A stretch of 36,175 bases of DNA from Flavobacteriales bacterium (GTDB lineage Bacteria; Bacteroidota; Bacteroidia; Palsa-965), in NCBI GenBank assembly GCA_002737665.1, contig NSIF01000018.1, positions 1 through 36,175 on the forward strand, given 5' to 3'. Each line of letters starts with the position of its first letter. Within the stretch, counting starts at the first letter, position 1. Under the pieces are notes generated by a model, which was given only the letters and a program-made list of their open reading frames with translations, had not been told where the DNA came from and did not search any database. Shown piece by piece: positions 1 through 36,175 of this stretch. Both the position numbers and the translations under genes were made by a program.

Positions 1-197
1 CACCAAACAATAAATGGGTAACAGAATTAAAAGATCAATTCAGGCCGTATTTCGAACAGGATTTGACTGGAATAATAAATCATAAAAAATTACTTAAAGA
101 TTACGATTCATTTTTTAATATTGCAGCAAAACCAGAAAATGGACGAATCTTCAAATTCATGGCTTTTGCTGTTTGGAAAAAAACGATGGGCTTATAA
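1..197 (+). CDS. Asparagine synthetase (glutamine-hydrolysing), C-terminal end (partial)
   Basis: The window opens inside a reading frame with codons in phase from base 3 and a TAA stop at 195-197. It encodes about 64 residues with no internal stop. The segment has a W-V-x-E-L-(K)-D-x-F pattern, then a helix-rich stretch ending in F-x-A-F-x-V-W-x-K. This resembles the last part of the ATP-pyrophosphatase domain of AsnB-type asparagine synthetases, where a 'W..eL.d' motif is followed by a terminal helix with W. The catalytic residues lie upstream of the window, so the call rests on C-terminal resemblance alone. Another protein of the same synthetase fold is possible. The next gene begins 46 bp downstream on the same strand. 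Confidence 0.5.
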   Translation, partial: PNNKWVTELKDQFRPYFEQDLTGIINHKKLLKDYDSFFNIAAKPENGRIFKFMAFAVWKKTMGL

Positions 198-243
198 TTT
201 TTTATACAAATAATTTAAAACAATTTCACAGAAAATACTACAT

Positions 244-978
244 ATGAAAAAGAAATTTATACCAATAGTAGCGCTAATTATTTTAGTTGTTTCCTGCAAT
301 TCACCAAAACAATATGAAGAATCGCTTGATGCCAATCGTTTTAGCGCATTTTTAGATTCATTAAAAGATGAACAGCTCCTTGATGTGCGGACAGCGGAAG
401 AATTTTCAGGCGGTCACATTATGGAAGCACTGAATATAGATTGGATGGGTAATAATTTTGCTATGAGTGTGTCCCAGCTCGATAAAACCAGACCGGTATT
501 TGTTTATTGTTTATCAGGTGGACGGAGCGCGCAGGCAGCAAAATATTTACGGGAGGAAGGATTTAAACCAGTTTATGAATTAGAAAAGGGCTTACTCAAT
601 TGGAATACTAAAAATTTACCATTGACTGACAAAGTTATTTTGAAAAGCTCGTCTGAATTTACAAGTGAAGTTTCTATTTCAGCATTCCAAGAACTGATTA
701 AATCAGAGGATATTGTTTTGGTTGATTTTGGAGCAAAATGGTGTACACCCTGTAAGATTCTTGCACCGAGGTTGGATGAATTAGTAAAAGAAATGGGGGA
801 TGATTTTAAATTGATTAAACTGGATTCAGACCGAGATTCTAAGTTAGCTCAATCAATGAACATCACTTCACTTCCAACCTTATTGCTTTATAAAAATGGA
901 GATGTAATCTGGAAAAACGTAGGATTGATTGAGAAGGAATTAATTGCTCAACAAATTAACTTAGCGGTAAACAAATAG
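244..978 (+). CDS. Rhodanese-thioredoxin fusion lipoprotein
   Basis: A 244-residue protein with a lipoprotein leader (residues 1-18, lipobox VVSC, lipidated Cys18), so it should be anchored in the envelope facing the periplasm. Residues about 30-120 form a rhodanese-like domain: LLDVRTAEEF near 45-54 and the active-site loop YCLSGGRS with the sulfur-carrying Cys89. Residues about 140-244 form a thioredoxin domain with the redox motif WCTPC (Cys167 and Cys170) and the cis-proline at Pro211 (TSLPT). Both active sites look intact. The likely role is sulfur transfer or disulfide and persulfide handling in the periplasm, with the two domains possibly working on the same substrate; the natural substrate is unknown. 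Downstream it converges with a minus-strand gene only 12 bp away. Confidence 0.85.
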   Translation: MKKKFIPIVALIILVVSCNSPKQYEESLDANRFSAFLDSLKDEQLLDVRTAEEFSGGHIMEALNIDWMGNNFAMSVSQLDKTRPVFVYCLSGGRSAQAAKYLREEGFKPVYELEKGLLNWNTKNLPLTDKVILKSSSEFTSEVSISAFQELIKSEDIVLVDFGAKWCTPCKILAPRLDELVKEMGDDFKLIKLDSDRDSKLAQSMNITSLPTLLLYKNGDVIWKNVGLIEKELIAQQINLAVNK

Positions 979-990
979 CGTAAACTAGAG

Positions 991-1452
991 TTACTTTTTT
1001 TTCTTTTTCTCTTTCAATGAGCCAGAAAAACTCCAGTTTTTTTTCACTTTATCTTTTTTAGATAATTTCACATTTCCTTCTATACTGTAACCATCTATTG
1101 TACCTACAATTTTCACAGTCTCTTCTAATTTATTGGTAATTTCCCCTTCAAACTCTACATAAATCATATCTGCATCCACAGCTTCATCGAAGTAAGTAGA
1201 ATCCTTTGTCAATTCAATAGGAATAGCTTCCGCACCTGCATTTTGTTTAAAATATCCGGTTCTAAACTTGCCACTTTTAAACACACAAACATCTTCTTCT
1301 GCAAGCCCAGCCTTTCCGCCTTTTTTAGCTTCCATAATACTTATTTTGAATTGCTTGCTTTCAACACTCGATGTATCTTCTCCGCCAAAAATAAATGAAG
1401 CGGTAAGGATAAAAATAAAAATACTTGAAATTAATGTTGAAGTTCGTTTCAT
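991..1452 (-). CDS. Small secreted protein of unknown function
   Basis: A 153-residue protein with a signal peptide (about residues 1-23, hydrophobic IFIFILTASFIFG) and no lipobox, so it is probably periplasmic or exported. The mature part is short, rich in Lys, Glu and beta-forming residues, and ends in a run of lysines. I recognise no domain. A -7-like box TATATTTG lies 18 nt upstream of the ATG on the same strand, so it probably has its own promoter. It is convergent with the rhodanese-thioredoxin gene and divergent from rarA. The length and signal peptide make a real gene likely; the function is open. Confidence 0.7.
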   Translation of the reverse strand: MKRTSTLISSIFIFILTASFIFGGEDTSSVESKQFKISIMEAKKGGKAGLAEEDVCVFKSGKFRTGYFKQNAGAEAIPIELTKDSTYFDEAVDADMIYVEFEGEITNKLEETVKIVGTIDGYSIEGNVKLSKKDKVKKNWSFSGSLKEKKKKK

Positions 1453-1470
1453 ATGGATTATTTAAGTTGT

Positions 1471-1478
1471 CAAATATA
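1471..1478 (-). promoter_or_regulatory. -7-like promoter box of the small secreted protein gene
   Basis: On the minus strand the sequence reads TATATTTG, which fits the Bacteroidota -7 consensus TAnnTTTG, 18 nt before the ATG at 1452. No clear TTG was seen at the expected -33 position, so this is a half-site assignment. Confidence 0.35.
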
Positions 1479-1571
1479 GTATTTCAAATGATAAATTCGT
1501 AAATTGTGTTATTAATTTAATAAGAATCTATCGACAGACACTAATTAACATAAAGAACTGGTAACAGAACT

Positions 1572-1579
1572 TATATTTG
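1572..1579 (+). promoter_or_regulatory. -7-like promoter box of rarA
   Basis: TATATTTG matches TAnnTTTG and lies 28 nt upstream of the rarA ATG. The region around -33 has no convincing TTG. It is divergent from the matching box at 1471-1478. Confidence 0.4.
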
Positions 1580-1607
1580 CAAAAGTATTTTATTTTTAGT
1601 TGTACAA

Positions 1608-2885
1608 ATGAACGCTATACCATTAGCCGAAAGACTTCGCCCCTTAACGCTTGACAATTACATTGGACAAAAGCATCTTGTTGGTGAAAATTCTGTTTTA
1701 AGAAAAGTAATTGAAACAGGGAATCTTCATTCGATGATTTTGTGGGGGCCGCCTGGTGTTGGTAAAACTACATTAGCTTTACTGATAGCAGCACATTTGA
1801 AACGTCCTTTTTATTCATTAAGTGCAATTAATTCAGGAGTAAAAGATATTCGTGATGTTATAGAAAAAGCCAAAAGTCAAGCTTTTTTTGGAACCAATAT
1901 GCCCGTTCTTTTTATCGATGAAATTCATCGGTTTAGTAAATCACAACAAGATTCACTTTTAGGGGCTGTGGAAAAAGGAACCGTCACTTTGATTGGTGCT
2001 ACAACTGAAAATCCTTCATTTGAAGTTATTTCAGCGCTACTTTCTCGTTGCCAGATTTATATTTTAAAGCCGCTCGAAAATGACGACCTTCTTTCGTTAT
2101 TGGATATTGCTATTAAAAAAGATGAGGTCTTAAAAACGAAAAAAATTGAAATTAGAGAAACCGAGGCCTTACTACGATTAGCAGGTGGTGATGCGAGAAA
2201 ATTGCTGAACATTATTGATTTAATTGTAGCCGTCAATCGGGAAAATGAAATTATAATTACAGATGAATTTGTTTTAGAAAATGTGCAACAAAATATTGCA
2301 CTTTATGATAAAGACGGAGAACAACACTATGATATCATTTCCGCATTCATTAAATCGATAAGAGGAAGCGATCCAAACGCTGCAGTTTATTGGTTGGCAA
2401 GAATGATAGATGGTGGCGAAGATCCTTCTTTTATTGCACGAAGATTATTGATTCTCGCATCTGAAGATATTGGAAATGCTAATCCAAATGCACTTTTGCT
2501 AGCCAATGCCTGTTTTCAAGCTGTTAATGTAATTGGTTTTCCTGAGTCTAGAATTATACTTTCACAATGTGCTACTTATTTAGCATCATCAGAAAAAAGC
2601 AATGCTTCCTACAAGGCCATTGAAGAGGCGCTTTTACTTGTTTCACAAACAGCAAATCTTTCAATCCCTTTACATATTCGAAACGCGCCAACTAAACTCA
2701 TGAAGGATATTGGTTATGGAAAAGATTATAAATATGCGCATGATTTTAATGGAAGTTTTGCAGAACAAGAATTTTTACCAAAAGAAATAATTGGAAAAAA
2801 GTTATATAACCCAGGAACCAGTAGTAGAGAGAAAGAAATTCGAGCTTATTTGAAAAAATGTTGGGGAGAAAAATACGACTATTAA
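1608..2885 (+). CDS. rarA: Replication-associated recombination protein A (RarA/MgsA, AAA+ ATPase)
   Basis: A 425-residue clamp-loader-like AAA+ ATPase that acts at stalled replication forks in the cytoplasm. The N-terminus has the family start PLAERLRP and the fork-protein motif YIGQKHL. Walker A is GPPGVGKT (residues 47-54), Walker B is FIDEIHRF (102-109), and sensor 1 is in ATTENPSF (131-138). The C-terminal half (from about 240) has the family's tetramerisation region with SIRGSDPNAAVYWLARM and the segment RRLLILASEDIGNANP. Length is normal for the family. The start is set by the conserved N-terminus. It is transcribed alone and converges, with a 10-bp gap, on a membrane protein gene. Confidence 0.96.
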   Translation: MNAIPLAERLRPLTLDNYIGQKHLVGENSVLRKVIETGNLHSMILWGPPGVGKTTLALLIAAHLKRPFYSLSAINSGVKDIRDVIEKAKSQAFFGTNMPVLFIDEIHRFSKSQQDSLLGAVEKGTVTLIGATTENPSFEVISALLSRCQIYILKPLENDDLLSLLDIAIKKDEVLKTKKIEIRETEALLRLAGGDARKLLNIIDLIVAVNRENEIIITDEFVLENVQQNIALYDKDGEQHYDIISAFIKSIRGSDPNAAVYWLARMIDGGEDPSFIARRLLILASEDIGNANPNALLLANACFQAVNVIGFPESRIILSQCATYLASSEKSNASYKAIEEALLLVSQTANLSIPLHIRNAPTKLMKDIGYGKDYKYAHDFNGSFAEQEFLPKEIIGKKLYNPGTSSREKEIRAYLKKCWGEKYDY

Positions 2886-2895
2886 TTAATAATAT

Positions 2896-3342
2896 TTATT
2901 TCTCTTCTTCGATTGCCCTACTTCCTTTCGACTCATAAACTAGAACATATACAAAGCCCACAATAAGTCCACCTATCCCCTGCTCAATTCCTTGCCAAGT
3001 CAAATCGAAAATAAGGTACTTTAAATCGAGGCTTTTATTAAATGAAATATTGACAGTTGTAGCTAAAATTGAAACAAGAATTCCACAGGAAAATCCAACC
3101 CAAAAACCTCTAAGAATAGAATTACTTGATGTTTTATCAAAAAAAGGTAATGAGTATGCTCTTGTTACCAAAAAACCAACAAAAATATAAGCTACAGTAG
3201 CAAATGAAAAGTAAACAACCTTGGAATAGCTAATTAAATTGTAATCATTCAAAAACAGACCATGCCATAAATAGGATAAGCCAAACATTACAAGTGTAGT
3301 GCAAATCCAGGCAATCATAAATCGTTTACCGTAGATAATCAT
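2896..3342 (-). CDS. Four-helix integral membrane protein of unknown function
   Basis: A 148-residue protein with four predicted membrane segments at about residues 7-27, 42-63, 78-100 and 115-138. There is a short charged C-terminal tail (SKGSRAIEEEK). A histidine (Trp-His, about 26-27) lies at the outer end of the first helix, and the last helix contains a glycine-rich GIGGLIVGF stretch. I do not recognise a named family. A minus-strand TATTTTTG box at 3368-3375 lies 25 nt upstream of the ATG and could be its -7 element. It converges on rarA with a 10-bp gap, so there is no room for a separate terminator. Confidence 0.7.
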   Translation of the reverse strand: MIIYGKRFMIAWICTTLVMFGLSYLWHGLFLNDYNLISYSKVVYFSFATVAYIFVGFLVTRAYSLPFFDKTSSNSILRGFWVGFSCGILVSILATTVNISFNKSLDLKYLIFDLTWQGIEQGIGGLIVGFVYVLVYESKGSRAIEEEK

Positions 3343-3367
3343 TTCAATTCAAATTGTAATTATAACT

Positions 3368-3375
3368 CAAAAATA
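3368..3375 (-). promoter_or_regulatory. Possible -7 box of the four-helix membrane protein gene
   Basis: The minus strand reads TATTTTTG, matching TAnnTTTG, 25 nt before the ATG at 3342. No -33 element was found and the surroundings are very AT-rich, so a chance match is possible. Confidence 0.3.
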
Positions 3376-3574
3376 TATCAAATTTTAGTACTTAAAATTA
3401 CTTTTTCAAAAATTTGTCAACCTTGTGATTTTAATAGCTAATAGTCTACTAATTATTAAGAATTTATATGTAAAAACCACGCCCTTTAACCTAATTTTAG
3501 TCGGTAATATGTTATCTTCGTACTGCATGATGAGACACGCTATGCTGTCAATATCATAATATAAAACGAGGTCA

Positions 3575-5191
3575 GTGAAAAGAACACTTATTTTACTTTT
3601 TACCTGTATTTCACTGCTGCAATTTAATGCCTGCAAACGAGATACTGGGCCTTCCTGGGATGTGGGAATAGTTTTACCACTTGCACATGCCTCACTTTCA
3701 ATTGATGGTTTGCTGACTGACAGCCTTACTACCACCAATGCTGATGGTTCAATTAAACTTGTTTACTCAACAAAATTCTTGGCTTTGGAAACCGATACAC
3801 TATTCAAATTTCCAGATACAACAGTAGCAAATGTATTCCACTTACCTATTGGCTATGCTAATTTGGCTCCGGGGTCTTTCTTAATTCCACCAAGTACACC
3901 CACACAAACAGAATTCAATGTCAGTAATGTTGAAATTGTTATGGGAATATTAACTGATGGATTGATGACGATGAAATTTAAAAATGATATTAGAAAACGT
4001 GTTATTGTTCAATATCAAATTCCATGCGCCACGTTAAATTCTATTCCTTTCTCTGTAACTTTTTTAATTCCAGCAGCACCTGATTCACTCCATTCTTCAA
4101 TTGCTAATAATACGGTTAGTCTTGCTGGCTACACAATCGATTTTACAGGAACAAACAATGATAGAGTGAATACAATCACGACACTTTTTACAGCGCAAAT
4201 AGACCCTACAGAAATTGGTAACATTACAATTTATCCTTCTGATACCGTTTCGGCTAACAGCGACTTTTCAAACATTAAGCCCTATTATATTCGTGGATAC
4301 TTCGGAAATGAAACAATCCAAATTGGACCTGAAGAAACTAGTTTTTCATTATTTAATAAAATCCAATCCGGATCTATTGGTCTTGATTCCTTGAAAATGT
4401 CAATCGGCATTACTAATTATTTAGGTATGGATTCAAGACTAACCTTTAATGGAATCTGGTCGCGAAATACCTATACGAACCAAACGGTGCAATTGAATAA
4501 TTCTTTAATAGGCAATCCTATCAATATTAATAGAGGTGTTTTAACAAGTTCATGGCTTCCTGTTATTCCAAGTACATATAATTTTATATTTGATAATAGC
4601 AATTCAAATGCAAAAGCGCTAATTGAAAATCTACCTCATAAATTGGGATTTGATGTCACATTAGTTACAAATCCTCTTGGCAATGTATCGGGTAACAATG
4701 ATTTCTTCTTTTCAGATTATGGGATTGAAGCAACATTAGATGTGGAAATGCCATTAAATTTATTTGCTGATCAATTGATAATAACAGATACGGTTATACC
4801 TAACTTTTCTTCAATCACATTTAAAGAAAATATTTTAAAAGGAAAGCTGACGCTACTTGCTGCAAATAGTTTTCCTTTTGACGCAGCTATTGACCTTTAT
4901 TTTATAGACGTGAATGGAAATACTATTGGCTCACTTGTTTCACAATCAAATACTATAAATTCTGGTCCTGTTACATTAAGTGGAGGTTATTTAGTTTCTA
5001 CAGGTACAGCAAATTCACAGCTAACTATTCCGCTTAGCGAAACTCAAACTAGTGGCATGTTAAACTGTGAGAAGATCGTTTTTAAGGCAAAGTTTGATAC
5101 CAACTCTAATCCAGTTTATGCTAAAATATTTGCCTCAAATCATCTTGACATTAACCTAAGCGCTGATTTTGACTATCGCATTGGCAACTAA
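3575..5191 (+). CDS. Large beta-rich lipoprotein of unknown function (GTG start)
   Basis: A 538-residue protein beginning at a GTG codon. The following residues form a lipoprotein leader (lipobox FNAC, Cys20), which supports this start; no in-frame ATG would give a signal peptide. The mature protein is rich in Ser, Thr, Asn and Ile with alternating hydrophobic residues, as expected for a long all-beta surface or periplasmic protein. I see no catalytic motif and recognise no family. It is followed after 2 bp by a probable outer-membrane protein and then by a T9SS-secreted propeller, so the three are almost certainly one operon and may form one envelope assembly. A weak TATCTTCG box at 3513-3520 could be the promoter -7 element. 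Confidence 0.75.
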   Translation: MKRTLILLFTCISLLQFNACKRDTGPSWDVGIVLPLAHASLSIDGLLTDSLTTTNADGSIKLVYSTKFLALETDTLFKFPDTTVANVFHLPIGYANLAPGSFLIPPSTPTQTEFNVSNVEIVMGILTDGLMTMKFKNDIRKRVIVQYQIPCATLNSIPFSVTFLIPAAPDSLHSSIANNTVSLAGYTIDFTGTNNDRVNTITTLFTAQIDPTEIGNITIYPSDTVSANSDFSNIKPYYIRGYFGNETIQIGPEETSFSLFNKIQSGSIGLDSLKMSIGITNYLGMDSRLTFNGIWSRNTYTNQTVQLNNSLIGNPININRGVLTSSWLPVIPSTYNFIFDNSNSNAKALIENLPHKLGFDVTLVTNPLGNVSGNNDFFFSDYGIEATLDVEMPLNLFADQLIITDTVIPNFSSITFKENILKGKLTLLAANSFPFDAAIDLYFIDVNGNTIGSLVSQSNTINSGPVTLSGGYLVSTGTANSQLTIPLSETQTSGMLNCEKIVFKAKFDTNSNPVYAKIFASNHLDINLSADFDYRIGN

Positions 5192-5193
5192 GT

Positions 5194-6465
5194 ATGAAAA
5201 TAATTATTTCAATATTTCTAGCTCTATTTTTGCTGCCAATAATTTTAATGGCTCAAGATCCTATTTTAGCATTGTACAGACCGCATTGGTCACAACAAGC
5301 TAATGGACTGCATCACTCCATTTCATTTTCTGGAGAATACAATGCAGGTTCTGATGCAATCACTAATTCTTTTTTAAATTCATTTTATAAAGGCATTTTT
5401 ATAGCTGCTACTTCAAAGACAGAACAGGAAAATCGATTACTGCCCTCCAATCGAATTGGAATTTATGCCACCTATGCTGGTTCTTATTGTTGGAGACCAA
5501 ATGCCGATTCTAGTAATTGGGAATTTGTTATTGCCTATCGAGATAGACAAACTTTATTTGGAAAATTTTCTTCCGATGCTTTTAAATTAGCTTTTGAAGG
5601 CAATCGACCATTTCTTGGTAAGACCGCAACACTTGACAATACAAATTTGACAAATTTGCATTGGCAGCAAATACAATTTGAAGCAAAATATTATACACCA
5701 GATCGTAAAACAGATGCTGTAATTGGATTTTCAATTTTAAATGGTCAGCAATTACAGGAAATAAACATTCGAAGAGCTTCTCTATTTACAGAGCAAAATG
5801 GAACAGCTCTTGATGTATCTAGTTCCGCAACTTATTACAGAAGTGATACGGCCCTTACAAAAACAGGAAGTAGAAATGGATCTGGAACTTCTTTTAATTT
5901 TCGATTCAATACCAAAATGGGTGATACTACATCACCCTATCGTCAACTGCTTACTTTTATTGTTCAAGACATTGGATTTATCCGATGGAATAAAAATTCA
6001 GAAATTTATTCAGTAGATACCTCTCTTCACTTCACAGGAGTAGATGCATCTGCTATTTTAATTAACAGTGGCCAATTAGCAGGGATTCCTAATTCCGACT
6101 CACTTATTGGCGCTGCACAAAATGGACAAATAATTTCCTTTTTACCTTTAGGAGTTCTATTACGGTACACCTTATTTACGCCCGGTCAGTTCTGGGGAGG
6201 AATTGATGCTCGTGCTTGGAGCTACTGCGATGCTTTACCACAAATTTCAATGTTTGCTGGATGGCACACAAAAAATTGTCATTTTAGTTTAACAACGGGA
6301 GCAGCTTGGGGGGGTTATTCCAGACTACAATTTCCTCTTAAAATAGTTTGGGAACCTTGTTCAAGATTTTCATTGCTTGCAGGGACTAACAATGCAATCG
6401 GTTATTTAGTGCCAAGTAAAACTCGTGGACAAGGATTGTTTGTAAATCTTTCGTATGCATTTTAA
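5194..6465 (+). CDS. Probable outer-membrane beta-barrel protein
   Basis: A 423-residue protein with a signal peptide (about 1-20, ending LMAQ-D). The mature sequence alternates polar and aromatic residues throughout, and it ends in a short aromatic strand (VNLSYAF) with C-terminal Phe, the usual last strand of an outer-membrane beta-barrel. I do not see a named domain; a relation to uncharacterised Bacteroidota barrel families is possible but not shown. It starts 2 bp after the preceding lipoprotein gene and is 9 bp from the next, so translation is probably coupled. Its place between a lipoprotein and a T9SS cargo suggests a surface complex. Confidence 0.7.
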   Translation: MKIIISIFLALFLLPIILMAQDPILALYRPHWSQQANGLHHSISFSGEYNAGSDAITNSFLNSFYKGIFIAATSKTEQENRLLPSNRIGIYATYAGSYCWRPNADSSNWEFVIAYRDRQTLFGKFSSDAFKLAFEGNRPFLGKTATLDNTNLTNLHWQQIQFEAKYYTPDRKTDAVIGFSILNGQQLQEINIRRASLFTEQNGTALDVSSSATYYRSDTALTKTGSRNGSGTSFNFRFNTKMGDTTSPYRQLLTFIVQDIGFIRWNKNSEIYSVDTSLHFTGVDASAILINSGQLAGIPNSDSLIGAAQNGQIISFLPLGVLLRYTLFTPGQFWGGIDARAWSYCDALPQISMFAGWHTKNCHFSLTTGAAWGGYSRLQFPLKIVWEPCSRFSLLAGTNNAIGYLVPSKTRGQGLFVNLSYAF

Positions 6466-6474
6466 AAACAGAAA

Positions 6475-7938
6475 ATGAAAAATATTTTTTTGATTATTTC
6501 ATTTCTTATTACTTCATCTGTTTTTGGACAAACTGCTGCTGCATGGGAAAATATATATGGTGGTAACGGTATAGAATATGGTTTTGGAGTTCGTTCCTGT
6601 CTTGATCAAGGATATGTTGTTGCAGGAAGCACAAGTACCACTGGAATAAGTGATGGTTACCTAGTTCGGGTTGATAGTCTTGGACTAGTGATGTGGTCAA
6701 AATATTATTCAGGTTCTAACATCGATATATTTAGATCAATTAAAATATTACCAGATTCTGGTTTTATCATTGCAGGATTTTCTAATTCATCCGGAAATGG
6801 AGGATATGACGGTTGGGTAATGAGAGTTGACAAAAATGGAGATTCTCTTTGGTCAAAATACATTGGAACTCCAGCATGGGATTTTTTCTATGATGTTGCT
6901 GCAACTTACGATGGTGGATTTATTTTGGCAGGTGGCACATATGGTGGTGATTTTGGTAACGAAGATTATTACTTGGTAAAAATAAATGGAAATGGTGATA
7001 CGCTTTGGACACGAAGTTACGGTGGTAACAAAGAAGATGAGGCCAGAGGCATAATTCAAACAAAGGATTCTTCACTTGCCGTTGTGGGCTATTCCTATAG
7101 CTTGGCTGATACAACAGGTGAAAGTTGGATATTGCGATTGAATGAATATGGCGATACGTTATGGACAAGAACAATAGGTATGTCAACCGTGGAAGATAAG
7201 TGTTGGAGTATTGATGAGGATTCCATTTATAACAGGATAATTGTTGCAGGTCAATATAAAAATGCTACCGATGAAAATGCCTATATCACTGGATTTTTTA
7301 TGAATGGTAATATCCAATTTGTTGAAAGCTTTGGTGGTGTATTAGACGATTGGTTTACTTCCGTTCGATTCGTTCCATCTAATCAGCGGATAGTTGTTCT
7401 TGGAACAACATACAACAATGGAAATGGTGGTGGCGAATTATTTTTATTCGATGACCGCTTTGGTTGGCAGGGTTTTACCTATGGAACAAGTGATTTGGAA
7501 ATGGGATACGGTGTTGATTTTACAACTGACGGAGGATACATTGCTTGTGGTTTTACAGAAGGTTATAACAGCAACATTCCAAATGTATATTTAGTAAAAG
7601 TCGACACAAGTGGCATTGCTACAAATATTCTCGCAATAAGGGAAAATCCTGATGTTTCAGAAATATCATCTACTCACATTTTTCCAAATCCAGTTCAAAA
7701 TGAGGCAACTATTTTATTGGACTCCCATTCTCCAATAAATGGTGAATTGAACTTGGAGTTGGTTGATGTTTCATCCAGAACGGTGAAAATCATTTCAAAT
7801 GCTAACTGGAAGTTTGATACAGAACGAAACGCATCATGCAAAATTGAAGTTTCCAATTTAAATACAGGCGTCTATTTTTATACAATTTACAACAACTCAA
7901 TTAAAATTACATCAGGGAAACTTATTATTGCCCGATAA
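6475..7938 (+). CDS. T9SS-secreted beta-propeller repeat protein
   Basis: A 487-residue secreted protein. Residues 1-19 are a signal peptide. Residues about 24-395 consist of propeller-blade-like repeats of the pattern 'DGGyi.aG.t...ylvkvd.nGdtlW.r.yGg'. The marker tryptophans at 74, 126, 178 and 230 are exactly 52 residues apart, with another at 24, so the first blades are very regular; the later ones (240-395) are more diverged. Residues about 400-487 form a type A T9SS C-terminal sorting domain starting with IFPNPVQNEATI, which sends the protein across the outer membrane to the cell surface. The binding partner or substrate is unknown. It is the last gene of the operon that begins at 3575. 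Confidence 0.88.
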   Translation: MKNIFLIISFLITSSVFGQTAAAWENIYGGNGIEYGFGVRSCLDQGYVVAGSTSTTGISDGYLVRVDSLGLVMWSKYYSGSNIDIFRSIKILPDSGFIIAGFSNSSGNGGYDGWVMRVDKNGDSLWSKYIGTPAWDFFYDVAATYDGGFILAGGTYGGDFGNEDYYLVKINGNGDTLWTRSYGGNKEDEARGIIQTKDSSLAVVGYSYSLADTTGESWILRLNEYGDTLWTRTIGMSTVEDKCWSIDEDSIYNRIIVAGQYKNATDENAYITGFFMNGNIQFVESFGGVLDDWFTSVRFVPSNQRIVVLGTTYNNGNGGGELFLFDDRFGWQGFTYGTSDLEMGYGVDFTTDGGYIACGFTEGYNSNIPNVYLVKVDTSGIATNILAIRENPDVSEISSTHIFPNPVQNEATILLDSHSPINGELNLELVDVSSRTVKIISNANWKFDTERNASCKIEVSNLNTGVYFYTIYNNSIKITSGKLIIAR

Positions 7939-7995
7939 ATGAAGATCGTTTGCTCCTGAAAAAAGTTTGCTTATCTCCTTAGAATTTTTATTTGA

Positions 7996-9387
7996 ATGAA
8001 ATTTACTGCTTCAATAAATAACTTTCAATTTTCCACCTTCCAAAAGATTGTAGGTAATTTATTTTTTATTGTATTGTTGATATACAGTGTCGTTTATGCA
8101 GTTGAAAGAGTAACTTATGTTGATTCAGCATGGCAATTTTTTCAAAGAGTCAATAGCGAATCTTTCTTTTTTCCAAGTGGAAGAATCGGAGTTTTTTTCT
8201 CTGAACTACCCCTTTTTATTGCAATCCAACTTCATCTACCATTTCCAATATTGGTTTATGTATTCTCCATCAGTTATATTTTACTTTATTATATAGTTTG
8301 GAGAATTTGTACTTATCGCTTTGCTAATTCTGCTGCAGGATTGCTCTTACTCTTTTCGTTAACAATGGGTGTAAGGGAAAGTTTTTTACATACTGTTACC
8401 GAAACCCACCAATGCCTAATTTATACCGCACTCCTTTATGCAATTTTAAATTTTGATTTTGATGGAAAAAAATACTGGAAAATAGTTTGGGCCTGTTTTA
8501 CAGCCTGCTTAATTCTGCTAACTCATCCTATTGGGGCTTTTACAATTGGCTTTGTATGTATCTACTATTTTATTGAAGCTCGATCTATGAAACAATCATT
8601 GCTCTGGATAATTTTATCCTTGCCCGTATTATTCACGCTCATACGTTTCTTGAGCCCATTGGATCAATACGATAGTGCTCAATTTGAGTCATTGAAAAAC
8701 TCCATAGGAACAACATCTTTTTTTGAAAGTGCATCCTTAAATTTTATTAAAATTCATTTCACACACTTTTACTGGCTTCCTGAATTAGCAGGATTAATTA
8801 CACTCGTTTGGTTATTTATCCGAAAGGAATGGCTAATACTTTTTGCCTTATTAATTTCAGTAATTGGATATCTAATTATCGCTTGTATAACATTCAACAA
8901 AGGCGATTCAAGTATTATGCTCGAACGGATTTTTCTACCAGCATTTTTTATGATCAGTTTGGTATTTGCTGAATTAGTTTCTAAGAAAACTAAAATGCAC
9001 AAACTAGTTCCGATGCTTTTAGTATTGTTCTTCCTTGTTAATGGAATTCATTATATCAATGTAGGATGTTTGTATTATAAAAAAAGAGTGGCTTATATTG
9101 ACCAAATTGTCCAACATGGAATAAATCAGGGAGAAGCTATTTATTTCCTTACTAAATTAGAAACAGAAACAAGCAAAGAAAAAATTCTAGTGCCTTGGGC
9201 ATTAGGAACAGAAACATTGATTTATTCAAAATTTAAATACAACAAGTGTATTTCTATTTGTACCGAAGAAAGTTTTTGCAAAAAGAATAACTTTTATATT
9301 ACCAATACGTACTGCTTTCCTATCAAAAATTTAAATGCAAATTACTTTCAGCTCAACGGGGAAACAACACAGGAATTAAAGCATTAA
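7996..9387 (+). CDS. Polytopic membrane protein, possibly GT-C glycosyltransferase-like
   Basis: A 463-residue protein with about ten membrane segments spread from residue 18 to about 355 and a soluble C-terminal domain of roughly 100 residues. The first extracytoplasmic loop carries acidic residues (YVDSAWQFFQ), a position where lipid-linked-sugar glycosyltransferases of the GT-C fold keep an acidic residue. That is only a topological resemblance, and I would not name a substrate. The gene starts 57 bp after the propeller gene and may be read from the same promoter. Its TAA overlaps the opposing kinase gene's stop by 4 bp (shared TTAA). Confidence 0.65.
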   Translation: MKFTASINNFQFSTFQKIVGNLFFIVLLIYSVVYAVERVTYVDSAWQFFQRVNSESFFFPSGRIGVFFSELPLFIAIQLHLPFPILVYVFSISYILLYYIVWRICTYRFANSAAGLLLLFSLTMGVRESFLHTVTETHQCLIYTALLYAILNFDFDGKKYWKIVWACFTACLILLTHPIGAFTIGFVCIYYFIEARSMKQSLLWIILSLPVLFTLIRFLSPLDQYDSAQFESLKNSIGTTSFFESASLNFIKIHFTHFYWLPELAGLITLVWLFIRKEWLILFALLISVIGYLIIACITFNKGDSSIMLERIFLPAFFMISLVFAELVSKKTKMHKLVPMLLVLFFLVNGIHYINVGCLYYKKRVAYIDQIVQHGINQGEAIYFLTKLETETSKEKILVPWALGTETLIYSKFKYNKCISICTEESFCKKNNFYITNTYCFPIKNLNANYFQLNGETTQELKH

Positions 9388-10232
9388 TGCTCACCAATGT
9401 GGTAATTCAATAGACCAGCAATTGGAGTTTCAGTAACCCTCACAAGTCTTATTCCCTGTTCTTCGGCCACCCTACGCAGCAGATTACTAAAATAAAAGCC
9501 AACAGAACCAGTTACATGAAGTGGTAAATCGACAGCGTTTGTGTAACGTAAAATATGATGTTTAAAAAATGAGCGGAAATTCTCCACTACTAAATCAATG
9601 CATTGTGAGTGTTCTATATTTTGATAGATGAAAATACTGAATGAAGCGAGGTATCTATTAGGTAGTGGTTCACGATACACTTTTTCTAAAATTATTTCTT
9701 TTGTAAGATTAAAACGATTCACAAATTTTTCTTTCAATCTAATTTCCAGTGTATCATAAAGAAACATGCGAATCAATTCTTTTCCAAGAGCAGCACCACT
9801 CCCCTCATCGCCCAATATATATCCAAGTGAAGGATTGTTTGCAACAATAGAGTTTCCATCAAAATGGCAAGAGTTAGAACCTGTACCTAGAATGGCAGCA
9901 ATGCCTTTTTCAGGACCACAAAGCGATCGCGCCGCAGCTAATAAATCCGTATTAATTTCAATTGAGGTAGTAGGAAAAATTGTCGCAAGCGATTTTTTTA
10001 CAGCATACTTATTAGCATCTGTTCCACAACCAGCTCCATAAAAAAACAGCATTGTTGGAGTATTACTACCTAATGGTACTAAAACTTCTCTACGCAAACT
10101 TTCCTCCATTTGCGTCCCTGAAATTAAGTATGGATTATAACCCTCAGAGCGAAATGCTATAATTTTACGATTTGAATCAATAAAACGCCAATCTGTTTTG
10201 GTAGACCCGCTGTCGGCAATGAGTAGATTCAT
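9384..10232 (-). CDS. BadF/BadG-type ATPase, probable N-acetylglucosamine kinase
   Basis: A 282-residue ASKHA-fold kinase. The phosphate-1 loop is ADSGSTKTDW (residues 6-15). The catalytic-loop region TDLLAAARSL (95-104) supplies Asp96, the adenosine region has GTGSNS (116-121), and the LGDEGSGA motif (140-147) is typical of GlcNAc kinases in the BadF/BadG/BcrA/BcrD family. The likely reaction is ATP-dependent 6-phosphorylation of GlcNAc or a related sugar in cytoplasmic amino-sugar or cell-wall recycling. Length is normal. A TATCTTCG box ends 4 nt before the ATG, suggesting a leaderless mRNA. Substrate specificity is inferred from the family, not seen. Confidence 0.85.
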   Translation of the reverse strand: MNLLIADSGSTKTDWRFIDSNRKIIAFRSEGYNPYLISGTQMEESLRREVLVPLGSNTPTMLFFYGAGCGTDANKYAVKKSLATIFPTTSIEINTDLLAAARSLCGPEKGIAAILGTGSNSCHFDGNSIVANNPSLGYILGDEGSGAALGKELIRMFLYDTLEIRLKEKFVNRFNLTKEIILEKVYREPLPNRYLASFSIFIYQNIEHSQCIDLVVENFRSFFKHHILRYTNAVDLPLHVTGSVGFYFSNLLRRVAEEQGIRLVRVTETPIAGLLNYHIGEH

Positions 10233-10236
10233 TTGG

Positions 10237-10244
10237 CGAAGATA
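10237..10244 (-). promoter_or_regulatory. -7-like box 4 nt before the kinase ATG
   Basis: The minus strand reads TATCTTCG, one base off TAnnTTTG, followed by CCAA and then the ATG at 10232. No TTG is well placed for -33 (the nearest is only 14 bp away). If used, transcription would begin at or next to the start codon. Confidence 0.3.
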
Positions 10245-10337
10245 AAGAGAAGTACATCCAATGTAATATCGTTTTAAGAAGTCAGCTATTCTATGAAAAG
10301 AAGAATAAAATTATTTGAGATTCTAATTTAACGAACC

Positions 10338-11012
10338 TTAGTTAGTGTTAAACAGCAAATGATTGGGACTTACAATGTTATTTTTAATTGCAAATAAAAC
10401 AAGTCCAGCTGTATTGTTCACTCCCAACTTTGACATAATTTTTTTTCGATGAGTTGTAACTGTATGTACACTCAAAAATAATTTTTCAGCTATTTGTTTA
10501 TTCGAAAGTCCATCTGAAATGAGACTTATAATTTCTGTTTCTCTGTTTGAAATTTTTACTCCTTCACATGAGATAAATTCAGTTTCCAAACTAACTTCAT
10601 CAGTAAATTTCAAAACATCAGTTAGGATTTTACCACAAAAAAATTGTTCCCCTCTTGCAGTAGCTTCAATTGCTTCTATAAATTCATTTTTATCACAATC
10701 CCGAAGTAAATAGCTAGTTATACCAGCAGCAATGGCATCAGAAAGCATCCATCGGTTAGGTTTGTCTGATATGGAAAGAAAATGGACACCAGGTGCTATG
10801 GCTTTCGCTTTACGAATAGTTGAAATTCCAAAAGCTGGATCGTTATGATCAATAATAACTACACCATTATCAAAGGAATTTATAAGAAATAAGAGATCTT
10901 CAGAACTTAAAGCTTCACCTTTAAAAATATATTCTTTGTAATTGATAATCAATGACTTAATTCCCTCACGAATAAGATAATTTGATTGCGCAATTAAAAT
11001 CGGGACAGGCAT
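10338..11012 (-). CDS. LuxR/NarL-type transcriptional regulator with a degenerate receiver domain
   Basis: A 224-residue protein. Residues 1-about 120 have the length and pattern of a response-regulator receiver domain. Residues about 150-212 form a LuxR-type helix-turn-helix (ISNRETEIISLISDGLSNKQ, then a recognition helix around VHTVTTHRKKI). The receiver is unusual. The acidic pair that binds magnesium in NarL-type regulators (normally ADDH) reads AQSN at residues 8-11, and the conserved lysine near the end of the domain (normally YLLKD) is Arg104. The phosphoacceptor-position aspartate (VVIIDHND, Asp55) is kept. Standard aspartyl phosphorylation is therefore doubtful. No histidine kinase gene is adjacent. 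A TACCTTTG box at 11046-11053 probably drives it. Confidence 0.88.
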   Translation of the reverse strand: MPVPILIAQSNYLIREGIKSLIINYKEYIFKGEALSSEDLLFLINSFDNGVVIIDHNDPAFGISTIRKAKAIAPGVHFLSISDKPNRWMLSDAIAAGITSYLLRDCDKNEFIEAIEATARGEQFFCGKILTDVLKFTDEVSLETEFISCEGVKISNRETEIISLISDGLSNKQIAEKLFLSVHTVTTHRKKIMSKLGVNNTAGLVLFAIKNNIVSPNHLLFNTN

Positions 11013-11045
11013 TTCTTATTAAGACTAATTAAAAATAACGATTGT

Positions 11046-11053
11046 CAAAGGTA
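11046..11053 (-). promoter_or_regulatory. -7 box of the LuxR-type regulator gene
   Basis: The minus strand reads TACCTTTG, a full match to TAnnTTTG, 33 nt before the ATG at 11012. No TTG was seen at -33. Confidence 0.4.
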
Positions 11054-11085
11054 GTTTATTTTCTAAAATAAAAAAGTAAAAGGTT

Positions 11086-12027
11086 TTAATTTCGACCAAA
11101 TGGTTGCTCAGGAATGTTAAAAATTGCCCCATCCTCACCTAAAAATGTTGATTCAAATTCTGTCTTCGCTTCAGCTAGCAATGGATTAAGGTCAACATAA
11201 CGAGCCGAGAAATGCCCAATGATCAATTTCCAAACCTTTGCTAGACGAGCAACCCTACCCGCTTCTAATGCAGTGGTATGATAAGTTTGCTTTGCACGCT
11301 CCAGCAAATCATGCATAAATGTGGCCTCATGGTATAATAAATCTACCCCTTTAACGCCTTGAATAACACGATCGTCAAATCGAGTGTCAGAGCAGAATGC
11401 ATACGACCGAGCCTTTTGTTTTCCACGCGTAATCAGCACATTTTTAATTATTGTACCATCATTCAAAACGGCATCTTGACCACTTTTTACATTTACCATT
11501 TGTGTTAATGGAACGCCATAGAATATTGCCTGCTCTTTGTTGATGGAAAATTCACGTTCTTTTTCCCTGAATATAAATCCACAGCAAGGCACTCTATGAT
11601 TAAGTATTATTGTTTCAACGGTAAGGATTTTATCTTCAAAAATAATTTTTGGATTTTCTGTATCCAATTCATGCCACACTGTTTCAAAACAAAGATTTGT
11701 TCCTGAAAAATTCATTTGTATTGCAATAATTTCTTTCAAACCGAAAGGGGAATAGATATGAATTGGATTTATGCGTCCTAATAAATGAAATGAGGAAAGC
11801 AAACCCATTAAACCGAGGTAATGGTCGCCATGAAGATGAGAAATGAATATGTGATTAATTCTTTGAAAACGAATTTTATATTTTCTTAATTGAATTTGGG
11901 TAGCTTCCCCGCAGTCAATTAAAAAAAACCGCTCAGCTACATTTAGTAACTGAGCGGTTGTATTTCGGTTTACGGTTGGCGTCGCTGAGCTAGAACCTAA
12001 AATGGTTAGTTCAAACGCTGATGCCAT
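11086..12027 (-). CDS. rnz: Ribonuclease Z (tRNA 3' endonuclease)
   Basis: A 313-residue metallo-beta-lactamase-fold nuclease that removes 3' trailers from precursor tRNAs in the cytoplasm. The N-terminus LTILGSSSATPT is the family start. The zinc-binding HLHGDH motif is at residues 64-69. Further metal ligands are expected in FCSDTRF, YHEATFMHD and GHFSARY, all present in order. The length matches the short bacterial RNase Z (about 305-315 residues). Its ATG overlaps the stop of the upstream T9SS gene as TAATG, indicating translational coupling in an operon with the T9SS protein and the STAS protein. Confidence 0.96.
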   Translation of the reverse strand: MASAFELTILGSSSATPTVNRNTTAQLLNVAERFFLIDCGEATQIQLRKYKIRFQRINHIFISHLHGDHYLGLMGLLSSFHLLGRINPIHIYSPFGLKEIIAIQMNFSGTNLCFETVWHELDTENPKIIFEDKILTVETIILNHRVPCCGFIFREKEREFSINKEQAIFYGVPLTQMVNVKSGQDAVLNDGTIIKNVLITRGKQKARSYAFCSDTRFDDRVIQGVKGVDLLYHEATFMHDLLERAKQTYHTTALEAGRVARLAKVWKLIIGHFSARYVDLNPLLAEAKTEFESTFLGEDGAIFNIPEQPFGRN

Positions 12028-12833
12028 TAGTGTGATACAGTGATACGACGAGTTATAAGAGCATCATTCATACGGAATGAACACATGTAAACACCTGAAC
12101 TAAGATAAGCTGTTTTCAAAAAATAGTTATTGGTGCCTACTGTTGTAGAAACAGTTTCTTGTTTTACAATTGAACCAAGCATGTTGTACATAGAAAACTG
12201 AACTGTTCCTCCTACTGGTGAATTTAAAATAAATTCAGCTTGTTCGTTAGCTGGATTTGGCAAGCTCGCGGAAACTGAAAAAATACCTGCGTTTAAGCTG
12301 TTTAATCCACTTGCAGGTAAAATTTGTAACTGATAGCCAGTGTAACTTGATGCTTGAGGAGCTGGAATGCTAAATACTAGAACTGTTGCTGTAAAGTAAA
12401 CAGTCATAGGGTAAATTCCATTCCCACTTGGCCCACCAAGCTCTTGACCAGGAGCAGCTGTTCCTGTTAAACCAACGCAACCATATCCAGTTCCTGGGGG
12501 GGTAGCAGTAGGTGTTGTAAAGATTCCACTTGCTGGATTAGCTAAATAAATAAAGTTGGAAGGAATTCCAGAAATACTATCAATCTTAATTTGTGTAATG
12601 TCAAAAGTTCCTGGAATCGGAGACGTTACAGTTGTATCTGGTTGAATGTGAAATTGCAAATCAGCCGAATAGCCTGTACCAACATATGCTAGGGGTAGAT
12701 TGGTTGTAGTATTTGGAATGATTGCATAATTAGTATTATTCGGACCACCAAATAAAGCTGGATTGACCACACATTGTGCAAAAGCAGCAGAACCAATAAT
12801 TGATGTAATAAATAAAGTGTAGATTTTTTTCAT
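12027..12833 (-). CDS. Small T9SS-secreted protein with C-terminal sorting domain
   Basis: A 268-residue protein with a signal peptide (residues 1-19, ending AFAQ). The central part (about 20-185) is rich in Pro, Thr, Gly and Asn with no recognisable domain. Residues about 188-268 fit a type A T9SS sorting domain: SLPNPANEQAEF, then VQFSMYNMLG, and SSGVYMCSF close to the end. It should be exported across the outer membrane. It sits between a STAS regulator and RNase Z with a one-base overlap to the latter, an odd place for a secreted protein. Function is unknown. Confidence 0.85.
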   Translation of the reverse strand: MKKIYTLFITSIIGSAAFAQCVVNPALFGGPNNTNYAIIPNTTTNLPLAYVGTGYSADLQFHIQPDTTVTSPIPGTFDITQIKIDSISGIPSNFIYLANPASGIFTTPTATPPGTGYGCVGLTGTAAPGQELGGPSGNGIYPMTVYFTATVLVFSIPAPQASSYTGYQLQILPASGLNSLNAGIFSVSASLPNPANEQAEFILNSPVGGTVQFSMYNMLGSIVKQETVSTTVGTNNYFLKTAYLSSGVYMCSFRMNDALITRRITVSH

Positions 12834-12858
12834 GTGTTTTATTAGGTTAAATTAATAA

Positions 12859-13233
12859 TTAATTTCCGCTATCAAATGGTACATCTTCTACAACCAAGCG
12901 GTCAATTGCAGTTGATAAATCTGATGTAATATTTAAAATAGAATCAAGTTGAGAAATCGAAATTAACTTTTTAACTGGCTCTTGCAAGCCAAATAGTACA
13001 AGTAAACGATTTGAATTTTTACAGAGTCTATTGGCAACTAAAATTGCACTAAGTCCTGACGAATCACAATAACGAATTTCAGAAAAATCAATTATAATAT
13101 TTCTAATTCCATCTGCATTTAAGATAATATATTGCGCTTTCAGTGTTGGTGCAACCAAACTGTCAAGCTTATCGCCTTGAAGTCGAATTAAAGTATACTT
13201 ATCTGCTTGTTCAATAGTAAATGGAAGCTTCAT
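12859..13233 (-). CDS. STAS-domain protein (anti-sigma-factor antagonist type)
   Basis: A 124-residue single-domain protein. The conserved phosphorylation segment is RYCDSSGLSA with DSSG at residues 57-60. By position, Ser58 corresponds to the serine of SpoIIAA that its partner kinase phosphorylates. Such proteins switch partners with an anti-sigma factor or phosphatase module, but no kinase or phosphatase gene is nearby, so the partner is elsewhere in the genome. It is the first gene of a three-gene unit with the T9SS protein and rnz. A good promoter (13239-13269) puts the transcription start at about the ATG, so the mRNA is probably leaderless. Confidence 0.88.
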   Translation of the reverse strand: MKLPFTIEQADKYTLIRLQGDKLDSLVAPTLKAQYIILNADGIRNIIIDFSEIRYCDSSGLSAILVANRLCKNSNRLLVLFGLQEPVKKLISISQLDSILNITSDLSTAIDRLVVEDVPFDSGN

Positions 13234-13238
13234 ATTTC

Positions 13239-13269
13239 CAAAGGTAATGAATACGAACTTAAAAACAAA
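13239..13269 (-). promoter_or_regulatory. Bacteroidota-type promoter of the STAS-T9SS-rnz operon
   Basis: On the minus strand a TTTG (13269-13266) is followed after 19 bp by TACCTTTG (13246-13239), a good fit to the -33 TTG and -7 TAnnTTTG elements. Only 5 nt separate the -7 box from the ATG at 13233, so a start near +1 at the ATG is predicted. Confidence 0.55.
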
Positions 13270-13304
13270 GTATTTAAATTGATTTTTAGATACTGATCAA
13301 CTCA

Positions 13305-14237
13305 TTAATAATCTGAGCGACCGGCTAATAAATACAATACAGCCATCCTTACAGCAACTCCATTTTCAACTTGGTCAAGTATTATAGACTGAGCAGAATC
13401 GGCAACTTCACTTGTAATTTCAACGCCTCTGTTAATTGGACCTGGATGCATAATTGTAATTTCTTTACCAATTTTATTCATCAAGTTCATATCGAGCCCA
13501 TATTGCATTGAATATTCTCGTAGTGTTGGAAAGAATTTTATATCCTGTCTTTCCAACTGAATGCGCAACACATTGGCCACATCGCACCATTCCAATGCTT
13601 TTTGCAAGTTAAATTCAACTTTTACTCCGAGTGAGGAAATGTATCTTGGCATCAACGTTCGAGGTCCGCAAACCATAACCTCAGCACCAAGTTTTTGAAG
13701 ACAAAATATATTTGAAAGTGCTACACGTGAATGGAGTATATCGCCTACAATTACAACTTTTTTCCCTTTCACAGTACCATGCTTTTCTTGAATAGAAAAG
13801 GCATCTAATAATGCTTGTGTCGGGTGTTCGTGTGAACCATCTCCAGCATTAATAATTTTAGCATTAATGTGTTTTGAAAGAAAAACGCAAGCACCAGGAT
13901 TAGGATGACGCATCACAACCATATCAACCTTCATTGCAAGTATATTATTAACTGTATCAATGAGTGTTTCCCCTTTTTTTACTGAAGAACTTGAGGCGGA
14001 AAAATTGACTGTGTCGGCAGATAATCTTCGTTCAGCAAGTTCAAAAGAAACTCTTGTACGAGTTGAATTTTCAAAAAATAAATTTGCAATGGTAATGTCA
14101 CGTAGGGAGGGAACTTTTTTAATTGGGCGATTAATAACTTCCTTAAACTGACTGGCAGTAGTTAAAATAAGCTCAATATCATTTGGCGAAAGTTGCTTAA
14201 TGCCAAGCAAATGCTTAACGCTTAATTTTTTAATCAT
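13305..14237 (-). CDS. pyrB: Aspartate carbamoyltransferase, catalytic subunit
   Basis: A 310-residue enzyme that joins carbamoyl phosphate and aspartate to give carbamoyl aspartate, the second step of pyrimidine synthesis. The carbamoyl-phosphate loop FENSTRTR is at residues 55-62. The HEHPTQALLDAF motif is at 136-147, and the C-terminal domain has MHPGPINRGVEI. Length is normal for the catalytic chain. No pyrI regulatory chain is adjacent. It overlaps the end of pyrR by 8 bp on the same strand, so the two are co-transcribed and probably translationally coupled. Confidence 0.97.
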   Translation of the reverse strand: MIKKLSVKHLLGIKQLSPNDIELILTTASQFKEVINRPIKKVPSLRDITIANLFFENSTRTRVSFELAERRLSADTVNFSASSSSVKKGETLIDTVNNILAMKVDMVVMRHPNPGACVFLSKHINAKIINAGDGSHEHPTQALLDAFSIQEKHGTVKGKKVVIVGDILHSRVALSNIFCLQKLGAEVMVCGPRTLMPRYISSLGVKVEFNLQKALEWCDVANVLRIQLERQDIKFFPTLREYSMQYGLDMNLMNKIGKEITIMHPGPINRGVEITSEVADSAQSIILDQVENGVAVRMAVLYLLAGRSDY

Positions 14238-14775
14238 CCTTATCGTTTGTTAAAAGCCAAATATGATCTTCGCCATCGTTTTCTTTCCATTCTACCTTTA
14301 CCTTTTCGGAGGCAATGGTATCAATTGTAATACCAATATATTTTGCTTGAATTGGTAAATTTCTGCTGAAACGTCTATCTACTAAAACCATCAATTCTAC
14401 ATCTTTTGGACGTCCAAATGCCATCATAGCATCTAAGCCGGCTCGAATTGTTCTGCCTGTGAAAAGAACGTCATCAATTAAGATTACATTTTTATCTTCT
14501 ATTATGAAATTTATAGTTGTTTGGTTAGGAACAAGGTCTTTTTTTCGGAAATCGTCACGGTAAAAAGTAGTATCTAATTCACCATAAAGTATGGCATCAT
14601 TTTTAAGAATTTCCTTTAAAGTAGTATGAATACGCCTTGCAAGATTTACTCCTCGTGGTTGTAAACCTATAATTACTGATTGAGAAAAATCGTCGTGTAC
14701 TTCAATCAACTGGTGGCAAAGGCGGTTGATTGTGATAGAAAATTGTTGCGGTGTAATTAGAAGGCGTGGAGCCAT
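14230..14775 (-). CDS. pyrR: PyrR: uracil phosphoribosyltransferase / pyr operon regulator
   Basis: A 181-residue protein of the type I phosphoribosyltransferase fold. The PRPP-binding loop VILIDDVLFTGRT spans residues 97-109, and the substrate region has GLQPRGVNLARRI (37-49). In Gram-positive bacteria PyrR binds pyr mRNA and causes attenuation; it also has uracil phosphoribosyltransferase activity. Here it precedes pyrB. Only 45 bp separate it from the upstream gene, and a TATCTTTG box lies 11 nt before the ATG. There is little room for an attenuator leader, so the catalytic role or a different regulatory target is more likely. Length is normal. Confidence 0.94.
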   Translation of the reverse strand: MAPRLLITPQQFSITINRLCHQLIEVHDDFSQSVIIGLQPRGVNLARRIHTTLKEILKNDAILYGELDTTFYRDDFRKKDLVPNQTTINFIIEDKNVILIDDVLFTGRTIRAGLDAMMAFGRPKDVELMVLVDRRFSRNLPIQAKYIGITIDTIASEKVKVEWKENDGEDHIWLLTNDKDD

Positions 14776-14786
14776 AGCTGCTTTGT

Positions 14787-14794
14787 CAAAGATA
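14787..14794 (-). promoter_or_regulatory. -7 box upstream of pyrR-pyrB
   Basis: The minus strand reads TATCTTTG, a full match to TAnnTTTG, 11 nt before the pyrR ATG. No TTG is present at -33. A start site here would leave a leader of only a few nucleotides. Confidence 0.4.
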
Positions 14795-14820
14795 GAAAAT
14801 ACAATGGGAAATAAAATAAA

Positions 14821-15531
14821 TTATTTATTTTTTCTTTGTCCAGTTATAGGATCTAGTATTAACGAGTCACGATATTCCCGAATACCGGGTGCTGTAAAGT
14901 CTATAAAAATAATCTCGTTACTATACACTTGTGCGCTTTGAATCTCTTGAAATTGAAGTTTTTTCGTATTAAATAAAGAATCCATTTTCCAAACTACATC
15001 CCCATTCTCTACTAAAATTTTACCTACCATTCCTAAAGTTGAAATATATGCCGTTGTTCCATCTACGACGGGTCTTCCTGGATTAGGATTCATAAAAACT
15101 AATTTCCAATCGGGCTTTAAATAATCTGATGAAAAAACAGCAAAGCAACTTCGTAGCCCATCCATACTTGTCTCTTGCCAACATATAAACCACTTATGAT
15201 TTGGTCTTGGTAGCATAAATAGTTTATCAACTAGGTACGCTGCTTTTAAATCAATGAGCAGTCTTTTTGAGCTACCAACACTATCTGTAAGTTCAATTCT
15301 ACCTCTCTGCGAACAAGCTAATAAGCTATCTCCTACTCTACCGGTCAAATAAAATCCTAAAGAAACTTTCGCTTTGTAAATTTCAGTTGCGTAAACAAGA
15401 TTAGCTTTTAATGAATTTTGCTGTTTAGCTATTTTGGGAGAAATTATTTTAACGGGAGAATCAGCAGTACTATTTCCGCAAGAAATTGTAATGCTACAAA
15501 CAAAAACATAAAATACTAATTTGTGAAGCAA
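14821..15531 (-). CDS. Lipoprotein of unknown function
   Basis: A 236-residue protein with a lipoprotein leader (lipobox TISC, Cys18) and a mature part of mixed beta strands. Phrases such as VENGDVVWKMDS and LILDPITGQ resemble strands of PQQ-like or WD-like propeller repeats, but I count too few for a full propeller and would not assign the fold. It is the third gene of a minus-strand set (after 16330-17064 and 15571-16293) with gaps of about 35-40 bp, and pyrR follows after 45 bp. Function is unknown; an envelope location is supported by the leader. Confidence 0.7.
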   Translation of the reverse strand: MLHKLVFYVFVCSITISCGNSTADSPVKIISPKIAKQQNSLKANLVYATEIYKAKVSLGFYLTGRVGDSLLACSQRGRIELTDSVGSSKRLLIDLKAAYLVDKLFMLPRPNHKWFICWQETSMDGLRSCFAVFSSDYLKPDWKLVFMNPNPGRPVVDGTTAYISTLGMVGKILVENGDVVWKMDSLFNTKKLQFQEIQSAQVYSNEIIFIDFTAPGIREYRDSLILDPITGQRKNK

Positions 15532-15570
15532 TGGATTAATAATAAATACGCTACGATTTTCTTCCCAACA

Positions 15571-16293
15571 TCAACGTTGATTTCGATTATGAGTTTTTTT
15601 GGCATTTTGAAATAAAAGGAAATGAAAACGAACATAAACTGCTAAATCATAATCACTAGAATCTCGCAAAAAAGATTCAGATATATTTAGGTATCTAATA
15701 AAATTAGCATATTCGTTTTCATTTAGAGTAATAACACCTGCACTCGTGTAGAGAATGAATAATTCTTTTAAAATAGCCTCGACGTTGTCTTGATTTTCCA
15801 ATATTGAAACCAATTCTCGAGATTTTCCATCTTTACTGAACCGCTCGTATAAATAAGTAATTGGACTTTGCATTGCATCTACAACTCCAATTGTTTGTCG
15901 AGTCTGTACTTTACCAATCGTTGCTCGCTGGGCATTTATTTCTTTTAAATCTCTAATCGGATAAATGGCAACTACACTCAACATCTTTGGTTTCATTTGT
16001 AAACCAATTTTTATAAAATAAATTGTCTTGAAAATTGAATCCCTAAAACAAATTCTTAAAACTTCATAGCCGCCTGCAGTAATTAAAAAAGTGTCTGTCT
16101 TTAGACCAACCATAGAAAATGGCATTCCAGGTATACAATTTAGTCCTGTACCTATACGCTTATTTATAATAATTGCCGAGGGAGTTACAGTGCTGTCAAT
16201 TTTATCAAAAACTTTTCCACGTACTTCTATTGACTGCGCAGCAATTTCTAGGGTCAACAATCCAAAGCAAAATAAAAAAAATGCAGTTTTCAT
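15571..16293 (-). CDS. Secreted protein with carboxypeptidase-regulatory-like N-terminal domain
   Basis: The start is placed at the ATG at 16293 because the residues after it form a signal peptide (MKTAFFLFCFGLLTLEIAAQ); a start 27 bp upstream would add a charged stretch before it. The resulting protein has 240 residues. Residues about 21-105 begin with IEVRGKVFDKIDSTVTPSA and look like the beta-sandwich 'carboxypeptidase regulatory-like' domain common on Bacteroidota surface proteins. The remainder is mostly helical and charged, with no recognised motif. It lies between a probable outer-membrane protein and a lipoprotein, so it probably belongs to the same envelope cluster. Confidence 0.65.
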   Translation of the reverse strand: MKTAFFLFCFGLLTLEIAAQSIEVRGKVFDKIDSTVTPSAIIINKRIGTGLNCIPGMPFSMVGLKTDTFLITAGGYEVLRICFRDSIFKTIYFIKIGLQMKPKMLSVVAIYPIRDLKEINAQRATIGKVQTRQTIGVVDAMQSPITYLYERFSKDGKSRELVSILENQDNVEAILKELFILYTSAGVITLNENEYANFIRYLNISESFLRDSSDYDLAVYVRFHFLLFQNAKKTHNRNQR

Positions 16294-16329
16294 TTTATCT
16301 TTTAAACACCTAATTTCCAATTTTGATTC

Positions 16330-17064
16330 TCATCGTTTATTGGGCCATTTATAAATACCAAAACGACCTTTATGATTCTTTTTTTTGCGACTATTTGAAC
16401 TCGATGATACCGCGGATTTATCTGTTGGTAAATACCACTTAACTCCACCAATAAAACTCGTATCGGAAATACTTATAATATCAAATTCTTCCGTCGCAAA
16501 CCGTGACCTACAATCGATAAAATATTTAACATTTTTTCCAAAAGGGTATTCAAATCCAAAGCCAAGGTTTGCTCCAAGCCATTCTTGTTCAATTTTTTTA
16601 CCAGCGAACCATGTATTATTATCATTCACGCTAGGTCCAACAAAAGTCCCCGCCCAATTTAAATAACACAGCCCAAATACAAAACGGAAATTAAGTTTAC
16701 TGGTTGCCATTCGAAAGGCGCAAATTCCATTCAGTTCTGCATTCCATGCAATAATATTCACAAAACCTGGACTTGAATTATGCTTGAAAAAGTAAGTGTA
16801 TTCAGCAGACCAGCTAAACCAGGAACGAGTTGCATACTGTAAACCAATATTTATGCCCGGTTTAAACTTTGAACGAACCTCTTTCCTATTATTAATGACA
16901 GCATACGAAAAAGCTGGGGAAAATTCAATGTGTTTTTTAAACTTAGGTGCAGTTGGAGTAATCCCTAAAATGGTAGCTTGCGCATTTATACAGGAATTAT
17001 TGAATAAGAAAAGAAAAAGAAAATATAAAAATACTTTAGATTTCAATTTAAGCTTACCTTTCAT
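16330..17064 (-). CDS. Probable outer-membrane beta-barrel protein
   Basis: A 244-residue protein with a positively charged N-terminus and a signal peptide ending near residue 29 (SCINAQ-A). The mature part has alternating strands with many aromatic residues (FSWSAEYTYFF, LNFRFVFGLCYLNWAG, VKYFIDCRSRF), typical of an 8- to 10-stranded barrel. It then has a Ser- and Lys-rich tail (about 215-244) that would be atypical for a barrel end. I recognise no family. It is the first gene of a minus-strand cluster that continues into pyrR-pyrB, and the 197 bp upstream (to a divergent gene) should hold its promoter, though I saw no clear box. Confidence 0.65.
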   Translation of the reverse strand: MKGKLKLKSKVFLYFLFLFLFNNSCINAQATILGITPTAPKFKKHIEFSPAFSYAVINNRKEVRSKFKPGINIGLQYATRSWFSWSAEYTYFFKHNSSPGFVNIIAWNAELNGICAFRMATSKLNFRFVFGLCYLNWAGTFVGPSVNDNNTWFAGKKIEQEWLGANLGFGFEYPFGKNVKYFIDCRSRFATEEFDIISISDTSFIGGVKWYLPTDKSAVSSSSNSRKKKNHKGRFGIYKWPNKR

Positions 17065-17231
17065 TTATAGATGTAGTCCGTTTTTAATCAATCTATGGCA
17101 ATAAATGCGCCTTCAAAGCAAATAATGACACAAAAATAGATTCTAAAATTGATTTTGAACCAAATAATCACTTAAATGGCAATAAAAATTTAAATTCGTT
17201 TGAACTTAATCAATTGCTTATTTAATTAGAA

Positions 17232-17263
17232 TTGCAACACGTATAGAAAATTTAGTATTTTTG
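17232..17263 (+). promoter_or_regulatory. Bacteroidota-type promoter of the 17294 lipoprotein gene
   Basis: TTG at 17232-17234, 21 bp spacer, then TATTTTTG at 17256-17263. Both elements and the spacing fit the -33/-7 promoter of Bacteroidota. The ATG follows 30 nt later. Confidence 0.55.
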
Positions 17264-17293
17264 TACAAATCACTTTTAGACCGGACTATTTCT

Positions 17294-18184
17294 ATGAAAC
17301 ATCATTTCCTTTCTGCTTCGCTTTTAATTTCCGCATTAATTCTAAATTCCTGTGGAAATAATAGTACAACAAGTACTGTTGCTGACACTACTTTGGTAGA
17401 TACTAATGCCACAGTAATTGTTGAGAATGCTTTTGACCCAGGTGTTCCTTCGCCTTCTGAAATTTTTGCATTTATGAAAGCTTCTGGTGCATCAAATGTA
17501 AACGCTGAGAATCTCAATTCTCCTGATAACGAAAAAAAATACGACAGCAAGAAAGCACAGTCATTGAACCTTGGCATATATTCGTCCGACCTTTTGTATT
17601 GTGCAACTTTTAATATTAGCAATAAAGTTGTATCTTATTTTGGTACTTGTATGCGTATGGGCGATAAATTAAAAGTTGCAACAAACCTAAGTGATAAAGA
17701 CAAAGACAGAATTAGTAAAAATGCAGGAAATGGGGACTCCTTGGTTGCGATTTCTAATGACCTCTACCTATCGACATTTGAAAATTTGGAAAGCAATCAA
17801 CGTGGGGCAGATTTGACTTTGATGTTAGCTGGTGGTTGGATAGAAAGTGTTTACTTGATGTCGAATACGGTGAAGAACTTTGAAAAAGATAAAAACACAG
17901 CTGAGCGAATCGTAGATCAGAAATTAGCTTTGGAAAATCTTATTGAATTTTCAGCGAAGTACGCAGAAAATGCAGATGTAAAAGGTGTTTCCAGTCAACT
18001 TAGTGAACTGCTTACTATTATGAATGAAGTACAATCTACAGAAAATGTGGCTGTAAAAGCACCACAAAATACTGGAAAAATTATTATTGGAGGTGGTGCA
18101 AAATCAACCCTTTCAAAAGAACAATTCGAAAAAATTAAAACTAAAGTAATTAGCATTAGATCAAGTTTTACAAATGCTCAATAA
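17294..18184 (+). CDS. Lipoprotein of unknown function
   Basis: The start is set at the ATG at 17294, not the TTG at 17261, because the promoter -7 box covers that TTG and because the leader begins here: a hydrophobic segment with lipobox LNSC (Cys20). The protein has 296 residues. After a Thr/Ser-rich linker the mature part is mainly helical and well packed (SLNLGIYSSDLLYCATFN, then many Lys/Glu/Asn residues). I recognise no domain. A helical periplasmic lipoprotein of this kind is often conserved but unnamed in Bacteroidota. The next gene starts 28 bp downstream and is probably co-transcribed. Confidence 0.72.
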   Translation: MKHHFLSASLLISALILNSCGNNSTTSTVADTTLVDTNATVIVENAFDPGVPSPSEIFAFMKASGASNVNAENLNSPDNEKKYDSKKAQSLNLGIYSSDLLYCATFNISNKVVSYFGTCMRMGDKLKVATNLSDKDKDRISKNAGNGDSLVAISNDLYLSTFENLESNQRGADLTLMLAGGWIESVYLMSNTVKNFEKDKNTAERIVDQKLALENLIEFSAKYAENADVKGVSSQLSELLTIMNEVQSTENVAVKAPQNTGKIIIGGGAKSTLSKEQFEKIKTKVISIRSSFTNAQ

Positions 18185-18212
18185 ACCTAAGAATTTACAA
18201 ATAATTATTTCT

Positions 18213-18686
18213 ATGAAAAAATTAACAACCAGTTTCTTATTTTTAGCATTAGTTTCGTTTAACATCTCTCTTTCTTCGCAAACTCCCTGCGTTACCTATC
18301 ATCGCCAAACAACCTGTAGCCAGCGTTCCGAAGGTGGATTTATTTATAATTCGCAATCAAAGAGTGGCCTTTTTGCAAAAGGAACTTCATCCAAATTAAA
18401 AGTAATATTTTATGCCGGATTCGATTATTCTATATCGCTTTGTGCAGACAAGGACCTCGGGCCTCAAATTGGATTGATTCTTACCGATGCAAAAACTGGC
18501 GAAATATTATATGATAATGCTACGAATAACAAATCGGGACACATGGAGTTTTCATGCCAAACAACTCGTAATATAGCAGTTGCAATTACTATTCCTGGTA
18601 GTGGTCCTAACAAAGGACAGACAGCCGATGCCGCTTGTTTGGGTATTCTTATTGAACAGAAAGTCAGTCCAAAAGTTGGGTTCTAA
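18213..18686 (+). CDS. Small secreted protein of unknown function
   Basis: The ATG at 18213 is chosen over one at 18174 (inside the preceding gene) because it starts a good signal peptide (MKKLTTSFLFLALVSFN, cleavage near SLSSQ). The protein has 157 residues and four to six cysteines in the mature part (TPCVTYHRQTTCSQRS, SLCADKD, EFSCQTT, DAACLG), so disulfide bonds are likely after export. It has a beta-sandwich look, and I do not recognise a family. It is followed by a strong terminator-like hairpin, so the two-gene unit from 17294 ends here. Confidence 0.72.
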   Translation: MKKLTTSFLFLALVSFNISLSSQTPCVTYHRQTTCSQRSEGGFIYNSQSKSGLFAKGTSSKLKVIFYAGFDYSISLCADKDLGPQIGLILTDAKTGEILYDNATNNKSGHMEFSCQTTRNIAVAITIPGSGPNKGQTADAACLGILIEQKVSPKVGF

Positions 18687-18709
18687 GACTCCGCTATAAT
18701 TCTATATTA

Positions 18710-18735
18710 AAGTCCTGCTTTTGCGGGACTTTTCA
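18710..18735 (+). terminator. Rho-independent terminator
   Basis: The stem AGTCCTGC (18712-18719) pairs with GCGGGACT (18723-18730), with one G-T pair and a 3-nt loop. Flanking A's pair with the start of the T-rich tract TTTTCATTTTATTT. It closes the 17294-18686 unit. Confidence 0.75.
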
Positions 18736-18759
18736 TTTTATTTGTAAACTAATTTTTTT

Positions 18760-21700
18760 ATGAAATTAAATAAATTATTCTTGATTACTTCAGCTGTACT
18801 ATTAATAGCTGCTACACCTGATAAAGATAAAAAATGGGATGTAAACAATCCTACAGGTACATTCAAGGAAGTTTCGTTTACCGTAGCAGAAGGAACATGG
18901 ATGAATTTGGATCTTAGTCCAGATGGAAAGACTATTGTATTTGATTTACTTGGCGACATTTATGCGATACCATCAACAGGTGGAACAGCAGTTAGTTTAA
19001 AAAGTGGCCACGCATGGCAATGCCAACCTCGATTTAGTCCTGATGGGAAAAACATTTGTTTCACAAGTGATGAAGGCGGTGGAGATAATATTTGGACTAT
19101 GAAAGCAGATGGGTCTGATGCGAAACAAATAACAACTGAAAAGTTCAGACTTTTAAATAATGGTATCTGGTCTGCCGATGGGCAATACATTATTGCAAGA
19201 AAACACTTTAGCTCTACACGCTCAATAGGTGCAGGAGAACTTTGGATGTACCATTTTACAGGTGGTGAAGGAGTACAACTTACTGTAAAGAAAAATAAGC
19301 AGCAAGATGTGAATGAACCGAGTATTACCGGCGACGGAAAATATTTATATTATAGCGAAGACATGTATCCAGGTGGATATTTTCAATACAATAAAGATCC
19401 AAACAATCAGATATATGTAATCAATAGATACGATTTAAAAACTTCGGAAATTACAACTGTTACAGGTGGACCAGGTGGTGCATTTAGACCGCAGGTTTCT
19501 CACGATGGAAAAACACTTGCATTTATTCGTCGTATTCGCGAAAAAACAGTCCTCTTTCTACGAGATTTAGCAACAGGAGAAGAATGGCCTATTCATGATG
19601 ATTTGAGCAAAGACCAGCAAGAAGCATGGTGTATTTTTGGTGTGTATACAGGCTTCAGTTGGAATGCTAACGATAAGCAAATTGTAATTTGGTCAAAAGG
19701 GAAATTGAAAAATATTGACGTCGCATCACAAAAAGTAAGTGATATTCCTTTTACCGTTACCTCATCGCATCATATATACAAGGCAAATAAATTCCCTCAA
19801 ATTGCCGCTCCCGATAACTTCTCCGTAAAAATGATTCGCAATTCAGTAACATCACCAGATGAAAAAACGATAATTTTTAATGCGGTAGGATTTTTATGGA
19901 AAAAACAATTACCAGATGGTGTGCCAGTTCGTTTAACCACAAGTACTGATTTTGAATTTGAACCCTCTTATTCGATAGATGGAACTAAAATCACTTATGT
20001 AAGTTGGAATGATGCAAACACGGGCGCTGTAATGAGCATATCCACAAAAACAGGTAGCACGCCACAGAAAGTAACAATTGAAAAAGGAATTTTTAGAATG
20101 CCATCGTTTTCACCTGATGGAAAATCAATCGTCTTTTGGAAAGAAAGTGGCAATGACCACCAAGGAAATGCTTTCTGTGTAAAACCTGGTATTTATTCTG
20201 TTTCGGCTTCAGGAGGAGAAGCTAATTTTCTTTTTAATGAAGGAGCTGAAAAACCAACCTTTTCCAGTACTGGTAAAAGAATAATTTACTTTTTAGATAA
20301 TGGCGAGGAGAAACAATTAAAATCATTTGACCTCGATAAAAAAACACATTTCACACTTGCCACATCAAAGTACGCATGGGAAATTGTGCCAAGTCCAGAT
20401 AACAATTGGATTGCCTTCCGTGAACTTTTCAAGGTTTATGTTTGTGCATTTCCTCAAAGTGGAAAAGCAATAGAATTAGGGAAAGATATGGGCTCAGTAC
20501 CTGTATCTTGTGTAACAAGAGATGCTGGGCAAAGTGTTCATTGGAGTACCGATAGCAAAAATTTACATTGGACAATGGGCGATTCTTATTTCACACGTGA
20601 AATTTCCAAAACATTTGCATTTATTTCCAATGGAAAAGATTCTATTCCTGGTTTTGATACCACAGGAATTAAAGTTGGTCTTGTAATGCAAAGTGATAAA
20701 CCAAAAGGTATGATTGCTTTTACAAATGCCAGAATCATAAGTGTTGATAAGAATAATACAATAATTGAAAACGGAACAATACTCGTAAAAGAAAATAAAA
20801 TTATAGCTGTTGGAAAAACAGATGACGTTAAAATTCCAACTGGTACAATGGTAATGGATTGTGCAGGAAAAACAATTATGCCTGGATTAGTTGATGTTCA
20901 TGCGCATTTAGGAACCTTTAGACACGGTTTAAGTCCACAAAAGCAATGGAGTTATTTTGCAAATCTTGCGTTTGGTGTAACAACAACACACGATCCTTCT
21001 TCCAATACGGAAATGGTTTTCTCACAAGCGGAGGCAGTGAGAGCAGGAAATATGATTGGTCCAAGAATTTTTTCTACCGGTTGGATTTTATATGGCGCCG
21101 AAGGAGATTTCAAAGCAACTATTAATAGTTATGATGATGCGCGTTCTGCAGTATATCGTACACAGGCCTGCGGTGCTTTTTCAGTAAAGAGTTATAACCA
21201 ACCTAGGAGAGAACAACGTCAACAAGTAATTACGGCTGCCAGAGATTTAAAAATGATGGTTGTTCCAGAAGGCGGTTCTACTTTTTACCACAACATGACA
21301 ATGATTCTTGATGGACATACAGGAATTGAACATAACATTCCAGTTGCGACTGTTTACGATGATGTTGTTAAACTTTGGGCTGCGAGTGAAACTGGATATA
21401 CGCCAACATTAATCGTAAGCTACGGAGCTATGAATGGAGAATGTTATTGGTATGAGCATTCAAATGTTTGGGAAAATAAACGCTTGATGAAATTTTTTCC
21501 AAGAGGCACCATCGATTCAAGATCTAGGCATCGTACCATGTCGCCTGAAGAGGAATATCAAAATGGATTTATTCAAATTTCAAAATCATGCAAAAAATTA
21601 GCTGATGCCGGCGTAAAAGTAAATTTAGGTGCACACGGCCAATTACAAGGCCTTGGAGCTCATTGGGAACTCTGGATGTTGAGTCAAGGTGGAATGACGC

Positions 21701-22023
21701 CAATGCAGGCCATACGCTGTGCTACAATGAATGGTGCGTCGTATATTGGAATGGATGATCAAATTGGATCCATTGAAATTGGTAAACTTGCCGATCTTGT
21801 AATTCTTGACAAAAATCCGTTGGACGATATTCACAACAGTCAATACGTTAAGTATACCATGGTGAATGGACGAATTTATGACGCAGAAACTATGAATGAA
21901 GTTGGTAATTACGACAACAAGCGTTCTAATTTTTGGTGGGAAGCAAATAAATATAGTCCAAGCTTCAATTGGCATGAGGAAAGCCATTCATTTATGGAAG
22001 ATGCTTGTGGTGACCATAATTAA
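18760..22023 (+). CDS. Exported TolB-like propeller / amidohydrolase fusion protein
   Basis: A 1087-residue protein with an N-terminal signal peptide (about 1-19). Residues about 40-620 hold repeated PD40/WD40-like blades (LSPDGKTIVFDL, FSPDGKNICFTS, FSPDGKSIVFWK) as in TolB and the N-terminal domain of DPP-type peptidases. Residues about 650-1060 form an amidohydrolase-superfamily barrel. The metal-binding HxH is His714 and His716 (GLVDVHAHLG), followed by a Lys in FSVKSYNQP, a His in GIEHNIP, and the closing GSIEIGKLADLVILDKNPL segment. The likely role is hydrolysis of a cyclic amide or peptide-like compound outside the cytoplasm; the substrate is unknown. It stands alone between a terminator and recQ. 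Confidence 0.9.
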   Translation: MKLNKLFLITSAVLLIAATPDKDKKWDVNNPTGTFKEVSFTVAEGTWMNLDLSPDGKTIVFDLLGDIYAIPSTGGTAVSLKSGHAWQCQPRFSPDGKNICFTSDEGGGDNIWTMKADGSDAKQITTEKFRLLNNGIWSADGQYIIARKHFSSTRSIGAGELWMYHFTGGEGVQLTVKKNKQQDVNEPSITGDGKYLYYSEDMYPGGYFQYNKDPNNQIYVINRYDLKTSEITTVTGGPGGAFRPQVSHDGKTLAFIRRIREKTVLFLRDLATGEEWPIHDDLSKDQQEAWCIFGVYTGFSWNANDKQIVIWSKGKLKNIDVASQKVSDIPFTVTSSHHIYKANKFPQIAAPDNFSVKMIRNSVTSPDEKTIIFNAVGFLWKKQLPDGVPVRLTTSTDFEFEPSYSIDGTKITYVSWNDANTGAVMSISTKTGSTPQKVTIEKGIFRMPSFSPDGKSIVFWKESGNDHQGNAFCVKPGIYSVSASGGEANFLFNEGAEKPTFSSTGKRIIYFLDNGEEKQLKSFDLDKKTHFTLATSKYAWEIVPSPDNNWIAFRELFKVYVCAFPQSGKAIELGKDMGSVPVSCVTRDAGQSVHWSTDSKNLHWTMGDSYFTREISKTFAFISNGKDSIPGFDTTGIKVGLVMQSDKPKGMIAFTNARIISVDKNNTIIENGTILVKENKIIAVGKTDDVKIPTGTMVMDCAGKTIMPGLVDVHAHLGTFRHGLSPQKQWSYFANLAFGVTTTHDPSSNTEMVFSQAEAVRAGNMIGPRIFSTGWILYGAEGDFKATINSYDDARSAVYRTQACGAFSVKSYNQPRREQRQQVITAARDLKMMVVPEGGSTFYHNMTMILDGHTGIEHNIPVATVYDDVVKLWAASETGYTPTLIVSYGAMNGECYWYEHSNVWENKRLMKFFPRGTIDSRSRHRTMSPEEEYQNGFIQISKSCKKLADAGVKVNLGAHGQLQGLGAHWELWMLSQGGMTPMQAIRCATMNGASYIGMDDQIGSIEIGKLADLVILDKNPLDDIHNSQYVKYTMVNGRIYDAETMNEVGNYDNKRSNFWWEANKYSPSFNWHEESHSFMEDACGDHN

Positions 22024-22053
22024 ATTCGATATTTTTAGTTTATATTTATCTTC

Positions 22054-23955
22054 TTGCAAAATCCCAAAACCATATTAAATCAATATTGGGGGTTCGATAA
22101 TTTTCGTCCACTTCAGGAAGAAATTATAAATAGTATTTTGAATGGACAAGACACATTGGCGCTACTTCCAACAGGTGGTGGAAAATCAATTTGTTTTCAA
22201 GTTCCTGCACTGTGTAAAGATGGCATTTGCATTGTGGTTTCACCACTCATTGCACTGATGCATGATCAAGTTGATAATTTAAAACGTAGAGGGATTCCTG
22301 CTATTGCAATTACATCAGCAATGCGGAAAAGAGAATTAGATATCGCACTCGACAATTGCGTTTATGGTAAAATCAAGTTTTTATACTTATCACCAGAACG
22401 ATTGCAAACAGAACTTGCACGTGTTCGAATAGGTAAGATGAAAGTAAATATGATTGCTGTGGATGAGGCACATTGCATTTCGCAATGGGGCTACGATTTC
22501 CGACCACCCTACTTGCAAGTAGCTGACTTAAGAGAAATTTGTCCGGATGTTCCTGTACTTGCCTTAACTGCAACGGCTATTCCAAAAGTAGTTACTGATA
22601 TACAAGAGCAATTACTTTTTAAAACAAAAAATGTTTTTCAATCAAGTTTTGTACGAAGTAACTTGGCTTATACAGTTAAAAAAACAGAAGATAAAATTTC
22701 TCCGCTTATTAAGCTTTCACAGCAGACAGAAGGCAGTGGAATTGTATATGCACGAAGTAGAAGAAAAACAATGGAAGTAGCGACATTACTTTCTAAAAAT
22801 AATGTTGCCGCCACTTTTTATCATGCTGGACTCTCGCCTGAAGAGCGAACAAAAAGACAGAAGCAATGGTTAACGGGCGAATGTAAAGTTATTGTAGCAA
22901 CTAACGCTTTTGGAATGGGAATAGATAAATCCGATGTTCGTTTTGTTGTTCACCTTGATTTACCCGATAGTCCAGAAGCCTATTTTCAGGAAGCAGGAAG
23001 GGCTGGTCGAGATGGAAAACCGGCAGCAGCGCTATTGTTTTACAACCCCAAGGATATAGATGATTTAGAGCGAAATTTTGAAGCCTCTTTTCCACCATTG
23101 AGTGAAATCAAAAGAACCTACCAAGCACTTTCAAATATGTACGAAGTCCCAGTAGGATCAGGTGCTGGAATGACCTTGATTTTCGATCAAGAAAAATTAT
23201 GCAAAACATATAAGTTAGAAGCAATAAAAGTTTTCCATAGCTTAAATTTTTTAGAGAAGGAAGGATACATAGCTGTCAACGATGCTGTTTTTACTCCTGC
23301 TCGTTTAAAAATGATTACGAATAATGAAACGCTGTACCGATTTCAAGTAGAAAATCCGAAATTGGAGGGATTTATAAAATCACTTTTACGTATGTATGCT
23401 GGTTTGTTCGATGAGTATGTTCGAATAGTGGAAAAGGACATTGCAAAAAGAGCTAGTATGACGGAGTTAGAAGTAAAAAGAGTTCTAAAAGATCTTGAGC
23501 AAAGAGATTTACTTAATTATATACCACAAAATGATCGACCACTTTTTACATTTTTGTTACCCCGTGTTGATGCCAAAAAACTTTATATAGCTCCTGAACA
23601 TTTAATTGAACGAAAGAAAATTACTTCCTTAAGAATTAAAGCAATGATTTCCTACATTTCTGGTGACACTGTTTGTAGGCAGGCACAATTACTTGCCTAT
23701 TTTGGTGAACTGAATGTGGAGCACTGTGGCGTTTGTGATTCGTGTATAAAAAAAACAAGCCATAACAAGAAAATTAGTCGTGATGTAACCACAACTAAAC
23801 TTGTGAAACTACTTAGCTCTTCACCGAAAAAAATTGCAGAGTTGAATGATTTGTTTCCTGAAATATCCACTACTGAGTTAACATTTATTGTTCGACAATT
23901 ACTAGATGCAGGAAGAATAAAGTTTAATACAAAAAGACAATTAACAACAGAATAA
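22054..23955 (+). CDS. recQ: ATP-dependent DNA helicase RecQ (short form, TTG start)
   Basis: A 633-residue superfamily 2 helicase for DNA repair and recombination. The family start ILNQYWGFDNFRPLQEEII is at residues 7-25. Motif I is LLPTGGGKS (37-45), motif II is DEAH (137-140) within AVDEAHCISQWGYDFRP, and motif VI has QEAGRAGRDG. The zinc-binding cysteines lie in the VCRQAQLLAYFG and HCGVCDSC region, followed by a winged-helix segment. No HRDC domain follows, as in many short RecQ forms. The start is a TTG: a stop codon lies 18 bp upstream in frame and no ATG occurs before the conserved N-terminal motif. The preceding stop is 30 bp away. Confidence 0.95.
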   Translation: MQNPKTILNQYWGFDNFRPLQEEIINSILNGQDTLALLPTGGGKSICFQVPALCKDGICIVVSPLIALMHDQVDNLKRRGIPAIAITSAMRKRELDIALDNCVYGKIKFLYLSPERLQTELARVRIGKMKVNMIAVDEAHCISQWGYDFRPPYLQVADLREICPDVPVLALTATAIPKVVTDIQEQLLFKTKNVFQSSFVRSNLAYTVKKTEDKISPLIKLSQQTEGSGIVYARSRRKTMEVATLLSKNNVAATFYHAGLSPEERTKRQKQWLTGECKVIVATNAFGMGIDKSDVRFVVHLDLPDSPEAYFQEAGRAGRDGKPAAALLFYNPKDIDDLERNFEASFPPLSEIKRTYQALSNMYEVPVGSGAGMTLIFDQEKLCKTYKLEAIKVFHSLNFLEKEGYIAVNDAVFTPARLKMITNNETLYRFQVENPKLEGFIKSLLRMYAGLFDEYVRIVEKDIAKRASMTELEVKRVLKDLEQRDLLNYIPQNDRPLFTFLLPRVDAKKLYIAPEHLIERKKITSLRIKAMISYISGDTVCRQAQLLAYFGELNVEHCGVCDSCIKKTSHNKKISRDVTTTKLVKLLSSSPKKIAELNDLFPEISTTELTFIVRQLLDAGRIKFNTKRQLTTE

Positions 23956-24037
23956 TAGAATCTATGGTATTCCATAGGAAACAGAAATCTTGCTTCAATA
24001 AATATTTTCTTTTTAGCTACAAACCCCAAACTCAATC

Positions 24038-24045
24038 TATCTTTG
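24038..24045 (+). promoter_or_regulatory. -7 box 4 nt before the rlmI ATG
   Basis: TATCTTTG, a full match to TAnnTTTG, followed by CAAC and then the ATG at 24050. TTTAG at 24012-24016 is a weak -33 candidate with a 21-bp spacer. A leaderless start is predicted. Confidence 0.5.
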
Positions 24046-24049
24046 CAAC

Positions 24050-25246
24050 ATGGCATTAGAGCGTTCAAAAATTATTCTTTCATCTGGCAAAGATCAATCA
24101 CTTCGCAGGTTTCATCCGTGGGTGTTTTCAGGTGCAATTAAAAAAATTAAAGGTCCTGTTATGGAGGGCGACGTAGTTGATGTTTATTCCAACCAAGATG
24201 AATATTTAGGTACTGGACATATACAAGATGGAACAATTGCAGTTCGTGTTTTTTCATTCGAACAGGTAAATCCAGATATTGAATTTTGGAAAGAAAAAAT
24301 AAGAAAGGCATTTGTCTATAGGAAAAACATTGGCATAGCGGATAATGCTACCACGAATGTTTACCGCCTACTTTATGCAGAAGGAGATGGATTGCCAGGA
24401 TTGATTGTTGATTTTTATAATGGAGTGGCGGTATTACAGGCGCATTCGATAGGCATGCATGTGCAGCGTATAGAAATTGCAAAAGCACTTAAAGAAGTGA
24501 TGGGCGACCAATTAAAAGCCGTTTATGATAAAAGTAGCGAGGCACTCTATCGCAATAAAGAGGGTGCGGGACTTGAAATTCCAAATTCTTATATTTTGGG
24601 TGAGCCACAAGGAATAGGAGAAGTGATTGAAAACGGAAATCGATTTTATGTGGATTGGGAGAATGGACAAAAAACAGGTTTTTTTGTGGACCAACGAGAT
24701 AACCGTGCGCTTGTGGCAAAGTATGCAAAAGACAAATCAGTATGTAATACATTTTGTTATACAGGAGGATTTTCAGTTTACGCTGCATTAGCTGGAGCAA
24801 AAGAAGTTCATAGTGTTGATTCTTCTAAGAAAGCCATGGCGCTAACAGATCAGAATATAGACTTAAATGGAATCAAAAACCATACTTCTTTTGTTATGGA
24901 TACGTTTGATTTTTTGAAGGACAAAGACAACCAATACGATCTTATTATTCTTGACCCTCCAGCTTTTGCTAAGCACATGAGTGCAAAACACAATGCAGTG
25001 ATGGGTTACAAACGATTGAACGCTGAGGCAATTAGAATAATAAAACCAGGTGGTATTCTTTTTACATTTTCGTGTTCGCAGGTTGTGGACAGACGTTTAT
25101 TTTTCGATACAATTATGTCAGCAGCAATTGTGGCAAAAAGAAATGTACGCGTAATTCATCACATGACTCAACCAGCCGACCACCCCGTAAATATTTTTCA
25201 TCCTGAAGGAGAGTATTTAAAAGGACTCGTTGTTTATGTAGAATAA
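24050..25246 (+). CDS. rlmI: RlmI-like 23S rRNA (cytosine-5) methyltransferase
   Basis: A 398-residue class I SAM-dependent methyltransferase. Residues about 1-75 form a PUA RNA-binding domain (ALERSKIILSSGKDQSLRRF near the start, HPWVFSGAIKK). A central EEHEE-like domain follows. The SAM-binding Rossmann domain has NTFCYTGGFSVYAALAGA, and the catalytic motifs DPPAF (302-306) and SCS with Cys342 are present. E. coli RlmI makes m5C1962 in 23S rRNA; the same product is likely here, though close paralogues exist. Length matches RlmI. A -7 box just 4 nt before the ATG suggests a leaderless mRNA. Confidence 0.9.
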   Translation: MALERSKIILSSGKDQSLRRFHPWVFSGAIKKIKGPVMEGDVVDVYSNQDEYLGTGHIQDGTIAVRVFSFEQVNPDIEFWKEKIRKAFVYRKNIGIADNATTNVYRLLYAEGDGLPGLIVDFYNGVAVLQAHSIGMHVQRIEIAKALKEVMGDQLKAVYDKSSEALYRNKEGAGLEIPNSYILGEPQGIGEVIENGNRFYVDWENGQKTGFFVDQRDNRALVAKYAKDKSVCNTFCYTGGFSVYAALAGAKEVHSVDSSKKAMALTDQNIDLNGIKNHTSFVMDTFDFLKDKDNQYDLIILDPPAFAKHMSAKHNAVMGYKRLNAEAIRIIKPGGILFTFSCSQVVDRRLFFDTIMSAAIVAKRNVRVIHHMTQPADHPVNIFHPEGEYLKGLVVYVE

Positions 25247-25300
25247 ACTTCGATACGCCTCGCTGGAAAAACGCGAGTCTACTCAGTCTGACAAGGTTAT
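25247..25300. repeat. Possible interspersed intergenic repeat with hairpin
   Basis: The gap between rlmI and the DASS gene is more GC-rich than nearby gaps. It holds CTTCGATACGCCTCGC, a 5-bp hairpin stem CTCGC/GCGAG (25259-25263 and 25273-25277), and then CTACTCAGTCTGACA. Sequences with CTTCGA near one end and CTCAGTCTGACA near the other occur, from memory, as repeated intergenic elements in Bacteroidota; only one copy is visible here, so this is unverified. It could also serve the convergent genes as a weak terminator, although no T-tract follows. Confidence 0.4.
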
Positions 25301-25326
25301 CATTTCAGTTCATTCGCAATACGTAT

Positions 25327-26784
25327 TTACGAGAGCACCATTACCACAGCAGTAATAATTACAATCCCCGCAACATCAACCCAGAATCCTGCTTTATACA
25401 TATCGACAACACGAATTCTTTTACTTCCGAAGACAATTGTATTCGGAGCAGTTGCAACCGGAAGCATAAATCCGAGTGAAGCGGCAAGAGTCGCCGGAAT
25501 TAATAACATGAGCGGTTCAACTCCAAGCGGTTTGTACAACGCAATTAAAATTGGCAACATCAATTGAATACTTGCAACGTTCGATGCAAATTCGCTGATG
25601 ATTGTAACCAACAAACACATTCCTGCTATAATTAACGGAACAGGCAAACCATTTAGAATGTTGAGTTTTCCAGCTAGCCATATACTTAATCCTGAACTGT
25701 CAAATCCGTAAGCGAGTGCAAATCCACCACCGAATAATAAAATAATATCGAATGGAAGTTTTTCTGCTTCTCTCCAGGTAATAATACTTTGTCCCGGCGC
25801 TTGTTTTGATGGAATTAAGAAAAGACAAATTGCCGCGAAAATAGCGACAGTACTGTCCTGAACATATTCAGCGTGTTTTCCGAATAAAGAAGCCCATCCG
25901 GGAAATTTCATTCTGCCAAAATCAATCGCGCTGCGCGTAAACCATAATAAAGCTGTCAATGAAAAAATAAATAGAACAATTTTTTCCTCATAACTCATCG
26001 GCCCCAATTCCTTATACGATTTTCCGAAGTAGTTTTTTTCAATACCTAATTTTGATTTTCCCCGAATGAATATATAACGAAGCAGAAACCAAGTGAAAAC
26101 CAACAATGCAAACGAAACAGGAATTCCAATTTTCATCCAACTTACAAAGTTTACAGCATCCGATGTTGGAAATGCTTCTTTGTAGGCGCGATAAAAAATC
26201 ATATTTGTTGGTGTTCCAACCAATGTTGCCATACCTCCGATCGAAGCCGAATAAGCCAATCCAATTAATAAAGCAGCAGCAAATTTCTTTTTCGCCTTTT
26301 CATCCTGAATGTGTTCTTCCACATGAATAATTAAAGCAAGCACAGCCGACAACAACATCATCACACAGGCTGTATTTGAAATCCACATCGAAATCAAATA
26401 AGCTGTCAACATTACTCCTAAAAGAATGTTCGATGGTTTCGTTCCAACTGCAGTAAGAATCCGCAATGCTAATCGCTTATGTAAATTCCACCGTTCAAGT
26501 GCAAAAGCAAGAATAAATCCTCCGATAAAAAGGAAAATGATATTATCCATGTATTGACCTGCTACATCTTTGGCAGCAGCAATTCCCATAACTGGAAATA
26601 ACAATATAGGGAGTAGCGAAGTCACTGCAAGCGGCATCGCCTCACTCATCCACCACCAGGCCATCCACACAGCAATTCCTGCCATAGTGGTCACTTCTGG
26701 CTTGCCCGGAACCAAATCAGCAAAAGCCCAGATTAAAATTCCAAGCAAAGGACCAATAATGCGGTGTAAATAATCTCGTTTCAT
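25327..26784 (-). CDS. DASS-family (SLC13-type) sodium-coupled anion symporter
   Basis: A 485-residue inner-membrane transporter with about 12 membrane segments. The start is placed at the ATG at 26784 (MKRDYLHRIIGPLLG), not at a TTG 12 bp upstream. Family signatures are GGMATLVGTPTN, the first sodium-site motif SNTA (in WISNTACVMMLL), and the second in EFASNVASIQLMLP, where SNT is replaced by SNV. The ending LPVATAPNTIVFG is typical of the family. It probably imports dicarboxylates or another small anion with sodium; the substrate cannot be told. It is divergent from a lipoprotein gene with only 12 bp between the start codons. Confidence 0.92.
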   Translation of the reverse strand: MKRDYLHRIIGPLLGILIWAFADLVPGKPEVTTMAGIAVWMAWWWMSEAMPLAVTSLLPILLFPVMGIAAAKDVAGQYMDNIIFLFIGGFILAFALERWNLHKRLALRILTAVGTKPSNILLGVMLTAYLISMWISNTACVMMLLSAVLALIIHVEEHIQDEKAKKKFAAALLIGLAYSASIGGMATLVGTPTNMIFYRAYKEAFPTSDAVNFVSWMKIGIPVSFALLVFTWFLLRYIFIRGKSKLGIEKNYFGKSYKELGPMSYEEKIVLFIFSLTALLWFTRSAIDFGRMKFPGWASLFGKHAEYVQDSTVAIFAAICLFLIPSKQAPGQSIITWREAEKLPFDIILLFGGGFALAYGFDSSGLSIWLAGKLNILNGLPVPLIIAGMCLLVTIISEFASNVASIQLMLPILIALYKPLGVEPLMLLIPATLAASLGFMLPVATAPNTIVFGSKRIRVVDMYKAGFWVDVAGIVIITAVVMVLS

Positions 26785-26792
26785 TACTTTTG
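26785..26792 (+). promoter_or_regulatory. -7 box 4 nt before the 26797 lipoprotein ATG
   Basis: TACTTTTG, a full match to TAnnTTTG, followed by TCAA and the ATG at 26797. It fills the 12-bp gap to the divergent DASS gene. No clear -33 element, which would lie inside that gene. Confidence 0.45.
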
Positions 26793-26796
26793 TCAA

Positions 26797-27153
26797 ATGG
26801 AAACGCTTATGTGCAAACTTAGCAATCTTCTCCTCCCTATTTTCATTCTTTCTCTACTATTTGTTTTTTCCTGTAATCGCGTAAAAACAATTGTGAAAGA
26901 TACTGCTGAACCGACAGTTGACTACGCAGTGCAAGGTTATGTTAAAGGTATAGTAGAAGAAGTAACTTTAGATGGGTGTACTTGGATGATAAGCTTGAAG
27001 GATAGTGCGGATAAAAGAATTGAACCAGATGTTTGGACAACTGGCTACCAAGTACAAGGTTTACAGGTTTGGATTAAGTATGAAGTGCAGAACCGATTAT
27101 CCATTTGTATGGCGGGTCAAACTGTTCACATATTGGGAATGAAGAAAAGATAA
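26797..27153 (+). CDS. Small lipoprotein of unknown function
   Basis: A 118-residue protein with a hydrophobic leader (LLLPIFILSLLFV) and lipobox VFSC (Cys26). An alternative ATG at 26809 would give 114 residues; the first ATG is preferred because a -7 box sits 4 nt before it. The mature part (about 92 residues) contains two cysteines (DGCTWMI, LSICMAG) and a likely small beta-barrel or OB-like pattern (GYVKGIVEEVTLDGC, then QVWIKYEVQNR). I recognise no family. It starts 22 bp before fmt, so it probably shares the mRNA. The location is the periplasmic side of the inner or outer membrane. Confidence 0.7.
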   Translation: METLMCKLSNLLLPIFILSLLFVFSCNRVKTIVKDTAEPTVDYAVQGYVKGIVEEVTLDGCTWMISLKDSADKRIEPDVWTTGYQVQGLQVWIKYEVQNRLSICMAGQTVHILGMKKR

Positions 27154-27175
27154 TTTTAAAATAGTAAGATTAACA

Positions 27176-28147
27176 ATGATTGAATCGCAGCAGCTTCGCA
27201 TAATTTTTATGGGTACGCCCATTTTTGCTGTAGCGACATTAAAGAAATTAGTTAAAGAAAATTACAACATTGTAGCCGTAGTCACAAGTCCTGATAAACC
27301 AGCCGGAAGAGGCCAACAAGTACAAGAAAGTGAAGTAAAACAATTTGCAAGTCAGCATAATATACCTGTGTTGCAGCCAGAGAAATTAAAATCGCAGGAA
27401 TTTATTGAGCAACTAAAATTATTAAATCCTGATTTACAAATAGTGGTTGCTTTTCGCATGTTACCAGAGGTGGTATGGCAATTACCAAAGTATGGGACAT
27501 TTAATTTGCACGCATCTATGCTCCCTCAATATCGTGGAGCTGCACCTATAAATCACGCAATAATAAATGGTGAAAATCAAACTGGTGTAAGTACTTTTTT
27601 TTTAGAGCAAGACATTGATACAGGGAAAATAATTTTTCAGGAAGCTATTCCGATAGAACCTGATGAAGTAGCAGGTGAATTGCATGATAGGATGATGGAA
27701 ATTGGAGCAAACCTTGTAGTTCGAACTGTAGCTGCTATTGGTAAAGGTGAAATATCTAAAATCTCTCAAGCTGACTTTATTAAAAAAGGTGAGGTTTTGA
27801 AAACTGCTCCAAAAATATTTCGTGCAAATTGTAAAATCAATTGGGATTTAGATGGAATGGCCATTCATAATCATATTCGTGGTCTTAGCCCCTACCCTGC
27901 TGCATGGACTGAATTACATAGAGAAAACGGAGAAGTTATTGCATTGAAAATTCATAAATCAAAATTTACTCCTTCAATAGCAAACGATAAAGAGTTTAAA
28001 GCAGGTAGTATCATTGAACATTTTAAAATTTATACCCTCACAGGAATTTTAGAAGTACTCGAAGTACAAGCAGCTGGAAAGAAAAAAATAAAGGCATCCG
28101 AATTTCTTTTAGGATTTAAATTCAAAGATGGCGACCTGTTTAAATAG
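27176..28147 (+). CDS. fmt: Methionyl-tRNA formyltransferase
   Basis: A 323-residue enzyme that formylates Met-tRNA(fMet) with 10-formyl-THF for translation initiation. The N-terminal FMGTPIFAVATL and the formyl-folate region are present. The catalytic triad known from E. coli (Asn106, His108, Asp144) is matched by Asn110, His112 and Asp148: NLHASMLPQYRGAAPI (110-125) and QDIDTG (145-150). The C-terminal tRNA-binding domain (from about 210) is complete. Length is normal. It lies 22 bp after a lipoprotein gene; no def gene is adjacent. Confidence 0.97.
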   Translation: MIESQQLRIIFMGTPIFAVATLKKLVKENYNIVAVVTSPDKPAGRGQQVQESEVKQFASQHNIPVLQPEKLKSQEFIEQLKLLNPDLQIVVAFRMLPEVVWQLPKYGTFNLHASMLPQYRGAAPINHAIINGENQTGVSTFFLEQDIDTGKIIFQEAIPIEPDEVAGELHDRMMEIGANLVVRTVAAIGKGEISKISQADFIKKGEVLKTAPKIFRANCKINWDLDGMAIHNHIRGLSPYPAAWTELHRENGEVIALKIHKSKFTPSIANDKEFKAGSIIEHFKIYTLTGILEVLEVQAAGKKKIKASEFLLGFKFKDGDLFK

Positions 28148-28154
28148 TTTTGAG

Positions 28155-28179
28155 TAAGCTAATTTTTATATTTAGCTTA
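28155..28179 (+). terminator. Weak stem-loop after fmt
   Basis: TAAGCTAA (28155-28162) can pair with TTAGCTTA (28172-28179) around a 9-nt loop. The stem is AT-rich and no T-tract follows directly, so it is a poor intrinsic terminator. Confidence 0.25.
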
Positions 28180-28275
28180 TACTTGGGAATAAAAATTTAT
28201 TAACATATTTCGTCTCTTTACAAACAAAAAGATTAAATATAGATTAGATTTAATTTAGTGGCATACTTATAACAC

Positions 28276-28283
28276 TATATTTG
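28276..28283 (+). promoter_or_regulatory. -7 box of the HU gene
   Basis: TATATTTG, a full match to TAnnTTTG, 35 nt before the HU ATG. The upstream region is AT-rich with no clear TTG at -33. Confidence 0.45.
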
Positions 28284-28318
28284 TATGCAACAAAGCACAT
28301 ACCCAAAAAAAACATTAT

Positions 28319-28594
28319 ATGAACAAAGCAGAACTTGTTGAAGCAATTGCAAACGAGGCCAAAATATCTAAAGCAGATGCAGGTCGTGCACTTGACGCTA
28401 CTATCATTTGCGTTAGTAAAGCACTTAAAAAAGGAGAAAAGGTTTCGCTGATAGGATTCGGAACTTTTACTGTTACAAAACGCGAAGCGCGAGTTGGACG
28501 AAATCCAAAAAATGGAGACTCCATTCAGATTAAAGCAAAAAAAATAGCCAAGTTTAAAGCTGGGTCTGAACTTTCTGCAACAGTAAATAAATAG
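28319..28594 (+). CDS. HU-family DNA-binding protein
   Basis: A 91-residue nucleoid protein that bends and compacts DNA as a dimer. The N-terminal helical part MNKAELVEAIANEAKISKAD matches HU. The core GFGTF is at residues 46-50. The beta-arm signature has RVGRNPKNG (58-66, usually RNPxTG). Length is exactly HU-like. It has its own promoter-like box and a very strong terminator downstream, so it is a single-gene unit. Whether it is the main HU or one of several paralogues cannot be told. Confidence 0.96.
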   Translation: MNKAELVEAIANEAKISKADAGRALDATIICVSKALKKGEKVSLIGFGTFTVTKREARVGRNPKNGDSIQIKAKKIAKFKAGSELSATVNK

Positions 28595-28617
28595 TTTTAA
28601 ATACTCCAACAAATTGG

Positions 28618-28660
28618 AATATAAAAATCCTTTCATTGTTTTTGAAAGGATTTTTATATT
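28618..28660. terminator. Strong bidirectional hairpin terminator after HU
   Basis: An uninterrupted 18-bp stem, 28618-28635 pairing with 28643-28660, with a 7-nt loop (TTGTTTT). The core is ATCCTTTCA/TGAAAGGAT flanked by A and T runs, so it can end transcripts on both strands. It lies 24 bp after the HU stop. Confidence 0.85.
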
Positions 28661-28708
28661 TAAAGTTTATTCACATGAAATTATTTTTTGAGCAGTAGCA
28701 GAAACGAC

Positions 28709-29767
28709 ATGAGTAAATTAGATAAAATAAAAAAATTCGATCCAAATAATCTAGGAGATTCCTCATCCAATATTTTCGGATTACCATTTACATGCGAAGA
28801 AGCAGATGTTGTGATTGTGCCAGTGCCTTGGGATGTAACTGTATCGTATAGCGATGGAACTATAAATGGACCATCAGCAGTGTTCAATGCCTCTTTTCAG
28901 GTAGATTTATATGATCCATCTATTACTGATGCATGGAAACTTGGGATTGCCATGGAGGAAATTTCAAATGATGTTAAGTCGAGAGCTGAATTACTTCGCA
29001 CAAAGGCAAAAGTTTTTATAGCAGCCATTACCAATGGAATAGATACTACACAAGATGCAGATTTAGAAAAAGACAAGGCACTTGTGAATGCGGGTTCAGA
29101 GTGGATGAATGCCTGGGTAAAACAGCGCTGCCTTGAATGGATGAACAAAGGAAAACTTGTGGCACTACTTGGAGGCGATCATAGCACACCTTTTGGAATG
29201 TTGCAGGCTTTAGCAGAAAAATATCCTGCTTTTGCCATACTTCAAATAGATGCACATGCAGACCTGCGCCCGGCTTTTGAGGGTTTTACCTATTCGCATG
29301 CTTCTATCATGTATAACGCGCTAACAATACCACAGGTAAGCAAAATTGTGCAAGTAGGTATTCGCGATTTTTGTCAGCAAGAGGCTGAATTAATTCAAAA
29401 TAGCAATGGGCGAATCAAAACATTTTTTGATCGTGATATAAAACAAGACCGCTACTTAGGTAAAAACTGGTCTCAACAAGTGCAGGAAATAATTGCTGAA
29501 TTACCCGAAGAAATCTATATCAGTTTTGATATTGATGGATTAGATCCAAAACTTTGTCCAAATACAGGAACGCCTGTTGCAGGTGGATTTGAATTTGAAG
29601 AAATTGCTTATTTGATTCAGGAAATTTCGAAATCGGGAAAGAAAATAATTGCAGTAGATTTAAATGAAGTTGCTACAGGTGCAAACGACGAATGGGATGC
29701 CAATGTAGGTGCGAGAATGTTATACAGAATGTGCAATTTAATGGCACTTTCGAACGGACGATTTTGA
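28709..29767 (+). CDS. Arginase/agmatinase-family ureohydrolase
   Basis: The start is taken at the ATG at 28709, giving 352 residues, because residues before it have no family similarity. The binuclear manganese ligands of ureohydrolases are present: His158 in GGDHS (155-159), DAHAD (181-185), and Asp274 and Asp276 in SFDIDGLDP. Family members hydrolyse arginine, agmatine, formiminoglutamate or guanidino acids; the substrate cannot be decided here. No speA/speE or hut genes are adjacent. The protein is longer than most agmatinases (about 300), with insertions near residues 85-130. trmH follows after 7 bp, so the two are co-transcribed. Confidence 0.9.
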   Translation: MSKLDKIKKFDPNNLGDSSSNIFGLPFTCEEADVVIVPVPWDVTVSYSDGTINGPSAVFNASFQVDLYDPSITDAWKLGIAMEEISNDVKSRAELLRTKAKVFIAAITNGIDTTQDADLEKDKALVNAGSEWMNAWVKQRCLEWMNKGKLVALLGGDHSTPFGMLQALAEKYPAFAILQIDAHADLRPAFEGFTYSHASIMYNALTIPQVSKIVQVGIRDFCQQEAELIQNSNGRIKTFFDRDIKQDRYLGKNWSQQVQEIIAELPEEIYISFDIDGLDPKLCPNTGTPVAGGFEFEEIAYLIQEISKSGKKIIAVDLNEVATGANDEWDANVGARMLYRMCNLMALSNGRF

Positions 29768-29774
29768 TTTTAAA

Positions 29775-30461
29775 ATGGATAACTACTCCAAAGAATTGTA
29801 TGAATACCTGTCGAAATTTGCCACCGAACAAAGGATGGAAAAATTCGAAAGTGTCATTCAGGAACGAACGCGCTATTTAACAATAGTGGTTGAAAATGTT
29901 TACCAACCTCACAATGCGAGTGCTGTACTCAGAAGTGCTGAATGCTTTGGCGTGCAAGATGTTCACATCATTGAAAATTCAAATAAATACAATCCAAGTG
30001 CCGACATATCGTTAGGCGCACACCAGTGGTTGAGTTTAACACGACACGGCAAGACGGAAAACAATTCTCTTTCATGCATTCAAGCCTTGAAGAAAAATGG
30101 ATATCGTATTGTAGCGACAACTCCACACAAAAACGATTGCTTGATTAGTGAAATTGATTTATCAAAAGGTAAAATCGCTTTATTTTTTGGGACAGAAATT
30201 GACGGTCTTTCGGATACAATTTTGAATGAAGCAGATGAATTCGTAAAAATTCCAATGTATGGATTTACCGAAAGCTTTAACATTTCAGTTTCAGCCGCTA
30301 TAAGCATGTATGAGTTGATGAAAAGACTTAGGGAAAGTAAAATTGAATGGAGATTGACAGCAGCAGAACTTTTAGCACTAAAACTCGATTGGGTTAAAGA
30401 ATCAGTAAAAAGTTCTGATCTCTTAGAAAAAGAGTTTAGAAAACAGAGGATTGCTGAATAA
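29775..30461 (+). CDS. trmH: TrmH-type tRNA/rRNA 2'-O-methyltransferase
   Basis: A 228-residue SPOUT-fold methyltransferase. Motif 1 is NASAVLRSAECFG, motif 2 is FFGTEIDGLSD, and motif 3 is GFTESFNISVSAAI. The arrangement and the tail match TrmH, which makes Gm18 in tRNA. A short N-terminal extension typical of RlmB is absent, which favours TrmH over 23S rRNA enzymes. Its start is 7 bp after the arginase-family gene. The promoter for the bTHX gene lies partly inside its 3' end. Confidence 0.9.
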   Translation: MDNYSKELYEYLSKFATEQRMEKFESVIQERTRYLTIVVENVYQPHNASAVLRSAECFGVQDVHIIENSNKYNPSADISLGAHQWLSLTRHGKTENNSLSCIQALKKNGYRIVATTPHKNDCLISEIDLSKGKIALFFGTEIDGLSDTILNEADEFVKIPMYGFTESFNISVSAAISMYELMKRLRESKIEWRLTAAELLALKLDWVKESVKSSDLLEKEFRKQRIAE

Positions 30462-30483
30462 AGAATAGAATTTGTTACATTTG
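30451..30483 (+). promoter_or_regulatory. Bacteroidota-type promoter of the bTHX gene
   Basis: TTG at 30451-30453 (inside the trmH 3' end), 22-bp spacer, TACATTTG at 30476-30483. Both elements fit the consensus. The ATG follows 29 nt later. Confidence 0.5.
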
Positions 30484-30512
30484 CATTAACTAAAAACAAC
30501 AACAATACGATT

Positions 30513-30683
30513 ATGGGAAAAGGAGATAAAAAATCGCGTAAGGGTAAAATCTGGAGAAAGTCATACGGAAATACACGACCACGCAAAGCGGTAGTTAAAA
30601 AAGTAGTTGCAGCAAAAAAAGTTGCTCCGAAGAAAAAAGTAGCTGCCAAAAAAACGGCAAAGAAAACTGCAGCAAAAGATTAA
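30513..30683 (+). CDS. 30S ribosomal protein bTHX with Lys/Ala-rich tail
   Basis: A 56-residue, very basic protein. The first 25 residues (MGKGDKKSRKGKIWRKSYGN, then TRPRK) match the Thermus thermophilus 30S protein Thx almost position by position, including GKIWR and the RPRK end. Thx sits in the head of the 30S subunit. Here the protein continues with about 30 further residues of repeated Ala, Lys and Val (AAKKVAPKKKVAAKK and similar), like the tails of histone-H1-like proteins. The gene has its own promoter and a strong hairpin terminator 3 bp after the stop, so it is a monocistronic unit. An antisense open frame over it is not a gene. Confidence 0.9.
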   Translation: MGKGDKKSRKGKIWRKSYGNTRPRKAVVKKVVAAKKVAPKKKVAAKKTAKKTAAKD

Positions 30684-30718
30684 ATTAAAAAAACCGCTTA
30701 TAAAGCGGTTTTTTTAAT
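30684..30718. terminator. Bidirectional terminator between the bTHX gene and pdxH
   Basis: The stem of A-run + ACCGCTT (30687-30699) pairs with AAGCGGT + T-run (30703-30715) around a 3-nt loop (ATA). A- and T-runs on both sides allow termination in both directions, for bTHX (plus) and pdxH (minus). Confidence 0.85.
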
Positions 30719-30737
30719 ACTATTTTTTTAAAATTTA

Positions 30738-31391
30738 TTACGGAGCCAGTCGTGCAATTTCCCAATTGTTATTGAATGTTTTGGAATAACAAATGCGATC
30801 GTGCAATCGATTTGGGCGGCCTTGCCAAAATTCTATTCTTTCCGGTTCTAAAACATAACCTCCCCACCAATCTGGGCGTGTTACTTCTTTGCCTTCAAAT
30901 TCTTTTTCCACTTTTTGAAAAAGATCATCCAGTATTTTTCGGTTACTTATTTTTTCACTTTGCGGTGAAGCCCAAGCGCCCAAGCGAGAATTGCGTGGTC
31001 GAGCATTGAAATAAATGTCAGATTCGGCTGCAGTTTGTTTTATTATTTTCCCTTCTATTCGAATTTGTCGCTCCAGTTCAGGCCAAAAGAATAAAATTGA
31101 AACAGCATTGTTGAGTTCAATATCTTTTGCCTTCTGACTTTCATAATTGGAATAAAAAACAAATCCTTTAGCTGAAAAATTACGAAGTAATACAATTCTG
31201 GAAGAAGGACAATTTTTTGCATTAACAGTTGAAAGCATCATTGCATTGGGCTCCGGTACCTTGGAATCAATTGCAGCTTGGAACCAAATTTCAAATTGTT
31301 TGAATGGGTTAGCGTTCAAAGTGTCCTCGTCTAAAGACATTTTGGAAAAGTCATGGCGAAGTCCATTGATATGTGCTTGAATATCTTTCAT
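30738..31391 (-). CDS. pdxH: Pyridoxamine 5'-phosphate oxidase
   Basis: A 217-residue FMN enzyme that oxidises pyridoxamine or pyridoxine 5'-phosphate to pyridoxal phosphate. The FMN-binding segments SSRIVLLRNFSAKGFVFYSN and SQKAKDI are present, followed by ARPRNSRLGAWASPQS and the C-terminal substrate region VLEPERIEFWQGRPNRLHDR. Length is normal for PdxH. The vitamin B6 cofactor it makes would serve the class IV aminotransferase nearby. A good promoter lies at 31404-31436 on the same strand, 112 bp from the divergent yqgE start. Confidence 0.97.
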   Translation of the reverse strand: MKDIQAHINGLRHDFSKMSLDEDTLNANPFKQFEIWFQAAIDSKVPEPNAMMLSTVNAKNCPSSRIVLLRNFSAKGFVFYSNYESQKAKDIELNNAVSILFFWPELERQIRIEGKIIKQTAAESDIYFNARPRNSRLGAWASPQSEKISNRKILDDLFQKVEKEFEGKEVTRPDWWGGYVLEPERIEFWQGRPNRLHDRICYSKTFNNNWEIARLAP

Positions 31392-31403
31392 AGTTAATTT
31401 TTA

Positions 31404-31436
31404 CAAATGTAAAAGGATAAATTTGATTTAATACAA
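31404..31436 (-). promoter_or_regulatory. Bacteroidota-type promoter of pdxH
   Basis: On the minus strand TTG (31436-31434), 22-bp spacer, TACATTTG (31411-31404), then 12 nt to the ATG at 31391. Both elements fit the consensus. Confidence 0.55.
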
Positions 31437-31503
31437 TGAAATCGTTAATTATAAAAGCATAAGTGAAAGAGTTGGTCAAAATATTTTTTTGTATTTTTAT
31501 GCC

Positions 31504-32070
31504 ATGTTTGCAAAAAATAAACTTAAGCCATTACCTGGTCGTTTACTTGTGGCAGAACCCTATTTGCATGATTCCCATTTTAAACGTGCAGTTGTGCTGC
31601 TTGTAGAGCATAACGAAAAAGGATCAGTTGGATTTATTTTAAACAAGCCATTGGAATTTAATGTGGCAGATGCTATTAATAATTTTCCAGCATTTGATAG
31701 TAAAGCGTGCTATGGTGGCCCCGTTCATGGTGATCAGTTATATTTTGTTCACACCCTTGGGACAAAGATTAAAGACTCCATACCAATTGGCAACGGATTA
31801 TTTTGGTTAGGCAATTTTGAAGAGGTAAAGCTTTTAATTTTAGCTAACTTAATAGATTCCTCTCAAATCATATTTTTTGTTGGTTATGCAGGATGGGAAG
31901 TAGGTCAATTGGAAAAAGAAATTTTGGAAAAGTCGTGGTTTGTTTCCAATTCAGACCATGCCTTAATATTTAAAACTGATTCATCGGCCATGTGGACAGA
32001 AACTGTAAAGAAAATGGGAAAGTCGTTTGCGCAGATGGTTAATTTTCCAAAAGACCCATCGATGAATTAA
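31504..32070 (+). CDS. yqgE: YqgE/AlgH family protein (UPF0301)
   Basis: The start is placed at the ATG at 31504 (MFAKNKLKPLPGRLLVAEP), giving 188 residues; an upstream TTG at 31489 lies in a promoter-like region. The family signatures PGRLLVAEPYLHDSHFKRAV and VGFILNKPL are present near the N-terminus, and GGPVHGDQLYFVHTL in the middle. The family is widespread and its biochemical role is unclear. A box TATTTTTA ends 4 nt before the ATG, a near match to the -7 consensus, with TTG at 31472-31474 as a -33 candidate at a 17-bp spacing. It is divergent from pdxH. Confidence 0.93.
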   Translation: MFAKNKLKPLPGRLLVAEPYLHDSHFKRAVVLLVEHNEKGSVGFILNKPLEFNVADAINNFPAFDSKACYGGPVHGDQLYFVHTLGTKIKDSIPIGNGLFWLGNFEEVKLLILANLIDSSQIIFFVGYAGWEVGQLEKEILEKSWFVSNSDHALIFKTDSSAMWTETVKKMGKSFAQMVNFPKDPSMN

Positions 32071-32080
32071 CAATTGATTT

Positions 32081-32150
32081 GCGTGCGTGGTTGCAGCAGC
32101 TACCGTGTAGCGCGAAAAACACATTCCGCGAATGCGGACACGCCCAAAAT
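32081..32150. other. GC-rich hairpin patch between convergent genes
   Basis: The 104-bp gap after yqgE is much more GC-rich than other gaps. It contains a hairpin GCTAC-CGT-GTAGC (32099-32111) and a second, TCCGC-GAAT-GCGGA (32125-32138). No T-tract follows, so these are not typical terminators. It may be a remnant of an interspersed repeat. Confidence 0.4.
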
Positions 32151-32174
32151 ATTTTTGAAATTGATATTAAGAAA

Positions 32175-33032
32175 TTAAGATTTTATTTTCTTATTCAATA
32201 GATCCAGCAACTTTTTAGCTGTATCAGTACTATACGTTTTGGCTTTGTAAGAACTTACCCATTGCAAACCACTTGTAACATTTGTTAAAAAAAGTTCGTC
32301 GGAGTTGAGTAAAATACTTAGAGGAAGGGGAACTTCATAAACAGCAATTCTATTTTCAGAAGCTATTTCCATGATAACGGCACGCATAACACCAGCTACA
32401 CAACCTTCGGCAAGCGGACAAGTATAAAGAACGCCGTTTTTAACTGCAAATAAATTTGCGTTTGTAGCTTCAATAACATTTCCAATGTGATTGATGAGAA
32501 TGGCATTGCTGACATTCATTTTTTTTGAATACAAAGCAGCAAGTATATACAACTGCGCATTAGCCGTTTTGAGTGTAGAAAGTTTATTAATTGGTTTTCG
32601 TATATCTTGAAAAAGATCGATACTTAATCCAATATCATTTAATACATATTCATTATCTTCTATAGCCCAAAGTTCAAGCAGCCAGGAAGCATCGTTTACT
32701 TGTGGATTATAATGGCCTCCATCGTTTCTGAAAACGCTAAGACGTACGCGTGCTCCCGCATTAACACCGTTCCTTATGGCTAACTTATTGCACCAATCTT
32801 CCAAAGAGCAGGAAATAAAATTATCGGGCAAACGCATTTGCAATAAATTTATGCCAGCCATTAGTCGAGCTAAATGGCGCTGTGCAAAAACTAATTTTCC
32901 ATTTACTAAACGCATACTTTCAAATACACCATCGCCATAGCGGAAAGATCTATTGTAAGGAGTAAAAAGAACATCATTTGCAGGACGTTCTTCTCCGTTT
33001 AGTAAAAGAATTTTAGAATTTACTACACTCAT
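32175..33032 (-). CDS. Class IV PLP-dependent aminotransferase (BCAT / aminodeoxychorismate lyase type)
   Basis: A 285-residue fold-type IV PLP enzyme. The N-terminal RSFRYGDGVFESMRL is the family start of the small domain. Lys155 in LSTLKTANAQLY is the probable Schiff-base lysine, and Glu188 in GNVIEATNANLF fits the conserved cofactor-contacting glutamate. PLAEGCVAGVMR is the phosphate-binding region. Family members include branched-chain aminotransferase, D-amino-acid aminotransferase and 4-amino-4-deoxychorismate lyase (PabC). The short length (285) favours PabC or DAAT over IlvE, but I would not fix the name. It lies 84 bp downstream of the rhomboid gene. Confidence 0.85.
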   Translation of the reverse strand: MSVVNSKILLLNGEERPANDVLFTPYNRSFRYGDGVFESMRLVNGKLVFAQRHLARLMAGINLLQMRLPDNFISCSLEDWCNKLAIRNGVNAGARVRLSVFRNDGGHYNPQVNDASWLLELWAIEDNEYVLNDIGLSIDLFQDIRKPINKLSTLKTANAQLYILAALYSKKMNVSNAILINHIGNVIEATNANLFAVKNGVLYTCPLAEGCVAGVMRAVIMEIASENRIAVYEVPLPLSILLNSDELFLTNVTSGLQWVSSYKAKTYSTDTAKKLLDLLNKKIKS

Positions 33033-33116
33033 AGAACTATAAACTTACAAAAAAATAATTTAGTAGTATTCGATTTAATTTAGAAAAATAAATTAAGCAC
33101 ATCCCCTACCCTTTTT

Positions 33117-33752
33117 CTAAAAAATAGAATTTTTTAATTCCCATAAAAAAGCAATTATTAAAATAGGTTTCATAAGTATTGGAAGTAGGAAGCCGTATGC
33201 AGCACCCCAAAAGTGTGCATCGTGCCCAACATTATCAACTTCTTTTTTGGACATGTAGGAAGAATACCAGAGGTACAGTATTCCGTAAATCCATGCCTGC
33301 ATTGGGATTGCGAAAAAGATGTACAATTTGGATGTAGGAAAGAGCAAAATAGCAGTGTAAACAATTGCAGAAACAGCACCCGATGCTCCAAGTGCGTTGT
33401 AATACTGATTATTCCGTTGTTTAAAAAAAGTGAAAATTGAAGAAAAAAACAAAGCACCTACATACAACAAAACGTAATTTACCATTCCCATTGTTTCACC
33501 AAATAATTCAGGTGAGCAAAAATTGCGTTCCACTAAAGGGCCAAAAAAATAGAGCGTGAGCATGTTTACAAATAGGTGGGGAAAATTAGCGTGCAAAACT
33601 CCATGCGTAAAAAATCGCCACCATTCCCGATTGTGTGCAATAGCGTATGCATTAAACATAAATTTGCCCTTTAAGTCGTTTCGTTCCATCGTTAAAAGTG
33701 AAATAACGCAGGTGATGGCAAGAATTAAATAAGTAAGGATTGGCGTTTGCAT
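33117..33752 (-). CDS. Rhomboid-family intramembrane serine protease
   Basis: A 211-residue inner-membrane protein with six or so hydrophobic segments. The catalytic serine is Ser124 in GASGAVSAI (122-130), and the catalytic histidine is His180 in AHFWGAAYGF. The N-terminal half carries the HxNFPHLFVNM region (54-64) typical of rhomboids, in which the Asn and His help form the oxyanion hole. Length is normal for a bare six-helix rhomboid. The substrate is not known. Downstream of its divergent start (160 bp) lies mnmE. Confidence 0.93.
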   Translation of the reverse strand: MQTPILTYLILAITCVISLLTMERNDLKGKFMFNAYAIAHNREWWRFFTHGVLHANFPHLFVNMLTLYFFGPLVERNFCSPELFGETMGMVNYVLLYVGALFFSSIFTFFKQRNNQYYNALGASGAVSAIVYTAILLFPTSKLYIFFAIPMQAWIYGILYLWYSSYMSKKEVDNVGHDAHFWGAAYGFLLPILMKPILIIAFLWELKNSIF

Positions 33753-33912
33753 AATTAAATTATAGAATTAAACATAGATTATAAAGATACAATCTATGTT
33801 TGAATGAAAAGAAAGTATGGTTTTTTAAGCTGTTTATCAGTGTCTTAGCAAGAATTAGTTAATGCTTTTTGGCAAACAGATGTAGATTTTCCTACATTAG
33901 TCGAAATAATCT

Positions 33913-35310
33913 ATGTACTTCGAACGCGATGATACAATTGTTGCCCTTGCTACAGCTCATGGAACTGCTGCAATTGCCGTAATTCGGCTTAGCGGACCAG
34001 AAGCCTACTCCATCACTGAATCGGTTTTTCGTAACAAAATAGGCAAGGCAAAACGGATTGCACACCATCCCTCACATACCATACATTTTGGGACAATTGG
34101 AGAGGGTGAAATTGCATTGGATGAATGTTTGGTTTCTATATTCAAAGGACCAAATTCTTTTACAGGGCAAGACGTGGTTGAGATTTCCTGTCATGGTAGT
34201 ATTTTTATACAACAACAATTAGTTCAGTTACTGATTCGTTATGGAGCGCGTATGGCCAACGCAGGAGAGTTTTCGTTGCGCGCATTCTTAAATGGCAAGT
34301 TCGATTTATCACAAGCAGAGGCAATAGCAGATTTAATAGCTTCGCAGTCTGCAGCATCGCACCAAGTAGCGCTTGAACAAATGCGGGGGGGATTCTCATC
34401 GAAGATCAGAACATTGCGCGAACATCTATTAAACTTTGCATCGCTCATTGAACTGGAATTGGATTTTGCTGAGGAAGATGTAGAATTTGCAAACCGTGAT
34501 GACCTTAAAAAGTTACTTTATACAATTCAACGCTTGGTGCACCGCTTAGTGAATTCATTTGAAGTTGGTAATGTGATTAAGAATGGAATTCCAGTAGTGA
34601 TTGTAGGAAAACCAAATGCAGGAAAAAGCACTCTTTTAAATGCATTGGTAGATGAAGAACGCGCCATTGTTTCTGAAATTCCAGGTACCACACGTGATAC
34701 CATAGAAGATGAAATTACGATTGACGGAATTCTATTCCGCTTCATTGACACGGCAGGGTTACGGGAGACTACTGATGTGATTGAGTCAATTGGAGTGTCA
34801 AAGGCATTTGAAAAGGTAAAACAATCTGCGATTGTCATTTATCTTTTTGATGTGCATGAATTGACTGCTGGGGAATTAAAATTAAATTTAGATGAGTTAA
34901 AAAAGCACATCACCTCAGATCATTCGCAGCTTGTGCTAATAGGAAATAAAATTGACAAGGAAGATTTTAATAGTATTCAAAAGGAATTCAATGCGTTTGA
35001 TGTTTTGTTTTTGTCGGCCAAAGAAAATTTATACATTGATGATTTGAAATTGAAGTTGGTGAGTTTATTTGATAGTAGGACCGTTCATGTAACGGAAACG
35101 ATTGTAACGAATGCACGCCACGTAGATGCCTTGCGACATACAGGCAATGCGATACAACGAACGATTGATGGATTAAACGGAAATGTGAGTGGCGATTTGC
35201 TGGCACAAGATATTAGAGAGGCACTTCATTATTTAGGTGAAATTACAGGAGAGATTTCGAGTGATGATTTACTCGCTAATATTTTTGGTAAGTTTTGTAT
35301 CGGGAAATAA
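33913..35310 (+). CDS. mnmE: tRNA-modification GTPase MnmE
   Basis: A 465-residue GTPase that, with MnmG, adds the carboxymethylaminomethyl group to U34 of certain tRNAs. The N-terminal formyl-folate domain begins with DDTIVALATAHG. The G domain has G1 GKPNAGKST (232-240), switch region EIPGTTRDTIEDEI, G3 DTAGLRET and G4 GNKIDKED. The protein ends FGKFCIGK with the catalytic Cys462 of the C(I/L/V)GK motif. It is complete. The 3' end is a known target of tyrosine recombinases in other bacteria, and here a broken recombinase gene lies about 200 bp downstream. Confidence 0.98.
   Translation: MYFERDDTIVALATAHGTAAIAVIRLSGPEAYSITESVFRNKIGKAKRIAHHPSHTIHFGTIGEGEIALDECLVSIFKGPNSFTGQDVVEISCHGSIFIQQQLVQLLIRYGARMANAGEFSLRAFLNGKFDLSQAEAIADLIASQSAASHQVALEQMRGGFSSKIRTLREHLLNFASLIELELDFAEEDVEFANRDDLKKLLYTIQRLVHRLVNSFEVGNVIKNGIPVVIVGKPNAGKSTLLNALVDEERAIVSEIPGTTRDTIEDEITIDGILFRFIDTAGLRETTDVIESIGVSKAFEKVKQSAIVIYLFDVHELTAGELKLNLDELKKHITSDHSQLVLIGNKIDKEDFNSIQKEFNAFDVLFLSAKENLYIDDLKLKLVSLFDSRTVHVTETIVTNARHVDALRHTGNAIQRTIDGLNGNVSGDLLAQDIREALHYLGEITGEISSDDLLANIFGKFCIGK
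35293..35310 (+). other. Candidate integration site (att) at the mnmE 3' end
   Basis: The last 18 bp of mnmE (encoding FCIGK and the stop) read TTTTGTATCGGGAAATAA. This is the same segment that serves as the attachment core of the genomic island SGI1 in enterobacteria. No second copy is visible in this window; one would be expected at the other end of the element, outside it. The att role here is inferred from position and the neighbouring recombinase remnant. Confidence 0.4.
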
Positions 35311-35326
35311 TATCCTTTTTCGAAAT

Positions 35327-35346
35327 AATCCCCAACAATCCCCGAC
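35327..35346 (+). repeat. Tandem 10-bp direct repeat
   Basis: AATCCCCAAC followed at once by AATCCCCGAC, one mismatch in ten. It lies 17 bp after the mnmE stop and could be a recombinase arm site or a chance repeat. Confidence 0.5.
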
Positions 35347-35375
35347 CACAAAAAACCTTCTTAATTGTTAATTAC

Positions 35376-35401
35376 CAACACTTTACACGCGTGCTGTGTT
35401 G
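35376..35401. repeat. Nested dyad in the mnmE-integrase gap
   Basis: The outer arms CAACAC (35376-35381) and GTGTTG (35396-35401) enclose the perfect palindrome CACGCGTG (35386-35393). The dyad axes differ by one base. It may be a protein-binding site of the integrated element. Confidence 0.5.
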
Positions 35402-35438
35402 CTAACTATTTTTCGGACTTGGTTGAAGTGTACCCATA

Positions 35439-35493
35439 TTTGTCACAGAAAGAAATACACTGTGACGGTTTTTGTCACAGTTTTTCTGTAACA
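35439..35493. repeat. Alternating GTCACAG/CTGTGAC repeats before the integrase remnant
   Basis: GTCACAG occurs at 35442-35448 and 35474-35480, each extended as TTTGTCACAG. The inverse CTGTGAC occurs at 35460-35466 and, with one change (CTGTAAC), at 35486-35492. The alternating orientation makes two potential hairpins directly upstream of the recombinase ATG. They could be regulator or recombinase arm-binding sites. Confidence 0.6.
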
Positions 35494-35510
35494 ATTTAAA
35501 AACAAAAACC

Positions 35511-35912
35511 ATGAAAATTAACGTCAGAAAAAGAAAAACAGGCGATGAAAAATCAAGCCTAAATTTAGAAATCACAGTTAACGGAAGAAGAACTCGTGAA
35601 TCACTTGATTTGTTTTTATACAACAAACCAAAAAACAAATTACAAGAGAAACAAAACAAAGAAACATTGGAACTAGTTGAACAAATTAAAGCCAGTAAAA
35701 CTATTGAACTACAAGATCAAAAGTATGGCACCATGCGTCAGGATTTTGGCAAAAGAAATTTTCTAAGATTCTTTGAAGAAAAAATGGAAGAACGAAATGA
35801 ATCAGCTGGCAATTATGGAAACTGGGATTCTGCTTTAAAGCATTTGAAAGCTTGTTTTGGTGAAGTGCTTATGATTAACCAATTAAATTTTACCTTTGCT
35901 TATAAACAATAA
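35511..35912 (+). pseudogene. Tyrosine recombinase (integrase), truncated before the catalytic domain
   Basis: The ATG at 35511 begins MKINVRKRKTGDEKSSLNLE, matching the arm-DNA-binding domain of Bacteroidota phage-type integrases. The central part (KNKLQEKQNKETLELVEQI) forms the usual long helix. The core-binding SAM-like domain begins around residue 80 and reaches GNWDSALKHLKACFGE before the frame ends at residue 133. Complete members have about 400 residues with a catalytic R...HxxR...Y domain, which is absent here. The next 263 bp encode a different protein, so this is a deletion or replacement rather than a simple frameshift. It probably cannot recombine DNA but might still bind arm sites. 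Confidence 0.75.
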
Positions 35913-35917
35913 AAGTT

Positions 35918-36175
35918 ATGAATTATATTGGCGTTTTATTTGTTGTTTTATTATACGGTTTAATTTGTTATTTGATAGGTGAGTTTTTTGGACGAGCCAA
36001 ACATATTGGAAGATGGTGGACTATGTTTTTGTTTTGGTCAGCACCAATACCATTAATAGGATTGTTAGCATTAATATTTAGCCCTTCGGCAAAAAAAACA
36101 CAAACTTCAAAGTATAATAGTATTTGGTTGGTATTAGGGGTACTATTCTTGTTGCTGTCAATTAAACCATTATAT
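35918..36175 (+). CDS. Small integral membrane protein (partial, runs off the window)
   Basis: An open frame starting at ATG 35918, 5 bp after the truncated integrase stop, with 86 codons and no stop before the window end. Three membrane segments are likely, at residues about 3-22, 35-54 and 69-82+. The motif GRAKHIGRWW just before the second segment and SPSAKK after it give the protein a conserved look. I cannot name the family. It probably belongs to the inserted element or to the DNA that replaced the integrase C-terminus. Confidence 0.6.
   Translation, partial: MNYIGVLFVVLLYGLICYLIGEFFGRAKHIGRWWTMFLFWSAPIPLIGLLALIFSPSAKKTQTSKYNSIWLVLGVLFLLLSIKPLY

Follow-up and report, generated by a model that had tools for sequence, protein, structure and literature searches.

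The MGIVchHai6 family comprises mobilisable islands that are integrated into trmE, with a layout of HTH gene, DUF927, MobI and type I restriction-modification genes (PMC4958241, PMC7449626). The attL core of MGIVchHai6 reads TTCTGTATTGGGAAGTAA, and its integrase is reported to be 67% identical to IntSGI1 (PMC4958241). MGItrmE of Shewanella putrefaciens CN32 is a defence island at trmE, which carries type I restriction-modification and excises with the aid of an excisionase (PMC12016545). The literature we searched on integration at mnmE (trmE) in Bacteroidetes, with subscription papers mostly outside the search, holds no account of a Bacteroidota hotspot; it consists of SGI1-type work in Proteobacteria and of a Riemerella island that targets a tRNA (PMC6764341). 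The analyses of trmE islands in it are confined to Proteobacteria or Gammaproteobacteria.

The stretch of DNA analysed here (the window, 36175 bp) is the entire contig G000:C10 of an assembly of 60 contigs and 67% completeness from an uncultured member of the Bacteroidia. We are confident that at its right end an integrative and probably mobilisable island has recombined into the 3' end of mnmE, and that the part seen is the left junction of this island, on the integrase side. Because the contig goes no further and the assembly is 67% complete, the cargo and the right end of this island are unreadable. Islands that target mnmE are themselves already known and the window adds a truncated example; the stub is of less interest than the wider integrase clade.

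The features of the junction are listed in Table 1. An earlier note, made from the letters alone, had called mnmE intact with an FCIGK end, and so it is: the open reading frame encodes the full MnmE domain set (MnmE_helical and TrmE_N in Pfam), its product is 88% identical to the nearest MnmE of the same genus, and it ends in KFCIGK followed by the stop codon. MnmE depends on its C-terminal Cys motif. The listed ORFs to the left of mnmE read as ordinary chromosomal genes, and thus the boundary of the island is the end of mnmE. The GC content falls from 34-43% within mnmE to 30-32% past its end.

Table 1. Features at the right end of the window (positions in bp).
Feature	Position	Strand	Description	Basis
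mnmE (trmE)	33913..35310	+	intact, 465 aa; 3' end is the integration target	ORF and Pfam
attL core TTTTGTATCGGGAAATAA	35293..35310	+	18 bp, codons FCIGK-stop	sequence; direct copies bound the elements of relatives
leader from attL to int	35311..35510	+	repeated TTTGTCACAG and stem-loop; possible Int/Xis arm sites or operator	
truncated tyrosine recombinase	35511..35912	+	133 aa; arm-binding domain and half of the core-binding domain	Pfam, alignment with G113, tree
membrane-protein gene, 5' part	35918..36175	+	open, cut by the contig end	

Between attL and the integrase gene, TTTGTCACAG occurs in two direct copies and one inverted copy (35440-35481); copies of it form a 10-bp stem-loop that is followed by T-rich sequence (35459-35481). 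These repeats and the stem-loop are candidate arm sites, an operator or a terminator. The leader resembles in size that of G113, the genome with the nearest relative of the integrase, and TTTGTCACA is common to both at the corresponding leader position. Near the integration site, Rfam gave no match.

The integrase remnant starts with an ATG 200 bp past the mnmE stop, and its last codon ends at 35909. In Pfam, the remnant passes the gathering threshold for Arm-DNA-bind_5 (E 4.6e-9) and for Phage_int_SAM_5, a SAM-like core-binding domain of which positions 1-50 of 98 are covered (E 4.1e-5); no catalytic Phage_integrase domain is found in it. The integrase of G113 is intact (367 aa), located at mnmE and 62% identical to the remnant. 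Homology between the two stops at about 35866 in the DNA and at about 35878 in the protein (residue ~120). If the G113 residues beyond 100 are compared with the whole window in six frames, only 27 residues match (35811-35891). The tyrosine recombinase that the earlier note placed about 200 bp past mnmE hence lacks its catalytic domain, as had been claimed on the basis of the sequence, and the alternative raised there, a full-length integrase after correction of a sequencing error, was not borne out: a frameshift that conceals an intact gene was rejected, because no frame of the window shows similarity to the catalytic domain. Consequently, as assembled, the element in the window is at most a defective member of the mnmE islands. 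The AYKQ at the break, compared with AYKE in G113, might have been left over from integrase codons lost by deletion, but this was likewise dismissed, since its 17 of 24 matching bases were reached by 10 of 30 shuffles; no remnant of downstream integrase codons was found adjoining the break.

The break sits 263-297 bp from the contig end of a fragmented, incomplete draft. One might therefore suspect that the integrase is actually intact and only looks truncated through misassembly, with the last ~300 bases derived from another strain or element variant, and the contigs of the relatives G001, G013, G042 and G048 indeed stop 1-5 kb past mnmE, as expected of differing variants. However, the membrane-protein gene has a clean start at an ATG of its own, and its GC content is as low as that of the remnant. 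A truncated mnmE-linked integrase is also found within a large contig of G192, where it is cut at ~190 codons away from the contig edge, and possibly in G304, which has a 215-aa frame. We consider an artefact unlikely. Just 263 bp are visible past the break and the downstream integrase codons leave no remnant there, so that the catalytic half might have been displaced by a segment with the membrane-protein gene that was inserted into int, with the rest of int beyond the contig. Yet target-site duplication, transposase and inverted repeat are all unseen, and the arrangement is equally expected under a deletion; such a displacement appears rather improbable to us. The decay that had been proposed for the element is supported for the integrase gene as assembled only, given a break near the contig end, a possible misassembly and no right att site found in the 67%-complete genome.

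Past the remnant, the unrelated membrane protein described earlier as running off the window was recovered as an open frame that bears no relation to the integrase. Its family is rare and accessory (5 of 395 genomes of the class), the best relative being 46% identical, 239 aa long and terminated by a SHOCT domain. The gene is probably island cargo. In viral contigs the protein has no match. An attempt to locate the right flank via the downstream gene of G001 was abandoned, as this gene belongs to a large family of PKD-domain paralogs and is uninformative.

A profile built from seven N-terminal sequences was used to look for relatives of the integrase in the class (395 genomes); as the seven were mostly mnmE-linked, the profile is biased towards the recovery of mnmE-linked matches. 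Among the 29 best profile loci, the window excluded, 25 have the last mnmE codon directly upstream on the same strand. With forty weaker matches added, 69 relatives were inspected in total, 44 of which immediately follow mnmE in the same orientation. This position was found for 39 of 47 relatives at 80 bits or more compared to 5 of 22 below 80 bits. The other eight in the higher-scoring group do not directly follow mnmE; among them is the apparent exception G224, where the integrase lies ~200 bp past a free-standing core copy, a placement that fits a tandem array. In a check without such a profile, the window fragment alone was compared with 59 relatives, and the picture was unchanged: the five best foreign matches were all at mnmE. 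By hand count, the 44 genomes with an mnmE-linked integrase fall into 30 family codes. With the fragment from the window as query, a named collection yielded relatives in Shewanella and Pseudenterobacter directly after mnmE; the gammaproteobacterial integrases L075-L077, whose loci are at mnmE, match the fragment with E about 1e-14 and ~35% identity over the aligned part. Since the same integrase, mostly intact, occupies the same spot in relatives across the class, the stub in the window is ordinary.

A stray integrase fragment that came to lie after mnmE by chance, unconnected to the site, could be argued for from the source genome, which at 67% completeness contains no second core copy. This reading is already contradicted by the association of the clade with mnmE in the relatives, which is strong and spans 30 family codes as well as another phylum, and we regard it as hardly credible.

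In the source assembly, the search for a second att site that the earlier note had called for gave matches with 2 mismatches only and no second core copy with fewer, at 67% completeness. The same search succeeded in relatives. We read 4-60 kb downstream at 21 loci with mnmE and integrase, and 10 of them contain a further direct core copy 5-36 kb downstream, three of these being weak matches. Second cores lie at 11.2 kb (17 of 18 bases) in G007, a member of the window's family, at 14.9 kb in G097, 5.4 kb in G389, 34.5 kb in G206, 21.8 kb in G085 and 15.3 kb in G209; G200 has further cores at 24.5 and 30.8 kb, and the second cores of G070, G141 and G319 are the weaker matches. When the last 14 bases were allowed one mismatch at most (strict criterion), shuffles of 16 regions gave 0-0.05 chance copies per region, a figure that applies to this strict criterion alone. 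Within 29-40 kb no second core was found in G015, G113 and G375, and the other loci reach a contig end earlier. The part common to left and right cores is TGTATYGG, and the final bases are often unlike between copies. Differing left and right att ends agree with the description of SGI1-related att sites (PMC9035990).

Downstream of mnmE, the gene content varies among relatives of the same genus. The neighbourhood comparison thus gave variable downstream genes together with second att copies, rather than the constant genes without such copies that would have spoken against an island. That mnmE borders an integrated element and ends in an SGI1-type core, as the earlier note had proposed, is now well supported by 44 further genomes among the 395, in which relatives of the integrase take the same position; several of them have a second core.

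The integrase was placed in a maximum-likelihood tree of 67 rows with a midpoint root. One clade (support 97/97) holds 44 mnmE-linked rows, including the window and three gammaproteobacterial rows, together with 8 others, while 15 integrases of the same architecture that are not mnmE-linked fall outside. The mnmE label changes 7 times on the tree compared to 19.4 times in shuffles. The window fragment pairs with the intact mnmE-linked integrase of G113 (support 100/97). Hence, by the position of its relatives and by the tree, the remnant is a tyrosine integrase of the mnmE-linked lineage directly downstream of mnmE on the same strand. It is also homologous to integrases of the MGIVchHai6/SGI1-related type, with L075-L077 inside its clade; IntSGI1, reportedly 67% identical to the MGIVchHai6 integrase, is indirectly homologous to the clade of the window as well. 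The gammaproteobacterial rows, only three in number, are nested in the clade on a long branch beside three Bacteroidia rows (support 91/95). One might speculate, and we do so tentatively, that the mnmE recombination module of gammaproteobacterial MGIVchHai6/SGI1-type islands is a branch of a mainly Bacteroidota lineage that crosses phyla via the conserved DNA of the FCIGK motif.

Taken against the described systems, the window shares with MGIVchHai6 the integrase clade of L075-L077, loci tied to MGIVchHai6 by their MobI(A/C)/DUF927 layout, as well as an almost identical core of 18 bp at the end of mnmE and an int gene beside attL. In contrast, its integrase is truncated, distant (~35% over the aligned part) and from another phylum, and the window, which ends at the contig edge, shows no xis, DUF927, MobI or oriT. 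IncC helper plasmids are not known from the phylum of the window. With SGI1 it has in common the target, namely the trmE/mnmE 3' end with its 18-bp core, and an int gene that adjoins attL, whereas xis, rep, tra, mps and AcaCD sites are all absent from the window as limited by the contig end. The cargo of the Bacteroidia relatives is similar in type to that of MGItrmE; however, MGItrmE is gammaproteobacterial, intact and of demonstrated excision, while the window presents a broken end only. The Bacteroidia mnmE islands (G113, G007, G070 and others) agree with it in integrase clade, position and strand, and the core is duplicated in several of them. Unlike the window, these islands are mostly intact, with a full-length integrase and an HTH_17 excisionase-like gene; they measure 5-36 kb and carry as cargo metal-efflux genes or restriction-modification of type I or IIG.

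The element of G007 contains two HTH genes, the second of the HTH_17 (excisionase) type, as well as the integrase, RadC and a type IIG restriction-methyltransferase. ORF lists read by eye revealed type I restriction-modification in other relatives and metal-efflux genes in G070, and a gammaproteobacterial version with HTH, DUF927, MobI(A/C) and type I restriction-modification is located in the chromosome of an E. coli from a gull. Tyrosine integrases are frequent in prophages, and three unannotated human faecal phage records (5.8-13.8 kb) encode N-termini with 29-36% identity, although these are weak matches. Nevertheless, a prophage, the option that the earlier note had left beside an island, is very unlikely: the inspected elements hold HTH, RadC, restriction-modification and metal-efflux genes, and phage structural genes are not visible on the contig, were not found in the G007 element by Pfam and did not stand out when the ORF lists of the other elements were read by eye. 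Furthermore, the viral contigs contain no relative of the integrase fragment and no exact 20-mer match, and PHROGs gave nothing convincing. Two very small mnmE elements measure 5.4 kb (G389:C2, L133) and 6.5 kb (G141:C26, L130) between core copies; in each of them the integrase is accompanied, by eye, by an HTH gene and by a possible replication initiator of ~310 aa.

If SGI1 and MGIVchHai6 are taken as models, insertion of the island in the window genome would have proceeded as follows. The integrase would have joined the attP core to the attB core, that is, to the last mnmE codons, FCIGK-stop. The recombination joint would have recreated these codons and thereby kept MnmE intact, and integration would have set int ~200 bp downstream of mnmE on the same strand. 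The attR site, with a core of the TGTATCGG type, would be expected some 5-36 kb off, beyond the contig. Later, int would have been broken after about codon 122, either through deletion or insertion. With int interrupted, the island would presumably have lost its own mobility and could be excised only if another integrase of the same type acted in trans.

At least 45 of the 395 Bacteroidia genomes searched (about 11%) possess this type of integrase at the mnmE end, with variable cargo of restriction-modification and metal-efflux genes, which points to an integration hotspot. The abundance of the mnmE integrase module in Bacteroidota appears to be undescribed in the literature searched. If the clade truly crosses phyla, the mnmE 3' end would be a place to seek unexplored defence and resistance islands of Bacteroidota, and the conserved FCIGK codons would account for one integrase lineage in distant hosts.

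Three further observations were made at mnmE. G003, a genome of the same genus, harbours a second, partial 3' part of mnmE ~6 kb downstream of the intact gene, divided between two contig ends (G003:C21:3-362, L060, and G003:C19:1-111, L061); the pieces correspond to residues 309-429 and 429-465 and are 63% and 76% identical to the window's MnmE. Possible sources are an element that carries a long piece of mnmE and a second strain. In G004:C6 (L056), also of the same genus, ORFs whose products resemble the tail sheath and tube of a contractile injection system were seen by eye ~2-14 kb past mnmE. Finally, G392, G165 and G271 (L085, L086 and L087) carry near-identical mnmE integrases in two families (f23 and f15), a sign of recent island transfer.
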